Shown here: positions 1-64,000 of the stretch, one piece after another | Layout: each line of letters opens with the position of its first letter | How positions within the stretch are numbered: the first letter of the stretch is position 1 | Assembly (NCBI GenBank): GCA_012960535.1 | Contig: DUBB01000002.1 | Coordinates: 1-64,000, forward strand | DNA from: Gammaproteobacteria bacterium | GTDB lineage: Bacteria; Pseudomonadota; Gammaproteobacteria; Pseudomonadales; Azotimanducaceae | DNA: 64,000 nucleotides | Direction: 5' to 3' | Notes under the pieces: model-generated | The model's database searches: none | Told to the model about the DNA's origin: nothing | What the model saw: the letters and a program-made list of their open reading frames with translations, nothing else | Translations under genes and position numbers: made by a program

Positions 1-289
<289 letters not shown>

Positions 290-510
290 ATAACTTGAAT
301 GAATTCACCATGGTGAGTTCGCTCAATTGATTGATTGGATATAGCTTGAATTAGGTAGGCTGCGCTGGTTCACCAGCAGGCTTATCAGGATGTTAATGAC
401 TTTTCACTTGTTCACTTTTTTAAGCAACTCATCCCTGGATTCAGATGGTCATCAGATGGCCAATAGAGTTTTGGGGTAGGTTAACGAATTGCCCTGATGG
501 GCACACAGTT

Positions 511-628
511 TGCCTGATGACAATAGCAAGTTGGTACCACCTGATCCCATTTCGAACTCAGTAGTGAAACGACTTAGCGCCGATGGTAGTGTGGGAGTTC
601 CCATGTGAGAGTAGGTCATTGTCAGGCA
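511..628 (+). rRNA. rrf: 5S ribosomal RNA
   Basis: The stretch has the classic 5S pattern: a TGCCTGATGACA start paired with TGTCAGGCA at the end (helix I), an internal CCACCTGATCCCATTTCGAA block, and a GCCGATGGTAGTGTGGG block followed by the AGAGTAGGTCATTG motif. Length is about 118 nt, normal for the family. It lies downstream of 23S on the same strand and is followed immediately by a rho-independent terminator, so it is the last gene of the rRNA operon. No tRNA gene was seen on either side. Confidence 0.95.
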
Positions 629-640
629 TTTATTCTAAAA

Positions 641-667
641 AGCCCTCTTTTTTGAGGGCTTTTTTTT
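641..667 (+). terminator. rRNA operon rho-independent terminator
   Basis: A 7-bp perfect stem (AGCCCTC / GAGGGCT) encloses a T-rich loop and is followed by a run of seven T. It sits 12 bases after the 5S gene and is flanked upstream by an A-run, so it could also work in the reverse direction. Confidence 0.93.
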
Positions 668-779
668 GTCAGCAGCGGAGCGGAAATCGGGTATTGAGCT
701 GGGTTATGCTAATGTGTGGCCATATACTAAAATATAGTTCGCAGACGTAATGCCAGTAAAATGAGCCCTGGAGGTGGAA

Positions 780-2336
780 ATGGTGTTGTTTGCAACCAGG
801 TTTGGGCTGACAACTATGTTGCTTACGCTATTGGTGGCCTGTGGTGGTGGCGGCGGAAACTCATCTGCTCCTGCTGCAACGACAGGTTCCGGATCTACTT
901 CTAACTGGACCGCTGGCTCTTTCAAGCCTGCTTCTGATTACGATGCAATGTGTGCCGAACCTAGATCGGGTAGTTTTCCAGATGTTCAGGGGGCCGTCAC
1001 AGATGAGAATTTCTGGCTCAGGTCGTACAGCAACGATACCTATCTCTGGTATGATGAAATCACAGATGTGGATCCGGGCACGATAGATGATGCCCTGGAC
1101 TATTTTGATCTAATGAAGACGTTTGAAACAACGCCTTCGGGCAACCCCAAGGACAAATTTCACTTTACCTACGATACCGAGGCATGGGAGAAGCTTTCCC
1201 AGTCTGGTATTTCAGCGGGCTATGGCATTGAATTTTTCAGAGTCAGCAGTTCATCGCCACGAAGCTGGTTGGTCGCTCTGGTCCAGCCAGGCACGACTGC
1301 GGCGGCGGCAAACCTTGCCCGCGGGGCCGAACTGCTTGAGGTTGATGGCGTTGATTTTGTCAACGGCAGCGATGTCGATACCCTCAATGCTGCTTTGTTC
1401 CCGGAGACCCTGGGTGAGGCCCATGAATTTGTATTCCTTGATTTAAACGCCGCGGCGCCACGCACAGTCACCCTGGTCAGCGAAGAAGTAACCCTGACGC
1501 CGGTGCAGTCGGTGAAGACCTTCGATACTGCCAGTGGCATGGTAGGTTACATGCTGTTTAACGAGCATATTGCCACCGCCGAGGCCCTGCTGATTGACGC
1601 GTTTGAGACCTTTGCCGCTGCTCAGGTTAGCGACCTGATCGTTGATATGCGTTATAACGGTGGTGGCTACCTGGATATTGCCAATGCCCTGGCATCGATG
1701 ATTGCTGGCGACTTCGCCACTGGTCACACCTTCAGCGAGTTGGAGTTTAACGACAAGTATCCTGATAGGAACCCGATCACGGGTGCCTCGCTGTCACCAA
1801 CCCTGTTTACGTCGGCGGCGCCCGGGTTTTCTGTGCCCGCAGGGACACCACTGCCTAAATTGAACCTCACCCGGGTATTTATCCTCGCCGGCAGTGGTAC
1901 CTGTTCGGCCAGTGAAGCGGTAATTAATGGTTTGCGCGGCATTGGCACCGAGGTCGTTCTCATCGGTGATACAACCTGTGGCAAGCCGTATGGTTTTTAT
2001 GCCATAGATAACTGTGGTACGACCTATTTTACTATTCAGTTCCGCGGCGTGAATGCCCTGGGTTTTGGCGACTATACCGATGGTTTTTCACCTGCTGACA
2101 TCGATCCTGATTTCGCTGGCACGCTGATTCCTGGCTGCTATGTGGAGGATGACCTGAGCCACAGCCTGGGCGATAGTGCCGAGGCAAGGCTGAGTGCGGC
2201 GCTTGACTACCGGGATGCCGGGCAGTGTGTGGTGGCCGCTGCTGGATTGCAGCAAAAGCCTTATCACCCGTTGGCGCAGATCAAGGGCCAAGTCGTTAAA
2301 GCCAGGCCGCTGCAAAGTATGATACTGAGGCATTAA
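780..2336 (+). CDS. S41-family (C-terminal processing type) peptidase, lipoprotein
   Basis: A secreted serine protease-like protein. The N-terminus is a hydrophobic signal ending in the lipobox LVAC followed by five Gly, so it is probably a lipoprotein. A PDZ-like part (about residues 120-230) precedes the tail-specific protease domain, which has VDMRYNGGGY, the Ser-containing GSGTCSASEAV segment and the GDTTCGKPYGF segment expected to carry the general-base Lys. A GTG at 774 could extend the frame by two codons, but a GGAGG at 770-774 is correctly spaced for the ATG at 780, which is chosen here. Several Cys pairs in the C-terminal half fit a periplasmic or surface location. It stands alone after the rRNA operon; its target is unknown. 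Confidence 0.85.
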   Translation: MVLFATRFGLTTMLLTLLVACGGGGGNSSAPAATTGSGSTSNWTAGSFKPASDYDAMCAEPRSGSFPDVQGAVTDENFWLRSYSNDTYLWYDEITDVDPGTIDDALDYFDLMKTFETTPSGNPKDKFHFTYDTEAWEKLSQSGISAGYGIEFFRVSSSSPRSWLVALVQPGTTAAAANLARGAELLEVDGVDFVNGSDVDTLNAALFPETLGEAHEFVFLDLNAAAPRTVTLVSEEVTLTPVQSVKTFDTASGMVGYMLFNEHIATAEALLIDAFETFAAAQVSDLIVDMRYNGGGYLDIANALASMIAGDFATGHTFSELEFNDKYPDRNPITGASLSPTLFTSAAPGFSVPAGTPLPKLNLTRVFILAGSGTCSASEAVINGLRGIGTEVVLIGDTTCGKPYGFYAIDNCGTTYFTIQFRGVNALGFGDYTDGFSPADIDPDFAGTLIPGCYVEDDLSHSLGDSAEARLSAALDYRDAGQCVVAAAGLQQKPYHPLAQIKGQVVKARPLQSMILRH

Positions 2337-2501
2337 GGTTCGCGTTTGTCCAGCGGATGAACCCGGCCCTGCCAAGGCTCATCTTCGTTTTATTGCCGGC
2401 GGTCACTTTAGGAACAGCCAGCAGCTCCTGGATGAGCAATTGGGTTGTGCCGTTACAGAGCCCAAGCGGCGGCTCATAGGTAAGTCATTGACTGAGCGGC
2501 T

Positions 2502-2651
2502 CAAGACTATGAATAAGCCAGTGGGTGAACGCAAGCAACCCTATGAATAGGCGTATAGTTGGAAGAAAACAACGCCGCGAATAAGTATTTAGGCTAAAGA
2601 AAGCAACGCTACGAACAGGTATTTAGGTGAAAGAAAACAACGCTATGAAGA
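2502..2651 (+). repeat. 34-bp degenerate tandem repeat running into the nucleoside hydrolase start codon
   Basis: Five consecutive units begin at 2502, 2536, 2570, 2604 and 2638, each starting CAAnnCTAyGAA or a close variant, with a strict 34-bp period. Units three and four are the most alike. The last unit supplies the ATG (2645) of the nucleoside hydrolase. Units one and two also contain an ATG at the homologous place (2509, 2543), each opening a mini-ORF of 13 codons that ends at the GAATAG or GAATAA of the next unit. The remainder of the 2337-2501 gap shows nothing recognisable. Confidence 0.75.
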
Positions 2652-3568
2652 AGTTAATATTTGATACAGACCCGGGCATTGATGATGCCATGGCGCTGTT
2701 GCTGTTGCATGCCATATCTGACCTTGATATCAGGGGAATTACCACGGTATTCGGAAATGCCAGTATTGAAGATTGCACCCGTAATGCGCTGTATATTTGT
2801 GAACGCTTTAAACTGCCCTATAAAGTTTACCAGGGGGCCGGAAAAGGGTTAAACGGCGACAATGAAGAGGCCTATCCGGATTTTGTACATGGTAAGAACG
2901 GACTCGGTGATATTGACCGGGGGTTCATTTCCATAGATTCAGAAAAAGAATCCGCCGTTGACTTCATCATTAGAGAAGTTGAGGCTAATGCAGGGGATAT
3001 CACCCTCCTGGCGGTAGGTCGTCTTACCAATATTGCCCTGGCGTTGTTACAGGCCCCTGGTTTAGATAAAAAAATCTCGGAAATAGTCATAATGGGAGGT
3101 GCCTTAAAGGTTGCTGGCAATGTGACTGCCTGGGCGGAAGCTAATATCCACGGCGATCCGGAAGCTGCCCAGTGTGTTTTTGAATCCGGTGTACCGCTGG
3201 TCATGGTTGGCCTGGATGCCACCATGTCGAATCAGATGACAAAGGATCATCTAGAGGACGTCACCGGTCAGTTGGATGATGCCGGTCTGTTTCTCCGAAC
3301 TGTCAAAAAATGCTACCTCGATTTCCATGCCAGCAAAGGTATTGTTGATGCTTTCCCTATCCATGATTCAACCGCAGTACTAAGGCTTGCGCGACCTGAG
3401 TTTTTTGACGATCTGCAAGGTAATGTACAATGCGTTCTGAACGGGGAGCAGCGCGGTAGAACAGCACTGCTGGATTCAAGGCCAGTCCACAGAGTCTGCA
3501 TGAAGTCAGATAACCGCCGTTGCATTGCTTATTTCGATGAGGTGATGAAGCGCTGTTACGGTGGCTGA
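2645..3568 (+). CDS. Nucleoside hydrolase (inosine/uridine-preferring family)
   Basis: Hydrolyses ribonucleosides to free base plus ribose in the cytoplasm. The N-terminal FDTDPGIDDAMALL carries the Asp cluster that binds calcium and ribose, and NIHGDPEAA plus the C-terminal FPIHDSTAV are family landmarks. Length of about 307 residues is normal. The frame is open from a GTG at 2627, but family members start at MKKLIFDTDPG, which fits the ATG at 2645. No good Shine-Dalgarno is visible close to it; the upstream sequence is a 34-bp tandem repeat. It would feed bases into the purine pathway encoded from 7 kb onward, though substrate preference (purine or pyrimidine) cannot be read here. Confidence 0.9.
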   Translation: MKKLIFDTDPGIDDAMALLLLHAISDLDIRGITTVFGNASIEDCTRNALYICERFKLPYKVYQGAGKGLNGDNEEAYPDFVHGKNGLGDIDRGFISIDSEKESAVDFIIREVEANAGDITLLAVGRLTNIALALLQAPGLDKKISEIVIMGGALKVAGNVTAWAEANIHGDPEAAQCVFESGVPLVMVGLDATMSNQMTKDHLEDVTGQLDDAGLFLRTVKKCYLDFHASKGIVDAFPIHDSTAVLRLARPEFFDDLQGNVQCVLNGEQRGRTALLDSRPVHRVCMKSDNRRCIAYFDEVMKRCYGG

Positions 3569-3658
3569 ATGACTTTAGCCATTGCCTAGGTAAACGGCTT
3601 GAACTGGATTGATCAGGCGTTGTTTACTTAACGGTAGGACAGGCAGCATAATCAGTCG

Positions 3659-4474
3659 ATGGATACCGACCTTGATACCGGAAAGTTAGTTGCCTTCTTA
3701 GGCGGTTTGCTGCTGATGCTGGTTATTGAAACGTTCCTGCCGGGCCGGTCCAGGCCGCCAGGTAGATTGCAGCGCTTGATCTTCCATGGTGGCATTGCTC
3801 TAGCAAACACGATTTTCATTCGATTTTTTGTTTATGTGCCGTTGTTGCTGTGGTTTGTATTAGTTGAACAGCAGGGTTGGGGCTTGTCTCGGTGGCTGGG
3901 ATTGACTGGTTACACGGAGTTATTGGTTTCACTGTTGGTTCTGGATTTGTTTGATTACTTCTGGCATCGCGTCAATCACCGGGTTCGAATATTGTGGCGA
4001 TTTCATAAAGCACATCACACTGATACCAGTATGGATGTTACCACTTCTCTAAGGTTTCACCCTGGAGAGCTGGTTATCTCGACGCTGATAAAGGCTCTTT
4101 GGATTGTAATATGGGGGCCCTCTGTGATCGCCTGGTTTGTTTTTGAGAGTCTAATTAGTTTTTCATCCCAGTTTCATCACAGCAATATCGACTTTCCTGA
4201 CCGCATTGATAAATACCTGTCAATGGTAGTTGTGACGCCTCGCTATCATGCCTCCCATCATGCTGTAGACAGAGCATTTGGCGATGCAAACTTCTGTACA
4301 ATATTAAGCCTCTGGGATCGCTGGTTTGGGAGTTATAATTGCCCGGCAAGGGGCGGGGCAACAACCAGTCAAGAAGGTTCACTAGGTCTGCCAGAAGTGA
4401 GACAAGAAGCATTTTCGGTTAAGGCATGGCTATCTGAGCCGGTAAATGACAGTAATTTGCTGCAGAGCCGCTAA
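3659..4474 (+). CDS. Sterol desaturase / fatty acid hydroxylase superfamily protein
   Basis: An integral membrane di-iron oxygenase-family protein of 271 residues. Four hydrophobic segments are visible. The His clusters are present: FWHRVNHR, then WRFHKAHHTD, then QFHHSNIDF and YHASHHAVDRAFGDANF, with WDRWFGSY near the end as in other bacterial members. This family hydroxylates or desaturates sterols, fatty acids or related lipids; the substrate is unknown. It is a stand-alone gene, same strand as its neighbours, with about 90 bases on either side and no strong ribosome-binding site. Confidence 0.85.
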   Translation: MDTDLDTGKLVAFLGGLLLMLVIETFLPGRSRPPGRLQRLIFHGGIALANTIFIRFFVYVPLLLWFVLVEQQGWGLSRWLGLTGYTELLVSLLVLDLFDYFWHRVNHRVRILWRFHKAHHTDTSMDVTTSLRFHPGELVISTLIKALWIVIWGPSVIAWFVFESLISFSSQFHHSNIDFPDRIDKYLSMVVVTPRYHASHHAVDRAFGDANFCTILSLWDRWFGSYNCPARGGATTSQEGSLGLPEVRQEAFSVKAWLSEPVNDSNLLQSR

Positions 4475-4565
4475 GAGTTGAAACTCGAATTTTAGAAAAT
4501 AGGCATTGAATCCTGCTTAACTGCTGCTACTCTATAACGGTGCCACATTCAAAGGAGAGTGGATA

Positions 4566-4862
4566 GTGAAATTTTTAACTAGGCTGTCAGGAACCAAGAG
4601 GCTTTTTGCAATGTGCTTGTTGCTAGTGCCGTTGCAGGTCATGTCGAGTGAGGAAGGTGCCAAGGCTGCGACTGCTAAAGAACATGGTGGTGAGCCTGCG
4701 GCTGCCAAGGAACATGGTGGCAAGCCTGCTGCTGCCAAGGAACACGGTGGCAAGGCTGCAGTTGTCAAAGAGCAATCTGACAAGGCTGCTGCTAAGGAAC
4801 ATGGTGGCAAGCCTGCGGCTTCCAAAGAGCATGCGGGTAATGAGGTTCCTGCAGAGAACTAG
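4566..4862 (+). CDS. Small exported Lys-Glu-His-Gly repeat protein
   Basis: A 98-residue protein with a cleavable signal (hydrophobic FAMCLLLVPLQVMSS) followed by five or six imperfect copies of a roughly ten-residue unit AAAKEHGGKP, one copy degenerate (VVKEQSDK). The DNA repeats with a 30-bp unit built on GCCAAGGAACATGGTGGCAA. Starts at a GTG preceded by AAAGGAGAG at ideal spacing, so it is a real gene. The charged Ala/Lys/Glu/His/Gly repeat is likely disordered or helical; regular His suggests metal or polyanion binding, but that is speculation. I do not recognise a family. The opposite-strand ORFs here are mirror images of the repeat. Confidence 0.7.
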   Translation: MKFLTRLSGTKRLFAMCLLLVPLQVMSSEEGAKAATAKEHGGEPAAAKEHGGKPAAAKEHGGKAAVVKEQSDKAAAKEHGGKPAASKEHAGNEVPAEN

Positions 4863-4904
4863 CGCTTAAGTCACGGTTGGATTTGCTGACTATAGTTGAA
4901 GGGA

Positions 4905-5372
4905 ATGAAATATCAGTGCAGCCGGATCATCGGCATACTGCTGTGCTTTGGCGTGCCGGCTTTGGCAGAATCAGCCCCTGAACCAATTTCCTCTGATAGT
5001 GATTTGCATCAGTTCTACGCGGAGGACATAAAGGCTGCGGTATCAGTTCATATTGCAGATCAACTTGATAATGAAGGCATATTCCTCATTAAAGATGAGC
5101 AGACTGAGGAAATGCTAAGTTTGAGATTTATCAAGGTGCACGATCCCGTTCGCCAGATTGGCAGCAGTATCTATTTTGCGTGTACAGATTTTCATGTAGT
5201 GGGTAAACCAAAAAAGATATATGACATAGATTTCTGGTTATCTCCGGAGTCAGGCGAGCTCGAGGTTTACCAGACCAAGATTCATAAAGAACCAAGATGG
5301 TCTTTGATTTATGGCTGGTATAAGCAACCGCGATATACTTTTGTCAATGATGAAATAAGCTATCTCTATTGA
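4905..5372 (+). CDS. Exported protein of unknown function
   Basis: About 155 residues with a signal peptide (ILLCFGVPALAESA, cleavage after ALA). The mature part has mixed alpha/beta character and a pair of landmarks, YFACTDFHVVGKPKKIYDIDFWL and GELEVYQTKIHKEPRWSLIYGW, but no motif I recognise. The frame is open from a TTG at 4896; an ATG at 4905 is preceded by GAAGGGA, which is very close for a ribosome-binding site, so the start is uncertain. It lies 42 bases after the repeat-protein gene on the same strand, so they may be co-transcribed. Confidence 0.6.
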   Translation: MKYQCSRIIGILLCFGVPALAESAPEPISSDSDLHQFYAEDIKAAVSVHIADQLDNEGIFLIKDEQTEEMLSLRFIKVHDPVRQIGSSIYFACTDFHVVGKPKKIYDIDFWLSPESGELEVYQTKIHKEPRWSLIYGWYKQPRYTFVNDEISYLY

Positions 5373-5407
5373 TTTCAGAGTGCCAGCCTTAGATAAGCCA
5401 GGGGAGT

Positions 5408-6628
5408 TTATCCCGAGTTAAGTCCTCGTCGCAGATCATCTCTGAATTGCGGTGCTGCTATGTTAATCAGCGCTTCTGCGCGGGCTTGAATTGGCAGATA
5501 TTTGATATCGGCAGTGCCATATTCAGTCACCACGATGTCGACGTCCGTCCGTAAAGCAGTCACCATTTCCGCGTGGGGTACAATCCGGGATACAGTGCCA
5601 CGCCGAGCAGTGGCACTCATCGCTACTATGGACCGCCCGCCGGATGATGCTTTAGCTGCCCGCATAAAATCTACAGACCCGCCGGTACCTGAGATCTGTC
5701 TGCCCCCGGCATATTCCGCATTGACCTGGCCGTACAGGTCGATTTCTACTGCTGAATTCACCGAAATAAAATTCGGCAATTGACGTATGACGGCAATTTC
5801 ATGGGTGTAGTTGGCACCACGAAAGACAACCGAGGGGTTGTCAGCCAGCCAGTCGAGCAGATCGTTGCTGCCCAGGGCCATACCCGTTATGTGCAATCCC
5901 TTGTCCAGAGATTTTCGATTGCCTGTAACATTGCCATTGCGTATCAGGGCCATGCCAGCATCATCGATTAAACCACCATGAAAACCGAGATCTGACTTTG
6001 CTTCGAGTTGTTTAAGGATGGCAGTTGGAATCGCGCCAATCCCTGTTTGAATACAGTCCCCGTCATTTATGAGGTCAGCGACATAGGTCCCTATCTGATG
6101 TGCACTGGTATCGATCGCAGGCATTGCCAGTTGCCGTAGAGGACGTTCTGATTCGAATAGGAAATCGATTTGACCCAGATCTATCCGGGGGCAACCGGCG
6201 GGTGCGGTGATTCCATGATTGAGTTCTGCAAGGATTACTTTAGCGGAACTCAGTACGGCTTGAGCAAAATCAACATTCGGGCCTAGTCGCAGAACACCAT
6301 ACCTGTCTCTTGCAATCTGCAGTAGTGCTACGTCTAGATTACGGGACAGGTAGTCGTAGACGGCCCGCATCTGCATGGGCAGGAACTGTAATCGCCTGGG
6401 ATCTGCGCCGGCCAGTGATGGTGTCATGAAAAAGGTTGTCAGAACAGCGGTGGCATTGAATTGAGTAAAGTCGATATTGTTATGGCCTGCAAGCGGGAAC
6501 TGAATAAATTCCAATTGACCTGGAAGCTCAAGCTGGGCTAGATGGTTTAGCAGTGCAGTTGGCTCGTTACTGCTGCCTGCTACAAATAATCGCTGCTTCG
6601 GTTTTAATAAGTCCAGTAGTTCAGGCAT
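5408..6628 (-). CDS. Acetyl-CoA hydrolase / CoA-transferase family protein
   Basis: Family that moves CoA between acyl groups (acetate, succinate, 4-hydroxybutyrate, butyrate) or hydrolyses acetyl-CoA. The C-terminal half has SVNSAVEIDLYGQVNAE with the catalytic Glu, GTGGSVDFMRAAKASSGGRSI, and VTEYGTADI, all family hallmarks. About 406 residues, slightly short for the family. The frame extends to a TTG at 6646, but ATG 6628 (MPELLDLL) looks better; neither has a clear ribosome-binding site. Convergent with the preceding gene. The acyl substrate cannot be read from sequence. The region 6629-7023 upstream holds no convincing gene. Confidence 0.85.
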   Translation of the reverse strand: MPELLDLLKPKQRLFVAGSSNEPTALLNHLAQLELPGQLEFIQFPLAGHNNIDFTQFNATAVLTTFFMTPSLAGADPRRLQFLPMQMRAVYDYLSRNLDVALLQIARDRYGVLRLGPNVDFAQAVLSSAKVILAELNHGITAPAGCPRIDLGQIDFLFESERPLRQLAMPAIDTSAHQIGTYVADLINDGDCIQTGIGAIPTAILKQLEAKSDLGFHGGLIDDAGMALIRNGNVTGNRKSLDKGLHITGMALGSNDLLDWLADNPSVVFRGANYTHEIAVIRQLPNFISVNSAVEIDLYGQVNAEYAGGRQISGTGGSVDFMRAAKASSGGRSIVAMSATARRGTVSRIVPHAEMVTALRTDVDIVVTEYGTADIKYLPIQARAEALINIAAPQFRDDLRRGLNSG

Positions 6629-6956
6629 GTTTCTTTTCTTAACCAATAGTCTTCACGTAGAGGGCGCTGGCTATAAGCTATCGATCCAGCCTCATCTGGA
6701 TAAGATCTCTGCCGGCGTACTGCCATGGTATTACCAAGCCCGTTGCAAGTAAGTATCTGCTCGGCCAACCTTGCACAGTGAATATTAAAGCATATCTGGT
6801 TTTCTACAGGGAGACTAAAAGATTCATGGTTGTCCTTACGGGTCTTTATTTTGTACCCTTGGGGATGATTCGCTATAGCACTACTAACAATATCATTGTA
6901 TCGATTGGTTCCTGCTTGAGCGCAAAACCACGCAGCCTAGTGATAGGTTAACTTTT

Positions 6957-6971
6957 CCGGTGGTAGACCGG
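6957..6971. repeat. Short inverted repeat upstream of the first NUP gene
   Basis: CCGGT and ACCGG are separated by five bases about 55 bases before the NUP start codon. It may be an operator or part of a promoter; nothing else supports a role. The rest of 6629-7023 shows no gene beyond a doubtful 41-codon frame at 6826. Confidence 0.25.
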
Positions 6972-7023
6972 GTTTGTTCGTTTGGCAAGAGCCAGGTTGC
7001 TTTACTGGAGGGCGATTAAATCA

Positions 7024-8103
7024 ATGCGAGTATGCTGCGCTAAATATCTGTTTTTCGTGTGTTGGGTTGCCTGTGGTCACGCAGAGCTGATACCTGAAGT
7101 GTCAGGGCCTGGTCGTATTCCCGTTAAAGTCGTGGTGGTCAGTATGTACGAAACGGGACAGATAACGGGTGACAGACCAGGAGAATACCAGTTCTGGGTG
7201 GAGCGGACGCCGCTTGACCAGGAGTTTTCGTTTCCAGTGGGTGAATACCCCCTGAGATACAACGAGCGCGGCATTCTGGGGGTGTGCACGGGGGGCGGTA
7301 TTTCCAACGCTACGGCGTCGATTATGGCGCTCGGGTTTGATGCTCGTTTTGATTTGTCAGAGGCTTATTGGCTGATCGCCGGAATAGCGGGCGGAGATCC
7401 TGCTGATGTTGCCCTGGGGTCCGCCGTGTGGGCACGTCATGTTATCGATGGCGACCTGTTATACGAAATCGATGCCCGTGAAATTCCACAGGAATGGCCC
7501 TATGGATTAATCCCCCTTGGAGCAAGAAGCCCTGCAAAGCCAGGCGATGATGTCACCCTGGGATGGACCGTTAATACGATCTCCTTCCAGCTCAATGCTC
7601 AACTGGTAGCTTGGGCCAACTGGCTCAGTCAGAACGTTAAATTAGTTGAATACCCGGCGTCACAACGTTTTTCCAGCCAATTCAAAAACTATCCTGGCGC
7701 AGCAGGCCCGGCTCGAATCGTTCAGGGGGAGACCTTGTCCTCCAGTACCTACTGGCATGGGAAACTGATGAACCAGTGGGCTAATGACTGGGTGCAGGTT
7801 TATTCAACACCTGATATGAATTTCATGACGACCAATATGGAGGATAGTGGCACCCTGACGGCTTTGCATCGTCTGGATAGAATAGGGCTGGTCGATGCGG
7901 AACGGGTTCTGGTGCTAAGAACAGTCAGTAACTATACGGTGCCTCCGCCGGGAGAAAGTGCTGCCTGGAGTGTCACTGCCGAATACCCGGATCGTGGTTT
8001 GCCGGCACTTGAAGCGGCCTACCAGGTTGGCAGTTACGTTGTCGAGGCCCTGGTTGATGGCTGGTCCGGTTATGCCCAGCAGCTACCATCCATTCAGGAT
8101 TGA
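7024..8103 (+). CDS. Purine nucleoside permease (NUP) family protein, exported
   Basis: Member of the NUP family, related in fold to purine nucleoside phosphorylases. The signature VVVSMYETGQITGDRPGEYQ, the GGGISNATASIMALG segment, the IAGIAGGDPADVALGSAVWA segment and the late MNFMTTNMEDSGT and RTVSNYT segments are all present. The upstream in-frame TTG at 6982 is rejected because ATG 7024 gives a proper signal peptide (YLFFVCWVACGHA) and has GGAGGG 11 bases upstream. About 359 residues. The last ten bases overlap the end of the convergent 8-oxoguanine deaminase gene. A paralogue lies at 27.8 kb. Despite the family name, a signal peptide and soluble fold fit a periplasmic nucleoside-binding or cleaving protein. 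Confidence 0.85.
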   Translation: MRVCCAKYLFFVCWVACGHAELIPEVSGPGRIPVKVVVVSMYETGQITGDRPGEYQFWVERTPLDQEFSFPVGEYPLRYNERGILGVCTGGGISNATASIMALGFDARFDLSEAYWLIAGIAGGDPADVALGSAVWARHVIDGDLLYEIDAREIPQEWPYGLIPLGARSPAKPGDDVTLGWTVNTISFQLNAQLVAWANWLSQNVKLVEYPASQRFSSQFKNYPGAAGPARIVQGETLSSSTYWHGKLMNQWANDWVQVYSTPDMNFMTTNMEDSGTLTALHRLDRIGLVDAERVLVLRTVSNYTVPPPGESAAWSVTAEYPDRGLPALEAAYQVGSYVVEALVDGWSGYAQQLPSIQD

Positions 8104-9443
8104 ACGCTCGATAGCAAGCTGGTTGCAGCACGTTGATGGTTTGCTTTGATCTGTGATAGGTCGGTATCGACCAGTTGCTGGTTTAGAACGCGCCAGGTTC
8201 CCGCCACCATTACATGTTCAGCTGTGTGAGCGCCACACATGATCAAAGCCGTCAACGGATCTGCTGCGCCTGAGAATCGTAGATCATCAAGACTGAAAAG
8301 GGCTAGGTCTGCTTGCATCGCGGGTGCTATCTGCCCTATGTCGGTGCGTCCCAGCAAGCGAGCTCCGCCTGTGCTCAGCCATCTGAGGCTGTGATCAACA
8401 GTCATGCGGTCGGCGCCATAGTAAAGCCGAGCAAGCAGCAGTGCCTGCCTTGCTTCCTGCATTAAATTAGATCCATCGTTGGATGCTGAGCCGTCCACGC
8501 CCAGGCCAACGGGGCTACCGGCCGCCTCAAGCTCCAATGAGCGGCAGGTGCCAGAGCCCAGTATCATATTTGATGTCGGGCAATGACAGATGCCGGTTCC
8601 CGCAGATCCGAGACGGTTGATTTCCTGATCGTTGAAATGGATTCCATGGGCCAGCCAGGTATTTTGATGCAGCCAGCCTCTGCTTTCCAGGTAATCTAAA
8701 GGGCGCATATTAAATGTGTCCTCACAGAAGCGGTTTTCATCCTCTGTTTCTGCCAGATGGGTATGTAGCCTGGCCCCGTGAGTGGCCGCCAGTTCTGCAG
8801 TGTTGGACATCAGCGAGGGCGTGACTGAGAAGGGAGAACAGGGTGCCAGGGCAATCTGAACCATGGCGCCCTGTTCGGCTTGGTCATGGTATTGATTTAA
8901 CAACCGTTCACTGTCCCGCAGAATCTGGTCTTCAGTCTGGATAATAGAATCCGGTGGCAGCCCGCCTGACGATTCACCCAGGCTCATGGAGCCACGACAT
9001 AAAACAGCACGAATCCCAAGCTTTTTAGCCGCCTGTATCTGGATATCGATGCTGTCAGTTAACTGGTCCGAAAACACATAGTGATGATCAGATACCGTGG
9101 TGCAACCGGATAACAGAAGCTCAGCGATGGCCAGTTCTGAGCTTGCCTTAATCGCATCATGGGTCAGGTTTGCCCATATTGGATACAGGCTTTGCAGCCA
9201 GGGAAATAGTTTCAGGTTGGCGGCTATTGGAAGTGCTCGAGTCAGAGTCTGGTAAAAATGATGATGGCAGTTGATAAGGCCGGGCAGGATGACCAGGTTT
9301 GAGGCATCAAAGACCTGGTCATATGAACTAGGTGTGCCAACCACCAGTTCCTTGATAAGGCAGTCTTCAATGAGCAGGCCATCAGGCGCGGACAGCTCGT
9401 TTCCGGTCCAGATGGCCAGTGGATTTTTGACCCAGGTTTTCAA
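8094..9443 (-). CDS. 8-oxoguanine deaminase (amidohydrolase superfamily)
   Basis: Zinc-dependent deaminase of the AtzB/8-oxoguanine deaminase group, converting 8-oxoguanine to urate and thus feeding the urate branch directly. Metal-site motifs: NCHHHFYQTLTRA (residues about 58-70), LHTHLAETEDEN, LAHGIHF and the GVDGSASND Asp. NCHHHFYQTLTRA is close to that of characterised 8-oxoguanine deaminases, while s-triazine hydrolases are the main alternative. 449 residues, normal. Its start overlaps the stop of the upstream TetR gene by four bases (ATGA), so the two form an operon transcribed away from xdhA. Confidence 0.82.
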   Translation of the reverse strand: MKTWVKNPLAIWTGNELSAPDGLLIEDCLIKELVVGTPSSYDQVFDASNLVILPGLINCHHHFYQTLTRALPIAANLKLFPWLQSLYPIWANLTHDAIKASSELAIAELLLSGCTTVSDHHYVFSDQLTDSIDIQIQAAKKLGIRAVLCRGSMSLGESSGGLPPDSIIQTEDQILRDSERLLNQYHDQAEQGAMVQIALAPCSPFSVTPSLMSNTAELAATHGARLHTHLAETEDENRFCEDTFNMRPLDYLESRGWLHQNTWLAHGIHFNDQEINRLGSAGTGICHCPTSNMILGSGTCRSLELEAAGSPVGLGVDGSASNDGSNLMQEARQALLLARLYYGADRMTVDHSLRWLSTGGARLLGRTDIGQIAPAMQADLALFSLDDLRFSGAADPLTALIMCGAHTAEHVMVAGTWRVLNQQLVDTDLSQIKANHQRAATSLLSSVQS

Positions 9444-10069
9444 GGCTTGTTGTCTTTAACCGACAAACCACATCCCCTCAGGATCATGCCGCTGATAAAA
9501 CTGGCGGTTTCTTGCAGTAGGTCTGAGTCAAATTCGGCCTTATTAAGAATGGCGAGTACCTGTGCCTGGAAGTCAGCGTAATGCTGGGTACTGGCCCAGA
9601 TCATGAATATTAACTGATAAGGATCGGTTTCCCGCATTTTGCCCGCCTTTATCCAATTCTCGATGACGGCAACTCTGGCCTTAACCCAGGGCCGCATACG
9701 ATGGCGAAGGTATTCCTGCAAATGGGGCGCGCCCTGGATGATCTCGCTGGCAAAGAGCCTCGATGCTGCGGGATCATTATAAGATTGCTGAACCTTGTTT
9801 CGGATAAAATTATCCAATGCTTCTGCCGGATCATCATCAGCACTCACCCATTCGAAAGGCTGGTTCCAGGTATCGATTATCTGATCGAGGACTGCAAGAT
9901 AGAGTCCTTGTTTGCTCTTAAAATGATAATGGATATTGGCTTTTGGCATGCCTGCTCGGTCTGCAATGGCCTGCATTCTTGTTCCTGAAAAGCCACGCAG
10001 GGCATATTCCTGTTTTGCAGCAGTCAGAATCTGTTGTTTCTGTATTGTTCGATTATGACGATTAGCCAA
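9440..10069 (-). CDS. TetR-family regulator, RutR-like
   Basis: 209-residue regulator with an N-terminal helix-turn-helix (ILTAAKQEYALRGFSGTRM, then IADRAGMPKANIHYHFKSK) and a ligand-binding domain with the TetR_C_3/RutR-type signatures (FASEIIQGAP, WIKAGKMRETDPYQLIFMIWA, STQHYADF). RutR senses uracil and related bases in E. coli and binds TTGACCAnnTGGTCAA. Two sites close to that sequence flank the divergent promoter between this gene and xdhA (10098-10113 and 10193-10208). It probably represses or activates the xdh operon and its own operon in response to a purine or pyrimidine; the ligand is inferred, not shown. Confidence 0.85.
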   Translation of the reverse strand: MANRHNRTIQKQQILTAAKQEYALRGFSGTRMQAIADRAGMPKANIHYHFKSKQGLYLAVLDQIIDTWNQPFEWVSADDDPAEALDNFIRNKVQQSYNDPAASRLFASEIIQGAPHLQEYLRHRMRPWVKARVAVIENWIKAGKMRETDPYQLIFMIWASTQHYADFQAQVLAILNKAEFDSDLLQETASFISGMILRGCGLSVKDNKP

Positions 10070-10097
10070 CGTCTGGGTACGCCTCAGTTCCTATACT

Positions 10098-10113
10098 TAA
10101 CCATTTGGACAGA
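10098..10113. promoter_or_regulatory. RutR-type operator, site 1 (tetR side)
   Basis: TTAACCATTTGGACAG matches TTGACCAnnTGGTCAA at 11 of 14 fixed positions and is a near-palindrome. It lies 29 bases before the TetR start codon. Its centre is 95 bp, about nine helical turns, from site 2, so dimers could cooperate across the divergent promoter. Confidence 0.5.
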
Positions 10114-10192
10114 AAATAGTTAAATCATAATATGTATTAAATTACTGTAAATACTAGGAAAATTTAGATAATTTGGTAGAATATATTAGAAT

Positions 10193-10208
10193 CTGACTAA
10201 ATGGTCAA
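10193..10208. promoter_or_regulatory. RutR-type operator, site 2 (overlaps xdhA start)
   Basis: CTGACTAAATGGTCAA matches TTGACCAnnTGGTCAA at 12 of 14 fixed positions. The right half overlaps the first codons of xdhA (ATGGTCAAG), so part of the match could be coincidental coding sequence. A TAGAAT -10-like element at 10187-10192 with a TTTAGA element 18 bases upstream would place transcription start near 10199, inside the operator. Confidence 0.5.
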
Positions 10209-11691
10209 GAAATTGAAAATTGATATCAATAGCGAAACCATGGATATCGTGAGCAGCGAGCAGCTTACCCTGCTCCAGTATTTAAGGCAGAACGGGTTGA
10301 CGGGTACTAAGGAAGGCTGTGCTTCCGGCGATTGTGGTGCCTGTACGGTGCTGCTCGGTGCCAAGGAAGGAGAAGCACCTTTTATCACCGTTAACAGTTG
10401 CATCACGCCCTTACTGCAATTAACCGGGAAGCAAGTGATCACTGTAGAAGGCTTAACTGCGGATCCGCGGTTACATGTTGTTCAGCAGCAGCTGATCGAA
10501 AAGCATGGATCGCAATGTGGCTTCTGTACACCGGGTTTTGTTATGTCGTTGGCAGGTTGGTTAGAAAATCGATTCTGCAAGCAGGGGGCAATGATTCAGG
10601 CGCCAGCGCGCGCTCTGCGCACGGAAGTTGTTGAAGCGATTTCTGGCAACCTGTGCCGGTGTACCGGTTATAAGCCCATTATCGAGGCAGGAATGGCGGC
10701 CGCATTAGAAATAGCTGAAACGGGCAGTCGATTCCAGTCGTTGGCCAGCTTAACAAATGATATCCCCGGCCAAATGGATACAGAACAGTCAGAGCCGGTC
10801 GCCGCAGGCGAGGATGTAAAGAAAGCCCCGATCATGATGAGGCCTGGGAGTCTGCAGGAATTGGACGCTAGTCTTATGCGCTGGCCTCAGGCCAGGTTAT
10901 GTGCGGGAGGAACGGATCTGCTGCTGGAAAAGACACAACAGGGTAAGCCCCTGGATTGTTTGGTAAGCTGTCTGGAAGTAAAGGAAATGAACGCCTGTTC
11001 AATCTCAGAAAAGGCGCTGTTGATCGGGGCAGCAGCGAGTTACTCGGTTATTGAGCAATACTGTCAGTCGATTTGGCCGGATTTGGGACAGTTTCTGAAG
11101 CGATTTGGTTCGCCGCAGATTCGTAACCGTGCCACCCTGGGCGGGAACCTCGCTACGGCATCGCCTGTTGGCGATATGTCGCCACTATTGATGGTTTTGA
11201 ATGCATCGGTCATCGTGCGTTCAACACAAGGTGTTGAAAGAAGTATTGCTGTTGGTGAATTTTTCAAGGGTTATCGTCAGACCGTACTGAATGATGGCGA
11301 GTATATAAGGGCAGTGAGCATTGGCCTGGAAGCATTCAATGGCTTCCGTCGATTCTTTAAGAACAGCAAGAGAACCATGGATGATATCTCGACTGTTATG
11401 GGTGCTTTTTATCTTGATGTGTCGTCCTCGCGGGTCCTTGAAGCTAGAATTGCCTATGGCGGTTTAGCTGCAATGCCTATCAGGGTCAAGGCGGTAGAGG
11501 ATTTTCTTGTGGGTAAAGAGTTGAACCAGGCGTGTATCAGTCGGGCCCAGGCTTTACTCAAGGAGGTGATTAATCCGCTTTCGGATGTTCGGGCATCGGC
11601 TGATTATCGTTCACACATGGCTGCCAGTATGCTCAGCCGGGCGCTGCGCGAACAAGGCGGGGAAATCCTGCCCGCAGTCACGGTAGGATGA
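10201..11691 (+). CDS. xdhA: Xanthine dehydrogenase small subunit (2Fe-2S / FAD)
   Basis: Oxidises hypoxanthine to xanthine and xanthine to urate together with XdhB. Plant-type ferredoxin domain near residues 1-80 with KEGCASGDCGACTVLL, then the second cluster domain with CGFCTPGFVMSL and CRCTGY, then the FAD domain from about residue 210 with CAGGTDLLLEK and GSPQIRNRATLGGNLATASP. 496 residues, as expected. No Shine-Dalgarno is visible before ATG 10201 and a -10-like box lies only nine bases upstream, so the message may be leaderless. First gene of an eight-gene operon running to 19203. Confidence 0.95.
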   Translation: MVKKLKIDINSETMDIVSSEQLTLLQYLRQNGLTGTKEGCASGDCGACTVLLGAKEGEAPFITVNSCITPLLQLTGKQVITVEGLTADPRLHVVQQQLIEKHGSQCGFCTPGFVMSLAGWLENRFCKQGAMIQAPARALRTEVVEAISGNLCRCTGYKPIIEAGMAAALEIAETGSRFQSLASLTNDIPGQMDTEQSEPVAAGEDVKKAPIMMRPGSLQELDASLMRWPQARLCAGGTDLLLEKTQQGKPLDCLVSCLEVKEMNACSISEKALLIGAAASYSVIEQYCQSIWPDLGQFLKRFGSPQIRNRATLGGNLATASPVGDMSPLLMVLNASVIVRSTQGVERSIAVGEFFKGYRQTVLNDGEYIRAVSIGLEAFNGFRRFFKNSKRTMDDISTVMGAFYLDVSSSRVLEARIAYGGLAAMPIRVKAVEDFLVGKELNQACISRAQALLKEVINPLSDVRASADYRSHMAASMLSRALREQGGEILPAVTVG

Positions 11692-11695
11692 GTTA

Positions 11696-14038
11696 ATGGC
11701 CAGAACGCTGACAGACCAATCGCAATCGAGCAAGGCAACGACGCAGAGTTCAGCGGGTCAGCCGCTAGCGCACGAATCTGCCGCCAAGCACGTGTCCGGT
11801 CAGGCGGTCTATATCGATGACCTGCCCCTGCCAGCCAATACAATATACGTCAGCACAGGTAAAGCCAGTATCGCTGCTGGCCGACTGAGCAAGCTCGATC
11901 TCGACGCTGTGCGCAGCTCTCCGGGTGTCGTTGACACCCTGGTATTTTCAGATATTCCTGGCAACCCTGACATATCACCTGTCTATGAAGGTGATGTGCT
12001 GTTGGTAGATCAGCACATCAGTTTTATCGGGCAACCCTTGTTTGCTGTGGCAGCTGGGAACCAGGAACAGGCAGAAGCCGCTGTACGTCGGGCGGTGATC
12101 GAGTATACGCCGTGTGAACCGATTCTTAGTATTGATCAAGCTATGGCTGAACAGGCTTTTCTTTTGCCGCCTCGACAGTTTTCTCTGAATGATGTTGAAA
12201 GAGGCATGCAGGAAAGTGACGCTCAACTCAGTGGCGCTTTGTATATCAAAGGCCAGGAACACTTTTATCTGGAGGGGCAGATCAGTGTTGCCGTACCTGT
12301 AGAGGATGGCGGCGTGGAGGTCTTCACATCCTCGCAGCACCCCAGCGATATACAAGCCACAGTTGCTGGCGTATTAGGGATAGCCAAACACTCAGTACAG
12401 GTGGCAGTGCGTCGCATGGGAGGGGCTTTTGGTGGTAAAGAGACCCAGGCAGCACCGCTCGCTTGTATTGCTGCCTTGTTTGCTGTGCGTAATGGCCGGA
12501 CCGTGAAATACAGGATGCCGCGCAAAGATGACATGATTCAGACCGGTAAAAGGCATGATTTTCAGAGCCATTACCAAGTCGGTTTTAAGGCATCGGGAGA
12601 AATAACAGGCCTTAAAGTTTCTCTGGCCGCGCTGTGCGGATATTCGGTTGATTTATCTGAGGGTATTGTTGATAGAGCAATGTTCCATGCTGATAATGCC
12701 TATTTTTTGAAAAACGCTGAGATAATCGGTTATTTGTGCAGAACCAACACCGTTTCAAATACGGCTTTCCGTGGTTTCGGGGGACCCCAGGGCATGCTCG
12801 CAGTTGAGAGCCTGCTCGATGATGTGGCGCGTGAGGTTAATATAGACCCGCTTGATGTCCGCCTGATGAATCTGTACGGAGGCAGCAAAACTGAAACACC
12901 CTATGGCCAGAAGGTAACCGAATCGCCTATAAAAGACCTGATTCAGACATTAGAAAGGCAATGTGATTATCGCAAAAGACGAATTCAGTGTGCATCGTTC
13001 AATACCGACCAGCGCTTTCAGCGAAAGGGATTAGCATTGACGCCGGTGAAATTTGGCATCTCGTTTACCACAACTCATCTCAATCAGGCTGGTGCTTTGT
13101 TGCATATCTACACGGATGGCAGTATCCAGCTCAACCATGGTGGTACTGAAATGGGCCAGGGCCTGCATACCAAGGTGGCGCAATTAGTGGCTTCCGACCT
13201 AGGTGTTGATGTTGGATTGATCAATATAAGCGCGTCCAGAACAGATAAGGTGCCCAATACGTCGCCCACTGCAGCCTCAGCAGGGACGGATTTAAACGGT
13301 CTGGCAGCACTGGATGCGGTTCGAAAGATAAAGCAGCGCCTGGCAGCGTTTGCCAAAGCGCGTTTTTTGTCTGATAGCATGGTGATTACCAATGGTATGG
13401 TGCAGCTTGACGATCAATGTTTGTCATTTGAGGCATTCATAGAGCAGGCTTATAAAAATCGAGTTTCGCTTTCTGCAACTGGCTTTTACAAGACGCCGGA
13501 TATTCATTTCGATAAAGAAAAAGGTAAGGGCCAGCCCTTTTATTATTTTGCCTATGGGGCCGCCTGTTCTGAAGTTCTGGTGGATACCCTGACCGGCGAG
13601 TACAGGGTTACTCGTGTGGACATACTTCATGATGTGGGCCGGTCAATCAATCCTGCGGTGGACATTGGCCAGATTGAAGGTGGTTTTGTTCAGGGCATGG
13701 GGTGGCTCACCACTGAAGAGTTATTGTGGGATGATTCGGGCAAATTGATTTCGGACAGTCCTTCAAATTATAAGATTCCTACGGCATTTGATATCCCAGA
13801 ACATTTTAACGTTAAGTTGTACGCTGCAGAGAACCCAGAACCGACTGCTTACCGATCCAAGGCTGTTGGAGAACCGCCATTGATGCTGGCTATTTCAGTC
13901 TGGTGTGCGTTGCGGGATGCTTGTGCCAGTCTGGCTGACTATGCCTATAGCCCGCCACTGGCAGTTCCGGCAACGCCTGAACAGGTTTATTGGTCGATGC
14001 AAAACGCCCTGGCGACCGTTAATAGAGGGGACGGGTAG
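11696..14038 (+). CDS. xdhB: Xanthine dehydrogenase molybdopterin-binding subunit
   Basis: Catalytic molybdenum subunit of 780 residues. Seen are RRMGGAFGGKETQ, the substrate-site FRGFGGPQGMLAVE, GGTEMGQGLHTK, and the near-terminal KAVGEPPLMLAIS that carries the catalytic Glu. The N-terminal HESAAKHVSGQAVYIDDLP is typical of XdhB. Starts four bases after xdhA with an AGGA-type ribosome-binding site inside the xdhA end. Product urate is passed on to PuuD encoded in the same operon. Confidence 0.96.
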   Translation: MARTLTDQSQSSKATTQSSAGQPLAHESAAKHVSGQAVYIDDLPLPANTIYVSTGKASIAAGRLSKLDLDAVRSSPGVVDTLVFSDIPGNPDISPVYEGDVLLVDQHISFIGQPLFAVAAGNQEQAEAAVRRAVIEYTPCEPILSIDQAMAEQAFLLPPRQFSLNDVERGMQESDAQLSGALYIKGQEHFYLEGQISVAVPVEDGGVEVFTSSQHPSDIQATVAGVLGIAKHSVQVAVRRMGGAFGGKETQAAPLACIAALFAVRNGRTVKYRMPRKDDMIQTGKRHDFQSHYQVGFKASGEITGLKVSLAALCGYSVDLSEGIVDRAMFHADNAYFLKNAEIIGYLCRTNTVSNTAFRGFGGPQGMLAVESLLDDVAREVNIDPLDVRLMNLYGGSKTETPYGQKVTESPIKDLIQTLERQCDYRKRRIQCASFNTDQRFQRKGLALTPVKFGISFTTTHLNQAGALLHIYTDGSIQLNHGGTEMGQGLHTKVAQLVASDLGVDVGLINISASRTDKVPNTSPTAASAGTDLNGLAALDAVRKIKQRLAAFAKARFLSDSMVITNGMVQLDDQCLSFEAFIEQAYKNRVSLSATGFYKTPDIHFDKEKGKGQPFYYFAYGAACSEVLVDTLTGEYRVTRVDILHDVGRSINPAVDIGQIEGGFVQGMGWLTTEELLWDDSGKLISDSPSNYKIPTAFDIPEHFNVKLYAAENPEPTAYRSKAVGEPPLMLAISVWCALRDACASLADYAYSPPLAVPATPEQVYWSMQNALATVNRGDG

Positions 14039-14039
14039 G

Positions 14040-14861
14040 ATGACGTTTCGCTGGCAGGAAGCCATCCATCAGTGCCATAACAAGGGCCAGGCATTTGTAG
14101 TAGCAACCATATTGACTACGGCGGGTTCGACTCCCAGAGATGGTGGCAGCAAGATGGTTGTTACCGAAAAAGATGGTTACGATAGCATCGGCGGTGGCCG
14201 CCTCGAATTGCTGGTGGTTAAGCGTGCCAGGGAATTACTGGCCATTGGTGTTCAGGCGCAGTTGGTTGAGCATTTCCCTCTGGCAGGGAAAGTCCAACAG
14301 TGTTGTGGTGGTAGTGTCAGCGTATTGCTTGAAATCTTTCCTCAAGCAAACCTGAGAATAGCGTTGTTCGGAGCCGGTCATGTCGGCCAGGCATTGGTTT
14401 CCATTCTGGCCGGCTGTGACGCCCGAATAGATTGGATCGATTCCCGTAAAGACATGTTTCCAACTTTACCACCGGCAAATGCTGCTATCCGGGTGAGCGA
14501 TCAGCCTGAAGAGATAGCAGGCCAGTTAAGCCGTGATCAGATTGCCGTTATCGTCACCCACGACCATCAGCTGGATTACCGGCTTGTTCGAACGCTGTTG
14601 GACGAAACTGAAGTTGCCTATATAGGCCTAATCGGGTCTAAAACCAAGGCAGAACGATTTCGACAGCGATTAATTCAGGATCAGATGCCGGAAAGCGAAA
14701 TGGGCCGGTGGCGCTGTCCGGTGGGCCTGGATACAGTCACGGGCAAGCTTCCCATGGAGGTCGCTGTTTCAATTGCTGCAGAGGTTCTTGCACTAAAGCC
14801 GAAGCAGACTTCGTCTTCGGTGAGCTGGAAGGCGATCAAAAAGGTATTGAGAGAGCCATGA
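14040..14861 (+). CDS. xdhC: Xanthine dehydrogenase accessory protein XdhC
   Basis: Inserts the sulfurated molybdenum cofactor into XdhB. The N-terminal domain has the ILTTAGSTPRDGGSKMVV segment and the C-terminal Rossmann domain has FGAGHVGQALVSIL and the later IGLIGSKTKAERF. The open frame runs from 13905 inside xdhB, but the ATG at 14040, one base after the xdhB stop with AGAGGGG upstream, gives the normal 273-residue family length. Its stop overlaps the uraD start by four bases. Confidence 0.94.
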   Translation: MTFRWQEAIHQCHNKGQAFVVATILTTAGSTPRDGGSKMVVTEKDGYDSIGGGRLELLVVKRARELLAIGVQAQLVEHFPLAGKVQQCCGGSVSVLLEIFPQANLRIALFGAGHVGQALVSILAGCDARIDWIDSRKDMFPTLPPANAAIRVSDQPEEIAGQLSRDQIAVIVTHDHQLDYRLVRTLLDETEVAYIGLIGSKTKAERFRQRLIQDQMPESEMGRWRCPVGLDTVTGKLPMEVAVSIAAEVLALKPKQTSSSVSWKAIKKVLREP

Positions 14862-15370
14862 CGCTGCCAGTATTCAATGCAATGTCGGCTGAAACTGCCC
14901 TTGCCAGATTACTTGAGTGCTGCCATTCAAGAGCCTGGGCGACACGGCTGCTGGCGGAACGTCCATTCAAAAGCGTGCAGGCGTTGACTGAGTTAGCCTC
15001 GGAGATCTGGTTTTCTGTGAATGAAACAGCCTGGCTTGAAGCTTTTGCCGCTCATCCAAAAATCGGTGATCTTGATGTCCTGCGTGACAAGTATGCCGTG
15101 ATGGCTTCACTGGAACAGGGACAGGTTCAGCAAGCAAGCGATGCAACCTTGCATGGGTTGGCAGATTTGAACCAACTATATGAGCGCAGGTTTGGATTTA
15201 TTTTTATTGTATTTGCTACGGGCAAATCAGCAGAAGCTATGCTTGCATTGTTAAGAAAAAGGCTGAATAACAACCGAAACCTGGAGCTTGAAACGAATGC
15301 GCTGGAACAAAACAAAATTACTTTGTTGAGATTAAGACGACTCTTCCAGGTAGATAAGATAGGAAGTTAA
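14858..15370 (+). CDS. uraD: OHCU decarboxylase (2-oxo-4-hydroxy-4-carboxy-5-ureidoimidazoline decarboxylase)
   Basis: Last step from 5-hydroxyisourate to S-allantoin. About 170 residues with the family landmarks AHPKIGD (catalytic His) and the later ERRFGFIFIVFATGKSAEAML. The frame is open from 14708, but the ATG at 14858 overlapping the xdhC stop (ATGA) gives the correct N-terminus MTLPVFNAMS. Translation is probably coupled to xdhC. The C-terminal 20 residues are a basic LRLRRLFQVDK tail. Confidence 0.93.
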   Translation: MTLPVFNAMSAETALARLLECCHSRAWATRLLAERPFKSVQALTELASEIWFSVNETAWLEAFAAHPKIGDLDVLRDKYAVMASLEQGQVQQASDATLHGLADLNQLYERRFGFIFIVFATGKSAEAMLALLRKRLNNNRNLELETNALEQNKITLLRLRRLFQVDKIGS

Positions 15371-15446
15371 CGCCGGCAGAGCAGGTGGTCTGCTAAACCC
15401 GGCAGGTAGCAGTTTCAGCTGAACAAATGACCAACAGGACAAGCTT

Positions 15447-15779
15447 ATGACGAGAGCGGCAATTACTACACATATTCTGGATCTGGTGACCGGTAATCCG
15501 GCAGCAGGGGTGGCCGTGCAATTGTTTGAATCAGAAAAGCCGCTAGCCAGTGGGCTGACCGATTCGGACGGCCGGGTCCTAAATTGGTCAGATGCATTCG
15601 AACTCCGGCCATCTACCTATAAGCTGGTTTTCTCTGTGGAAAGCTATTTCCTTAAACAGGGGTTGGCCCCTTTTTATGAGGATATTGCTATCGCGTTCAG
15701 GGCCAGTGAACTTGAAAATCACTATCATGTGCCCTTGTTGCTGAGCCATTACGGCTACTCAACCTATCGAGGCAGTTAA
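15447..15779 (+). CDS. uraH: 5-hydroxyisourate hydrolase (transthyretin-like)
   Basis: Opens the ring of 5-hydroxyisourate to OHCU. 110 residues, starting with the ITTHILDLVTGNPAAGV segment (catalytic His) and ending exactly in the diagnostic YRGS tetrapeptide. HYHVPLLLSHYGYSTYRGS is the standard C-terminus. Cytoplasmic form: no signal peptide is seen. Located 76 bases after uraD, the longest gap inside the operon. Confidence 0.96.
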   Translation: MTRAAITTHILDLVTGNPAAGVAVQLFESEKPLASGLTDSDGRVLNWSDAFELRPSTYKLVFSVESYFLKQGLAPFYEDIAIAFRASELENHYHVPLLLSHYGYSTYRGS

Positions 15780-15782
15780 GCG

Positions 15783-17075
15783 GTGAAACAACGATTCATA
15801 AGAGCCAGAGGGCTACACTTTCCAAGCCCGGTTTTCTCAGAATTTGATTATTTTGATGATGCCATCCTGCATATCGATAATGGCTATGTTAAACGGTTTG
15901 ATGCGGCCCAGCTGTTTTTTAACGATGGCCTGCACGAGGACGCCTGTGAGCACCATCCAGAGATGCTGTTACTGCCAGGCTTGATCGATGCGCATGTGCA
16001 CTTTCCTCAGGTCGAGATTATTGCCTCGTTCGGTGATCAGCTTCTGGATTGGTTGCAGCACTATACCTTCCCCGCGGAAGCAAAGTTTGCCGATGAGCCG
16101 TATGCTCGAGCCGCCGCTGTAGAGTTTGTCGATCTTTTATTAGGCCATGGCACAACAACCGCCTTTACCTATGCTACAAGCCATCGTCATTCTGCCGATG
16201 TACTGTTTGAGGCTGCCTATGCCAAGTCGATGCGGTTAGTGACGGGCAAGGTGATGATGGACAGAAATGCGCCTTCTGACTTGGTCGATAGCCTGGCCAC
16301 GGGTAAGGCTGATAGTGAGTATTTAATTAAGAAATGGCATGGTCGTGGCCGTCTTGGTTATGCGGTTACACCTCGATTTGCCGGCACCTCTACCGAGCAA
16401 CAGTTGCACAGCGCCGCCGATTTGGCTGCTGCCTATCCAGACATCTGGGTGCAGACCCACCTTTCAGAGAACCTGGCTGAATTAGACTGGTTGCGGTCTC
16501 TGCACAGTGATTTCCTGGATTATTTCTCGCTTTATGAACGAGCGGGGTTGGCAACGCCGCGGTCTGTATTCGGTCATTGTATTCATTTGAGTGATAACGA
16601 ATTAGTCCGGCTTGCTGAAACGGGTGGTATTGCTGCATTCTGTCCCAGTTCCAATCTCTTTCTGGGTAGTGGCTTGTTCCCGCTGCCGGCGGTCAGGGAC
16701 AAAGGGATTCCCATTGCCATCGGCACGGATGTCGGTGCTGGTACCAGTTTATCAATGATAAGCACATTGGGAGATGCGTATCGGGTATGCCAGTTACAGC
16801 GTTTTTCATTGGACCCGCTTGAGGCTTTTTATATGGCGACTATGGGCAATGCCCGGGCATTGCATCTGGATGACAGGATTGGTAATTTCTGTGCTGGTAA
16901 AGAAGCGGATTTCGTGTTGCTGAATCCGTCGCGTAACCCCCAGGTAGCAAGGCGGGTAAATACGTGTCAACAGATCAGAGATGAGCTTTTCTGCTACATG
17001 ATTCTGGGAGATGAACGCCTGATCGAACAGACCAGCGTATCGGGTGACATTCAATTCCAGCAAGAGCCAGTTTAG
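15783..17075 (+). CDS. guaD: Guanine deaminase
   Basis: Deaminates guanine to xanthine for XdhAB. Amidohydrolase of 430 residues with the zinc motif LLPGLIDAHVHFPQ, the guanine-deaminase signature around TTTAFTYATSH, QTHLSENLAE, FGHCIHL, and PSSNLFLGSG with the Asp in IGTDVGAG. Starts at GTG three bases after uraH. The stop codon TAG shares one base with the GTG start of puuD (TAGTG), so the two are coupled. Confidence 0.93.
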   Translation: MKQRFIRARGLHFPSPVFSEFDYFDDAILHIDNGYVKRFDAAQLFFNDGLHEDACEHHPEMLLLPGLIDAHVHFPQVEIIASFGDQLLDWLQHYTFPAEAKFADEPYARAAAVEFVDLLLGHGTTTAFTYATSHRHSADVLFEAAYAKSMRLVTGKVMMDRNAPSDLVDSLATGKADSEYLIKKWHGRGRLGYAVTPRFAGTSTEQQLHSAADLAAAYPDIWVQTHLSENLAELDWLRSLHSDFLDYFSLYERAGLATPRSVFGHCIHLSDNELVRLAETGGIAAFCPSSNLFLGSGLFPLPAVRDKGIPIAIGTDVGAGTSLSMISTLGDAYRVCQLQRFSLDPLEAFYMATMGNARALHLDDRIGNFCAGKEADFVLLNPSRNPQVARRVNTCQQIRDELFCYMILGDERLIEQTSVSGDIQFQQEPV

Positions 17076-18298
17076 TGGAAGCCTATGTAATCGAATGGCT
17101 TGAGTTGGTGTTCCGATGGTTACATCTGTTAGCGGGTATCGCCTGGATTGGTGCTTCATTCCATTTTGTATTGGTCGACAATGCGCTGCAGCCGCCTCAA
17201 CCAGATGAAGGCAAGGCAGGAATAAAAGGTCATTTCTGGGCTATCCATGGTGGCGGAGTCTACCGGTTTTCAAAATATCGCTTAGCACCAGAAAGATGGC
17301 CAGATAATCTGCATTGGTCTAAGTGGGAGGCCTACACTACCTGGCTTACGGGTAGCGCGTTAATGGTACTGATCTACTATTACCAGAGTCAGGTGTACCT
17401 CATAGGAAGTGATAAATGGTTGCAGGATCCTGATTCTGCAGTCGCCATCAGCCTGGCTTTCGTGATCGTTGGGGTGGGCACTTATGAGGGTTTAATCAGG
17501 AGCCCGTTGCGTCGTTATCCCCTGCTATTTTCGCTTATCATGGGAATGTTAGTGCTGCTCCTGAGCTGGCTGGCAGTACAGATATTCGCGGACCGCGCGG
17601 CATTTATTCATGTTGGGGCGGTGCTTGGCAGTATTATGGCAGGCAATGTGTTTTTCGGCATCATTCCAGCGCAGCGGCAGTTTGTTTCGGCTGTTCTGGC
17701 GGGCACCGAGCCGGATCAGTCAATAGCGGATGCGGCCAAGCAGCGGTCGTTCTTTAATAATTATTTCACGCTGCCCGTTTTATTCTGCATGATCAGCAAT
17801 CACTATCCATTTATCTATGGTCATTCGCTTAGTTGGTTGGCATTGTTTTTGATTATGATAGCCGGTGCCATCGGCAGACACTATTTTAACCGACGTCATC
17901 AGGGTGAAAATCGTTATGAGTACCTGATTGTTGCAGCCCTGTTAATGTTTACAGTGGCATTCGTGCTGATCGGCAGAGACGTTAAAATAGGCGCCACAGA
18001 ATCCTTGCAGGGTGCTACCACAGCATTGTCTGCTGATCGACCTGAGGATGATCATATTCGGCATCTATTACAGATTCACTGTGCCGGCTGTCATGCCCAG
18101 GTACCCTCAACTGCGGGTTTTGTTTCGGCGCCGAGTGGGCTGATTTTTGAAACTCTGGGGCAATTAGGCAAGCAGCGCCGGACGGCTTTTATTGCGATCA
18201 CGACAGGTTACATGCCGTTGGGGAATCTGACCCGCTTGAGTCTAGCTGACAGGCAGTTGTTGCTTGATTGGCTGAGATTGCAGGAGCCAGGGTTATGA
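17075..18298 (+). CDS. puuD: Membrane urate hydroxylase PuuD with C-terminal cytochrome c domain
   Basis: Oxidises urate to 5-hydroxyisourate at the inner membrane, passing electrons to the respiratory chain rather than to oxygen directly as soluble uricase does. The N-terminal domain (about residues 1-300) has eight or so membrane segments and the family start EWLELVFRWLHLLAGIAWIGASFHFV with HGGGVYRFSKY. A c-type haem site CAGCH lies near residue 340, with a Met ligand candidate in TTGYMPLGN. GTG start overlaps the guaD stop; its own stop overlaps the next ATG by four bases. Confidence 0.94.
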   Translation: MEAYVIEWLELVFRWLHLLAGIAWIGASFHFVLVDNALQPPQPDEGKAGIKGHFWAIHGGGVYRFSKYRLAPERWPDNLHWSKWEAYTTWLTGSALMVLIYYYQSQVYLIGSDKWLQDPDSAVAISLAFVIVGVGTYEGLIRSPLRRYPLLFSLIMGMLVLLLSWLAVQIFADRAAFIHVGAVLGSIMAGNVFFGIIPAQRQFVSAVLAGTEPDQSIADAAKQRSFFNNYFTLPVLFCMISNHYPFIYGHSLSWLALFLIMIAGAIGRHYFNRRHQGENRYEYLIVAALLMFTVAFVLIGRDVKIGATESLQGATTALSADRPEDDHIRHLLQIHCAGCHAQVPSTAGFVSAPSGLIFETLGQLGKQRRTAFIAITTGYMPLGNLTRLSLADRQLLLDWLRLQEPGL

Positions 18299-19203
18299 TT
18301 ACTAAAGTTGATCTTCAAGCCTTAACTCGACCAGGCCAGGAGAAGCTGCAGACTGCTGCCGGAGATGTTCATGAATCCCTCAGCAATGACGGTTTCATGC
18401 TGTTAAGAAATGCCGGCATCAGTCAGTCTCTATTGGCTGAGGTGTTTCAGCAGAGCAAGCTTTTCTTTTCCTTAAGCACTGAAAAAAAAGAGAACTTTCT
18501 TTATGGTAGTGCAGCAGAAAATTTTGGTTATCAAGGCCTGGAGAAGGAATCATTAAATCCGGTGGCAGATCGGGCAGATTATAAAGAGGCTTTCACCATG
18601 AGAAACCTGCGCGCCTATGGTGATCAAGATGGCAAATGGCCTAGTACGGAATTCAGGCAAGCAATGATCGATTTTTACAATAATTGTTTTCAGACCGTAG
18701 CATCGTTGCAGAAATTATTAGCCATCACTGCAGGTGTGGAAGCTGATTTTTTCCGAGATTGTCACTCCGGTGAAAATGTAACCTTGCGCTTGCTTCACTA
18801 TCCAGTGAGCCCGACAGTGTCAGAAAAGGTCGAGCAATGGGGCGCCGGAGCGCATACAGATTATGGCATGTTAACGTTGCTGTTTCAGGATGAGATCGGT
18901 GGACTTGAGGTCCTGAATCAGGGTGGCGGCTGGCTAAAGCTATCAACCGACTCTGACGAAGTGGTAGTGAATACTGGAGATCTGATGCAGCACTGGTCTA
19001 ATGGCCAGTATCCGTCGACGCTTCATCGAGTGAGATCGCCGATCACTCGAGACCGTTATTCGATCGCTTTTTTCTCTGATCCAGACAGTGCAACTGAAAT
19101 TGAGGTGTTGCCTTCTTTTCTGGTAGAAGGGTCTGAGCCGAATTATCAGCCGATCACAGCGGGAGCGCACATCCAGCGTAAATTGGAAGCGACGCATCGC
19201 TGA
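18295..19203 (+). CDS. 2-oxoglutarate/Fe(II) oxygenase, isopenicillin N synthase-like
   Basis: About 302 residues. N-terminal DIOX_N-like part (SLSNDGFMLLRNAGIS), then the Fe(II) dioxygenase domain with His-x-Asp in GAGAHTDYGMLTLLFQD, distal His in STLHRVRSP and the 2-oxoglutarate Arg-x-Ser in RYSIAFF. Start is the ATG overlapping the puuD stop (ATGA). It is the last gene of the xdh-to-puuD operon, so a role in purine or urate-derivative oxidation is likely, but the substrate is unknown. It is not the TauD-type xanthine dioxygenase of fungi. Bacterial relatives are usually annotated only as oxygenases. Confidence 0.85.
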   Translation: MITKVDLQALTRPGQEKLQTAAGDVHESLSNDGFMLLRNAGISQSLLAEVFQQSKLFFSLSTEKKENFLYGSAAENFGYQGLEKESLNPVADRADYKEAFTMRNLRAYGDQDGKWPSTEFRQAMIDFYNNCFQTVASLQKLLAITAGVEADFFRDCHSGENVTLRLLHYPVSPTVSEKVEQWGAGAHTDYGMLTLLFQDEIGGLEVLNQGGGWLKLSTDSDEVVVNTGDLMQHWSNGQYPSTLHRVRSPITRDRYSIAFFSDPDSATEIEVLPSFLVEGSEPNYQPITAGAHIQRKLEATHR

Positions 19204-19281
19204 TACAGTATGAAAATGGTTTATTGTCGAGAAATAACAGCAGAAAATGCCGTTGCCGTCGGAATTCAGGTAGCCGGTAGA

Positions 19282-19860
19282 TTAATCACTGATGGTTTTG
19301 CCTGCAGGCTCTGCTAACAGTATATCGGCTATTTCCGGTTTACCGATGCGTATTTCCTGTTCGGTTAAACCGTCCAGTTCATGAGGGAATACCAGCCACT
19401 GATCTGTCTTGTGAATAAAGTAATCAGGCTCCAGATGGGTCACATTCTTGGTTGGTTTGAACCAAGGGCAGGCAATACGGATGGTTTCAGGCAGGTTTCT
19501 TCTTGATTTAGCCTCTAACTCCTTCAAAATTGCAGCGATGCTGCGCCCTGAATCAAAAACGTCATCGACGATCAACAGTGCATCATCGCTATTTACATTT
19601 TCGATGATGTATTGGAGGCCGTGTACTCTGACGTGCTTGTCTTGTTCACCGATACCATAGTAGCTGGAGGTGCGTATTGCGATGTGGTCGGTTTTGATAC
19701 CTTTGAAATCCAGATATTCCTGCACGGCAATACCTACCGGTGCGCCGCCTCGCCACACACCAACGATAAAATTGGGGCGGAAGTTGCTTGCGAGAATTTT
19801 TTCAGCTAACAGAAATGAGTCTCTCAGCAGTGCTTGCGCAGTAATGAAGTGCTTTTCCAT
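19282..19860 (-). CDS. Purine (xanthine/hypoxanthine/guanine) phosphoribosyltransferase
   Basis: Salvages a free purine base with PRPP to a nucleotide. The PRPP loop is LLIVDDVFDSGRSIAAIL, preceded by FIVGVWRGGAPVGIAVQEYL. About 192 residues from ATG 19860 (MEKHFITAQALL), preferred over the TTG/ATG region extending to 19896. Divergent from the azgA-like permease, with 128 bases between start codons. It represents the salvage branch competing with degradation. The exact base preference cannot be read. Confidence 0.88.
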   Translation of the reverse strand: MEKHFITAQALLRDSFLLAEKILASNFRPNFIVGVWRGGAPVGIAVQEYLDFKGIKTDHIAIRTSSYYGIGEQDKHVRVHGLQYIIENVNSDDALLIVDDVFDSGRSIAAILKELEAKSRRNLPETIRIACPWFKPTKNVTHLEPDYFIHKTDQWLVFPHELDGLTEQEIRIGKPEIADILLAEPAGKTISD

Positions 19861-19988
19861 GGCGTGCACCATAGCATTCCAAGGCAGGCATGTCATGACT
19901 GGGTACAGCGGTAAAATCCTGTTATCGTAGCCAGTGTCACAGAAATAACTGTTTGAGGCGTGTAGAAATATAACGAGAGAGAAGGTTG

Positions 19989-21284
19989 ATGGACGCTGTC
20001 AGAAAATATTTTTCGATATCGGAGAGGCACTCAAGCCCTCGCGCTGAAGCCCTCGCCGGGGTGACCACATTTCTGGCAATGGCTTATATAACGGTGGTTA
20101 ACCCGGCAATTCTGTCTGATGCAGGTATGGATTTTGGTGCCGTGTTTGTTGCCACTTGCCTGGCTGCCGCAGTCGGCTCGATGCTTATGGGGGTGCTTGG
20201 TCGCTATCCTATTGCCCTGGCTCCCGGCATGGGGCAGAACGCTTTTTTTTCCTATGTCATTGTTTTGGGAATGGGTTACCCCTGGCAGACAGCGTTGGGG
20301 GCGGTGTTCATATCAGGATTGATATTTGTAGCTATAAGCATTTTCCCCGTTCGTGAATGGCTGATTAATGCCATTCCAAAAAACCTCAAGTTTGGAATTT
20401 CTGCTGGGATCGGCCTTTTCCTGGGATTCATTGCGTTAAAAAATGCGGGTCTGGTTGTAGATAACCCGGCAACACTGGTGAGTCTAGGGGAATTAACTCA
20501 GGCCGGGCCCCTTATTGCGCTGGCGGGATTCGTGTTAATTGCAACACTGAATTCAAAAAAGGTGACAGGTGCTATTGTCATCGGAATTGCTTTTGCTGCT
20601 GTTCTCGGCTGGCTCACTGGTACAGCCGAATTTCACGGCGTGATTTCTGCGCCGCCTTCTCTTGAGCCCGTGCTTTTTGAATTGGATATTATGGCTGCTC
20701 TGCAGGTTTCGATGATACCTATCATTCTGTCTTTACTGTTGGTTGACGTTTTTGATACGGCCGGGACACTGGTCGGTGTTGCAAATAGAGCTGGGTTGAC
20801 CGATGACAAGGGTCAACTACCCCGATTGGGTCCAGCACTTTTAGCTGATTCGGGGGCTACCGTTGTGGGTGCTGTTTTGGGGACTTCTTCTACCACGAGT
20901 TATATAGAGAGTGCCTCGGGCGTAGAATCGGGCGGGCGTACCGGACTCACGGCAGTGACCGTGGGATTGTTATTTTTGTTATGTATTTTTTTCGCACCAC
21001 TGGCCCAAAGTATCCCGGCATTTGCTACCGCATCGGCACTTTTATTCGTAGCCTGTCTCATGATCAGCAGTCTGGCGGAGTTGGACTGGCAGGATGAAAC
21101 CGAGTATATACCCGCGGTAATAGGTGCACTGACCATGCCCCTGACATTTTCGATTGCCGATGGTATTGGCTTGGCATTTATTAGCTATTGTCTTATAAAG
21201 ATTCTGACGGGCAGGTTCGCCAGTAAAGATTCGGCCTCCTACTTCATTGCGTTAGTATTTTTGGGCAAGTTCCTGCTGCTCTAG
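19989..21284 (+). CDS. NCS2 purine permease, AzgA/GhxP (guanine-hypoxanthine) type
   Basis: Polytopic inner-membrane carrier of about 431 residues. Family signatures: LAGVTTFLAMAYITVVNPAI near the start, PIALAPGMGQNAFFSYVIV, LSLLLVDVFDTAGTLVGVANRAG, and GTSSTTSYIESASGVESGGRTGLTAV. These place it in the AzgA-like branch that imports hypoxanthine, guanine or adenine. ATG 19989 is preceded by GAGAGAAGG. A T-rich stretch (21309-21325) follows the gene, but I see no good hairpin before it. Confidence 0.92.
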   Translation: MDAVRKYFSISERHSSPRAEALAGVTTFLAMAYITVVNPAILSDAGMDFGAVFVATCLAAAVGSMLMGVLGRYPIALAPGMGQNAFFSYVIVLGMGYPWQTALGAVFISGLIFVAISIFPVREWLINAIPKNLKFGISAGIGLFLGFIALKNAGLVVDNPATLVSLGELTQAGPLIALAGFVLIATLNSKKVTGAIVIGIAFAAVLGWLTGTAEFHGVISAPPSLEPVLFELDIMAALQVSMIPIILSLLLVDVFDTAGTLVGVANRAGLTDDKGQLPRLGPALLADSGATVVGAVLGTSSTTSYIESASGVESGGRTGLTAVTVGLLFLLCIFFAPLAQSIPAFATASALLFVACLMISSLAELDWQDETEYIPAVIGALTMPLTFSIADGIGLAFISYCLIKILTGRFASKDSASYFIALVFLGKFLLL

Positions 21285-21347
21285 CGAAAGATTGTCTGAG
21301 CCTATGGCGTTTTTTATTTTTTTTTCAGGGGCCGATTCATAATTGAT

Positions 21348-21369
21348 AAGGCCGATTTTAATTGGCCTT
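21348..21369 (+). repeat. Hairpin before the xanthine/urate permease
   Basis: AAGGCCGA and TTGGCCTT form an 8-bp stem with one G-U pair and a six-base loop, 20 bases before the ATG. There is no T-run after it, so it is not a typical terminator. It may affect translation of the downstream permease. Confidence 0.4.
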
Positions 21370-21389
21370 GGTTGACAGCAGGTAATTTT

Positions 21390-22715
21390 ATGACGCAACA
21401 GGCAGTGCCAGAACCGACCCGCCTCTCCTTTGAGCCGGCCTTTCTGGGATTCCAGCACATGCTGGCATCCTTCGGTGGTATTTTGACAGCGCCGTTGATT
21501 ATCGCCATGGGGATGGGCCTTTCACTGCAGGAAACAAGCTACCTTGTGTCTTCTTCCCTGGTTGTCTCAGGCTTGGCTACTTTTATCCAGATAGTCAGAG
21601 TCGGCCCCATTGGGTCAGGATTGCTGAGTATCCAGGGAACCAGCTTTGCCTTTGTCGGGCCATTTATTTATGCCTATGAAACCATGGCGCAGCATCTTTT
21701 GCCTTCAGAGGCGTTAGGTACCCTGTTTGGTTCAGCGGCCACCTGTGCAGCCGTTGTATTTGTCCTGAGTTATTTCGTGAAATCACTGCGAACCATAATA
21801 ACTACGAATGTTTCCGGAACGACGCTGATACTTATCGGCATTTCATTAATAGTGATTACACTGCAAAACATCCATCTGGCGTACCAGGAAATGGGATCGA
21901 TGGGATGGCAGGTTTTAGTCATTGCCGGGGGCGTATTTGTGTCAGTCCTGGGCTGCTCATTTTTCGGGTTGCGCCTGCTGAAGATTGCAAGTGTTGCCAT
22001 CGGTCTGGCAGTTGGCTTGATTATGGCTATGTTGTTTGGTCTGGTTGACTGGGTTTTGCTGGAAAAGGCTGACGCGATTTTTGTTCTTGACCCGCTGCGT
22101 CATCGCTGGCAATTGGACTGGACAGTCGTTATGGTGCTGTTTCCTATCTTCCTGGTATCAGCTACGGAAAGTGTGGGTGACTTCACAGCAACGAATGCGC
22201 TGTCTCATTACCGTTATGGGGATACCGCTTTTTGGACCAGGATACGAGGTGGGTTAATGGGTGATGCCCTCAATTCATTTTTGGCCAGTGTTTTTTGTTC
22301 CTTCCCTAACACAACCTTCAGCCAGAATAATGGTGTGATTCGTTTAACCGGTGCTTACCAACCCACCATCGGCTTGTATGCGGCAGGATTTCTCGTGCTA
22401 TTGGGTTCGGTTCCGATCATATCGAGTTTATTCCAGGCGATTCCAGCGGTAGCGGTCTTTGGGGCTGCGTTACTGTTGTTCATCATGGTGGCTGTGGCAG
22501 GTATACAGCTTGTACTGGGCAGCGGTCTTGATGTCAGGTCCGGTGTCATTGTTGCTTTGGCAGTCACTGGCGGTTACATCGTCTCTGAATGGGTGCCTCA
22601 GGTTGAATTGATGCCCCAGGGGTTGCAGGCGGTGCTTGGCTTTCCGGTATCCACGGGCGCTTTTATCGCAGTACTACTTGAGCTTGTCTGGCCTTCGCAT
22701 GGACAGGATCAGTAA
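21390..22715 (+). CDS. NCS2 nucleobase permease, xanthine/urate (NAT) type
   Basis: Inner-membrane symporter of about 441 residues in the nucleobase-ascorbate transporter branch. PAFLGFQHMLASFGGILTAPLI is the N-terminal landmark, ESVGDFTATNA carries the conserved acidic residue, and FPNTTFSQNNGVIRLTG is the NAT signature with the Gln and Asn of the substrate site. Xanthine or urate is the likeliest substrate given its neighbours. TTG 21372 opens the frame, but ATG 21390 is a better start with AGCAGG upstream. Co-directional with the AzgA-type gene about 105 bases upstream. Confidence 0.9.
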   Translation: MTQQAVPEPTRLSFEPAFLGFQHMLASFGGILTAPLIIAMGMGLSLQETSYLVSSSLVVSGLATFIQIVRVGPIGSGLLSIQGTSFAFVGPFIYAYETMAQHLLPSEALGTLFGSAATCAAVVFVLSYFVKSLRTIITTNVSGTTLILIGISLIVITLQNIHLAYQEMGSMGWQVLVIAGGVFVSVLGCSFFGLRLLKIASVAIGLAVGLIMAMLFGLVDWVLLEKADAIFVLDPLRHRWQLDWTVVMVLFPIFLVSATESVGDFTATNALSHYRYGDTAFWTRIRGGLMGDALNSFLASVFCSFPNTTFSQNNGVIRLTGAYQPTIGLYAAGFLVLLGSVPIISSLFQAIPAVAVFGAALLLFIMVAVAGIQLVLGSGLDVRSGVIVALAVTGGYIVSEWVPQVELMPQGLQAVLGFPVSTGAFIAVLLELVWPSHGQDQ

Positions 22716-22741
22716 GCAATCATTGCCTTAGTGTGGCTCGA

Positions 22742-23662
22742 TCAAGGCCCAGCGGCTGGGTAATGGTACTTGTGCCAGTGCCGTGCGATATCGATTCTCC
22801 GACAGACCCAAACCCGTTGATGCTGACCCACGTAGGCAAGAAATCGGCGAAGCGATTGAATCCGGCCGGGTTTGCCAATTAGCCTGCAATGCAAGCCCAC
22901 GCTCATCATCTTTGGTGTGGTTGCGCTTTCTTCATAGAGGGTATCGAAGGTGTCTTTGAGGTAGTTGAAGAATTGATCGCCGGCATTAAACCCCTGTGCT
23001 GATGCAAATCGCATGTCGTTGACATCCAGGGTGTAAGGAATAACCAGGTGCTGTTTTTCCGATGTCTGGTGCCAATAGGGGAGGTCGTCAGCATAGGAGT
23101 CACTATCGTACAGGAAGTGGCCCTGCTCGATAACCAGCTTCCGGGTATTGGGGCTGTCTCGACCTGTGTACCAGCCTAGAGGCTTGCTTCCAGTAAGCTG
23201 TTCATGGAGGGTTATGGCTTTGTCCATGTGTTCTCGCTCGAGGTCCTCGGTGATCGATTGATAGTCCAGCCAACGATAGCCGTGACTGGCTATTTCCCAG
23301 TTTGCTTCTAGCATTGCGATGACGGCAGCTGGATTGCGTTGTAATGCCAGAGCGACCCCGAACACGGTAACCGGTAAGGCGAACTCTCTGAATAGGCGAT
23401 GAATTCGCCAGAAGCCTGCTCTGCTGCCATATTCATAGAGTGATTCCATGCTCATATGCCTCGCTGCATGGGCCTTGGCATTGATGATTTCGGACAGAAA
23501 AATCTCGGAATGAGGGTCTCCGTCAAGTACCGATTGCTCACCACCTTCCTCGTAGTTGACCACAAACTGCAAGGCGAGTTTTGCCTGCTCAGGCCAGCGT
23601 GGGTCGGGCGGTGTCTCGCCGTAACCTATAAAGTCTCTAGGGATAGGATCGGTCATAATCAT
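22742..23662 (-). CDS. puuE: Allantoinase, polysaccharide-deacetylase fold (PuuE)
   Basis: Hydrolyses allantoin to allantoate in a metal-independent way, unrelated to the amidohydrolase-type AllB. 306 residues. Landmarks: RDFIGYGETPPDPRWP, FVVNYEEGGEQSVLDGDP, IASHGYRWLDYQ and WYTGRDSPNTRKL. The start may be ATG 23662 or 23656 (MTDP). Convergent with the NCS2 permease and divergent from the exported adenosine deaminase gene. Confidence 0.94.
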   Translation of the reverse strand: MIMTDPIPRDFIGYGETPPDPRWPEQAKLALQFVVNYEEGGEQSVLDGDPHSEIFLSEIINAKAHAARHMSMESLYEYGSRAGFWRIHRLFREFALPVTVFGVALALQRNPAAVIAMLEANWEIASHGYRWLDYQSITEDLEREHMDKAITLHEQLTGSKPLGWYTGRDSPNTRKLVIEQGHFLYDSDSYADDLPYWHQTSEKQHLVIPYTLDVNDMRFASAQGFNAGDQFFNYLKDTFDTLYEESATTPKMMSVGLHCRLIGKPGRIQSLRRFLAYVGQHQRVWVCRRIDIARHWHKYHYPAAGP

Positions 23663-23752
23663 TGGGCTGGTTTTGAATAATGTGTTCTATTGTAGCCACA
23701 CTGGCTCGTGACGCATACAATTTGCTCTCCCATGTAGAAAACAAAGAATATT

Positions 23753-25183
23753 ATGATGACTCGATTGATTTGTTTCTTTTTAGTTTTATGCTTTTTATTT
23801 CCAGTCAGTGCCCTGGCCAAACAACCCAGTGACTGGTTTGAAACCTTTAAAGCAAGCGCGACCGATCAAGAGCTGCATCAGTTGCTTTATGAAATGCCAA
23901 AAGGCGGAGACCTTCATCAGCACCTGTCTGGTGCCATGTTTTCAGAATGGTGGCTGGACCTGGCGCTTAATGCCAGGCGCGATGGCTATGAATATTATAC
24001 CCGGGTGGAACTGCGTAACTGTCGTCAATATGGCTACGATGCGTTCGGACCCCAGTCAGTAAACCTGATGTTTCATAATTTAGAGCGCATTAATTATGAA
24101 GCGCTGGCGTCGTGCGAGAAATCGCAGTACCTGCCATTGGCGGAAATGTCGAAGTTACAGGCCCAGGCCTGGTTGGATAGTATACGACTGGACAAGTCTC
24201 ATGAGGGAAGAGATGAGTTTTTTGAAACGCATTGGCAGAGGTTAGGAGACCTTACCGCCAACCCATGGATTCGCGCAGAGGGCATTTTTCTTAATATGCG
24301 TGCTTTTGCCGATGAAGGCTTGTTATACATGGAGTCCCAGGTTGCAACAGATGGATATCAGACTGGGTCAGGTAAATCGATACCAGCAGATGAGGTGGCG
24401 GCAATATTCAGAGCAAGGCTGGCCAAAAAGGATGCCCTAGCAACTGGCATGACGGTCAGGTTTCAACAGGCGGTGCTACGGTTTCTACCTAATGCAGAGC
24501 AACAACTGACTCAGACCTATCAATTTGTAGCCAGCAACTGGCCCTGGATTGCGGTTAATCTAGTCGGCAGAGAGGACAACGACAAGGGCCACCCACTGCG
24601 ATTTCTATCGACGCTACGGGAGTTACGCAAGCAGCATCATGGCGTGAGGTTATCGATTCATGCAGGTGAAGTGGATGAACCAAATTCCCATGTGCTGGAT
24701 ACATTATTACTGGGAGCGGATCGAATTGGTCACGGCCTTAACTTGATCACAGATCCCCAGGCGCTGCTCATCATGCGGCACGGTCCTTACCTGGTTGAAA
24801 TTAATCTGATCAGCAATCTGCTGCTGGAATATATTGATGACTATCAGTCACATCCCTTTCCGGAATATCTCCGAATCGGAATACCGGTTGCATTATCGAG
24901 CGATGACCGGGGAATGTGGGATTCCACGATGACCGATGAGTTCTTTGTAGCCGTGAAAGAATTTAACTTGTCCTGGTCAGAAATCAAACAACTCAGTCGG
25001 AATTCAATCGCCTATAGTTTCCTTGAAGAACCTGAAAAGGGGAATTTACTAGCGCTTTTTGACCAGCGCATGGAGAAATTTGAAAAGCAAGTCCATAGTG
25101 ACGCAGGCGTGAAGCCTATGGACCGAAATTCAGCGCCGAAGAGAGGGTTTATTTGCAGAAATTATCATATTTGTTCTGATTAG
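23753..25183 (+). CDS. Exported adenosine deaminase-family protein
   Basis: A 476-residue metal-dependent deaminase with a clear signal peptide (LICFFLVLCFLFPVSALA, cleavage before KQPSD). Domain motifs: PKGGDLHQHLSG (first His pair), LSIHAGEVDE, DRIGHGLNLI, and VALSSDDRGM with the metal Asp. This length and signal match periplasmic or secreted adenosine deaminases (ADGF/ADA2-like) rather than the cytoplasmic enzyme. It would convert adenosine to inosine outside the cytoplasm. Followed by the TonB receptor gene 100 bases downstream, and the pair ends at the terminator at 27767, so co-transcription is likely. Confidence 0.87.
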   Translation: MMTRLICFFLVLCFLFPVSALAKQPSDWFETFKASATDQELHQLLYEMPKGGDLHQHLSGAMFSEWWLDLALNARRDGYEYYTRVELRNCRQYGYDAFGPQSVNLMFHNLERINYEALASCEKSQYLPLAEMSKLQAQAWLDSIRLDKSHEGRDEFFETHWQRLGDLTANPWIRAEGIFLNMRAFADEGLLYMESQVATDGYQTGSGKSIPADEVAAIFRARLAKKDALATGMTVRFQQAVLRFLPNAEQQLTQTYQFVASNWPWIAVNLVGREDNDKGHPLRFLSTLRELRKQHHGVRLSIHAGEVDEPNSHVLDTLLLGADRIGHGLNLITDPQALLIMRHGPYLVEINLISNLLLEYIDDYQSHPFPEYLRIGIPVALSSDDRGMWDSTMTDEFFVAVKEFNLSWSEIKQLSRNSIAYSFLEEPEKGNLLALFDQRMEKFEKQVHSDAGVKPMDRNSAPKRGFICRNYHICSD

Positions 25184-25283
25184 CGGTGCATCTTGAGCTT
25201 ATATCTGTAAAAATAATGGTTTAGGGGATATGACTGGTTTGGTAGTTTTCAAGCCTAATTTTAAATACAAAACGGGACTCAGT

Positions 25284-27746
25284 ATGAACATTATTGGACG
25301 CAAGCTAATGCATTGCGCAGTTTTTTTTGCGCTAGTCGTTGCAGGTAATGCTGCAATGTCAGAAAGCGAAATGGAAGAAGTAGTCGTGAAGGGCGACCTG
25401 GGCAGTTTACCAGGAGAACGGGTTAAATCGATATTTGGGTTCGATAAGTCAGTTCTGGAAACGCCGCGATCATTGAGCACCATCAGTGAAGAGATGATGG
25501 ATCGATTTAATATGCATGATATTGATGAGCTGGTTGCACTCGCGCCTGGATCTTTTACGCAGTCGTTTTTTGGTGTTGCTGGCGGTTTGGATGTTCGGGG
25601 TACGCCTGGCGAGACTTACTTCCGTGGCGTGCGAAGACTGGATAACCCGGGCAATTATCCCACGCCTATTGGCGCCTCCGATAGAATTGATATCGTCAGG
25701 GGGCCAGCCTCGCCCATTTATGGCCCATCTAAGATCGGAGGCTATCTGAACTTTAATCCGAAATCAGCCAGAGTTGAGGAGACAGGGGCCTATATCGAAG
25801 AAACCACAGGCGCCATGTCATTGACCTCAGGGAGCTGGGACAAACATGTGCTAAGCGCAGAGGTTGGCGGACCGGGTCGTTTGGGCAGTAATGATCTGGG
25901 CTATTACCTGTATGGCGAATCAGAACATTCGGGCAGCTACTATGATAATTCCGGTGTGGACCAGAATTTGGTGCAAGCTTCTTTCGACATGGATCTCAGC
26001 GACACTGTCAGGATCCAGTTTGGTGGCATGTACCATGATTATGCAGGAAATCAGAATGCAGGCTGGAACCGGTTGACGCAGGATCTGATTGATACCGGTA
26101 CCTATATTACGGGTACACCCATCCCATTGGATGCCAATGGTGATGGTTCGATTTCTCATCAGGAATTTGATACTGACGGCGATGGTTTTACTAATATGAA
26201 CCCGTTTCGCTTTGATTGGATGACCCCGGATATTGCCGGCGGTTCGCTGCAGCCAAATAATACTGATGACATTGATTTCTTAGAGTTACTTATCGGCGAT
26301 ACCAGCATGCTGAATCTGCAGAACGTAGGGACAGCACATTTAGAGGGTAATCAAACCCTGATCGCGTCGGATGATCTATTGGAAAATCAGGTCCTCACGC
26401 TCTATTTTGATTTGATTGCTACGTTGGACAATAACTGGGAAATAAAGAATCAGCTGTTCTATGAACAGTATGAGAACTTGAATGAAAACGCCTACGGCTT
26501 TTCTCAGTTTCACGATACCTCGGTGGTTGAAGACAAACTGGTTCTCTCCAAAGTCTTTGACGGGGATGCTGTTACGACTTCAATCCAGATCTCTCCTTCA
26601 ATTCGGTTTACCGATTTTGCCCATGGTGATGATTACACCAATGAGTATTTTCATCGCAGAGATTTAACCGGCCCGTCAACTGCGCTCGATAGACGTTTGC
26701 TGGCAACGCGTATTGATGATGACTATACCGAGTATTATGTGGGTGATTACCTGGATTTAGGTTTTGCGGTAATGCTGGACCTGACTTGGGAAGCGGGTCT
26801 GTCAATCTTGGTTGGAGCAAGGTATGACACCATCGATATGAACAGTAGTCAGGTTGCTGACAAGTTGTTGCTGGCCAGTTCTAATAACTTCTGTACCGAT
26901 GGCTCTTGTATCGACCTTAAAGCTGATGATGAGTTCAGCGGTAGTTCCTGGACAGCCAGTATTTCCTATGCAACGCCTATCGGTCTTATCCCGTATGTCA
27001 CCTTGTCCGAACAGGCAACGGTAATAGCAGGCCAGGGCGCTGAAATAACAGTGGGTAATATCCTGGGAGGAGGCGCTTTTGATACTTCTGAGCTTCAGGA
27101 ATTCGGAATAAAAGGAAGTTTGCTCGATGATTCCCTGTACTTTGCATTGTCTGTTTATGAGCAGGAGCGTACCGACTTCTCTGCCCAGTCTATTGTGACT
27201 AATCAGGCTACTAAGACAGAGGGCGTTGAGTTTGAAGTACGATGGGTAGTAACAGAGCAGTTTCTTATGACCCTGGGGTATTCGAAAATCGAAGTTATTA
27301 ACCTGAATACCATTGATGATGGCTATCGTTTTAGCTTTATTGGCGGAGATGATATGCCGGGCATCTCTCCTGACCTTCTGTGGGGTGGACAGCTAGGCGG
27401 TTTTGTTAGCGCAGAGGCCAGTGGTGGCAGACGTGCTGGCATGCCAGAGAACATCGTTTCGGTTACAGGTACTTATGATTTTGGTAATGGTTTAGCTGTC
27501 AGTGCCAGTATCATCGATGTGGAAGAAACGCCTTCTAGTTTTTCCGGCTCTATAATGCTGCCAGCTTATACTTTAGTGAACTTGAGTCTGGCTTATGAGA
27601 CAGAAAACTGGTTGATGAGCGTGAGCGGTAAAAACCTGACAGATGAACGGTATTTCAGAGCGAATTTCCCGAACTTGTTCGGTAATGCGATTGTACTTCC
27701 TGAATTACCCAGACACTATCAGGCCCGTCTCCAATATCGATTCTGA
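25284..27746 (+). CDS. TonB-dependent outer-membrane receptor with an EF-hand insertion
   Basis: About 820 residues. Signal peptide (CAVFFALVVAGNAAM) followed by a TonB-box-like EEVVVKG, a plug domain (about residues 55-175, with GLDVRGTPGETYFRGV and RIDIVRGPASPIYG) and a beta-barrel ending in YQARLQYRF, the terminal Phe expected for barrel assembly. Residues about 283-294 are DANGDGSISHQE, a perfect EF-hand calcium loop, followed by a second DTDGDG. The context (exported adenosine deaminase, NUP proteins) suggests uptake of purine nucleosides or nucleic-acid fragments. ATG 25284 is chosen over an upstream GTG/ATG region because it gives the signal peptide. Confidence 0.9.
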   Translation: MNIIGRKLMHCAVFFALVVAGNAAMSESEMEEVVVKGDLGSLPGERVKSIFGFDKSVLETPRSLSTISEEMMDRFNMHDIDELVALAPGSFTQSFFGVAGGLDVRGTPGETYFRGVRRLDNPGNYPTPIGASDRIDIVRGPASPIYGPSKIGGYLNFNPKSARVEETGAYIEETTGAMSLTSGSWDKHVLSAEVGGPGRLGSNDLGYYLYGESEHSGSYYDNSGVDQNLVQASFDMDLSDTVRIQFGGMYHDYAGNQNAGWNRLTQDLIDTGTYITGTPIPLDANGDGSISHQEFDTDGDGFTNMNPFRFDWMTPDIAGGSLQPNNTDDIDFLELLIGDTSMLNLQNVGTAHLEGNQTLIASDDLLENQVLTLYFDLIATLDNNWEIKNQLFYEQYENLNENAYGFSQFHDTSVVEDKLVLSKVFDGDAVTTSIQISPSIRFTDFAHGDDYTNEYFHRRDLTGPSTALDRRLLATRIDDDYTEYYVGDYLDLGFAVMLDLTWEAGLSILVGARYDTIDMNSSQVADKLLLASSNNFCTDGSCIDLKADDEFSGSSWTASISYATPIGLIPYVTLSEQATVIAGQGAEITVGNILGGGAFDTSELQEFGIKGSLLDDSLYFALSVYEQERTDFSAQSIVTNQATKTEGVEFEVRWVVTEQFLMTLGYSKIEVINLNTIDDGYRFSFIGGDDMPGISPDLLWGGQLGGFVSAEASGGRRAGMPENIVSVTGTYDFGNGLAVSASIIDVEETPSSFSGSIMLPAYTLVNLSLAYETENWLMSVSGKNLTDERYFRANFPNLFGNAIVLPELPRHYQARLQYRF

Positions 27747-27766
27747 TTGTTTTTAAAACTGAAAAA

Positions 27767-27790
27767 GGGGTGTTTAACACCCCTTTTTTT
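27767..27790 (+). terminator. Rho-independent terminator after the TonB receptor gene
   Basis: GGGGTGTT and AACACCCC form a perfect 8-bp stem around a single base, flanked by AAAAA and a run of seven T. It ends the adenosine deaminase-receptor transcript. The ATG of the next gene (27791) touches the T-run, so that gene must have its own promoter inside or after the hairpin, or rely on read-through. Confidence 0.9.
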
Positions 27791-28885
27791 ATGGGTGGAA
27801 AAGTGAAAGTGAAAGTGAACGTGAAGTTGTGGCTATGCATTGCGGTAATATTTGGCTCCTTGCAGCCACTAGCACCTGGTTTTGCTTCACCTTTGGCTGT
27901 GAAGGTGGTCATCGTCGCCATGTTTGAAGTGGGCCAGGACACAGGCGATCGAGCAGGGGAGTTCCAACTCTGGAAAGAACGCAGGAACCTGACCCAGCAA
28001 CTGCCTTTCCTCGGCTATCGCGATCTTCACTATGATCCCCAAACCGGTTTGTTAGTGCTGGTTACCGGGATTGGCACAGCAAGGTCAGCCGCGGCCACCA
28101 TGGCGCTGGGATTGGATTCGAGATTTGATCTCAGCCAAAGTTATTGGATTGTAGCCGGGATAGCTGGTTTTGACCCCGCTGATGCGTCGGTGGGCTCTGC
28201 AGCCTGGGCTGAGTATTTGGTGGATGGTGATTTATCCCACGAAATAGATGCCCGGGAAATTCCCGAGGATTGGCCGTTTGGATACTTTGCTCGATACACG
28301 CAAAGGCCGTTTGATAAAAACAAACCCGAACCTACCGGTGAGATGTATCAATTGAATTCCGGATTAGTGAACTGGGCATTTGAGCTCACTAAAGATATTC
28401 AGCTTCCTGATAATGAGCAGGCCAGAGAACACCGAAAGCGTTATACCCAGCACCTCATGGCAAGGAAACCACCGTTTGTATTGAAAGGTGATCATATTGC
28501 TGCATTGACATTCTGGCATGGTGAGATCATGAATGACTGGGCCAATCAGTGGGTAAAGTACTGGACAAAAGGTAAAGGCGAATTCGTCTCCTCGGCAATG
28601 GAAGATACAGGCACCTATCTTTCCCTGAGCTGGCTCGATCGCATAGGTCGAGTAGATAAGCAGCGAATGCTGGTACTCAGGACGGCTAGTAATTACACCA
28701 CGCCGCCGCCGGGGGTGAGCGCTGCGGATAACCTAGGTTCGGAAATTAAAGGCTATTCCGGGTTGTCGATTGCCGTCGAGTCTGCCTATCTGGTGGCCTC
28801 TAAAGTGGCCGATACCTTGATAGCCGGATGGGATCAGTATGCTGAGCAGCTACCTGGGCAGGTGAATTCTGGGCAGGTGAATTGA
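27791..28885 (+). CDS. Purine nucleoside permease (NUP) family protein, exported, second copy
   Basis: Paralogue of the protein at 7.0 kb, sharing VVIVAMFEVGQDTGDRAGEFQ, GIGTARSAAATMALGLDSRFD, GIAGFDPADASVGSAAWAEY, EIDAREIPEDWP and MEDTGTYLSLSWLDRIGRVD. Signal peptide in residues about 12-36. Frame extends to a GTG at 27770 inside a terminator, which cannot be a start. ATG 27791 lacks a ribosome-binding site; a GTG at 27803 after GGTGGA is a real alternative. The C-terminus GQVNSGQVN comes from a perfect 15-bp tandem duplication. Adenine deaminase follows after three bases, so the two are co-transcribed. Confidence 0.83.
   Translation: MGGKVKVKVNVKLWLCIAVIFGSLQPLAPGFASPLAVKVVIVAMFEVGQDTGDRAGEFQLWKERRNLTQQLPFLGYRDLHYDPQTGLLVLVTGIGTARSAAATMALGLDSRFDLSQSYWIVAGIAGFDPADASVGSAAWAEYLVDGDLSHEIDAREIPEDWPFGYFARYTQRPFDKNKPEPTGEMYQLNSGLVNWAFELTKDIQLPDNEQAREHRKRYTQHLMARKPPFVLKGDHIAALTFWHGEIMNDWANQWVKYWTKGKGEFVSSAMEDTGTYLSLSWLDRIGRVDKQRMLVLRTASNYTTPPPGVSAADNLGSEIKGYSGLSIAVESAYLVASKVADTLIAGWDQYAEQLPGQVNSGQVN
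28854..28883 (+). repeat. Perfect 15-bp tandem duplication at the NUP C-terminus
   Basis: CTGGGCAGGTGAATT occurs twice in a row, adding five residues in frame just before the stop codon of the second NUP gene. The first NUP protein (7.0 kb) has no such tail, so this is a recent local duplication. Confidence 0.9.
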
Positions 28886-28888
28886 GTT

Positions 28889-29887
28889 GTGTCTAAAGCC
28901 GGCTTTGAATTCGTTGAGCGAGCGCCAAAAGCGGAATTGCATATACATATTGAAGGCTCGCTGGAACCCGATTTATTACTTCGGCTGGCTGAGAAAAATT
29001 CTGTGGTGCTGCCGTATAAGACCCTACAAGACGTTACCAGCGCTTACCAGTTTCAAGACCTGCAGAGTTTCCTGGATCTCTATTACCTGGGTGCCAGTGT
29101 GCTCGTTGATGAGGGAGATTTTTATGAACTGATGTGGCGTTACCTGTGCCGGTGCAGAAATGAAGGTATTGTTCATACTGAAATCATGTTTGACCCGCAG
29201 ACCCATACCCGGCGAGGGGTAAGCTTAGAAACGGTGCTGTCAGGCTTTTCCAGGGCGATTGTAAAGGCAGAGCAGGAATGGCAGCAATCGGTGTTGCTGA
29301 TACTCTGCTTACTCAGGGACCTTCCTGAATCTGATGCGATTCAGACTCTGACGGATGCTAGGCCCCTGCTTCAGCAGATAACAGCAGTAGGATTGGACAG
29401 CGCGGAAATAGGTAACCCACCGGCAAAATTCAGGAAGTCCTTTGAGATGGCGTCAAGCTGGGGGCTAAGGAAGGTGGCTCATGCTGGTGAAGAAGCCGGT
29501 CCAGAACTCATCAGAGAAACGCTCCGGGCGTTAGCGGTGGAGAGAATCGATCATGGTGTGCAGTGTATAAAGGATCCTGATTTAGTTATCAGCTTAGCGG
29601 AGACCAAAATACCGCTGACAGTCTGTCCGCTTTCTAATATCAGGCTTAAGGTGTATGACCGTCTTGAACAACACCCGATTCTGCAACTGCTGGATGCGGG
29701 CGTACGGGTAACGGTTAATTCAGATGATCCTGCTTATTTTGGCGGCTATTTAATGGAAAACTTCCGTGCTCTGGATCGCTCCCAGGGTTTGACCGAAATA
29801 CAGGCGCGGCAGCTGGTGAGAAATAGTTTTAGCGGTAGTTTCCTGCCCCATAATCGCAAGACGCAGTATCTGGATCAATTAAGATAA
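28889..29887 (+). CDS. Adenine deaminase (adenosine-deaminase-like, Aah1 type)
   Basis: Cytoplasmic 332-residue enzyme. PKAELHIHIEGSLEPDLLLRLA is the start seen in bacterial adenine aminohydrolases, distinct from the HVHLDGA of true adenosine deaminase. KVAHAGEEAGP, RIDHGVQC, CPLSNIRLKVYDR and VTVNSDDPAYFGGYL support adenine as substrate (adenine to hypoxanthine). Starts at GTG three bases after the NUP stop. Its last 13 bases overlap the end of the convergent allantoicase gene. An adenosine-specific enzyme is the less likely alternative. Confidence 0.85.
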   Translation: MSKAGFEFVERAPKAELHIHIEGSLEPDLLLRLAEKNSVVLPYKTLQDVTSAYQFQDLQSFLDLYYLGASVLVDEGDFYELMWRYLCRCRNEGIVHTEIMFDPQTHTRRGVSLETVLSGFSRAIVKAEQEWQQSVLLILCLLRDLPESDAIQTLTDARPLLQQITAVGLDSAEIGNPPAKFRKSFEMASSWGLRKVAHAGEEAGPELIRETLRALAVERIDHGVQCIKDPDLVISLAETKIPLTVCPLSNIRLKVYDRLEQHPILQLLDAGVRVTVNSDDPAYFGGYLMENFRALDRSQGLTEIQARQLVRNSFSGSFLPHNRKTQYLDQLR

Positions 29888-30939
29888 CTGCCAAAAGCCT
29901 TGATGCCATGGATGCCGCCGTTTGGGTAATGCAGGTAGAGCAGGTGGCTCAGTCCAACATCTGCTGAGATGCTAAAGCGGTGATAAGTGTCAGGGCGAAG
30001 TTCTCCAAAAGGGATTAAGGCCAGCCAGCAGCTACTGTCAACACTCAGGTCGATGTGAAACCCAGTTGATTTTTCCTTGAGTTGGGGTCTATAAAGCTGC
30101 TTGCTCATATAGTCCTGGAAATTTTCCGGAATGATCTGGCTGTCATCATCGAAAGTAATGCGCCATTTCGGTAGCAGTGACACGGCTTTTTGAAAATCCT
30201 CAGAACTGGGAAGGCCGAACAGGTAACAACCGAGGGGCGCATTCAGGCGATGCAGGTAGGTGTCAATGATCACTTCATCCACCACCGCCGTGCTTTTGAG
30301 GGCGAACATCGCCTGCTCTCCAAAGCCGGTGCGAGCAGATTCCCAGCCAACCATATGTGACTCGAACCGTTCTCCTTTAACTGCATCTCCGGGGTGGCCA
30401 TAATGCTGATTGGAGACCTGGGAAATAGTGGCCTCGGACAGCAGATTGATCCTGGTGTCTGGTTCGCCTAGATCCTCGCCCATTAGCTGAATGCTAGCAA
30501 TCCCCCCTTCCTGATGGCAGCGGATAAGGCATTCATCTGCGGCTGATGGCTCGATGGGGAAGCTGTGATTTGCATCCGGGTTAAGCGATTTGCGTTCTAC
30601 AATGGTTCGTCGACGACCCTGGTAAATCAATTCTATAGTGACCGCCTGAACGTGATTTCCAGTGAACCAGCGTGTGCTGATGTCAATCTGGCTGATAACG
30701 CCTGATTGTTTCAGACCGAGCAGCAGGTAATGCTCCGCGTCAGGATTGTAATGGAAACCTGATCGTGCGTTATCGATACGGGTACCTATATGACGTGCTG
30801 TTTCAAAGCCCCAGAACTGCGCACCCATATGAGAAAAATGGCCTTGTCGATCAAAGGGTTTTTCTGGACTGATGACTTCGTGAGGATTGGTAAACGATGA
30901 GTCACTGTATTCCAATAATAGCGTTTCGAGAACCTTCAT
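29875..30939 (-). CDS. alc: Allantoicase
   Basis: Splits allantoate into ureidoglycolate and urea. Two similar halves are visible, as in known allantoicases: GFETARHIGTRIDNARSGFHYNPDAEHYLLLGL in the first, and GWESARTGFG with VIIDTYLHRLNAP in the second. 354 residues. Start overlaps the stop of the ureidoglycolate lyase gene by four bases (ATGA), and both are read opposite to adenine deaminase. Urea would be a product; no urease genes are seen in this window. Confidence 0.92.
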   Translation of the reverse strand: MKVLETLLLEYSDSSFTNPHEVISPEKPFDRQGHFSHMGAQFWGFETARHIGTRIDNARSGFHYNPDAEHYLLLGLKQSGVISQIDISTRWFTGNHVQAVTIELIYQGRRRTIVERKSLNPDANHSFPIEPSAADECLIRCHQEGGIASIQLMGEDLGEPDTRINLLSEATISQVSNQHYGHPGDAVKGERFESHMVGWESARTGFGEQAMFALKSTAVVDEVIIDTYLHRLNAPLGCYLFGLPSSEDFQKAVSLLPKWRITFDDDSQIIPENFQDYMSKQLYRPQLKEKSTGFHIDLSVDSSCWLALIPFGELRPDTYHRFSISADVGLSHLLYLHYPNGGIHGIKAFGSYLN

Positions 30940-31430
30940 AGTTGCAATTGCCTGGGTGTCGCTAAAGTAACTTCGTCACAATTCGGCTGCTCGGTGTGAC
31001 AGTCAATAACCAGGAAATCAGACGTTTCCTGCAGAGCCAGGCTGTAATGATGCCAGGTTCCAGGGTGATAGTTGATGCCTTGTTCGGGGCCAGCGAGGAA
31101 AGCTTCTATGCGAGATTCATCAAGTTCTCCTGGCGGCGCAACGACTACCAGGAATGGTAGCTTGGACAAAGGGAAAAACGCCTGACTTGATACAGGGTGG
31201 TTCTCCAGAGAGCAGATAGTGATGGGTAAAGGCAGTGGCCTGCTTCGAAAGATACTTAAGCAGGGAGTCCCTTTTTCGGGGTTGATACAGAGGCTGGCCA
31301 GGTTGTCGAAACGCTGCGTATTACCCTGGTTTATACTGGCAATATGGGTTGCCTCAGCTGTTGAGATAACGTCACCATAGGGCGCAAAGGCAAGGCGGGT
31401 TAGTGGTTGGATCTTCAGGATGTCGGTCAT
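30936..31430 (-). CDS. allA: Ureidoglycolate lyase
   Basis: Converts ureidoglycolate to glyoxylate and urea, ending the pathway. The AllA family start (LKIQPLTRLAFAPYGDVIS) and C-terminal NYHPGTWHHYSLAL with the metal or substrate His residues are clear. About 164 residues from ATG 31430 (MTDILKI); a TTG six bases upstream (31436) is possible. Upstream to 31899 (about 470 bases) I find no gene. Confidence 0.92.
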   Translation of the reverse strand: MTDILKIQPLTRLAFAPYGDVISTAEATHIASINQGNTQRFDNLASLCINPEKGTPCLSIFRSRPLPLPITICSLENHPVSSQAFFPLSKLPFLVVVAPPGELDESRIEAFLAGPEQGINYHPGTWHHYSLALQETSDFLVIDCHTEQPNCDEVTLATPRQLQL

Positions 31431-31436
31431 TGCCAA

Positions 31437-31899
31437 GTAAGACTCTCTAAAATGCTAATAACTGAGATGACAATCCTTTACCACTGGCTAGATGCAGCCT
31501 CAGCGTTCTTTAATAGATGAGGATACCGCATTAATGCCTGCTTGCCATCTGCCTGATCGGATATTCAGGTGAGACGGTATGGTGACACCGTTTTTGTGAC
31601 CCCAAAACCAGAGCAAGTGGCTGCAGGCTGGTGTTAAATAACCAGGTGTAGCGGATTTCAGTCTTTCAGATGATGTCGGGTTGAGTCATTGAACTGGATG
31701 CCGTGACAGGCCATTGCCAGGCAGTCGGTATCCGGAGGTTGTGGCCGCATTGGTTTTGTGGTTTGAATGTGTGACTATTAAGCAGTGACTAAAGAGATAA
31801 CAAGGCAACCTATTCCCTCCTGGTGGTCAGTTCAAGCATCAAGCCTGCAAGGCCAGATATAGCAGCTTAACTTCTGGAAAATGAATCAAGGAACTCGAT
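31437..31899. other. Divergent intergenic region without a recognisable gene
   Basis: The stretch between allA and the MFS gene has only short frames (22 codons at most with an ATG that I noted) and no tRNA-like fold. It must hold two divergent promoters. AAGGA precedes the MFS start. I did not find a RutR-like operator here. Confidence 0.5.
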
Positions 31900-33183
31900 A
31901 TGTCTGACATGGCGACCGGTAAACAGCCTTTTTGGAAATCTCGTTATACCGTCATTTCTATGTGTTTCGCAGGAACGTTCGTCTGTTATATAGATCGAGT
32001 CAATATCTCAGTGGCCATCATTCCTATGGCCAGAGATTTAGGCTGGGATGTGTCAACGCAGGGTGCCATTTTATCGTCCTTTTATATCGGTTACCTGTTG
32101 ATGCAGATTGGTGGGGGTCGTCTGGCTGATAGGTTTGGCGGCAAACTGGTCCTTGGGATCGGGGTGTTAATCTGGTCCGTTTTTACTATATTCACGCCAT
32201 TGGCGGCGTTTACCGGTCTTTATATGTTGTTTGCTGCAAGAATTGGTATGGGGTTGGGAGAAGCTGTTACCTTCCCTTCGGTTTATTCCATGGTTACCCG
32301 TTGGTTCCCGGATGATGAAAAATCGAAAGCGATCGCCCTGAATGCCAGCGGGATCCCCATCGGAACGGTTTTTGCTTTGATTTTAACGCCGATTATTGTG
32401 CTGCATCTCGGCTGGGAATGGGCCTTCTATCTGTTCGGGGCAGTGGGCGTTCTCTGGTATTTGCTGTGGCAGAGGCTGGTAACAACAGACCCTAGACTGC
32501 ATCCAAGCATCAGCAAGGCGGAACTGGCTCATATTCAATTGCACGCGCCAGCATCAGGCGCAGTCGAGCAGTCTCCATCGCTGCTGACATTTCTGCGCAA
32601 CAAGCCTTTATGGGCAATTATAGTCGCCCATTTTTGTAACAACTGGACCCTGTATGTGGTGCTGTCCTGGTTACCCAAATATGTGAACGAAGGTTTGGGT
32701 ATCAGTTTTGCGGCTGTTGGCCTGGTATCAATGCTGCCTCATATCAGCTCTTTTGTGTGTCTCAACATTGCTGGCAATATTGCTGACCGAATGATCAAAA
32801 CGGGTATGGATGTGACTTTTGTGAGGAAACTCATGCAGACCGTTGCCTTTGGCGGCCTGGCAACCTGTCTTCTACTGATTACCCTGGTGGATTCGGTATG
32901 GGCGGCAATAGGGATACTGTGTCTGGGTAAAGTATTTTCGGCTGCTGGAATTGGTGGTCATAGCGTTAATCATATGGATATTGGTCCTCAGTATGCGGGT
33001 ACACTGATGGGCATAACCAATACAGCGGGTACCATACCCGGCATCGTCGGTGTCTACATATCCGGTTTAATTCTGCATTATACCGGGTCATGGGATCTGG
33101 TTTTTCAGGTCACGGCTGGGGTGACTTTATTCGGTATGTTCTTTTACCTTGCCTTCGCCAGCGGTGAAAAGCAGTTCCATTAA
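31900..33183 (+). CDS. MFS transporter, anion:cation symporter (ACS) family
   Basis: 427-residue carrier with 12 hydrophobic segments. CYIDRVNISVAIIPMARDLGWD is the ACS N-terminal hallmark, with GGRLADRFGGK as the cytoplasmic loop motif and GLGEAVTFPSVYSMVTRWFP in TM4/5. The family moves organic anions such as sugar acids, phthalate or, in yeast, allantoate. Being beside allantoicase and ureidoglycolate lyase, allantoate or another ureide is a reasonable guess. Convergent with the symporter gene, sharing TTAA as overlapping stop codons. Confidence 0.82.
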   Translation: MSDMATGKQPFWKSRYTVISMCFAGTFVCYIDRVNISVAIIPMARDLGWDVSTQGAILSSFYIGYLLMQIGGGRLADRFGGKLVLGIGVLIWSVFTIFTPLAAFTGLYMLFAARIGMGLGEAVTFPSVYSMVTRWFPDDEKSKAIALNASGIPIGTVFALILTPIIVLHLGWEWAFYLFGAVGVLWYLLWQRLVTTDPRLHPSISKAELAHIQLHAPASGAVEQSPSLLTFLRNKPLWAIIVAHFCNNWTLYVVLSWLPKYVNEGLGISFAAVGLVSMLPHISSFVCLNIAGNIADRMIKTGMDVTFVRKLMQTVAFGGLATCLLLITLVDSVWAAIGILCLGKVFSAAGIGGHSVNHMDIGPQYAGTLMGITNTAGTIPGIVGVYISGLILHYTGSWDLVFQVTAGVTLFGMFFYLAFASGEKQFH

Positions 33184-34754
33184 ACGTTAGCCGATGTCTC
33201 GGTATTGAACAGGGTATTGATCAGATCCTCGGGCAGTGGTTGAGTGAGCTTTGAAACAACGACTGTCAGTGTAATGGATACGATTTCGCCCATAACGGCA
33301 CAGGAGTAGGGATTTGGTCCTTCACCCCTGAGCCAGGTAACTGCGCTGAACAGCGGCGAATCAGCAAACCAGGCTGGCTCTAGAATCTGTGAATGCAACA
33401 CAATAAATACGCCAAAACCACCGAGCAGACCAGCGAAAGCGCCGTTAGTGGTTACACCCCGCCAGAGGGCACCAATCACCAGCGGTCCAGCAAATGCTGC
33501 CATCATGCCGCCTACACCGATCCAGACGATCAGTGCCACGTTGACTTCCATCAGGGACCAGGCCATGACCATACAGATCAGCAGTACCCCTACGGTAGAA
33601 ATCCGACTGATCTTGAGCACTCGCTGATCCAGTTGTTCTGGGGTCAGGTCGGGGCGGGTTATGGGCACAATGGTGCGACGATAAAGGTCGTTGGCGATGA
33701 TCTGGGAGGAAGAGATGACCAGGCCGTCGGCCGTACTCATCACGGCAGAAAGCACACCTATTCCAATTAGTGCTGCCAACCAGGTAGGAAATAGTTCTAT
33801 GAACAGCATCGGTAGAGCTTGATTCGGATTAGCGCCTGCAGCATACAAGGCATCACCAAAGTATGCCCGAGCCAGTAATCCGCCGACACCCAGCATGCCG
33901 AGTGTTAAACCGAACAGGGCCGCTAGTTTCACAAATTGCATTCGATCGCCTTTGGAATCCAGGGCCCACAATTTGTTACCCAAATGAGGCAGTAAGCCCA
34001 GCGGCATATGAGCAAAAGCAATGACAAAAATTGACCACCAGGAATGATAAAGCGGCGTGGCTGGATTGAGTGGCGTGGTCAGATTTGAGTCTTGGCCTTC
34101 CAGATTGGCCAACATACCGCTGAAGCCACCTTCAATACCGTAGCCACTGAGCGTCAGGACAATGACCAGCAGGGCTAATAGCAGCATCATTGCGCCCTGT
34201 GCACCGTCGGTCAGAATATCTGCATGGGCGCCACCCAGTAAAATATAAATCAGTAGCACCAGGGTGGTTATAATTAACGCCCAGTCTGAATTCAGTCCGA
34301 GCATGATCTCAAACATGACCACCCCGGAAACCAACTGCCCGGCTAGATAAAAGAATAGCACCAGTGAGAGAAGCGATACCAGCAGACGCATTACATCGGA
34401 TTGATATCGGTCACCGAGGTATTCTGGGATGGATCGATTGCCAAAGCGGTTGCCTGAAGTGGCAATCAAGCGCATGGATATGAGAATTCCGAAATAAACC
34501 CCAATGGGATAAAGAAAATTTCCCCAGTTAGCAGCGAGTCCCCATTCGTAGGATAACGCTGGGCTGCCAAGAAAAGTGGCACCGCTTGCCGTTGAAGCAG
34601 CGAAAGCTAAAGCTAGAAAATAGGGACCGTAAGCACCTCTTGCCGTTGCAAAATCATCTGCATGCTTTATTCTACGCTGGGCATACAGGCCAATGCCCAG
34701 CATGGCGCTTATGTAAAGCGCCAAAAATATCCAAGACCAGGTTGTCAAACTCAT
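33180..34754 (-). CDS. Sodium:solute symporter (SSS family)
   Basis: About 524 residues with thirteen or so membrane segments. FATARGAYGPYFLALAFAASTASGATFLG and GRSIPEYLGDRY-like (NRSIPEYLGDRYQ) segments mark the family. The frame runs to 34832, but ATG 34754 (MSLTTWSWIF) starts at the first membrane helix and has AAAGGGA eight bases upstream, so it is preferred. Divergent from the DUF5916 gene. Substrate unknown; a ureide, carboxylate or nucleoside would fit the neighbourhood. Confidence 0.85.
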   Translation of the reverse strand: MSLTTWSWIFLALYISAMLGIGLYAQRRIKHADDFATARGAYGPYFLALAFAASTASGATFLGSPALSYEWGLAANWGNFLYPIGVYFGILISMRLIATSGNRFGNRSIPEYLGDRYQSDVMRLLVSLLSLVLFFYLAGQLVSGVVMFEIMLGLNSDWALIITTLVLLIYILLGGAHADILTDGAQGAMMLLLALLVIVLTLSGYGIEGGFSGMLANLEGQDSNLTTPLNPATPLYHSWWSIFVIAFAHMPLGLLPHLGNKLWALDSKGDRMQFVKLAALFGLTLGMLGVGGLLARAYFGDALYAAGANPNQALPMLFIELFPTWLAALIGIGVLSAVMSTADGLVISSSQIIANDLYRRTIVPITRPDLTPEQLDQRVLKISRISTVGVLLICMVMAWSLMEVNVALIVWIGVGGMMAAFAGPLVIGALWRGVTTNGAFAGLLGGFGVFIVLHSQILEPAWFADSPLFSAVTWLRGEGPNPYSCAVMGEIVSITLTVVVSKLTQPLPEDLINTLFNTETSANV

Positions 34755-34915
34755 ACAGCAATCCCTTTCAGCTTCGTATTCAACCATGATTGTTTGCTGG
34801 GTAACAAGTGATAAGAATTTTGATGTCAACATAAACAGGACATATAAAGATCAGTATGAGACTATGGGCCGGGGGCTAGGATAGGTTAATGATTTGGAGT
34901 GCCAGAGGAGTATTA

Positions 34916-37414
34916 ATGAAAAGGCTAAGATATTTAGTCAGCTTTATCCCTGTTTATGCTTTTTGGCTTTCAACCCTTGCTTATGCCCAGCAGAATCAGC
35001 CAGTTGAGCAGGTCGTGTTCAGGACACTCAATGGGGTACCTATGCACGAGATTTCCGTGCAGAAATATGCTGACCACGAATTCATCATAAAGCTGGACGG
35101 AATAGTCGACGAGCCGGTTTGGATGCAAGTACCTGCCTTCGACAATCTGATCGTCACGGTTCCTTTCACGGGGCTTCCAGGCAAGTATCCCACTGAAATA
35201 AGAATGGCGGCTACCGACAAAGGCATGTATGTCTCGGCGCTAATGTATCAGCCGAATGAGTCGCTGGTTCGTCGTTTGTCTTCCAGAGATCAGTTCGTGG
35301 ATCGGGATGTTTTCGGTTTTACCATGGATACCTCTGGCCAGGGTTTGTTTGCTTACTTTTTCATGGTTGCATTAGGCGATTCGGTGGTAGATGGCAAGGT
35401 CTTACCGGAGAGGCGGTACGAAAATGACTGGGATGGCCCGTGGATTGGCCGGTCCGCTGAGTTTGAGGGTGGCTGGAGTGTTGAGATGTTTCTGCCCTGG
35501 TCAATGTTCAATATACCCAAAGGTGAAGGCCCGAGAGATATCGGATTTGCAGTAAGTCGTCATGTGTCGATTCTCAATCAGCGATATCAATGGCCAGGAC
35601 ACTCTTATTCGACCCCACAATTCGTGTCTGCCCTCAATAATTTTGTTGTCGACGGCGTTCAACCGAAGAAGCAGTTTTCAATTATCCCCTATGTTTCGGC
35701 AATCCAGGATTCGGCCAGGGAACTGACTGATTTGCGGCTTGGTGTCGACATGAACTGGAAACCTTCTACTTTGTTTGAACTGACGGCTAGCCTCAATCCC
35801 GATTTTGGTGCTGTTGAAGCAGATGATGTGGTGCTTAATTTAACCGCTCTGGAAACATTTTTTCCAGAAAAGCGGCTGTTCTTTCTTGAAGGCAATGAGG
35901 TTTTCGCGACAACACCAAGAGCCAGTAGTGGCAGTGCCCATCGCGAAATCAGCAACGAAGATTATGCCAACACGTCAAGGAGGGCATTTGTTGCTGACTT
36001 TTTACCTTCGCCGATTTCTCTGCTTAATACTCGACGCATAGGTGGCACCGCCAATCAGGTCAACCCGGTCACCGATGTGGAATTAAATCAAGGTGAGCGA
36101 GATGTCCCCACAGACCTGTTGGGCGCGGTGAAGTTTACTGGATCTCTTGAGAATTTTCGCTACGGTATCCTGGCTGCTGCAGAAGATGATGTTAACTGGC
36201 GAGGAACAGATGGCCTGGGTAAGGCAGTAGACGTCATAGCCGATGGTCGGGAGTTCACTGTAGTCCGTTTGCTCTACGAGAAATCTAAGAAGGACAGAAT
36301 TGGTATTGGATACCTGGGTACGCTGGCCAGTGGCGCTCTGTATGATGCGAAAGTTCACGGCCTTGATATGCATTATGGGACTGCCAGCGGTAACCTTTCA
36401 GCCGATATCCAATTGCTGACCAGTGATGTCGCTGGCTTGAGTGGCCAGGGTGGTATTTTAGATGTCCGCTATGCGTCTTCATCATCCATGCAGCATAAAT
36501 TGGAACTTGATTATTTTGATGACTCAGTGGATGTTAATGATTTAGGTTTCCTGCGTAGAAATAATTATCGAGGTGCCCAGTACGTTTGGAGTTATGCAAG
36601 GTCTGAATCCGGAAAACTGATGAAAGGAATGCGCGGCACCGTCGTGTTGCGGCATCAGACTAATCTGACCGCTGGGCAGGTTATAGATCGTGGTATCTAC
36701 TGGCGACAGAAGATTGAATTACCCGGCAGAAACACGATTCGCTCACTCATTGCCTACCTGCCCGAACATTACCAGGACCTGGATAGTAGAGGTAATGGCG
36801 CTTATCGAGCGGACAGTCGTGCCTTTTGGAGTCTGTTATGGTCAACAGATGCCTCCAGAATGTTCAGCTTTTCTTCGGGTATTGGACGCTTTCAGGAGGA
36901 CCTGGGCGGTTGGAGCACGAGAGCCAGTGCCGGCGTGACCGCCCGGTTTACAGACAGTCTCTTTTTGGATTTTGATGTGAAATATACCCAGCGCAAGGGT
37001 TGGCTTGTACATCAGGGTCAGCGGAATTTTGGCGCCTACGACGGCATCGACTGGCAGCCCAGTGTTGATCTGAACTGGTTCGTTGCAGCGGGCCATCAAT
37101 TAAGATTTTCCCTGCAGTGGGCAGGGGTTAGAATGTCAGAGCAGGGGTTTTACGCTATACCAGAAAATGACGGTGATCTGGTCGCGGCTACCAGAACACG
37201 GCCTGATTATGACTTCACGGTCAGCTTATTGACCACGCAGATACGCTACCGCTGGGAAATTGCGCCCTTGACGGATTTATTTATTGTGTACAATCGCGGC
37301 AACAAACTACCTTTTCGCCATCGTGATGAATTCTCTGATTTGTTTTCGGATACGTTCCGGGATCCCATTGTTGATACCTTGATTGCCAAGTTTCGTTACC
37401 GGTTTGGAAATTAG
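34916..37414 (+). CDS. DUF5916-type outer-membrane protein with N-terminal CBM9-like domain
   Basis: About 832 residues. Signal peptide (LVSFIPVYAFWLSTLAYAQ), an N-terminal domain around IKLDGIVDEPVWMQVPAFDNL that resembles family 9 carbohydrate-binding modules, then the DUF5916 core with LNPDFGAVEADDVVLNLTALETFFPEKRLFFLEG. The second half alternates short beta-strands and ends in DTLIAKFRYRFGN, fitting an outer-membrane barrel. Starts at ATG 34916 with AGAGGAG. Function unknown; such genes often lie with hydrolases and transporters. Confidence 0.8.
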   Translation: MKRLRYLVSFIPVYAFWLSTLAYAQQNQPVEQVVFRTLNGVPMHEISVQKYADHEFIIKLDGIVDEPVWMQVPAFDNLIVTVPFTGLPGKYPTEIRMAATDKGMYVSALMYQPNESLVRRLSSRDQFVDRDVFGFTMDTSGQGLFAYFFMVALGDSVVDGKVLPERRYENDWDGPWIGRSAEFEGGWSVEMFLPWSMFNIPKGEGPRDIGFAVSRHVSILNQRYQWPGHSYSTPQFVSALNNFVVDGVQPKKQFSIIPYVSAIQDSARELTDLRLGVDMNWKPSTLFELTASLNPDFGAVEADDVVLNLTALETFFPEKRLFFLEGNEVFATTPRASSGSAHREISNEDYANTSRRAFVADFLPSPISLLNTRRIGGTANQVNPVTDVELNQGERDVPTDLLGAVKFTGSLENFRYGILAAAEDDVNWRGTDGLGKAVDVIADGREFTVVRLLYEKSKKDRIGIGYLGTLASGALYDAKVHGLDMHYGTASGNLSADIQLLTSDVAGLSGQGGILDVRYASSSSMQHKLELDYFDDSVDVNDLGFLRRNNYRGAQYVWSYARSESGKLMKGMRGTVVLRHQTNLTAGQVIDRGIYWRQKIELPGRNTIRSLIAYLPEHYQDLDSRGNGAYRADSRAFWSLLWSTDASRMFSFSSGIGRFQEDLGGWSTRASAGVTARFTDSLFLDFDVKYTQRKGWLVHQGQRNFGAYDGIDWQPSVDLNWFVAAGHQLRFSLQWAGVRMSEQGFYAIPENDGDLVAATRTRPDYDFTVSLLTTQIRYRWEIAPLTDLFIVYNRGNKLPFRHRDEFSDLFSDTFRDPIVDTLIAKFRYRFGN

Positions 37415-37503
37415 AGCCAGGCCAGAATGCGCTTGCAGGGCCTGTACCGCCGGCTGGTGGATCTAGGCTTTCATACACTCATACTGCTTTGCTGCAGATC
37501 AGG

Positions 37504-38556
37504 CTAGCCCCAGGTTTGCAATTTGTTAGATTCGGAATATTGGTCTATCGAAGTTTCCGTGCGCATAGCCACCGTGCTGTTATGGGTTTCGGGGTCAAGC
37601 GGTAAACCGGTGCCGTTTGCAACCTTGGTGATCCCGTTAAAGCCTGCTATAACGGCTACGGCATCGAGGCTTGCCTGCTCACCAAGTTCGCTGAAGGCAT
37701 TTTCACGTGCTGTCTGTATCATTGTCTTTGAACCCGTTACAATGGCGTCTGCTAGGGTCAGCAGAGTGGCTTCATTTGCTATGCCGATATCCAGAGAACT
37801 GGTATTGGTTAATTTTCCTAAATTGAAAGAAGTCTGGGTTCTATCGCCACTTCGACGAAGCAGCATGGTATGGGAAGTCGTTCAGTAGAAGCATTGATTT
37901 AACGATGAGACTCGTGCCGCCAGCATCTCCGTTTGACCTCTGGATAAGTCAAATTCCATATCACTCAGGCTGTAGTGTTTGCGCATCACCTTGAAAAACA
38001 GATCGATTGCCGTGGGCACTAAACCTAATGCTCTTGCAATATTAGGTGTGCTGGGTAAGCCGGTATTGGATGGGACATTTTTCACATCAAGGATGGGGAG
38101 CCAGGCTCCCGCATCGATGACATTTGGATTAGTGATTCTGGAAGGTTCTCCTTGTCTGGCTTTTAAAGGGGGTGATAATTCCTGGCCGGTACCTTCGGCA
38201 AAGGTATCCATGATAACGCCGCAGGCAATGATACCTAGCAATTCAATATACACTTCAGCTGGCATTTCTGGGCGTAGCCGGTTAAACCAAGATTGGGTCA
38301 ATCGGCCAGAATCGCTGCTGATCCTATGGATAACTTCGATATAGTCAGTCGGAAGATCCGAGACTGCGTCATGAAGGCCATCAATAGCGTACGGTGATAA
38401 CGCATTTTTTCTGGATTGGCAGAGGGCGCAGTCCTTGCTGTGCCGGCTTTCCAGAATGACCTGGTTGCGAGTCTTACCATCCAGCCATGTGCCTGGCCCG
38501 GCAATTTCTTCAAGGGCGGTGTGGTGTGCATCACTGATGGACTTACGTATCAGCAT
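37504..38556 (-). CDS. Two-domain AhpD-like (alkylhydroperoxidase/CMD) protein, candidate selenoprotein with CxxU
   Basis: Read through an in-frame TGA at 37882-37884, the protein is 350 codons long. The first AhpD-like domain has CALC at residues 43-46. The second has E210, then C222-F-Y-[TGA 225]-T-T-S-H229, which matches the AhpD active-site spacing E-x11-C-x2-C-x3-H with the TGA in place of the peroxidatic Cys. Sequence continues in frame and stays protein-like for 125 codons. A hairpin suitable as bSECIS lies 3' of the TGA. Without selenocysteine the product would stop at 224 residues, just before the key residue. Role inferred: peroxide or disulfide redox. Divergent from a beta-lactamase-like gene. 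Confidence 0.72.
37845..37884 (-). promoter_or_regulatory. Candidate bacterial SECIS element after the in-frame TGA
   Basis: On the minus strand, TGCTGCTTC and GAAGTGGCG pair into a 9-bp stem (including three G-U pairs) closed by a GTC loop. The loop begins with GU and its G lies 26 bases after the TGA, within the 16-37 base window typical of bacterial SECIS hairpins. The fold is by hand; a three-base loop is at the small end. Confidence 0.55.
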
Positions 38557-38645
38557 GGCGTCGTTCCCTTTTTAATAACTATTGTTCAGAGATTGTGAAA
38601 TAGTTGAATGCTCAGGTCAATTAACTGTTTCGATTAAAGTTGAGG

Positions 38646-38667
38646 GGTTAATTGTTGTCAACTAACC
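38646..38667. promoter_or_regulatory. Inverted repeat between the AhpD-like and hydrolase genes
   Basis: GGTTAATTG and the complementary arm ending CTAACC match at 8 of 11 positions across a 22-bp palindrome, between two divergent start codons (38556 and 38763). Probably an operator for a local regulator; it differs from the AAACnnTCA repeats further right. Confidence 0.4.
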
Positions 38668-38762
38668 AAATTGTTGATAAGGGGTCATTTATCGCCTGGG
38701 TATGGTAACTTCAGGAGGTTGATTATTGATGGATAGATGATAAGCAAGGGAGTGTGGGAATT

Positions 38763-39974
38763 ATGAAAATAGACGCGCGGGCAGCTGGCTTTTCTGAACA
38801 GAGACTGACCAGAATCAACCAGCACCTTACCGAGAATTATATTGATAACGGCCGGATCCATGGTTGCCAGGTACTAGTTGCGCGTCATGGCTATCCCGCC
38901 CTGTTTGAGTCCTATGGCCTTAAAGATGCTGAACGAGGTCAGGCCATGGCGGCAGATACTATCTTTCGGATCTATTCCATGACCAAGCCGATTACTTCCA
39001 TCGCCTTAATGCAACTCTACGAGCGGGGTTTGTTTCAGCTCAATGACCCAGTCCACAGAGTGATTCCACAGTGGCGTGACCATCGAGTTTACCTATCCGG
39101 TGAAGGACAGTCCCTTAAAACCGAGACAGCCAGGGCACCCATGACTTTTCGGCATGTTTTGAGCCATTGTAGTGGCCTGACCTATGGAAGCTCTGTTCAT
39201 CCAGTAGACCAGGAATACCAGAGAGTGGGTGTCAGGCGCTCCGATGGAGAGACCCTGGGCTCCTTTGTAGAGAAGTTGGCCCAGGTGCCGCTGCGTTATC
39301 AGCCAGGTGAACAATGGCTTTATTCCCTTGCCACCGATGTTTGCGGGTATCTGGTCGAGACCCTATCGGGATTACCGTTTGATGAGTATCTGCAGGAATA
39401 TATTTTTGGCCCGCTTGGTATGACCGATACAGCGTTTCATGTTGCACCAGAAAAGCTGGACCGGTTTGCTGCTAATTACCAGCGGCGTACGGATAAAACC
39501 CTGAAATTGATTGATGATCCGTTAGATAGTAGTTATCAGCATAAACCTGACTTTTTTTCTGGTGGAGGCGGTCTGACAGGTACCACAGCAGATTATTACA
39601 GATTCTGCGAGATGCTCAGAGGTGGTGGTCAGTTAGATGGCGTCAGAGTTATCGGTTCGAGAACATTGCAGTTGATGACGCAGAATCATCTGAAAGGTGG
39701 GCGCGATTTGACTCAGATGGCGATAGGTGATTTCTCAGAAACCGCCTATGAAGGTGTTGGTTTTGGACTTGGTTTTGCCATGACACTGGGCCGAGTGGAA
39801 TCAGGTCAGGTAGCATCGGGCGACTACTATTGGGGTGGCGCGGCCTCTACTATTTTCTGGGTTGACCCACATGAAGATTTAGTTGTTGTTTTCATGACCC
39901 AGCTAATGCCTTCAGCTACCTTTAATTTTCGCGGCCAGTTGAAGAACATTATTTATGGTGCTATCGAGGATTGA
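38763..39974 (+). CDS. Serine hydrolase, class C beta-lactamase-like
   Basis: 403-residue member of the beta-lactamase/transpeptidase-like superfamily, more likely an esterase or amidase than a resistance enzyme. Nucleophile motif SMTK in YSMTKPITSIALMQLYERG, the Tyr motif YSLATDVCGYLVE, and the third motif region YYWGGAASTIFWVDP are seen. No signal peptide is evident, so it is likely cytoplasmic. GTG 38754 is an alternative start; the AAGGG upstream is suited to either only weakly. Confidence 0.87.
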   Translation: MKIDARAAGFSEQRLTRINQHLTENYIDNGRIHGCQVLVARHGYPALFESYGLKDAERGQAMAADTIFRIYSMTKPITSIALMQLYERGLFQLNDPVHRVIPQWRDHRVYLSGEGQSLKTETARAPMTFRHVLSHCSGLTYGSSVHPVDQEYQRVGVRRSDGETLGSFVEKLAQVPLRYQPGEQWLYSLATDVCGYLVETLSGLPFDEYLQEYIFGPLGMTDTAFHVAPEKLDRFAANYQRRTDKTLKLIDDPLDSSYQHKPDFFSGGGGLTGTTADYYRFCEMLRGGGQLDGVRVIGSRTLQLMTQNHLKGGRDLTQMAIGDFSETAYEGVGFGLGFAMTLGRVESGQVASGDYYWGGAASTIFWVDPHEDLVVVFMTQLMPSATFNFRGQLKNIIYGAIED

Positions 39975-40068
39975 AGGCACATTCGGAAATCGGTGTATAC
40001 TAAGTGTTTAAACAAGCAAGAATGATTTTTTATTCCCGTGGATTGCAGCATTACGAGAGGAGCAGATA

Positions 40069-40911
40069 GTGACGGATACTTTTAATACTATTCGATATGA
40101 AGGAGTGACAAATGGCGTCGCCAGGATTGTCCTAGCCAGGGAAGCGGCGCGAAATGCACAGGATAAGGCCATGCTGTATGAGTTGAATGCTGCTTTTGAT
40201 ATCGCCGCTCAGGATGATGATGTGAATGTCATAGTGCTGGCTGCGGACGGGCCACACTTCTCCTCTGGTCACGATTTACGAGACCGCTCGAAGATGTCTG
40301 ACTTTAAGCCCGTGGGAACCTGGGGAGGTTTTACATTGCCCGGATCTGAAGGGTCTATGGCAGTCGAGGAAGAGATTTACCTGGGATTCTGTTGGCGGTG
40401 GCGGAACATACCTAAACCTACCATTGCGGAAGTGCAGGGCAAGGTCATAGCGGGGGGACTGATGCTGGTGTGGATCTGCGACTTGATTATCGCCAGCGAA
40501 GATGCGGCTTTTTCTGATCCTGTGGTTGCTTTTGGAGTCAATGGGGTTGAGTATTTTGCCCACCCGTGGGAAGTGGGTGTTCGCAAGGCAAAAGAGATGC
40601 TGTTCACTGGTGAAGCGATTACGGCAGAACAGGCTAAATCTCTGGGCATGGTCAATCATGTTGTGCCCAGGGCGGAACTCACTGGTTTTACCACTGATAT
40701 GGCCGAGCACATTGCCCGGCGGCCCAGTATGGGATTGAAGCTTGCCAAGCAATCGGTGAATCAGATGCAGGACAGTCAGGGGCTATGGCCTGCGTTGCAG
40801 GCTGCAATGTCTTTGCAGCAATTGGGGCATGCTAATAATCACCAGATTCACGGTATGGGCGTTGACCCTAAGGGTGCTGAGATTATTCGGGCCCAGGCCA
40901 AAAAGACCTGA
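40069..40911 (+). CDS. Enoyl-CoA hydratase/isomerase (crotonase) family protein
   Basis: 280 residues. Crotonase fold with VNVIVLAADGPHFSSGHDL (oxyanion loop) and VQGKVIAGGLMLVWICDLIIASEDAAFSDP (second oxyanion residue). The usual catalytic Glu positions are not both obvious, so reaction type is uncertain. GTG start with GAGAGGAG well placed. A TGTTTAAACA palindrome at 40005-40014 lies 55 bases upstream and may be an operator. Convergent with the next crotonase gene. Confidence 0.87.
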   Translation: MTDTFNTIRYEGVTNGVARIVLAREAARNAQDKAMLYELNAAFDIAAQDDDVNVIVLAADGPHFSSGHDLRDRSKMSDFKPVGTWGGFTLPGSEGSMAVEEEIYLGFCWRWRNIPKPTIAEVQGKVIAGGLMLVWICDLIIASEDAAFSDPVVAFGVNGVEYFAHPWEVGVRKAKEMLFTGEAITAEQAKSLGMVNHVVPRAELTGFTTDMAEHIARRPSMGLKLAKQSVNQMQDSQGLWPALQAAMSLQQLGHANNHQIHGMGVDPKGAEIIRAQAKKT

Positions 40912-41032
40912 GCTTCAGCAGCCAGGTCTGCGCCTCAGGTGAATTGCTGATAAAGCCGTTAGGCAAGTTGCCGTCACTGGCAATGCCTGCTGTTCATTCA
41001 CTTGTATAATAGCCAGTGGTTTGCTTTTCCCA

Positions 41033-41863
41033 TTAATCTTTTTTAGTGCGGTAGTCTCCGAACTGGGCGTCTCTAGAGCTGAGTGCGTCGGTCAGGCCAG
41101 CAGCCAGTTCCTTAAAGTGGGCCTGGGTTGATTTGGTATGAAATGCCAGTGCCTGAATCTCAGTACCTGAACGAATTGCGGCTCGCATGCCCATCAGTTC
41201 CAGTTGTCGATGGACAGCCCGTTTGTTCATTTGCTGCAGGTCAGGCGGCACCTTAGCGACACGCTGAGCAATCTCAATCACTTTCTGTTCCAGATCTTCT
41301 TCCGGGAAGGCTCGGTTGGCAAACCCTTGTTCCGCTGCTTCGACGCCGGATATGGCATCACCTGTTAACATCATTTCCATGGCGTTGCGAAGACCTAGCA
41401 GGTGCGGGAAGAATTGATTATCGGGTGGGCTCATTGATCGTACGACTGGGTAGCCTATCTTTGCATCCCGGGCAACATAGACCAGGTCACAGGAGGTAGC
41501 CAGCTCGGTACCGCCAGCCAGGCAATAACCGTGTACCTGGGCTATTACCGGTTTAGCCAGATCCCAGACGCCAAAAAAGCCATCTACAACATGGCGTGGC
41601 CAATTACCATCACCGCCGGCAGTGTGAAATGGTTGATCATCGCGGTTATTTGCTTTGAGATCATAGCCTGCACAGAAAGCTTTACCTGCGCCACGGATGA
41701 TGGTTACTCGAATTTCAGGGTCACGATCGTTGCCCTGCAAGGTGCCATAGAGCTCCGTGCGCAGCGTGTTATTCAGTGCGTTCCTGGATTCCGGTCGGTT
41801 CAGGGTAATCCTGGATACGTGATCAGCCGGCTGATCGACGATGATATGTTTAAAATCACTCAT
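41033..41863 (-). CDS. Enoyl-CoA hydratase/isomerase (crotonase) family protein
   Basis: 276 residues. ITLNRPESRNALNNTLRTEL, IIRGAGKAFCAGYDLKAN and QVHGYCLAGGTELATSCDLVYVARDAKIG are crotonase signatures. Overlaps the upstream PPOX-family gene by eight bases, so it is the third gene of a Rieske-PPOX-crotonase operon starting at 43702. Likely hydrates an unsaturated CoA ester in the breakdown of the cluster substrate. Confidence 0.9.
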   Translation of the reverse strand: MSDFKHIIVDQPADHVSRITLNRPESRNALNNTLRTELYGTLQGNDRDPEIRVTIIRGAGKAFCAGYDLKANNRDDQPFHTAGGDGNWPRHVVDGFFGVWDLAKPVIAQVHGYCLAGGTELATSCDLVYVARDAKIGYPVVRSMSPPDNQFFPHLLGLRNAMEMMLTGDAISGVEAAEQGFANRAFPEEDLEQKVIEIAQRVAKVPPDLQQMNKRAVHRQLELMGMRAAIRSGTEIQALAFHTKSTQAHFKELAAGLTDALSSRDAQFGDYRTKKD

Positions 41864-42431
41864 GGTTTAGCCCTCTTCGTATAAGTTCCTGTTCAAAGCG
41901 AATCGTATCTGCTTCAAGTGGTGCCGCTAACTTTGACGGATCAAGTGTACCCATAGCATGGTCGCGCATTTTGATACCGTCATAGGTTATCCATTTTTCT
42001 GGTTTTACCTCCAGAACAATGCGCATGGGAGAATTCAGCATTTCTTCAAAGGCCTTTGCTTCGTCAGGATCCGGCCGCAGGGCACCGGCGAATTCTGGGT
42101 AGAACCAGTCTTTGATCGCCTGGTCATTGTGAATGGTGCAGGTTCCCTTGATGGTAACAGTTTTGCTTCTGCCCATTGAGGTACCGGTAGAGGTAATCAC
42201 AATTGAAGTTTTTGGATTTCGTCTGACCGCCGATATGCGGTGTCTATGGGCACCGGCTGTGAGCCAGATTCGACCATTTCGCCAGATATAAGACATGATC
42301 ACGCCCATAGGCCATTCATCTCTTGTACACCAGTTGAAAACACATTCTTTCTGTTCTAGCAGGAGCTTGTCCCGGTCCTCGGGATCGAGCTGATAGATAG
42401 ACACTTTTTCGTGGTCTTCGGCTTTATCCAT
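41856..42431 (-). CDS. Pyridoxamine 5'-phosphate oxidase-fold flavin protein
   Basis: 191 residues of the split-barrel flavin-binding type: WPMGVIMSYIWRNGRIWLTAGAHRHRISAVRRNPKTSIVI, then SKTVTIKGTCTIHND, ending with VLEVKPEKWITYDGIKM. Relatives use FMN or F420 and often reduce unsaturated ring compounds or haem-like molecules. Lies between a Rieske oxygenase (90 bases upstream) and a crotonase with which it overlaps, so it probably serves the same pathway. The cofactor cannot be decided here. Confidence 0.8.
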   Translation of the reverse strand: MDKAEDHEKVSIYQLDPEDRDKLLLEQKECVFNWCTRDEWPMGVIMSYIWRNGRIWLTAGAHRHRISAVRRNPKTSIVITSTGTSMGRSKTVTIKGTCTIHNDQAIKDWFYPEFAGALRPDPDEAKAFEEMLNSPMRIVLEVKPEKWITYDGIKMRDHAMGTLDPSKLAAPLEADTIRFEQELIRRGLNHE

Positions 42432-42520
42432 TTAATCATTGCTCCTTTTAACAATACCGGGTGGGGTGAGCCTCTAGCTTATCGGTTTGCCCCAGGCTTA
42501 TCAGGGTGTCCGATGGTCCC

Positions 42521-43702
42521 TTAGTCATTGTTTGTGAATAAGGCAGGGAGGTCTTTATCGGAGGTTGCTATCAAACGGTCAACCCATTGATGAAAACGCT
42601 GCCCTCCGCCCTCATTGCGACCGAACATCACATAGTCCTTACCACCAGATTCAAGGGCGACCTGCTGCTTGATGCCAGTCGCGTAGTCTTCCTCCTGCAC
42701 AACGTATTTAAGAAAATCGAATTGCGCTCTGGCGGCCTCGACCTGCTCTTCTGATGGCGCCTTTTCCATTAGATAATGCTGTACCGTGTAGGAAGTGGCC
42801 GGTGTTTCACCAGGAAACAGCTGGGACAGCATGATGGCTCTGCCACCACCATCAAAACTAGCGATTGAGATGTGCGGAAAGATAGTCCAGACGCCATTTA
42901 ATAGATGACCTGTAGGCCACAGGGATTCATCAAGCTCTTCATATTGGGATAGGGAAATATCAGGTCCAGTGACTCTCTGGTGAGGTCCCCAGTTATAATA
43001 ATTTGCTTTGTTGGGATAGTCTGGACCGAAAGTATCCTTATGAAGTATGGGCAGGTGATACAGGTCCAGATAGCCGTCGTAGGCGATTTTCCAGTTTGGG
43101 CCCTTGATGGTCTGGTGAGCGAAGTAATGCCAGTTGGCAAAATCAAACTGTCCAAGCATTTCATCGTAGTTGCATAAGAAATCCTCAATGGAAAGCGTCG
43201 TATTACGATTCAGAGTGACCCATATGAGGCCTGCTCTTTCCAGGCAGGGTAACTCTGTCAGGCTATGGCACTGCTTATCCAGGTCACCAAAATCCTTGTT
43301 AGAATAGATGGAAGTGAGTTCACCTTCACTATTGTATGACCAGGCGTGATAGGGGCAGGTAAAGCGGTGCGAATTGCCTCTGCCTTCGGGCATGATCTGG
43401 GCACCACGGTGACTGCACATGTTAAAGAAAGCTTTCACCTCGCCACTTTCTGTTCGACTCAGCAGGATGGGTACATTTGCGGCTGTCAGCGCTTTCCAAT
43501 CACCAGAGGCAGGTAGTTCCGCCGTCGTTGCCATCAGCAGGGGTACTCTTTTGAATATCTGTTTCATTTCCTGTTGCCAGCGATCATGGTCGAAGTAGTG
43601 CTCGGCAGGCACCTGGTAGATGTTTTCAGTTTGATTGATTGTACCGGCTCTGGCATGGGCCAGATTAGCCTTTGCAATTTCAATGAGCTTTGACCTGGAC
43701 AT
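42521..43702 (-). CDS. Rieske non-haem iron oxygenase, alpha subunit
   Basis: 393 residues. The Rieske [2Fe-2S] site is CSHRGA (Cys-x-His) and CPYHAW (Cys-x2-His) around residues 92 and 115. The mononuclear iron site is DGYLDLYHLPILHKD (His-x4-His). No ferredoxin or reductase partner is encoded nearby. First gene of a Rieske-PPOX-crotonase operon; the start codon is 65 bases from a perfect 22-bp palindrome at 43767-43788. Substrate unknown. Confidence 0.92.
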   Translation of the reverse strand: MSRSKLIEIAKANLAHARAGTINQTENIYQVPAEHYFDHDRWQQEMKQIFKRVPLLMATTAELPASGDWKALTAANVPILLSRTESGEVKAFFNMCSHRGAQIMPEGRGNSHRFTCPYHAWSYNSEGELTSIYSNKDFGDLDKQCHSLTELPCLERAGLIWVTLNRNTTLSIEDFLCNYDEMLGQFDFANWHYFAHQTIKGPNWKIAYDGYLDLYHLPILHKDTFGPDYPNKANYYNWGPHQRVTGPDISLSQYEELDESLWPTGHLLNGVWTIFPHISIASFDGGGRAIMLSQLFPGETPATSYTVQHYLMEKAPSEEQVEAARAQFDFLKYVVQEEDYATGIKQQVALESGGKDYVMFGRNEGGGQRFHQWVDRLIATSDKDLPALFTNND

Positions 43703-43766
43703 TCTTCCCTCCCTTTAAAATACTATCAAACCATATTTGACGTGAAGCTTCGATGGTGAGTTAATT

Positions 43767-43788
43767 AAACCGTCAAGTTTGACGGTTT
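43767..43788. promoter_or_regulatory. Perfect 22-bp palindrome, cluster operator copy 1
   Basis: AAACCGTCAA and TTGACGGTTT form ten-base arms with a two-base centre, between the Rieske gene (start 43702, minus strand) and an SDR gene (start 43820, plus strand). It fits half-sites AAACnnTCA/TGAnnGTTT found at two other promoters in this cluster. Likely TetR-type operator. Confidence 0.7.
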
Positions 43789-43819
43789 TCAACTTAACAA
43801 AAATAAGGTGGGGATGTAT

Positions 43820-44575
43820 ATGCTAAATGATTTATTTAACTTAACGGGGCAAACTGCAGTTGTCACGGGTGCAGGTCGAGGAATCGGCGAAGGTATTGCA
43901 AAAGTTTTGGCAGCAGCAGGTGCGAGCGTCATCTGTGCTGCCCGACGGGTAGACGAAATTCAGCGTGTCGCAGCTGAAATAAATGCTGCCGGTGGTAGTG
44001 CCAAGGCGTGTGCAACGGATGTCACAGATCTGGATTCGGTGAATCAGCTGGCGAAATTCGCCTGCGATGAAACCGGTGGATTGCATATGTGGGTTAACAA
44101 TGCAGGCGGCTCTCCGGTACAGAAACCGCTGCATCTTCTGGATAAAGAAGAGTGGGATCGAACCCTGGCATTGAATTTAACGGCTGTCTGGCACTGTACC
44201 CGAGTCGCTGCTGAAACGATGGATGAGGGTCGAATATTGAATATTTCTTCCTTGGCAGCAGAAGATGTCATTCCAGGCAGTGGTCATTACTCTGCAGCCA
44301 AAGCGGGTGTGAATATGCTCACCAAGACCTTTGCCCAGGAACTTGGACCGAGAATTCGAGTTAACTGTATTATGCCGGGTGCTGTCCCCACCGAGATCAT
44401 GATGCAGGCTTTAAATCTCAAGGATGAAGATCTGCCAAAATTAGAGAGTATGCTACGTTTGCCTGCGGGCCGGTTAGGCAAACCAGAAGATTTAGGTGCC
44501 GCTGCCTTGTTTCTGCTGGCCCCGGCTTCAGCCTGGATAACCGGGCAGAACATTCGCGTTTCCGGAGGTCCCTGA
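43820..44575 (+). CDS. Short-chain dehydrogenase/reductase
   Basis: NAD(P)-dependent oxidoreductase, about 251 residues. Nucleotide motif TGAGRGIGEG, then NNAGG, Ser in LNISSLAAEDV and Tyr/Lys in HYSAAKAGVNML. Frame opens at GTG 43808, but ATG 43820 (MLNDLFNLTGQ) is seven bases after AAGGTGGGG and fits the family start. Stop TGA shares its last base with the next gene's ATG, so the two are coupled. Confidence 0.92.
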   Translation: MLNDLFNLTGQTAVVTGAGRGIGEGIAKVLAAAGASVICAARRVDEIQRVAAEINAAGGSAKACATDVTDLDSVNQLAKFACDETGGLHMWVNNAGGSPVQKPLHLLDKEEWDRTLALNLTAVWHCTRVAAETMDEGRILNISSLAAEDVIPGSGHYSAAKAGVNMLTKTFAQELGPRIRVNCIMPGAVPTEIMMQALNLKDEDLPKLESMLRLPAGRLGKPEDLGAAALFLLAPASAWITGQNIRVSGGP

Positions 44576-45570
44576 TGAAGAATCGTAAAGTAGTTTTAGC
44601 GGCAAGACCAGATGGGCAGCTCAAAGAATCGGATATGCGTGTTGTTGAAGAGGAAGTTGCCGAATTGGGCGATGGCATGGTACTGCTCCAGATCGAGCAC
44701 TTGTCCATAGATGCCTTTATCCGAACCACTTTTGATGAAGCGGCTTTTCATGGCACAGCTGAACTGGGTAACGCGATCATTGCCCTGGGCACAGCGCGGG
44801 TCCTGGATAGTCGATTTGAAGGCCTGCACCAGGGAGATGCAGTTTTCGGGCCGGTCTGCGCGCAGGAAAAGGTAGCTCTACCGGGGGTAATGTTACAGAA
44901 AATTGATGATAGCCAGTTACCAGCAAGATGCCACCTGGGTGTGCTTGGTTTAACCACTGGCATGACTGCCTACGCCGGCATGTTGAAGGTCGCGAAGGTC
45001 AAAAAGGATGATCTGGTGGTGGTGTCAGCTGCTGCTGGGGCCGTTGGTTCCTGTGCCTGCCAGATTGCAAAACTGCAGGGTGCAACCGTGATAGGAATTG
45101 CTGGGGGTGAAGAAAAAGGCAGTTTTCTGAGAGAAGAAATAGGCTGCGATTCAACTATAGATTACAAGCAGGGTAATGTCAGCGAACAGTTAATGGAATT
45201 GGCCCCCGAGGGTGTTGACGTGTTTTTTGACAATGTAGGTGGCGAAATCCTGGATGATGTACTGGCAAATATTAGGCCGGGGGCTCGAATAGTCATTTGT
45301 GGTGCCATATCCCAATATGAGCGAGTTGGCGAAGTCAATGGTCCCGTAAACTACCTGAAACTGGCGGAGCGGAATGCGTCGATGGGGGGGTTCACAGTGA
45401 ATTATTTCGAACAGGATTATCCCGAAATGCAGGAAAATCTGGGCAAGTGGGTAATGGAAGGTAGCCTGCGATTACCCGAGCATATAGAAGAGGGCATCGA
45501 CCAGTTCCCGAAAGCGTTAACCCTGCTGTTTTCCGGTGGGCATAAAGGCAAGCTCATGGTAGCGCCTTGA
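44575..45570 (+). CDS. NADP-dependent medium-chain oxidoreductase (YncB/PTGR type)
   Basis: 331-residue zinc-free MDR protein of the leukotriene B4 dehydrogenase/curcumin reductase group. LAARPDGQLKESDMRV at the start, then VVVSAAAGAVGSCACQIAKLQGATVIGIAGGEEK as the NADP fold and FDNVGGEILDDVLANIRPGARIVICGAISQYE. It usually reduces alpha,beta-unsaturated carbonyls. Overlaps the SDR stop by one base (TGATG). A related partial gene is at 63639. Confidence 0.9.
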   Translation: MKNRKVVLAARPDGQLKESDMRVVEEEVAELGDGMVLLQIEHLSIDAFIRTTFDEAAFHGTAELGNAIIALGTARVLDSRFEGLHQGDAVFGPVCAQEKVALPGVMLQKIDDSQLPARCHLGVLGLTTGMTAYAGMLKVAKVKKDDLVVVSAAAGAVGSCACQIAKLQGATVIGIAGGEEKGSFLREEIGCDSTIDYKQGNVSEQLMELAPEGVDVFFDNVGGEILDDVLANIRPGARIVICGAISQYERVGEVNGPVNYLKLAERNASMGGFTVNYFEQDYPEMQENLGKWVMEGSLRLPEHIEEGIDQFPKALTLLFSGGHKGKLMVAP

Positions 45571-45579
45571 CCGGTTTGC

Positions 45580-46563
45580 CTAATTTAGTCCTAGATTGAT
45601 AAGTACTTTGCACTGACTCGTGGGCTTTCTCAGCTTTTCAAAAGCCTCGGGAACTTCTGCGAGACTAACCACATCAGTAACCATTGGTGTGGCACTCATT
45701 CTTCCCGCCAGCATCATGTCAATCGTAAACTCAAAGTCTTCCTTGTCGTAACCGACCGCCCATTTAATCGTCAGCTCTTTGCTGAAGGCAAGCAGCGGTA
45801 CGATAGTATCCGGGTTGTCACATAGGCCAATACCCATAATCAGGCCGGCTTTAGGTGCGCGGGTGATACATTCCTGGATCAGTCCGGTTGCACCAACGCA
45901 TTCAAATTGAATGTCGGGAGCATTACCTGTTAATTGCGTAAACTGCGCGCCGACATCCCCAGAGGGATCGGCAAACTGCCTGAATCCTAATGTATGTGCC
46001 ATTTCCAGGCGAGCAGGCGACATTTCACTGAGTACCACTTTACGAGCTCCAAAAAAGCGACACCAGAGCGCACAGGTAAGGCCTATGGGTCCTGCGCCTA
46101 TGATCAGAATGTCTTTGCCCGCCACAGAGCCCGCCTGCTTGACAGAATGTAAACCGACAGCGAGGGGTTCAACCAACGCGCCATCACTGTCGCTGATTTC
46201 CTCCGGGAGTTTGACAACAAGATCGTATCCGACTTTGACATACTCGCTATAGGCGCCGGTTATCTGGCCCAGGCCAATGGTTTTGTCTTCGATAAAGGGT
46301 AGTGATGTAACCCTGTCGCCAATGGTAAAATTTTTGCCTACCAGGTCTTTGCCGATAGCAACAATTTCTCCGGAGAATTCGTGCCCGAAGATCGTTTCAG
46401 GTGGGGCCATGAATGGTCCTTCACGAGATGCATGTATGTCGGTGCCACAGATTCCACAGTGACTGACTTTGACCAGCATTTCTGTTTTGCTGGGAGATGG
46501 CTCCGCTACCTGCTCTATCGTGAGTGCTTTGCCCGGACCATGAAAAACGGCGGCTTTCATCAA
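45580..46563 (-). CDS. Zinc-binding medium-chain dehydrogenase lacking the structural zinc loop
   Basis: 327-residue alcohol or sugar dehydrogenase-like protein. Catalytic zinc residues are in HCGICGTDIHAS and GHEFSGE. The segment normally holding four structural-zinc Cys (after GDRV) is shortened to LPFIEDKTIGLGQ, with no Cys. Rossmann motif IIGAGPIGLTCALW follows. Last gene of the eight-gene minus-strand operon beginning at 53843; overlaps the NTF2-like gene by four bases. Start may be 46563 or 46560. Confidence 0.87.
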   Translation of the reverse strand: MMKAAVFHGPGKALTIEQVAEPSPSKTEMLVKVSHCGICGTDIHASREGPFMAPPETIFGHEFSGEIVAIGKDLVGKNFTIGDRVTSLPFIEDKTIGLGQITGAYSEYVKVGYDLVVKLPEEISDSDGALVEPLAVGLHSVKQAGSVAGKDILIIGAGPIGLTCALWCRFFGARKVVLSEMSPARLEMAHTLGFRQFADPSGDVGAQFTQLTGNAPDIQFECVGATGLIQECITRAPKAGLIMGIGLCDNPDTIVPLLAFSKELTIKWAVGYDKEDFEFTIDMMLAGRMSATPMVTDVVSLAEVPEAFEKLRKPTSQCKVLINLGLN

Positions 46564-47099
46564 ATTGATTCTCCAAAAATATAAGGGTTAAGATTAACCT
46601 CTACCGCCTCCTGCAGTTCGGTGGTGCTTGAGTAGATGTCTTCACCAATAATCTTGCCGTCCTCAGAGAAGGGCCAGAAGGTGACAGTTCGGCCTTTAGT
46701 TGCATAGAAGCATTGCGCTTGTGCATCAGTTCTTCCCATGGTCTGAAGCATAGCCCCAGAAAAAGGTATTTGTATTTCCCCTTCGGTTACCAGTGTATCG
46801 TCGCCAATGACAATGCGCTCAATGGCATACTGAAATCGATTTGATCCGGAACTGATCAAGCCACTGTAAAATGCCTTTAAGTCGTTAGAACCTTTTGCTC
46901 CTGAGTCTGTTGTTCCGGACCAGTTATGAAAAACGGGTTCAGCAACCATAGTTGACATAAGTTCCTCCAGGGCGCCGCCGCATTCCGCCTGCATATGCTG
47001 CCTGAGCTGGCTGAGCATCTGGATTCGCCAGGGATCTTGTTCGGTTTCCAGCAGGTGATCGATTAACTTCCAGTTTTCACGACTGTCGACGGTATCCAT
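46560..47099 (-). CDS. NTF2/SnoaL-like protein
   Basis: 179 residues with a cone-shaped NTF2-like fold inferred from MQAECGGALEELMSTMVAEPVFHNW, NDLKAFYSGLIS and GEIQIPFSGAMLQ. This fold is found in ketosteroid isomerase-like and cyclase-like enzymes, but specific catalytic residues are not assignable. Sits between P450 (three bases away) and a dehydrogenase (overlapping), so it probably acts on the same ring or chain intermediate. Confidence 0.75.
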   Translation of the reverse strand: MDTVDSRENWKLIDHLLETEQDPWRIQMLSQLRQHMQAECGGALEELMSTMVAEPVFHNWSGTTDSGAKGSNDLKAFYSGLISSGSNRFQYAIERIVIGDDTLVTEGEIQIPFSGAMLQTMGRTDAQAQCFYATKGRTVTFWPFSEDGKIIGEDIYSSTTELQEAVEVNLNPYIFGESI

Positions 47100-47102
47100 A
47101 AG

Positions 47103-48359
47103 TTACTCACATTTATCAAATTCAATATTCAGGTCGATGGGCCCATGTAACAGCAGACTGGGATGGAAAGCCAGTTCTGGTTCACCTTGCGGTAAGCGGA
47201 TATTGGTTATTCGCCTGAGAATATTCTGGAAACCCAGGATCAGTTCCTGCCTTGCCAGAGGCGCACCAAGACAATGGTGTACACCCTGCCCAAAGGCAAT
47301 CTGACTTTTGAGGTTTTCCCTGGTGACATCGAAATCATCTGGTTGTTGAAATTGATCGCTGTCTCTGTTTGCTGAGCCGAATTTGATCATCATGGTAGCG
47401 CCTTTCGGAATATCAACACCTGCCAGGTGGGTATCTTCCAGGCAGATTCGCCACATTTGTGTTGTGGGGGTAGATAAGCGCAACATTTCCTCAACCATAT
47501 TGGGTATAAGCTCCGGCTGCTGCTGTACCAGCCTGAGCTGGTCTGGGTTTCTCGCCAACAGGTACATGCCCTCGGCAAATGTGCTGGTGGTCGTCTCGTT
47601 ACCCGCTACCAGTAGCTGGGAGATCACCGACAGGCATTCAGCCATGTCCATGGGCTTTTCCCCATCGGCACTTGAATTGACAATGTCCGATAGCACATCG
47701 TCGGTTGGTTTTATTTTTCTGGCCTCGATTTTGTCTGCGAAATAGTGCTGAAATTCAATAACCAGCTCCGCATTACGGAGCGCTTCCTCGCGAGTTTGAC
47801 CAACCGAAAAAGAAGCCACATTGGCATCAGACCATTGCTTGAATAGGTCCATATCGGAAATAGGTACGCCGAGGATGTAGGCAATCATGCGAACCGGCAT
47901 GGGAACCGCGAATGCTTCCATCCAGTTACACTTTCCCGCGTCGATAATTTGATCTATTAAGTCATTGGCAACCTCACTGATGTAGGGCTGGAGCTTTGCT
48001 ACGCTGCTCACTGAGAAAGGTTTCTGGCAAAGGGAGCGATAGCGTCTCTGTTTAGGTGGGTCAGCAGTTAACATAGTGTCAACGCGAGGCCAGCCTTTAG
48101 CTAAAATGGCGGCCATTTCAGGATCTGGTGCGGCTTGCACCCCGCTTTGAATCATGGAGAACTGGTTAGAAAAGCGTTTTTCGTCCTTAGCGACTGTTAC
48201 TACAAGGTCGTAGTTGGAGACGAAATAAACACCTGTATGGGGGCACAAATAAACAGAACTGAGTTCGCGCAGGGCACGATTAAAATCGTAAGGACATGCC
48301 AGCACTTCGGGATCAAATGGATTGATGTTATCCAGGGAATTGTCCTTAGGATTGTTCAT
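47103..48359 (-). CDS. Cytochrome P450
   Basis: 418-residue soluble bacterial P450. I-helix oxygen-binding motif LLVAGNETTTSTF, ExxR in VEEMLRLSTP, and haem loop FGQGVHHCLGAPLARQEL with the axial Cys. Uses NAD(P)H through a ferredoxin and reductase not encoded in the window. It overlaps the phosphotransferase gene by four bases. Probably hydroxylates the cluster substrate early in its degradation. Confidence 0.95.
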   Translation of the reverse strand: MNNPKDNSLDNINPFDPEVLACPYDFNRALRELSSVYLCPHTGVYFVSNYDLVVTVAKDEKRFSNQFSMIQSGVQAAPDPEMAAILAKGWPRVDTMLTADPPKQRRYRSLCQKPFSVSSVAKLQPYISEVANDLIDQIIDAGKCNWMEAFAVPMPVRMIAYILGVPISDMDLFKQWSDANVASFSVGQTREEALRNAELVIEFQHYFADKIEARKIKPTDDVLSDIVNSSADGEKPMDMAECLSVISQLLVAGNETTTSTFAEGMYLLARNPDQLRLVQQQPELIPNMVEEMLRLSTPTTQMWRICLEDTHLAGVDIPKGATMMIKFGSANRDSDQFQQPDDFDVTRENLKSQIAFGQGVHHCLGAPLARQELILGFQNILRRITNIRLPQGEPELAFHPSLLLHGPIDLNIEFDKCE

Positions 48360-49510
48360 GGTGTTTTAGGCCTCGCTAATTTGGTTTTTATCCAGGTAGA
48401 AAGTTTCATGAAAGGAAGCAGGTAGGGAAGAATCTTCAATATCTTTTCAACTTCCCAGTCGACCAGTGCGGCATCAAGGCGCGAATACATAACATGGAAC
48501 AGCGGTGCTGCACGGTCAGAACTTTGATCGATATCATCCATGCTCATGGAAAACATTAACAGGGTGACAACCAGGTTCAGTTTGTACTCGTTGAGCATGG
48601 ATTTATAACTGTAATTGTTGATGCCATTGGCAACTAACTGTCGATGGTACAGTTGTAACAGCGTGTGCTCGGTCTTTCGTCTCTGTTCTATGGAGATGCT
48701 TTGTGTCAACCAGCGAGCTATATCTGTCATGGGTTGACCGATGCCCGTGGTCTGCCAGTCAATGACCTTAAAATGACCTCTTGAGTTTCTGGGAAAGAAT
48801 ATGTTGTCGCTCCTGAGATCACCATGCACCAGTGTAAAGGGAAATGGCTGTGGTGGTTCCATTCGAAAAAGAGGTATCAGCAGGGGGATAAGACGCTGCA
48901 TTTCTGGATAGGCAGCAAAACGCTGGGTTTGTTCTGCTTGCCGCATGCTGTTCATAAAAAGTTCAAGGGTATCTGAGATTGGCCTGGCATTTGTTATCGA
49001 CTCGGCCCATGAAGTTGTGAGTAAGGCCGGGCTGTTCCACCAGTGACTGTGAAATCTGGCAAATGCAATGATAACCTGCTCCGATTCGGCCTCTGAGTTC
49101 CCTTCAACCTGATCTGTGATTGTTGCCGGCGCGAGGTCTTCAAGGAGCAGTACAAAGTGACTGTTGGCTGCATCGTAATGAATGGCAAAGGATTTTGGAA
49201 TAGGGATACCGGCTTGCGAATGGAAGTCCTGATAGAAGCCGATCTCCCTGCCATAGTAATTCATCTTTGCCGCCAGTTCTCTGGTCTCAAGCTTGGCTGA
49301 TGCAAACTTTGCAATGATGGTATCTGGCAGGTCGGGTCGGTGTTCCTGAAAATCCAGTTGTATTCGAACCAGCTGGCCCATGAAGCCCTGTCCAACACCA
49401 ATAGTTTCCAGAGAAAATCCTTCCAGCGTACTGTTCGGGAATGCCTGACTTAGCTGGTTCTGTAGCCAGCTAAGGGTCAGCTCATCCGCACAGGTAGGGA
49501 AATCAGACAT
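48356..49510 (-). CDS. Phosphotransferase, aminoglycoside/ecdysteroid kinase-like
   Basis: 384-residue protein-kinase-like fold. Catalytic loop LVHGDLRSDNIFF (Asp and Asn) and metal motif VIDWQTTG. An ATP-site Lys in IIAKFASAKLE. The family phosphorylates small hydroxylated molecules, including steroids, or acts on acyl groups. Overlaps the neighbouring histidine phosphatase-like gene by eight bases, so a kinase and a phosphatase are encoded as a pair within this catabolic operon. Confidence 0.83.
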   Translation of the reverse strand: MSDFPTCADELTLSWLQNQLSQAFPNSTLEGFSLETIGVGQGFMGQLVRIQLDFQEHRPDLPDTIIAKFASAKLETRELAAKMNYYGREIGFYQDFHSQAGIPIPKSFAIHYDAANSHFVLLLEDLAPATITDQVEGNSEAESEQVIIAFARFHSHWWNSPALLTTSWAESITNARPISDTLELFMNSMRQAEQTQRFAAYPEMQRLIPLLIPLFRMEPPQPFPFTLVHGDLRSDNIFFPRNSRGHFKVIDWQTTGIGQPMTDIARWLTQSISIEQRRKTEHTLLQLYHRQLVANGINNYSYKSMLNEYKLNLVVTLLMFSMSMDDIDQSSDRAAPLFHVMYSRLDAALVDWEVEKILKILPYLLPFMKLSTWIKTKLARPKTP

Positions 49511-50156
49511 TTTGGGATTGAGCCTGGCGCTTATTTACGGATTGCAAATGTGAGGGTAGGTGCTGGTAGTCATTCAACCTTATGATTTCAGGTTCCGGGC
49601 TGAGTTTCAGTTCGCTCAGAGCAGCATTGTGCATGAGATACTGGTAACCAAATAAAGGTTTACTGCCGACCAGTGCAGCAATCGCGTGACAGATAGCCGC
49701 GCCATGACTAACCAGTACAATGTTATCTGTAGGATGAAGGCGTCGTAAACGATCGATGGTGCGACTCAGCCTTGCTGAGATGACAGCTGGCGATTCACCA
49801 TTGTGTTCAGCGAAGTGATCATCGGCAATGGATCGTTCTGCATATCGGTGTTTTCCCAGTTCCTCATAACTTATCCCTTCCCAGTCGCCAAGATCGCATT
49901 CAATAAGCCCCGGGTCAGTGTTCAGCGGTAAATTCAGCGCCTGGTTGATCAATTCGGCTGTATTTAGAGCACGAGACAGTGGGCTGCTAACGATCCTGTG
50001 GTATGGGATAGGCCAGTTAAGCAATCGCTTACCGATCGACCTGGCTTGTTCCTGACCTCTGTCATTGAGCAAAGAATCACTTTGCCCATGGGCGATGTGT
50101 TCCTGATTTGCTACAGTTTCACCGTGCCGGATGAACATGATGTGCTGCTCTATCAT
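49503..50156 (-). CDS. Histidine phosphatase superfamily protein
   Basis: 217 residues with the phosphohistidine nucleophile in FIRHGETVANQ, the acid in ECDLGDWEG and the second His in VLVSHGAAI. Phosphoglycerate-mutase-like phosphatases act on many small phosphates or phosphoproteins. Overlaps the acyl-CoA ligase gene by four bases and the kinase gene by eight. It may remove a phosphate placed by the adjacent kinase-like protein. Confidence 0.87.
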   Translation of the reverse strand: MIEQHIMFIRHGETVANQEHIAHGQSDSLLNDRGQEQARSIGKRLLNWPIPYHRIVSSPLSRALNTAELINQALNLPLNTDPGLIECDLGDWEGISYEELGKHRYAERSIADDHFAEHNGESPAVISARLSRTIDRLRRLHPTDNIVLVSHGAAICHAIAALVGSKPLFGYQYLMHNAALSELKLSPEPEIIRLNDYQHLPSHLQSVNKRQAQSQNV

Positions 50157-51688
50157 GACGTCTGGGCCTCCCAGTAAGGGGCTCGCAGTTTACGTTTATT
50201 GATTTTCCCCATGGTGTTTCGACCCAGATCCCTAACGAAGTCGAGACTCCTGGGGCATTTAAAGTGAGAGAGTCTGTCCCTGCAGAAGCTTATGATCTCG
50301 TTTGCGTCTGCTGTTTTTGCGTCGTTATTGGGGATAACCAATGCCTTTAATTCTTCTCCCATTTCTGGGTGAGGAATGCTGATACAGGCGACATCAAGCA
50401 CATGGGGATGCTGCAACAGTACCTGTTCCGCCTCTGCCGGATAAATATTAACGCCCCCTGAAACGATCATGTCACTGAATCTGTCTGTGATATAAACGTA
50501 GCCTTGTTCGTCCATATAGGCGATTTCACCCAGGGTAAAGACCCCGGGTGCAATATGTGCCGCCGCGGATTTCTCTGGATCATTGTGATAAACAACACCT
50601 CGTCCAGTAGCATCCTTGAAATACAGTTTCCCTTCTGTATTAGCCGGCAGTTCGTTGCCATCTTCATCAACAATAATAGCGGTGAACGGGGGTATGGATT
50701 TGCCAACCGATCCTGGATGGTTCAGCCACTCCTGTGAAGTGATCATGCAGGTAGTACCGACCTCACTCGCACCATAGGCATCTAAAAATACCGGTCCCCA
50801 CCAGTTAATCATGGCTTGCTTGATGTCTACAGGGCATTTCGAGCCCGTGTGACTGACCCTGATCATTGAGGAAACGTTGTATTTTTGTCTGGTAGCCTCG
50901 GGCAGCGCCAGTAATCGTATGAAATGTGTGGGCACCATGACGGTGGAAGTGGTTTGGTAAGTGGCGATGGCATCGAGGGTTTTTTCGGCATCGAACTTAG
51001 TCAGTATCACTGATGGCGTTCCCGCTGCAAGCAGGCGCGCACCACTGAGCGGGCCAGTATGGTACATGGGGCCAACCACCAGGTGGGGGCCCTTATCTGC
51101 CAGGGGATTAGCCTTAAGGTTGTTCAGATGCTCGGCTATTGTGTCTCCGCCGGCAAACATCGTAGGGGGTAAATGGGTCCCTTTTGGCCTGCCAGTGGTC
51201 CCGGAGGTATAAAGTAAATTGGGCCTCGGTTTAAGGCTGGTATCCGGTTCTTTATCTGAGCTTTGCGCAAGCCAGGTTTGCCAGTCCACGGGTTGTTCAT
51301 TTTGCTGGCAGCGCCATCCAATTACAGTATGGACACCAGACAACTCAGCTGCCTGCAGGCCTCTAGCGCAGGTTTCCGGTCCCACAAAGACCAGTTTTGC
51401 CTTGGAATCATTGAGAATATAGGCGACTTCTTCCGCACTGAGGTGGAAGTTGACAGGCACCACCGACGCGCCACTGATGAGACCGGCTAAATTAGCCAGG
51501 GCTGTTTCAACAGCATTCTCTGCGAATACTGCAATTCTCTGGTCTTCTCCCAGGTCCAGATGTTGTAGCGCGTTTGCTGCACGATTCAGGATGTTATCGA
51601 CCTGGTGCCAGGTTAGTGCCTGCAGTGGATCTGTTAAGGCGATTTCCTTGGGTCGACGCTCGGCTAGTTCACTGGCAAAAACGGTCAT
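50153..51688 (-). CDS. AMP-binding acyl-CoA ligase
   Basis: 511 residues. ATP/AMP motif NLLYTSGTTGRPKGTHLPP, VFLDAYGASEVG, YITDRFSDMIVSGGVNIYPAEAE and a C-terminal catalytic Lys in NTMGKINKRKL. It activates a carboxylic acid as the CoA thioester, giving a substrate for the crotonases and dehydrogenases. One base after the molybdopterin oxidoreductase stop. Chain or ring specificity not readable. Confidence 0.92.
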   Translation of the reverse strand: MTVFASELAERRPKEIALTDPLQALTWHQVDNILNRAANALQHLDLGEDQRIAVFAENAVETALANLAGLISGASVVPVNFHLSAEEVAYILNDSKAKLVFVGPETCARGLQAAELSGVHTVIGWRCQQNEQPVDWQTWLAQSSDKEPDTSLKPRPNLLYTSGTTGRPKGTHLPPTMFAGGDTIAEHLNNLKANPLADKGPHLVVGPMYHTGPLSGARLLAAGTPSVILTKFDAEKTLDAIATYQTTSTVMVPTHFIRLLALPEATRQKYNVSSMIRVSHTGSKCPVDIKQAMINWWGPVFLDAYGASEVGTTCMITSQEWLNHPGSVGKSIPPFTAIIVDEDGNELPANTEGKLYFKDATGRGVVYHNDPEKSAAAHIAPGVFTLGEIAYMDEQGYVYITDRFSDMIVSGGVNIYPAEAEQVLLQHPHVLDVACISIPHPEMGEELKALVIPNNDAKTADANEIISFCRDRLSHFKCPRSLDFVRDLGRNTMGKINKRKLRAPYWEAQTS

Positions 51689-51689
51689 C

Positions 51690-53843
51690 TCAGGCTACTT
51701 CCTCAGGGACATATCTTACGTTGACTGGAATCGCACTCATGCGCGGCATTCCGGATATTTTGTCGAAAGTTCTATCGTCGTCAACCAGGCGGTTTGTGCT
51801 GGCCCCTTTGTTCCTGACATCTCCAAAATTGTCCGGAATATCGCCCCAGGCGTGTGCCATGGAAATAACACCCGATTTCACATCTTTAGCGCCTTCAACG
51901 ACGCCAACCAGGGAACCCGCAGCTGCCTGAACTTCTATCAGGTCGCCCGAGTTCAGGCCCAGGGATTCAAGATCTTCAGGATTCATATAAGCAGGATTAG
52001 TTGTGCCTTTTTTCTGTAGTGGTTCGAGTTGCTGCCCGGATGAATTAAAAACGTGTTTCAATCGTCGGCTGATCAGAAGGTGAGTGTATTCCTGTCCGGC
52101 ATCCATGATTTTTCCGGTTTGCCAATAGGTTTCCCTGGCTACTTCGGCCAGTTGTTCGGAAATTCCCTCGGGCATTAACTGTAACAATGCTCCGTGGTCT
52201 TCCCGGCCAGGTTCAACAATGACCTGAACTTCATCAAAAATAGCCCCTTTGCCCTTGCTGGCAATTTCTTTTAAAGGGATTCGAGACCCGGGCGTTAACA
52301 TTTCAAGGACTTCGTATTTGCTGGGTCGGCGTTCTGTAGATAATTGTCCGCCGGCAAGGTCCATCGGAATCCCTGAGCGATTCGAAAGTTCCCAATAAAT
52401 TTCCCACTCTTCTCGACTCTGGTCATTTTTCGGCAGGATTGCACGGGTATAGTGGGAGTAGGGCTGGTCATACCAGGTATCGGTGAGCATGGTAATATCG
52501 TCCCGTTCCAGGCTCAGAGTCGGGGCAATAATATAATCGGCAACTTTTGCAGTAGCTGATTTATAGAGATCGACACAAACCAGAAGATCTAACTTTTCCA
52601 TTGCTCGTTTGGTTTTGTCCTGATCCGGGAATGCCACCATGGGGTTACCCCCGAGGCAGATCAGGGCTTTTATCTGGCCTTCCCCCTCCATAAGGATTTC
52701 ATCGTTTAACGTTGCTGTTGGCATTTCTCCTATGATTTGTCCCAGGTCGCGAACACGCGCTTTCGGGCCATGGTGAAAAGCAGGTTGAGCACCCTTAACT
52801 TCTGCACGTCTTGGTCTAGGTGGTTGGAGTAAGCCCGGGTTGGGCACCCTTTCGCCCATTTTATTAACCCTGCCGCAGATATAATTCAGGCATAACACCA
52901 GATGTTCGGTAAGAATCGCTCGCGGTGCCATATTGGGACCTGTGCCTGTGACTGCAACGCCTCTTTTTGCTGTTGCAAATATTCGCGCGGCATTGATCAC
53001 ATCGTCCACGGCAATATCACACCTGGCTGCTGCGTATTCAGGGGTAAAGGGCGCAACTAACTGCCTGAGCTGCTCTATGTCCTGGAGGTAATGGGAACAA
53101 AATGTCTGGTCGTACAGTTCTTCTTTGAATATAAAATTAATGAATGCAGCCAGTAGTGTCGGGTCCTCGGCAGGATTAATCTGTAGATACAGTGTGGCTC
53201 GATTCGCCACCTCCGTTTTCCGCGGGTCAATGACAATGACCTTCATACCCTTTTTCATTTCTGCCCTTAATCTGGCGTAAGGGCTAAAAGGCGGCGGTCC
53301 ACCAAAGGGCGTGTACTGAGAAACCACAGGATTGTTGCCGATCATCATGCACACATCGGCATCTGTGAATGCGTGTGTGCCACCGCCCCAGGTGCCGAAT
53401 TGAGAAGCAGCGATACGCCTTGCAGGTTGATCGATAGTGACCGATGTATAATACGAGGTTGAGCCCACACTGGCATGCCAGGCTTTGGCCAGATGTAAGG
53501 CTGCAGAATTCTGATAGCCGTAGGAGCCTATATAGGTTGCCACAGATCTAGGTCCATACTGATCGATAAGGTGGTTAATTTTTTTAGCGATTTCGTCCAT
53601 TGCATCATCAATGTCAATGACAGCGAATTCACCATCAGGCTGACGCTTGAGGGTATTTCGGACACGCTTGGGAGTCGCGTACTGAGCGGGTAGTTGCCTG
53701 CCTTTGATGCAAGTGTAACCGCCATAAATCGGGTCATCAGTATCACCCCTGACAGCCACAGGTACATCGCCCTCCACATCAACTTCGATTGCGCAGTAGG
53801 CGTGGCAGAAACGGCAGAATGTCTTATGAGTCTCGATGGTCAT
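51690..53843 (-). CDS. Molybdopterin-dependent oxidoreductase (DMSO reductase/formate dehydrogenase family)
   Basis: 717 residues with an N-terminal [4Fe-4S] site CRFCHAYC...GYTCIKG (residues 10, 13, 17 and about 45), bis-MGD domains, and a C-terminal dinucleotide-binding segment from about residue 600 (PAYMNPEDLESLGLNSGDLIEV). No Cys, Sec or Ser ligand can be named with confidence. First gene of the eight-gene operon. Could hydroxylate or reduce the cluster substrate. A separate electron-transfer subunit is not seen. Confidence 0.88.
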   Translation of the reverse strand: MTIETHKTFCRFCHAYCAIEVDVEGDVPVAVRGDTDDPIYGGYTCIKGRQLPAQYATPKRVRNTLKRQPDGEFAVIDIDDAMDEIAKKINHLIDQYGPRSVATYIGSYGYQNSAALHLAKAWHASVGSTSYYTSVTIDQPARRIAASQFGTWGGGTHAFTDADVCMMIGNNPVVSQYTPFGGPPPFSPYARLRAEMKKGMKVIVIDPRKTEVANRATLYLQINPAEDPTLLAAFINFIFKEELYDQTFCSHYLQDIEQLRQLVAPFTPEYAAARCDIAVDDVINAARIFATAKRGVAVTGTGPNMAPRAILTEHLVLCLNYICGRVNKMGERVPNPGLLQPPRPRRAEVKGAQPAFHHGPKARVRDLGQIIGEMPTATLNDEILMEGEGQIKALICLGGNPMVAFPDQDKTKRAMEKLDLLVCVDLYKSATAKVADYIIAPTLSLERDDITMLTDTWYDQPYSHYTRAILPKNDQSREEWEIYWELSNRSGIPMDLAGGQLSTERRPSKYEVLEMLTPGSRIPLKEIASKGKGAIFDEVQVIVEPGREDHGALLQLMPEGISEQLAEVARETYWQTGKIMDAGQEYTHLLISRRLKHVFNSSGQQLEPLQKKGTTNPAYMNPEDLESLGLNSGDLIEVQAAAGSLVGVVEGAKDVKSGVISMAHAWGDIPDNFGDVRNKGASTNRLVDDDRTFDKISGMPRMSAIPVNVRYVPEEVA

Positions 53844-54448
53844 ATTTATTTTCCATTGCCAGAGGTGATTTAATTCCAGCCAGTGGTTCTGTAGTTCGGG
53901 TCCTGCTTGACTGCCTCAGTATAAATTGCCTGCGAAAATAAGTGCAGCCTGCTGGTGAAGCATGACTTGGGTTGAAATCCAGATACATCATTTTTTATTT
54001 AAGTTTAGTTTTTAGATTTAATTCCCAAGTTAAGTTATGCATGTTTATGGCTTAAGCTTAAAAACAATCATAATTGATTGTTTAATGTATCAGGTCTTTA
54101 GCTATTTAGGGAGGTCTGGTCGAAAAACATTGCCTGCAATTTCTGGTGTCTTTGGTCTATTTTGAACTGCCCGGTATTGTTAGAAATAAACGTCGCCTTG
54201 GCAGTGGGTTCAGAAAAGTTTAACAGTGACATTGCTAAAGGACATGATACTCCCAGGGTCAGGATGATAAAGTAACTGCGAATTCAGCTCTATTGGGATG
54301 CGATTCAAGCTGACATGGACATTGCCGGATCGACGGCCTGGGTATCAAGACAGTCGCTCAGGCTCCTGGATCGTGGCTAAAGCTGTTCCGAGCAGGCGGT
54401 ATACGGACGCTGGGAATTCGGTATTAACTGGACCTTACGGGAGGACCC
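53844..54448. other. Long divergent intergenic region
   Basis: Between the Mo oxidoreductase operon (minus) and the rhodanese gene (plus). The left half is AT-rich and holds a perfect TTAAGCTTAA at 54052-54061 and the adjacent inverted repeat described separately. The right half has a 34-codon frame around 54277-54382 with no initiation site and no known match. No RNA gene was recognised. Confidence 0.5.
54062..54083. promoter_or_regulatory. 22-bp inverted repeat, cluster operator copy 2
   Basis: AAACAATCA and TGATTGTTT are perfect nine-base arms around a four-base centre. Position and length match copy 1 and share AAACnnTCA/TGAnnGTTT. It is 219 bases from the Mo oxidoreductase start and 366 from the rhodanese start, so it controls the former more plausibly. 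Confidence 0.62.
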
Positions 54449-56029
54449 ATGGATAAAATTTTACCTTTAGATCTCAGACGCTTGCTCCAGGACGAGGATG
54501 AACTCGCGCTGATAGACGTGCGTGAACAAGGAAGGTTTTCGGAAGCGCACCTGTTGTTTGCGGTCTGTATTCCGCTAAGTCACCTCGAACTGCTGGTTGC
54601 CGACAGGGTACCGCGCAAGGACACTCGCATGGTGATTGTCGACGATTCAGCCGTGGACGATTTCGGCAGTCGGGCCATTGGTCGCCTGACCGATCTCGGA
54701 TACACCAACGTCGCTTTGCTGGAGGGTGGCGTGGAGGCTTGGCAATCAGCGAATCTGGAACTCTTCTCTGGTGTCAATGTTCCGAGCAAGGCGTTCGGTG
54801 AGTTCGTTGAGCACCATTACGATACACCGCGTCTGGCTGCTGCCGAAGTGAAAGCAATGCTTGATGAAGGCATCGATATGGTAATTGTCGATTCTCGACC
54901 GTTTGAAGAGTACCACCGCATGAACATCCCTTCTGCCACCGATATGCCCGGTGCGGAACTGGCCTATCGCATTCATGATGTTGCGCCTGATCCGGAAACC
55001 TTCGTAGTGGTGAACTGTGCCGGCAGGACGCGTTCAATCATCGGTGCGCAAAGCTTGATCAATGCGGGCATTGCCAATAAGGTCGCCGCACTGAAGGACG
55101 GCACTATGGGCTGGCATCTGGCCGGCTACGAGTTGGAGCACGGTTCCACGCGGGAGGCGGCAAAGCCAAGCGGCTCGGGCATGGGCAAAGCGCTGGCTGC
55201 TGCAGACAGAGTGGCGACGCGTTTCGGTGTGCCCAAGATAACACCGGACGCAGTCGAGCGATGGCTGCAGGATGTAAAACGGACAACCTATCTGCTCGAT
55301 GTTCGTTCACCGGCAGAATACCTTAGCGGTCATCTGCCAGGCTATCGTAACGCGCCAGGCGGTCAGCTGGTGCAGGCGACTGATGAGTACGTTGCCGTGA
55401 AGAACGCCTGCCTTGTGCTGGCCGATGACGTTGGTGTGCGTGCTGTCATGACAGCCTCCTGGCTCATTCAGATGGGCTGGCAGAACGTATGCGTGCTCGA
55501 AGGTGGCACGGGTTCTGGCAGGTTGGAATCCGGCAGCCGTCAACCAGAAGTGCTGGGCGATATCGGTGTGGCAAATATCACCACTGACGCGCTCGCAGCT
55601 ACCCTCGAAGATGTCACCGTTATCGACCTTGGGCTGAGTAATGACTATGAGCAGCACCACATTCCGGGGGCCATATGGTGTGTGCGAGCGCGTCTGCACG
55701 AGGCTATATCCAGTCTTTCGAAACCCAGACGCATTGTGCTTACATCAACAGACGACCTGTTAGCCAGAATGGCACTGAAAGAGGCTCGGGCATTGGATGA
55801 TGCCCTGGATGTACAAGCTCTTATTGGAGGAACGGAGCGCTGGCTTGCACAGGATCGTGCCACAGAGTCGGGCCTGGCCCACATCATAGGTGAGATTGAC
55901 GACGTCTGGTATAAACCTTATGAGCATCGAGGTGCTCAGGAGAAATTCATGCGTGATTATCTCAGTTGGGAAGTCGCGCTTGTTGAGCAGATCGAACGTG
56001 ATGCGACAACCCAGTTTCGTACTTTCTGA
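54449..56029 (+). CDS. Multidomain rhodanese-like protein (four domains)
   Basis: 526 residues made of four consecutive rhodanese-like domains (about 1-110, 130-230, 255-365, 375-475). Only the second has the active-site Cys loop (VVVNCAGRTRS). The others have Asp or Thr/Ser in the equivalent loop (VIVDDSAVDD, VLADDVGVRA, VLTSTDDLLA), so they are probably structural or binding domains. ATG preceded by GGGAGG. G+C looks higher than in its neighbours by eye. Likely moves sulfane sulfur; the thiol-dioxygenase-like cupin gene follows. Confidence 0.9.
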   Translation: MDKILPLDLRRLLQDEDELALIDVREQGRFSEAHLLFAVCIPLSHLELLVADRVPRKDTRMVIVDDSAVDDFGSRAIGRLTDLGYTNVALLEGGVEAWQSANLELFSGVNVPSKAFGEFVEHHYDTPRLAAAEVKAMLDEGIDMVIVDSRPFEEYHRMNIPSATDMPGAELAYRIHDVAPDPETFVVVNCAGRTRSIIGAQSLINAGIANKVAALKDGTMGWHLAGYELEHGSTREAAKPSGSGMGKALAAADRVATRFGVPKITPDAVERWLQDVKRTTYLLDVRSPAEYLSGHLPGYRNAPGGQLVQATDEYVAVKNACLVLADDVGVRAVMTASWLIQMGWQNVCVLEGGTGSGRLESGSRQPEVLGDIGVANITTDALAATLEDVTVIDLGLSNDYEQHHIPGAIWCVRARLHEAISSLSKPRRIVLTSTDDLLARMALKEARALDDALDVQALIGGTERWLAQDRATESGLAHIIGEIDDVWYKPYEHRGAQEKFMRDYLSWEVALVEQIERDATTQFRTF

Positions 56030-56106
56030 CTGGAATCTGGATTTGCTGGATTTTCTGGCTTTGCCTGCATTTGCGATGCGCTGCCTCAAGCTGCATAATT
56101 CGTGGC

Positions 56107-56147
56107 TTTAATGTGGAGCGTTTAATATGGAGCTTTTAATATGAGCT
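56107..56147 (+). repeat. 14-bp tandem repeat spanning the cupin start codon
   Basis: Three units start at 56107, 56121 and 56135 (TTTAATGTGGAGCG, TTTAATATGGAGCT, TTTAATATGAGCT). The third holds the ATG of the cupin gene. Earlier ATGs at 56111 and 56127 open mini-ORFs of four and five codons; the second ends in a TGA overlapping the cupin ATG. The GGAG of unit two can act as its ribosome-binding site. Confidence 0.7.
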
Positions 56148-56680
56148 ATTCGTTAGATGATTTCTGTGACCAAACCCGTGCAATTCTGCTGCAAAACGAT
56201 GATCATGATGGAAGAGAAAGCGTCAGACAGAAACTCGAGTTACTGTTGAACGACCCCACTTTCTGCTCGACTTATGTAGGCCCTGATTGCGACCCTGGCG
56301 TGAACCAGATTTTTGAGGATTCGAATCTCAAGTTCTGCGTGCTGACTTACAATATGGCTGAGTCGCGTACATCGCCCCCGCATGACCATGGTGGCTCGTG
56401 GGCTGTCTATGGACAGGCAGTCAAATACACAGATATGACCATCTGGTCTGTGGCTGACAATGACGATGACAAGATCGAGCCAGTTAGGCGGTTTCGTCTG
56501 GAGCCGGGACAGGCAGGGCTATTCGATGCAGGAGAGATCCATTCAATTCAGTACCCTGACAATGCAAAATTTGTTCGCGTCACGGGTGTAGATATGAGTA
56601 CGGAGTCTCGGCGAGTATTCGATCCAGAAAAGGGGACTATGCGAAAGATAGAACACGTTGGCACTGGCAATGTTCGCTGA
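56141..56680 (+). CDS. Cupin protein, cysteine-dioxygenase-like
   Basis: 179-residue thiol-dioxygenase-like cupin. The first cupin motif is PPHDHGGSWAVYGQ (His-x-His) and the second is in GEIHSIQYPDN. The N-terminal helices and overall size are as in cysteine or 3-mercaptopropionate dioxygenases. Pairing with the rhodanese gene suggests sulfur-compound metabolism (cysteine, sulfinates, persulfides). Its ATG lies in the last of three 14-bp repeats. Convergent with the next gene across a 13-bp repeat array. Confidence 0.8.
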   Translation: MSYSLDDFCDQTRAILLQNDDHDGRESVRQKLELLLNDPTFCSTYVGPDCDPGVNQIFEDSNLKFCVLTYNMAESRTSPPHDHGGSWAVYGQAVKYTDMTIWSVADNDDDKIEPVRRFRLEPGQAGLFDAGEIHSIQYPDNAKFVRVTGVDMSTESRRVFDPEKGTMRKIEHVGTGNVR

Positions 56681-56703
56681 CTGGTAATTCAGTCAGGTTG
56701 CAG

Positions 56704-56898
56704 GGTTTCTCTGCCCAATTTCTCTGCCCAGTTTCTTCGCTCAGTTTCTCTGCCCAGTTTCTTCGCTCAGTTTCTCTGCCTAGTTTCTCTGCCTAGTTTC
56801 TTTGCCTAGTTTCTTTGCCCAGTGTCTTTGCACCGTGTCTTTGCACCGTGTCTTTGCACCGTGTCTTTGCTCAGTCTCTTTGCTTAGTATCTTCGTTC
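56704..56898. repeat. 13-bp tandem repeat array, 15 copies
   Basis: Fifteen consecutive 13-bp units (type AGTTTCTCTGCCC) run with no insertion or deletion for 195 bases between two convergent genes. Variants change in blocks from left to right: TTCTCTGCCC, TTCTTCGCTC, TTCTCTGCCT, TTCTTTGCCT, GTCTTTGCAC. The top strand is strongly pyrimidine-rich. It could be a boundary or transcription-terminating element; nothing here shows translation. It is not a CRISPR because there are no unique spacers. Confidence 0.92.
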
Positions 56899-56929
56899 CA
56901 ATTATCAAGCGCTTGATTTATGCGCCGGG

Positions 56930-57292
56930 TCAAGCCATCTGGGCGGTGAACGTATTTAAGTCAAAATAGTCCCGCCAGTGTATGATTTTATTGTCTTTGA
57001 TCTCGAAAGTACCCATGACTGGAAGGGATAACGGTTTGCCGTTAGCCAGGGTGAAATTATCGATTCTTTCAGTGAGTACCACGTTTCCGTTACTGGCGAT
57101 GTTCACCATGATCCAGTCGACAGCCTGTGGTTGCATAGCGGTAATCATTGCTGTAGCAGCAGCTTTACCTTCAATTTTTTCCATGGGAATGTTGTGGTAT
57201 ACCACGTTCTCGTGCAGTGCCTCTGACACTGCCTGCCAGTCCATACGGTTCCAGTTGTTAATAAAGTCTGTAACGATCTGTTCTGGTGACAT
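56930..57292 (-). CDS. Limonene-1,2-epoxide hydrolase-like protein
   Basis: 120 residues of the LEH branch of the NTF2 fold. The signature VVLTERIDNFTLANGKPLSLPVMGTFEIKD, then KIIHWRDYFD with the Arg and Asp used in epoxide opening. Also seen is the first Asp in TERID. Length matches LEH. It implies an epoxide intermediate, plausibly made by the neighbouring oxygenases. Last gene of the operon that starts at 60198. Confidence 0.85.
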   Translation of the reverse strand: MSPEQIVTDFINNWNRMDWQAVSEALHENVVYHNIPMEKIEGKAAATAMITAMQPQAVDWIMVNIASNGNVVLTERIDNFTLANGKPLSLPVMGTFEIKDNKIIHWRDYFDLNTFTAQMA

Positions 57293-57354
57293 AGCTGATT
57301 TTCCTGTGATATATGAATAATGTGGGTGTTACGACTTGCTTTACCTATCTGTAC

Positions 57355-57753
57355 CTATCTGCGTTTTTGCCACCAATTAGCGATGTCTATGGGATAGAGT
57401 ATCTGCGCACGGTGCATTTGCTCGTCCATATCAGCAGTTAGAGGGGCATCAACGGTTGGATTAAGTGGGTTAGCATCTGAAACCGGGTCCAGATATTCGA
57501 GCCGTATGGATTTTATAACAGAGCCAAAATCATGGCCTTCATGATGATCTGAATTCTGGTGCTGGTAGAAGGCCCATTTGTCAGAAAAGGAAAGAAGGCA
57601 ATAGTAAAAATTCTCCTGCTGGCCTTTATAGTATTCATAGCGTAACACGCCCAGTTCTTCCTTCAGGGTGCGTTCTACCATGTCTGCCATGATCTCCTCG
57701 AAGGTGGCTTCCTGACCCACTTTTATTTCTATATGCGCTAATAGTGTTGCCAT
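57355..57753 (-). CDS. Antibiotic biosynthesis monooxygenase (ABM)-fold protein
   Basis: 132 residues. The N-terminal ferredoxin-like half (LLAHIEIKVGQEATFEEIMADM, LRYEYYKGQQENFYYCLLSFSDKWAFYQHQNSDHHEG) is ABM-like, as found in quinol monooxygenases and small isomerases or decarboxylases. The C-terminal tail after residue 95 is longer than usual. Gap of 62 bases to the LEH-like gene on the same strand. Confidence 0.77.
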   Translation of the reverse strand: MATLLAHIEIKVGQEATFEEIMADMVERTLKEELGVLRYEYYKGQQENFYYCLLSFSDKWAFYQHQNSDHHEGHDFGSVIKSIRLEYLDPVSDANPLNPTVDAPLTADMDEQMHRAQILYPIDIANWWQKRR

Positions 57754-57814
57754 TTTTTTGCGTTCCCTTGATGAGGTTCCTGCGCCAAGCCGTCTTTACT
57801 TGGAAGGTGGATGA

Positions 57815-58564
57815 CTACTGAGGAAGCCGTCCCATGTGCTGCCCTCCTGATACATCAATTAGCTGACCTGTTATGAAGGGTGATTTCTCATCGTCAGCCA
57901 ACCAGAGGGCAGTTTCGGCTATATCATTTGGATTACCCATTCTTGCCAGAGGAATATGTGGAATAAATCGTTTATTGGTAGCATCATCCTGGAACATGGC
58001 ATCTGTCATGTCAGTATGGATGAGGCCCGCTGCAATAGAATTAAAGCGAATTTTCTGAGCACCATATTCAACCGCTGCGACACGAATCGCAAAATCAATG
58101 CCTGATCTGGCAGCGGCGTAAACAGCCAGGGCAGGGCCTGGCAGGCGCGCGGTCAGAGACGAAATGGTCATGACTGAACCGCCAGTGTCCATGTGCTCGG
58201 CTGCATAGCGCATGAACAGCAGTGCCCCGGTAAAACTAACGTCAAGAGTAGGTTGAATTAATTCTTTGGTTAACATGGAAATCGGCGCTGCCGCCAGGCC
58301 TCCGGCAGAATTAACGGCGATATCAACGCTGCCGGTTTCAGCATGGGCGGTTTCGAATAGCTTTTTTATCTGGGACTCATCACTTATATCGCAGGCAACT
58401 GCCACACCTCCCAGTTCACTTGCCAGTTCTCTTAAAGGTTCGATTCGTCGACCTGAAACCACAACAGTGCAGCCATTTTCCGCAAGCTTGCGAGCGATGG
58501 CTACACCAAAATTATTGGTTCCGGAGGCACCGATTACAACGGCCGTTTTTCCTTTGAGACTCAT
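57815..58564 (-). CDS. SDR-family protein with Arg in place of the catalytic Lys
   Basis: 249 residues with NAD(P) motif GASGTNNFGVAIA, NSAGG, Ser in MTISSLTARL and Tyr in LAVYAAARSGID. The YxxxK Lys is Arg here, read directly from AGA at that codon, so the activity may be altered or lost. C-terminus LIDVSGGQHMGRLPQ is family-like. Part of the operon from 60198, between Rieske and ABM genes. Confidence 0.85.
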   Translation of the reverse strand: MSLKGKTAVVIGASGTNNFGVAIARKLAENGCTVVVSGRRIEPLRELASELGGVAVACDISDESQIKKLFETAHAETGSVDIAVNSAGGLAAAPISMLTKELIQPTLDVSFTGALLFMRYAAEHMDTGGSVMTISSLTARLPGPALAVYAAARSGIDFAIRVAAVEYGAQKIRFNSIAAGLIHTDMTDAMFQDDATNKRFIPHIPLARMGNPNDIAETALWLADDEKSPFITGQLIDVSGGQHMGRLPQ

Positions 58565-58608
58565 CGATGTTCCCTTTCTAATTTGTCCTGGTAAGCGTCC
58601 TGGTAAAG

Positions 58609-59958
58609 CTATTCTTCCTGGCTGACGTATTGATTAAGGAGGTGATGAAAGTGGCGAATCTTGGTTTCCTGATATCTGGAGAAGACCACTTCTTTGTTCT
58701 GAGCAGCTTCCAGGCCAATCTGAACGTTTGGCAGGTTCATGGAATCCTGATTAAACACTCTGGCTAACATGCCGAGTTCTTCAGCATCAGTCCAGTCCTG
58801 TTCTTCGGTCAGCCAGTGCGTTTTTGCCGGAGTCGGTCGTTCCCCTTTAAAAGGGGCTAGAAAGTAGACTTCCATGATGCTTTTTCTGTGATCGTCCTGA
58901 TAAGGCCTGAATCGATACTGGATTCGATTAAACGGTGACCAGGGGTGGAAATTGGGGAATACAGTGTAATAGATACTATCGACCAGTTCCGCATCTGATA
59001 CTTCCCTGCCGGTGAGGTCGCTGGCTGTTTGTCGAGACCCGGAAGCGGAAGTAGCACGAGCGGTCATATCAGCTGGGATCTCAACAATAGGCGGTCCATC
59101 CATTCTTCTATCAGACATGGCATCAAACATGGCCTGTTCATCAGGCGTGAAGCTAAGGTGCGGGCTGGGCGTGCCGTTGGGTGTTACTGCTCTGGATATA
59201 TTACCCCAGACATCGTATTGGGAGTTTTCATCACCTATGCCTGGCAGCATTTGCGGGTGCGTCATAATGACATGATAAGCTTCCATGAAGGCCTCTTGCA
59301 CTACCTTCCAGTTGGTCGCCATGATTTTGGCAACATGCGCCTGAATATAGCAGTTCTCGGGTTGCCAGATTTTGAAGTGTTCTGGTAGCACACCGAGGAA
59401 GTCGGTTAATGGCTCAGCATTCTCATCCATATTGATAAAAACCCAACCACCCCAGGTGCCCACCTGGGCTGAGGGGAGGCCAAATTCGTCATCTTTGATA
59501 TCCGGGAAATCCCACCTCGATGGAATATGTTTCAAACTGCCATCTATATTCCAAGTGAAGCCGTGGAATGGGCACGTGAACTGCAAAACCCGACCATCTC
59601 TATCTCTTAAACGCCTGCCTCGGTGTAAACAGGCGTTATGGTGTGCCTTGATGCCTTCTTCTGTCCTGATGACGATAATCGAATATTTACCGATTTCATA
59701 AATGACATGGTCTCCTACCCGAGGAATTTCTTCCTCTCTACAAGCCATCTGCCAGACCTTTGGCCATAGCCTGGTCATTTCAAGGTCGTGAAATTCTCTT
59801 GTGGTAAATTGGGACACAGGTACTCTGGTGGTTGGCAGGTCTATGGGGTTCACCATTTTCAGTACATCTGGTGCTGGAACTTTGTCGCTGGCTATCAGGT
59901 CCTGGTAGCTGATGCCGGATGAGTGCGCGGTAATCTCAAGACTGTCGTCAGTTCCCAT
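58609..59958 (-). CDS. Rieske non-haem iron oxygenase, alpha subunit (second)
   Basis: 449 residues. Rieske site CLHRGRRLRDRDG and CPFHGFTW (around residues 112 and 132), iron site EAFMEAYHVIMTHPQ (His-x4-His). Only distantly similar to the Rieske protein at 42.5 kb. It is followed by SDR, ABM and LEH-like genes and preceded 12 bases upstream by a conserved-looking 75-residue gene. Partner ferredoxin and reductase are not in the window. Confidence 0.93.
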   Translation of the reverse strand: MGTDDSLEITAHSSGISYQDLIASDKVPAPDVLKMVNPIDLPTTRVPVSQFTTREFHDLEMTRLWPKVWQMACREEEIPRVGDHVIYEIGKYSIIVIRTEEGIKAHHNACLHRGRRLRDRDGRVLQFTCPFHGFTWNIDGSLKHIPSRWDFPDIKDDEFGLPSAQVGTWGGWVFINMDENAEPLTDFLGVLPEHFKIWQPENCYIQAHVAKIMATNWKVVQEAFMEAYHVIMTHPQMLPGIGDENSQYDVWGNISRAVTPNGTPSPHLSFTPDEQAMFDAMSDRRMDGPPIVEIPADMTARATSASGSRQTASDLTGREVSDAELVDSIYYTVFPNFHPWSPFNRIQYRFRPYQDDHRKSIMEVYFLAPFKGERPTPAKTHWLTEEQDWTDAEELGMLARVFNQDSMNLPNVQIGLEAAQNKEVVFSRYQETKIRHFHHLLNQYVSQEE

Positions 59959-59970
59959 TTTCAGATCCTC

Positions 59971-60198
59971 CTATTTCTTATTCTTGATCAGTGCCTGGGC
60001 ATGACGATTGGCCATGGGATCGGTTTGTTTACCGCCTAGCCAGCCAAGTAGATGCAGATCGGCGTGGGTTAATTCTCCTGATTCATAGCTGCCATCCGCC
60101 TGAAAAAGTCCCACCTTGCCATTTTCAGTGACTTTGATCAGGCCATCAGGCTGTAGTTCATAAATACCGCCGGTTAACGCATGTTTGAGACTGGGCAT
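59971..60198 (-). CDS. Small protein of unknown function, Rieske-linked
   Basis: 75 residues (MPSLKHALTGGIYELQPDGL...). It has a beta-rich start and a basic tail (MANRHAQALIKNKK), no signal peptide, no Cys, no known motif. GAGAATA is the only weak ribosome-binding site. It is the first gene of the operon with the Rieske oxygenase 12 bases downstream, so it may be an accessory or ring-binding protein. Its start is 16 bases from the operator copy 3. Confidence 0.65.
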   Translation of the reverse strand: MPSLKHALTGGIYELQPDGLIKVTENGKVGLFQADGSYESGELTHADLHLLGWLGGKQTDPMANRHAQALIKNKK

Positions 60199-60213
60199 GG
60201 TATTCTCCTGATA

Positions 60214-60235
60214 AAACAGTCAATACTGACGGTAA
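60214..60235. promoter_or_regulatory. 22-bp inverted repeat, cluster operator copy 3
   Basis: AAACAGTCAA, centre TA, CTGACGGTAA. It fits AAACnnTCA/TGAnnGT but the last two bases of the right arm differ (AA not TT). It lies 16 bases upstream of the small gene at 60198, likely covering its promoter. Confidence 0.58.
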
Positions 60236-60269
60236 TTATTAGTCGCTTGAGAATTTTTGTCAATTTCCT

Positions 60270-61241
60270 CTAATGGCCTGACAATCGGGTAACAATGCCT
60301 GCAAAAGATTCCATGGCATCTTCACCAACGGTAATGTAGGAAATTCCGAACAGTTCCCGTCGGCGGTTTAATTCTTCACATATGGCGTCCTCGCTACCGA
60401 AAAGCGCATGCGGATGCTGTTGCATCTCTGTTTCAGAAAGATTAAACATTTGTGAAAAATTGCTCAATATGGGTTCAGGATGGTCCGTTACAAAGGTGAA
60501 GTAGGCGCCGATTTCCAGTTCGATCTGGTCAAAGCGGTCTCCAGCGCCGGTTTTTACCCAGTTTAGTTTTCGATGAGTCTCAGCCGCTGTTGACGTAGCA
60601 ACGCCATCCGGGCCAATCACGCCACCTCTGTTATTAAAGTTAAAACTAACGATGTCGGCTTCGCGGCCGGCTAGCTTGAGGATTTTTGGTGAACCACCAC
60701 CGATCATAATGGGCGGATACGGTTTGCTGACAGGTTTTGGCAGACCATCAAACTCATGCCAGGACACGGTCGCATTATCGATATCCAGCGGTTCATCGTC
60801 GGCATAGGCTTTGACGCCGGCGATGACGTCCTCTAAACGATTGATGCGGGTCCCGGGAGAATCCATTTGCAGGCCCACAGCCGCATATTCATCTGCAAGC
60901 CAGCCGGCGCCAAGGCCCAGTTCCAGGCGCCCGGCGGACAACAGATCGATGGTCATAGCCTCTTTGATCAAAGTTACGGGTAGCCGATAATCGACGCAGA
61001 ATACCCGGCAACCGATCTTAATGGTACTGGTGACCGCAGCTGCATAGGCCATTGCCGGAACAGCGGCGAGGCCCTGTATTGGATGATTAGTGCGAGTGAG
61101 TGCAGGGCCCGGGCCGATGATGTGATCAGCCAGGTGAAAAGCACTATAACCGAGTTGTTCCGCGAGTTTAACCTTGTCAGCCCAGTCAGCACCCGACTCT
61201 GCGTTAAAACTCTGAACAGCGAAGCGAAACGGCCTGCTCAC
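60270..61241 (-). CDS. LLM-class flavin-dependent oxidoreductase (TIGR03621-like)
   Basis: Luciferase-like TIM-barrel protein of about 323 residues. RPFRFAVQSFNAESGADWADKV at the start, LGLGAGWLADEYAAVG, PYPPIMIGGGSPKILKLAGREADIVSFN. Members use F420 or FMN; the close relatives I recall are mostly actinobacterial F420-type. The frame is open to 61259, but a GTG at 61241 overlapping the ThuA stop (GTGA) gives the expected start. Probably reduces or oxidises the cluster substrate. Confidence 0.83.
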   Translation of the reverse strand: MSRPFRFAVQSFNAESGADWADKVKLAEQLGYSAFHLADHIIGPGPALTRTNHPIQGLAAVPAMAYAAAVTSTIKIGCRVFCVDYRLPVTLIKEAMTIDLLSAGRLELGLGAGWLADEYAAVGLQMDSPGTRINRLEDVIAGVKAYADDEPLDIDNATVSWHEFDGLPKPVSKPYPPIMIGGGSPKILKLAGREADIVSFNFNNRGGVIGPDGVATSTAAETHRKLNWVKTGAGDRFDQIELEIGAYFTFVTDHPEPILSNFSQMFNLSETEMQQHPHALFGSEDAICEELNRRRELFGISYITVGEDAMESFAGIVTRLSGH

Positions 61242-61987
61242 CGGGACAGCCCCGCGCAATAGGCCAGGCCGCGCCTGAGCAGCTCATAATACTGCGGCTT
61301 ATCCCACGAGCCTTTTTCTATGGTCGGATAAAAAGCTAGCATCGGCTGCATGTCGTAGTGGCCTCTGCAGTGCCCAAGGTTTAGATAGAGAACCTCTCCC
61401 GTACCCACGGTATTAATGTAGTAGACAGGTCTTGGTTCATCATCGGGCCAGTCCTCCGCGACAAAGCCGTCTGCCTTCCCGGTGAAGTGCGTATGTAGCA
61501 GCTGTTTTATATCTCCGTGAAACTTACACAGGTAAAGTTCATCATCGGTTTCAAATTCGCCAACACCCTGTACCAGCGGATGGCTATTATCGGACACCTT
61601 AACCGTGAACATTTGGATTGGAGGATGTGCCACAAATTGGCTACCCAGTGTTTGCATCAACACCGGCGCACTATCTGGGCTGTCCACTTTACCATTGGGC
61701 AGGAATTCAAGGATGGAGTTGGTGCCATGCAGTGCAAACCATTTCTTCCCTGAAGTCACATAATCGCGAAGCGCAATCTGCTGTTGCTCAGTTGGTACCA
61801 GGTTACAGGTATAGGAGATTAGAAAGTCAGAATTGTTAATCGCTTCCAAGTCGCTATAGTCACTGGCTACTGTTGTTCGAATAAGCGCATTCTCAGACAG
61901 TAGTTTCAGTAATTCCAATCTCGCATAATCAATATCGTGGTAATCTCCGGCGGCGACCAGATAGGCTCTTATTGCATTCTCAGGCAT
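61238..61987 (-). CDS. ThuA-like domain protein
   Basis: 249 residues of the class I glutamine amidotransferase-like ThuA fold: DFLISYTCNLVPTEQQQIALRDYVTSGKKWFALHGTNSIL, QFVAHPPIQMFTVKV, ELYLCKF and VLYLNLGHCRGHYDM. Function in the pathway unknown; ThuA-like proteins are found with sugar and carbocycle degradation genes. Overlaps the LLM gene by four bases and lies 13 bases after an SDR gene on the same strand. Confidence 0.8.
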   Translation of the reverse strand: MPENAIRAYLVAAGDYHDIDYARLELLKLLSENALIRTTVASDYSDLEAINNSDFLISYTCNLVPTEQQQIALRDYVTSGKKWFALHGTNSILEFLPNGKVDSPDSAPVLMQTLGSQFVAHPPIQMFTVKVSDNSHPLVQGVGEFETDDELYLCKFHGDIKQLLHTHFTGKADGFVAEDWPDDEPRPVYYINTVGTGEVLYLNLGHCRGHYDMQPMLAFYPTIEKGSWDKPQYYELLRRGLAYCAGLSR

Positions 61988-62000
61988 GCGTTTCTCCGCG

Positions 62001-62759
62001 CTAGTATTGGATTCGTTTGGTCATACCACCATCGATGACGACGTTGGTTCCTGTGGTGAAGCCGCCTAGTGGGCTGATCAGCAATGCCGCCTGAGCCGCT
62101 ATTTCCTCGGCACTTCCCAATCTACCCAGCGGGATCTGGGCCAGGGTGGAATCATAGAATGCAGTCATATTTGTCTTGATCATGTCCCAGGAGCCACCTT
62201 CAATAAATATCGGTCCCGGACTGATGGCGTTGACTCGTACGCCATTTGCGCCCAGTTCCTGGGATAAGGCACCTGAGTAGTTAAGCAGGCCGGCTTTCAT
62301 GGCGTTGTAAGGTCCGGCATTCATAAAATGCTCTAAGGCTGCGGTGGTGGAGATCATGACAATGCTGGGGTTGCTGGAATTTGCAAAAAAAGGCTTGCAG
62401 GCCTCAACGCCATGGACAGCCGACAGGATGTTGTAATTAAACTGGGATATCCAGCCATCGTCTCCTTTGCCATTAGAACCGCTCACATTAGAAACAAAAG
62501 CATCGATTCCACCGAGGGTTTCACCTGCCTGCGCAATCCAGGCAGTAAAGGCGTCGGCGTCAGCGACATCCAGGGCCTCGGCGACAACTTTTACGCCTTT
62601 GGCTGAGATGCTTGCCTGAGCCGCTGCGACATCATCTGCGTTGCGCGCGCATAGGGCAATGTTGCAGCCTTCATCGGATAGCGTCTCGGCGATTGCCCGG
62701 CCGATACCTTTAGTGCCGCCGGTAATCAGTACATTGTGTCCTTTTAATTGTAAATCCAT
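62001..62759 (-). CDS. Short-chain dehydrogenase/reductase
   Basis: 252 residues. NAD(P) motif TGGTKGIGRAIAETL, DAFVSNVSGSNG in place of the usual NNAG, Ser in VMISTTAALEHF and Tyr/Lys in YNAMKAGLLNYS. C-terminus TGTNVVIDGGMTKRIQY is typical of ketoreductase-type SDRs. Second gene of the operon starting at 63522, followed by ThuA and LLM genes. Confidence 0.9.
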   Translation of the reverse strand: MDLQLKGHNVLITGGTKGIGRAIAETLSDEGCNIALCARNADDVAAAQASISAKGVKVVAEALDVADADAFTAWIAQAGETLGGIDAFVSNVSGSNGKGDDGWISQFNYNILSAVHGVEACKPFFANSSNPSIVMISTTAALEHFMNAGPYNAMKAGLLNYSGALSQELGANGVRVNAISPGPIFIEGGSWDMIKTNMTAFYDSTLAQIPLGRLGSAEEIAAQAALLISPLGGFTTGTNVVIDGGMTKRIQY

Positions 62760-62787
62760 CAGATACTCCTTTTGTTGTTACTTAAGA

Positions 62788-63522
62788 TCATGCTTGTCTT
62801 ATTACGCCGCCGTCAACCACTAGTCCATGACCAGTAATAAAGGAAGCGTCGTCGGATAGTAAAAAATTAATCGCATTGGCGATATCCTCGGGCCGGCCAA
62901 GCCGTTTCAGTGGCGACTTGTTGATCCAGAATTCGCTGAAATTCGGGTCCGAATCAATAACAGGTTGAGTAATTCCAGTAATAATTGCACCAGGCTGTAT
63001 GTAGTTTGCGGTCATACCATACTCGCCCAGCTCTAATGCCAGCGTTTTAGTTAAGCCTGCGATGGCATGTTTGCTACTGGTATAGGCGCCCATCGCTGAG
63101 CCTGCCAGGGTAGACATAACCGAGCCGATGTTAATTATTCGACCGCGCTGACTTGCTTTCATAACGGGAATGGCGGCCTTGCAGAGTTTGAAAACCGCAT
63201 GCAGGTTGACTGTCATAACGCGGTCCCAGACCAGTATATCCATTGTTTCTATGGAAGAACCACCGACCATGCCGGCATTATTGATGAGGAAGTCGATAGC
63301 GCCGAAATGTTCTATTGCCGAAGTTGTAACGATTTCTGCAGCATTGTTGTCGGCAACATCGACAACAATGCTGACAGCATGCTCATGGCTCAGGTCCTCA
63401 TTTGCGTGCTGATCCACGCACAATACGAAAGCGCCTTCTTCTAGCAGGCGTTGGGCGGTCGCCCTGCCAATGCCGCTGGCAGCGCCAGTAACAATGGCTG
63501 TTAGGCCCTGATGTAATCCCAT
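62788..63522 (-). CDS. Short-chain dehydrogenase/reductase
   Basis: 244 residues with a complete set of motifs: TGAASGIGRATAQRL, NNAGM, Ser in NIGSVMSTLAGSA, AYTSSKHAIAGLTK, and TGHGLVVDGGV. First gene of a four-gene operon (SDR-SDR-ThuA-LLM). Divergent from the MDR gene at 63639, with a short palindrome-like CAGTC/GACTG between them. Confidence 0.92.
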   Translation of the reverse strand: MGLHQGLTAIVTGAASGIGRATAQRLLEEGAFVLCVDQHANEDLSHEHAVSIVVDVADNNAAEIVTTSAIEHFGAIDFLINNAGMVGGSSIETMDILVWDRVMTVNLHAVFKLCKAAIPVMKASQRGRIINIGSVMSTLAGSAMGAYTSSKHAIAGLTKTLALELGEYGMTANYIQPGAIITGITQPVIDSDPNFSEFWINKSPLKRLGRPEDIANAINFLLSDDASFITGHGLVVDGGVIRQA

Positions 63523-63638
63523 ATAACGTCCGGTTTGTTTTTTTTTGATGGTTGGTTAAGACTAGGGAAGGGAAAAGAGTCAGTCAAGACTGTTTTTCAG
63601 GAAAGGCAATCAAATCGACGAATTACAGGGGTAAAAAC

Positions 63639-64000
63639 ATGAATAGGCAATTCTTGTTAGCAGCGAGGCCCAGAGGCTGGGTTAAAGAAAGTGATTTTTC
63701 GTACCAGGAAACAGCAATTCCTGTTTGCGATTCGGGGCAGATCCTGGTGCGAACGAAATACATATCTCTCGATCCTTCCATGCGCGGGCAAATGGAAAAT
63801 AGAGCCGATTACGCGGCACCCTTAAACTTAGGTGATGTAATGAGGGCCAGTGGTATTGCTCAGGTAGTCGAGTCTGAACATCCGGATTTTGCAATGGGCG
63901 ATCTGGTTCTGGGCTCTTTCGGTATGCAGGACTATAAGCGCCTGGATCCCCAGGCTCTGGGCGTTAGGAAATTTGCGCCAGGCGAAGACCCGCTTGCGGC
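63639..64000 (+). CDS. NADP-dependent medium-chain oxidoreductase (YncB/PTGR type), partial
   Basis: Starts at ATG 63639 with AGGGGT six bases upstream and is cut by the right window edge after about 120 codons. The N-terminus FLLAARPRGWVKESDF followed by ILVRTKYISLDPSMRGQM and LNLGDVMRASGIAQVVES is that of the leukotriene B4 dehydrogenase-like group, related to the gene at 44575. Divergent from the SDR-led operon. Confidence 0.88.
   Translation, partial: MNRQFLLAARPRGWVKESDFSYQETAIPVCDSGQILVRTKYISLDPSMRGQMENRADYAAPLNLGDVMRASGIAQVVESEHPDFAMGDLVLGSFGMQDYKRLDPQALGVRKFAPGEDPLA

Follow-up and report, generated by a model that had tools for sequence, protein, structure and literature searches.

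A probable selenoprotein of the AhpD-related NF041238 family with a predicted two-domain fold in a gammaproteobacterial genome

AhpD is an adaptor for AhpC. Among the families named after it is NCBIfam NF041238 (AhpD_rel_CFYUT, 'alkylhydroperoxidase-related (seleno)protein'). The available text of the 2005 Sargasso Sea selenoproteome presents hypothetical protein 1 as a new family of four sequences with a conserved CXXU motif and gives it no function (PMC1088965), and a table in a 2026 review lists 'AhpD-related protein (hypothetical protein 1, Sargasso Sea metagenome), NF041238, CxxU' (PMC13188914). Fused two-domain AhpD-like proteins are discussed, in the part of the paper that could be consulted, for bacteria (YciW and other fused dimers) and for the Sestrins (PMC11429811).

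The gene described here (37504..38556, minus strand) lies in the window, by which we mean the whole 64-kb stretch of DNA that was analysed. Translated on the minus strand, positions 38556 to 37504 gave one 350-residue frame (350 codons plus a TAG stop) containing a single in-frame TGA at codon 225 (37882..37884, minus strand). The frame carries the motif E210-x11-C222-x2-U225-x3-H229, with 125 sense codons downstream of the TGA; translation thus confirmed the position of the TGA, its placement relative to E210, C222 and H229 and the length of the downstream frame as given in the initial annotation. The same annotation had called the protein a candidate new selenoprotein; that it is new is not supported. 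It scored 366.9 bits on NF041238 (cut-off 175) across model positions 1-356 of 357, all 66 aligned members matched the same model, and residues 222-226 read CFYUT with the U encoded by TGA. In its full-length match, CFYUT motif, single Sec and CxxU site the window protein is like NF041238 and the hypothetical protein 1 of 2005, and nothing essential differs, although a two-domain fold does not feature in the available text of their descriptions (PMC13188914, PMC1088965). The window protein is therefore a member of the known NF041238 family, and the selenoprotein is already in print. Neighbouring models fitted less well: TIGR00777, the AhpD family proper, reached 12.9 bits against a cut-off of 191.95, TIGR01926 reached 38.6 bits, below its cut-off of 81.8, and NF053654 (YciW-related (seleno)protein), like NF041238 named as a possible selenoprotein, was matched by one of the 66 members, weakly (1.9e-4). 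Taken jointly, the selenoprotein and family assignments appear virtually certain from the sequence comparisons.

A member over the cut-off was present in 137 of 206 genomes of the family-rank group. Outside this group the family is sparse: the order draw had members in 17 of 390 genomes, four of them in other families, and the class (1/369) and phylum (1/398) draws each had one genome over the cut-off, in both cases the genome of the window itself. That genome has three copies, on contigs C2, C16 and C48, with one TGA each; the copies at G000:C16:94452-95513 (L010/L082) and G000:C48:1987-3021 (L083) share 28% and 30% identity with the window copy, respectively. No relatives were found in viral contigs or plasmids.

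The protein had been described as two-domain AhpD-like, and here the predicted structure agrees whereas sequence searches detect the second domain only. The C-terminal AhpD/CMD-like domain with the CxxU site (37552..38064, minus strand) is recognised by Pfam, fold and PDB sequence matches: Pfam (E up to 1) placed CMD at residues 203-238 only, and among solved structures the closest in sequence are AhpD-like proteins, with 6k40 at E 9.4e-15. The N-terminal domain (38107..38556, minus strand) is AhpD-like by fold only. In the AlphaFold2 model (66 sequences; pLDDT 95.6, pTM 0.94) similar helix sets occur at residues 27-122 and 206-316, and C43 and C222 each directly precede the helix following the first long one. 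Folded alone, the N half gave a pLDDT of 94.2, and AhpD/CMD proteins occupied ranks 1-20 of its 44 Foldseek matches (E 0.21-2.5, probability 0.30-0.92, rmsd 8-12 A); a profile comparison of one half with the other was weak (E 0.011, probability 3.9%, 35 columns). From the model, the N half is likely to be a second, diverged AhpD-like domain that arose by duplication.

The full-length model was compared with solved structures by Foldseek. Single-domain AhpD-like proteins (6k40, 2prr, 3c1l, 2oyo) matched part of the chain; among the matches listed (50 of 129), those covering most of the chain at a probability >0.5 were eight Sestrin2 or Sestrin-GATOR2 chains only. Sestrin chains among the matches listed were those in 5t0n, 5dj4, 9lvj and 9lwf ('dual sensor bound GATOR2'), with probability 0.80-0.98, TM 0.41-0.47, rmsd 12-16 A and E 0.05-0.44. 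No Sestrin sequence match was found in Pfam (E up to 1) nor among 13 PDB sequences (E up to 10). Human Sestrin2 likewise has two AhpD-like domains per chain and matches the fold over its full length, and in the alignment made here its site Cys, Tyr and His correspond to C222, Y224 and H229 (site as given in the available text of PMC4674687). It differs in that its active site lies in the N-terminal domain, Leu occupies the Sec position and the sequences do not match. The AhpD-like peroxidase-related proteins (TIGR01926; 6k40, 2oyo, 2prr, 3c1l) share the E-x11-C-x2-C-x3-H site of the C-terminal domain but are single-domain proteins without the N-terminal half, and in the alignments 6k40 and 2oyo have Cys where the window protein has Sec. 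YciW has two AhpD-like domains, as the window protein does, but a different Cys spacing, according to the portion of that paper at hand (PMC11429811). In the open-access literature searched, no paper linking the NF041238 family to a Sestrin-like architecture was found, and the Sestrin-like two-domain fold, together with the hairpin-less Cys paralogue described below, may be unreported so far. A likely fold for NF041238 makes its function testable and lets the Sestrin architecture be compared with a bacterial protein.

E210 (37927..37929) and H229 (37870..37872), the presumed proton-relay Glu and His, and C222 (37891..37893; all minus strand), the partner of Sec in CFYU, were invariant, with Y224, in 87/87 members. 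The normal CALC pair attributed to the first domain is indeed there, at residues 43-46 (C43-x-x-C46, 38419..38430, minus strand), with C43 kept in 85/87 and C46 in 83/87 members. It is missing or incomplete in four of the 87, including the C48 copy of the same genome (another of the four, L145, is a shortened frame only), and a relay through C43/C46 therefore cannot be general. At positions 31 and 50, the counterparts of E210 and H229 if judged from the spacing of the motif, the N-terminal domain has mainly V/I and K, respectively; this domain usually keeps C-x-x-C but is without the Glu and His. Two more distant records, L195 (G437:C40) and L196 (G440:C28), have the TGA and the hairpin and no N-terminal C-x-x-C, and are possibly a separate subfamily.

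By analogy with AhpD and Sestrin2, Sec225, aided by H229 and E210, would attack an organic hydroperoxide or a disulfide, and C222 would then close a selenenylsulfide with Sec225. A cellular dithiol would re-reduce the selenenylsulfide, possibly by way of C43/C46. The UGA at codon 225 is very probably decoded as selenocysteine with the help of the conserved downstream hairpin, SelA, SelB and tRNA-Sec, a reading supported by comparison. On the analogy with AhpD and Sestrin2 the protein is reasonably likely to be a peroxidase or a thiol-disulfide enzyme with Sec225 as the attacking residue. A more specific proposal, that the chain is a Sestrin-like fused AhpD pseudo-dimer with Sec in domain 2 and the C-x-x-C of domain 1 acting, in most members, as an in-chain relay, is speculative and we consider it unlikely, slightly more so given the further members that lack the N-domain Cys pair; no description of a two-site selenoenzyme mechanism for any AhpD-like protein was found in the open-access literature searched. 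The explanation as a whole, an NF041238 selenoprotein with two AhpD-like domains and a redox role, we regard with high confidence.

Within such a redox role, the protein may act as a Sec-dependent thiol-disulfide reductase, or as an adaptor for another redox protein, rather than as a direct peroxidase. The AhpD-type site and the second C-x-x-C present in most chains would suit this function, and the family name, being based on similarity only, leaves room for it. Set against it, as weak evidence, no partner gene was common across the neighbourhoods examined, and we think of the reductase or adaptor as a possible but somewhat doubtful alternative. The window gene stands alone, with a convergent DUF5916 gene on one side and a divergent beta-lactamase-family (PF00144) gene on the other. 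Clustering of genes within 6 kb revealed no operon partner, no neighbour family being common to more than 12 of 58 loci. The neighbour families scanned (PLP Cys/Met enzyme, ABC transporter, hydrolases, methyltransferase, acyl-CoA dehydrogenase, enoyl-CoA hydratase, MFS, amidohydrolase and TetR) look like local synteny. Beside the selenoprotein gene, positions 38754-45570 of the window hold two enoyl-CoA hydratase genes, a Rieske oxygenase and short-chain and zinc dehydrogenases, and look like a catabolic island.

A rival reading is that codon 225 is a true stop in a decayed or split AhpD-like gene, what follows being either a relic or a gene of its own of ~120 residues. In its favour, one scan of the 64-kb window found frames split by TGA (5), TAG (2) and TAA (4). 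TGA-split frames alone are not rare in the window, so the case for selenocysteine rests on comparison. Codon 225 was TGA in 87/87 distinct members, a count that includes the window gene. The same TGA occurs in records L008 (93% identical) and L009 (73%), and a sequencing error at this codon was accordingly judged unlikely. The members came from 95 loci, where a loose motif gave 102 matches, 95 of them distinct; eight TGC/TGT matches that on visual inspection looked like unrelated frames and lacked the CFY motif were discarded, which left the 87. The loose motif required either a stop or Cys at the codon, and other residues could not show up; L065, which entered with two TGA, yielded no row among the members. 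An 85% identity filter left 72 members, of which alignment A1 took 66 (six omitted) and alignments A2 and A3 took 40. As the source rows of the 87 were nearly all TGA-bearing, 44 family genomes with further rows, chosen by hand count, were searched again. This returned 77 rows, 72 with TGA (one of these also with TAA) and five without a stop, four of which cover the N-terminal half only, the fifth being a full-length Cys form. In all three wider draws (order, class and phylum), every row over the cut-off had a single TGA. Among rows outside the 87, L195 and L196 are the only two in which the TGA was seen to occupy the Sec codon.

A SECIS-like hairpin lies downstream of the TGA (37845..37865, minus strand). 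The initial annotation had reported a 9-bp hairpin with a GU loop 26 nt after the TGA; it folds as 8 bp (9 with the U-G wobble pair at its end) around a GUC loop at 37854-37856, the G of which is 26 nt after the TGA. According to the available text of the review, bacterial SECIS elements have a G at loop position 1 or 2 and an apical loop 16-37 nt after the UGA, with an upper stem of 4-16 bp and a loop of 3-9 nt (PMC13188914), and the G at +26, 3-nt loop and 8-bp stem of the window lie within these ranges. The hairpin is not unusually stable (z -0.29; 74 of 200 shuffles equalled or exceeded it), which alone would be compatible with a true stop, and when the first 48 nt are folded, the minimum-energy structure of many members is not the conserved hairpin. 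What raises the case above chance is conservation, in the TGA of 87/87 members, the pairing of codons +8 and +10 and the restriction of Leu and Ser codons. The third bases of codons +8 and +10 paired in 86/86 members (C-G 74, T-A 11, T-G 1), a level reached by 0/2000 shuffles, and a G stood 26 nt after the TGA in all 86; one of the 87 was dropped for an N, and the Cys form is outside this count. Leu +8 was encoded by CTC or CTT only (86/86, versus 914 of 2654 at the other Leu positions of the same genes) and Ser +11 by AGC or AGT only (82/82, versus 836 of 2009 Ser codons). The third-base covariation and codon bias point to selection on the RNA.

The full-length Cys form, at G513:C41:9762-10808 (L193), is the sole one seen, and its existence disposes of the reading that the family has no Cys form. 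It has TGC at the site of codon 225 (ECFYC), scores 348.1 bits on NF041238 and is ~41% identical to its nearest members. The hairpin is gone from this gene: Leu +8 is TTA, and the loop G is absent because codon +9 is AAG, where most members have CGT or CGG. The expectation had been Cys in selenium-free species and TGA in others. A Cys form at this position was borne out; its host was not selenium-free, as the G513 genome has selA and other rows there reach TGA copies, so the Cys form is a paralogue in a Sec-capable genome. This paralogue with its lost hairpin serves as a natural control for the selenocysteine reading, and strong comparative evidence, including such a natural change from Sec to Cys, is thereby available for a little-studied selenoprotein family.

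A search of the genome of the window for the selenocysteine machinery, as suggested in the initial annotation, found selA, selB and tRNA-Sec, each over its cut-off (569.7, 425.8 and 49.8 bits, respectively). The selA and selB genes adjoin (G000:C42:94701-96038 and 96077-97936), and the tRNA-Sec gene lies ~35 kb away at C42:133371-133459, its score on the Rfam model being just over the cut-off of 47. Its anticodon loop, CTTCAAA, gives the anticodon UCA. ARAGORN calls this gene (L085:3370-3467, G000:C42) tRNA-Lys(ctt), in disagreement with the Rfam match and the loop, both of which indicate tRNA-Sec. Within the family-rank group, selA was present in 118 of the 137 genomes having the gene and in 51 of the 69 without it (Fisher p 0.036), a co-occurrence confounded by genome completeness and by selA being nearly ubiquitous. 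Of the 19 gene-bearing genomes without selA, two had selB and six were >=90% complete and <=5% contaminated; tRNA-Sec was over the cut-off in two of six genomes tested that lack selA. In two genomes of the same genus, G576 (96% complete) and G577 (93%), the TGA gene is present (L092, L093) and selA and selB were not found. The tRNA-Sec model scored 45.8 in both, which carries no weight because a second match in the genome of the window, serine-type in appearance, scores 45.9. These two genomes count against the selenocysteine reading, and in favour of a true stop, unless their assemblies have gaps.

A decayed or split gene ending at the TGA is nevertheless rejected as highly improbable, since the TGA occupies the same codon in 87/87 members, with identities as low as 26%, and is flanked by invariant residues, the hairpin shows third-base covariation and is gone in the one Cys form, and the Sec machinery is present in the same genome. 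The same comparisons, TGA conservation, covariation, loss of the hairpin in the Cys form and the machinery, support the original proposal of a selenoprotein with a C-x-x-U site, and the window gene very probably reads its in-frame TGA as selenocysteine. Elsewhere in the window, on the plus strand at 27770-29887, a TGA at 28883 separates two long ORFs (371 and 332 aa) that share a frame; a GTG lies directly 3' of this TGA, and the two ORFs are probably two adjacent genes.
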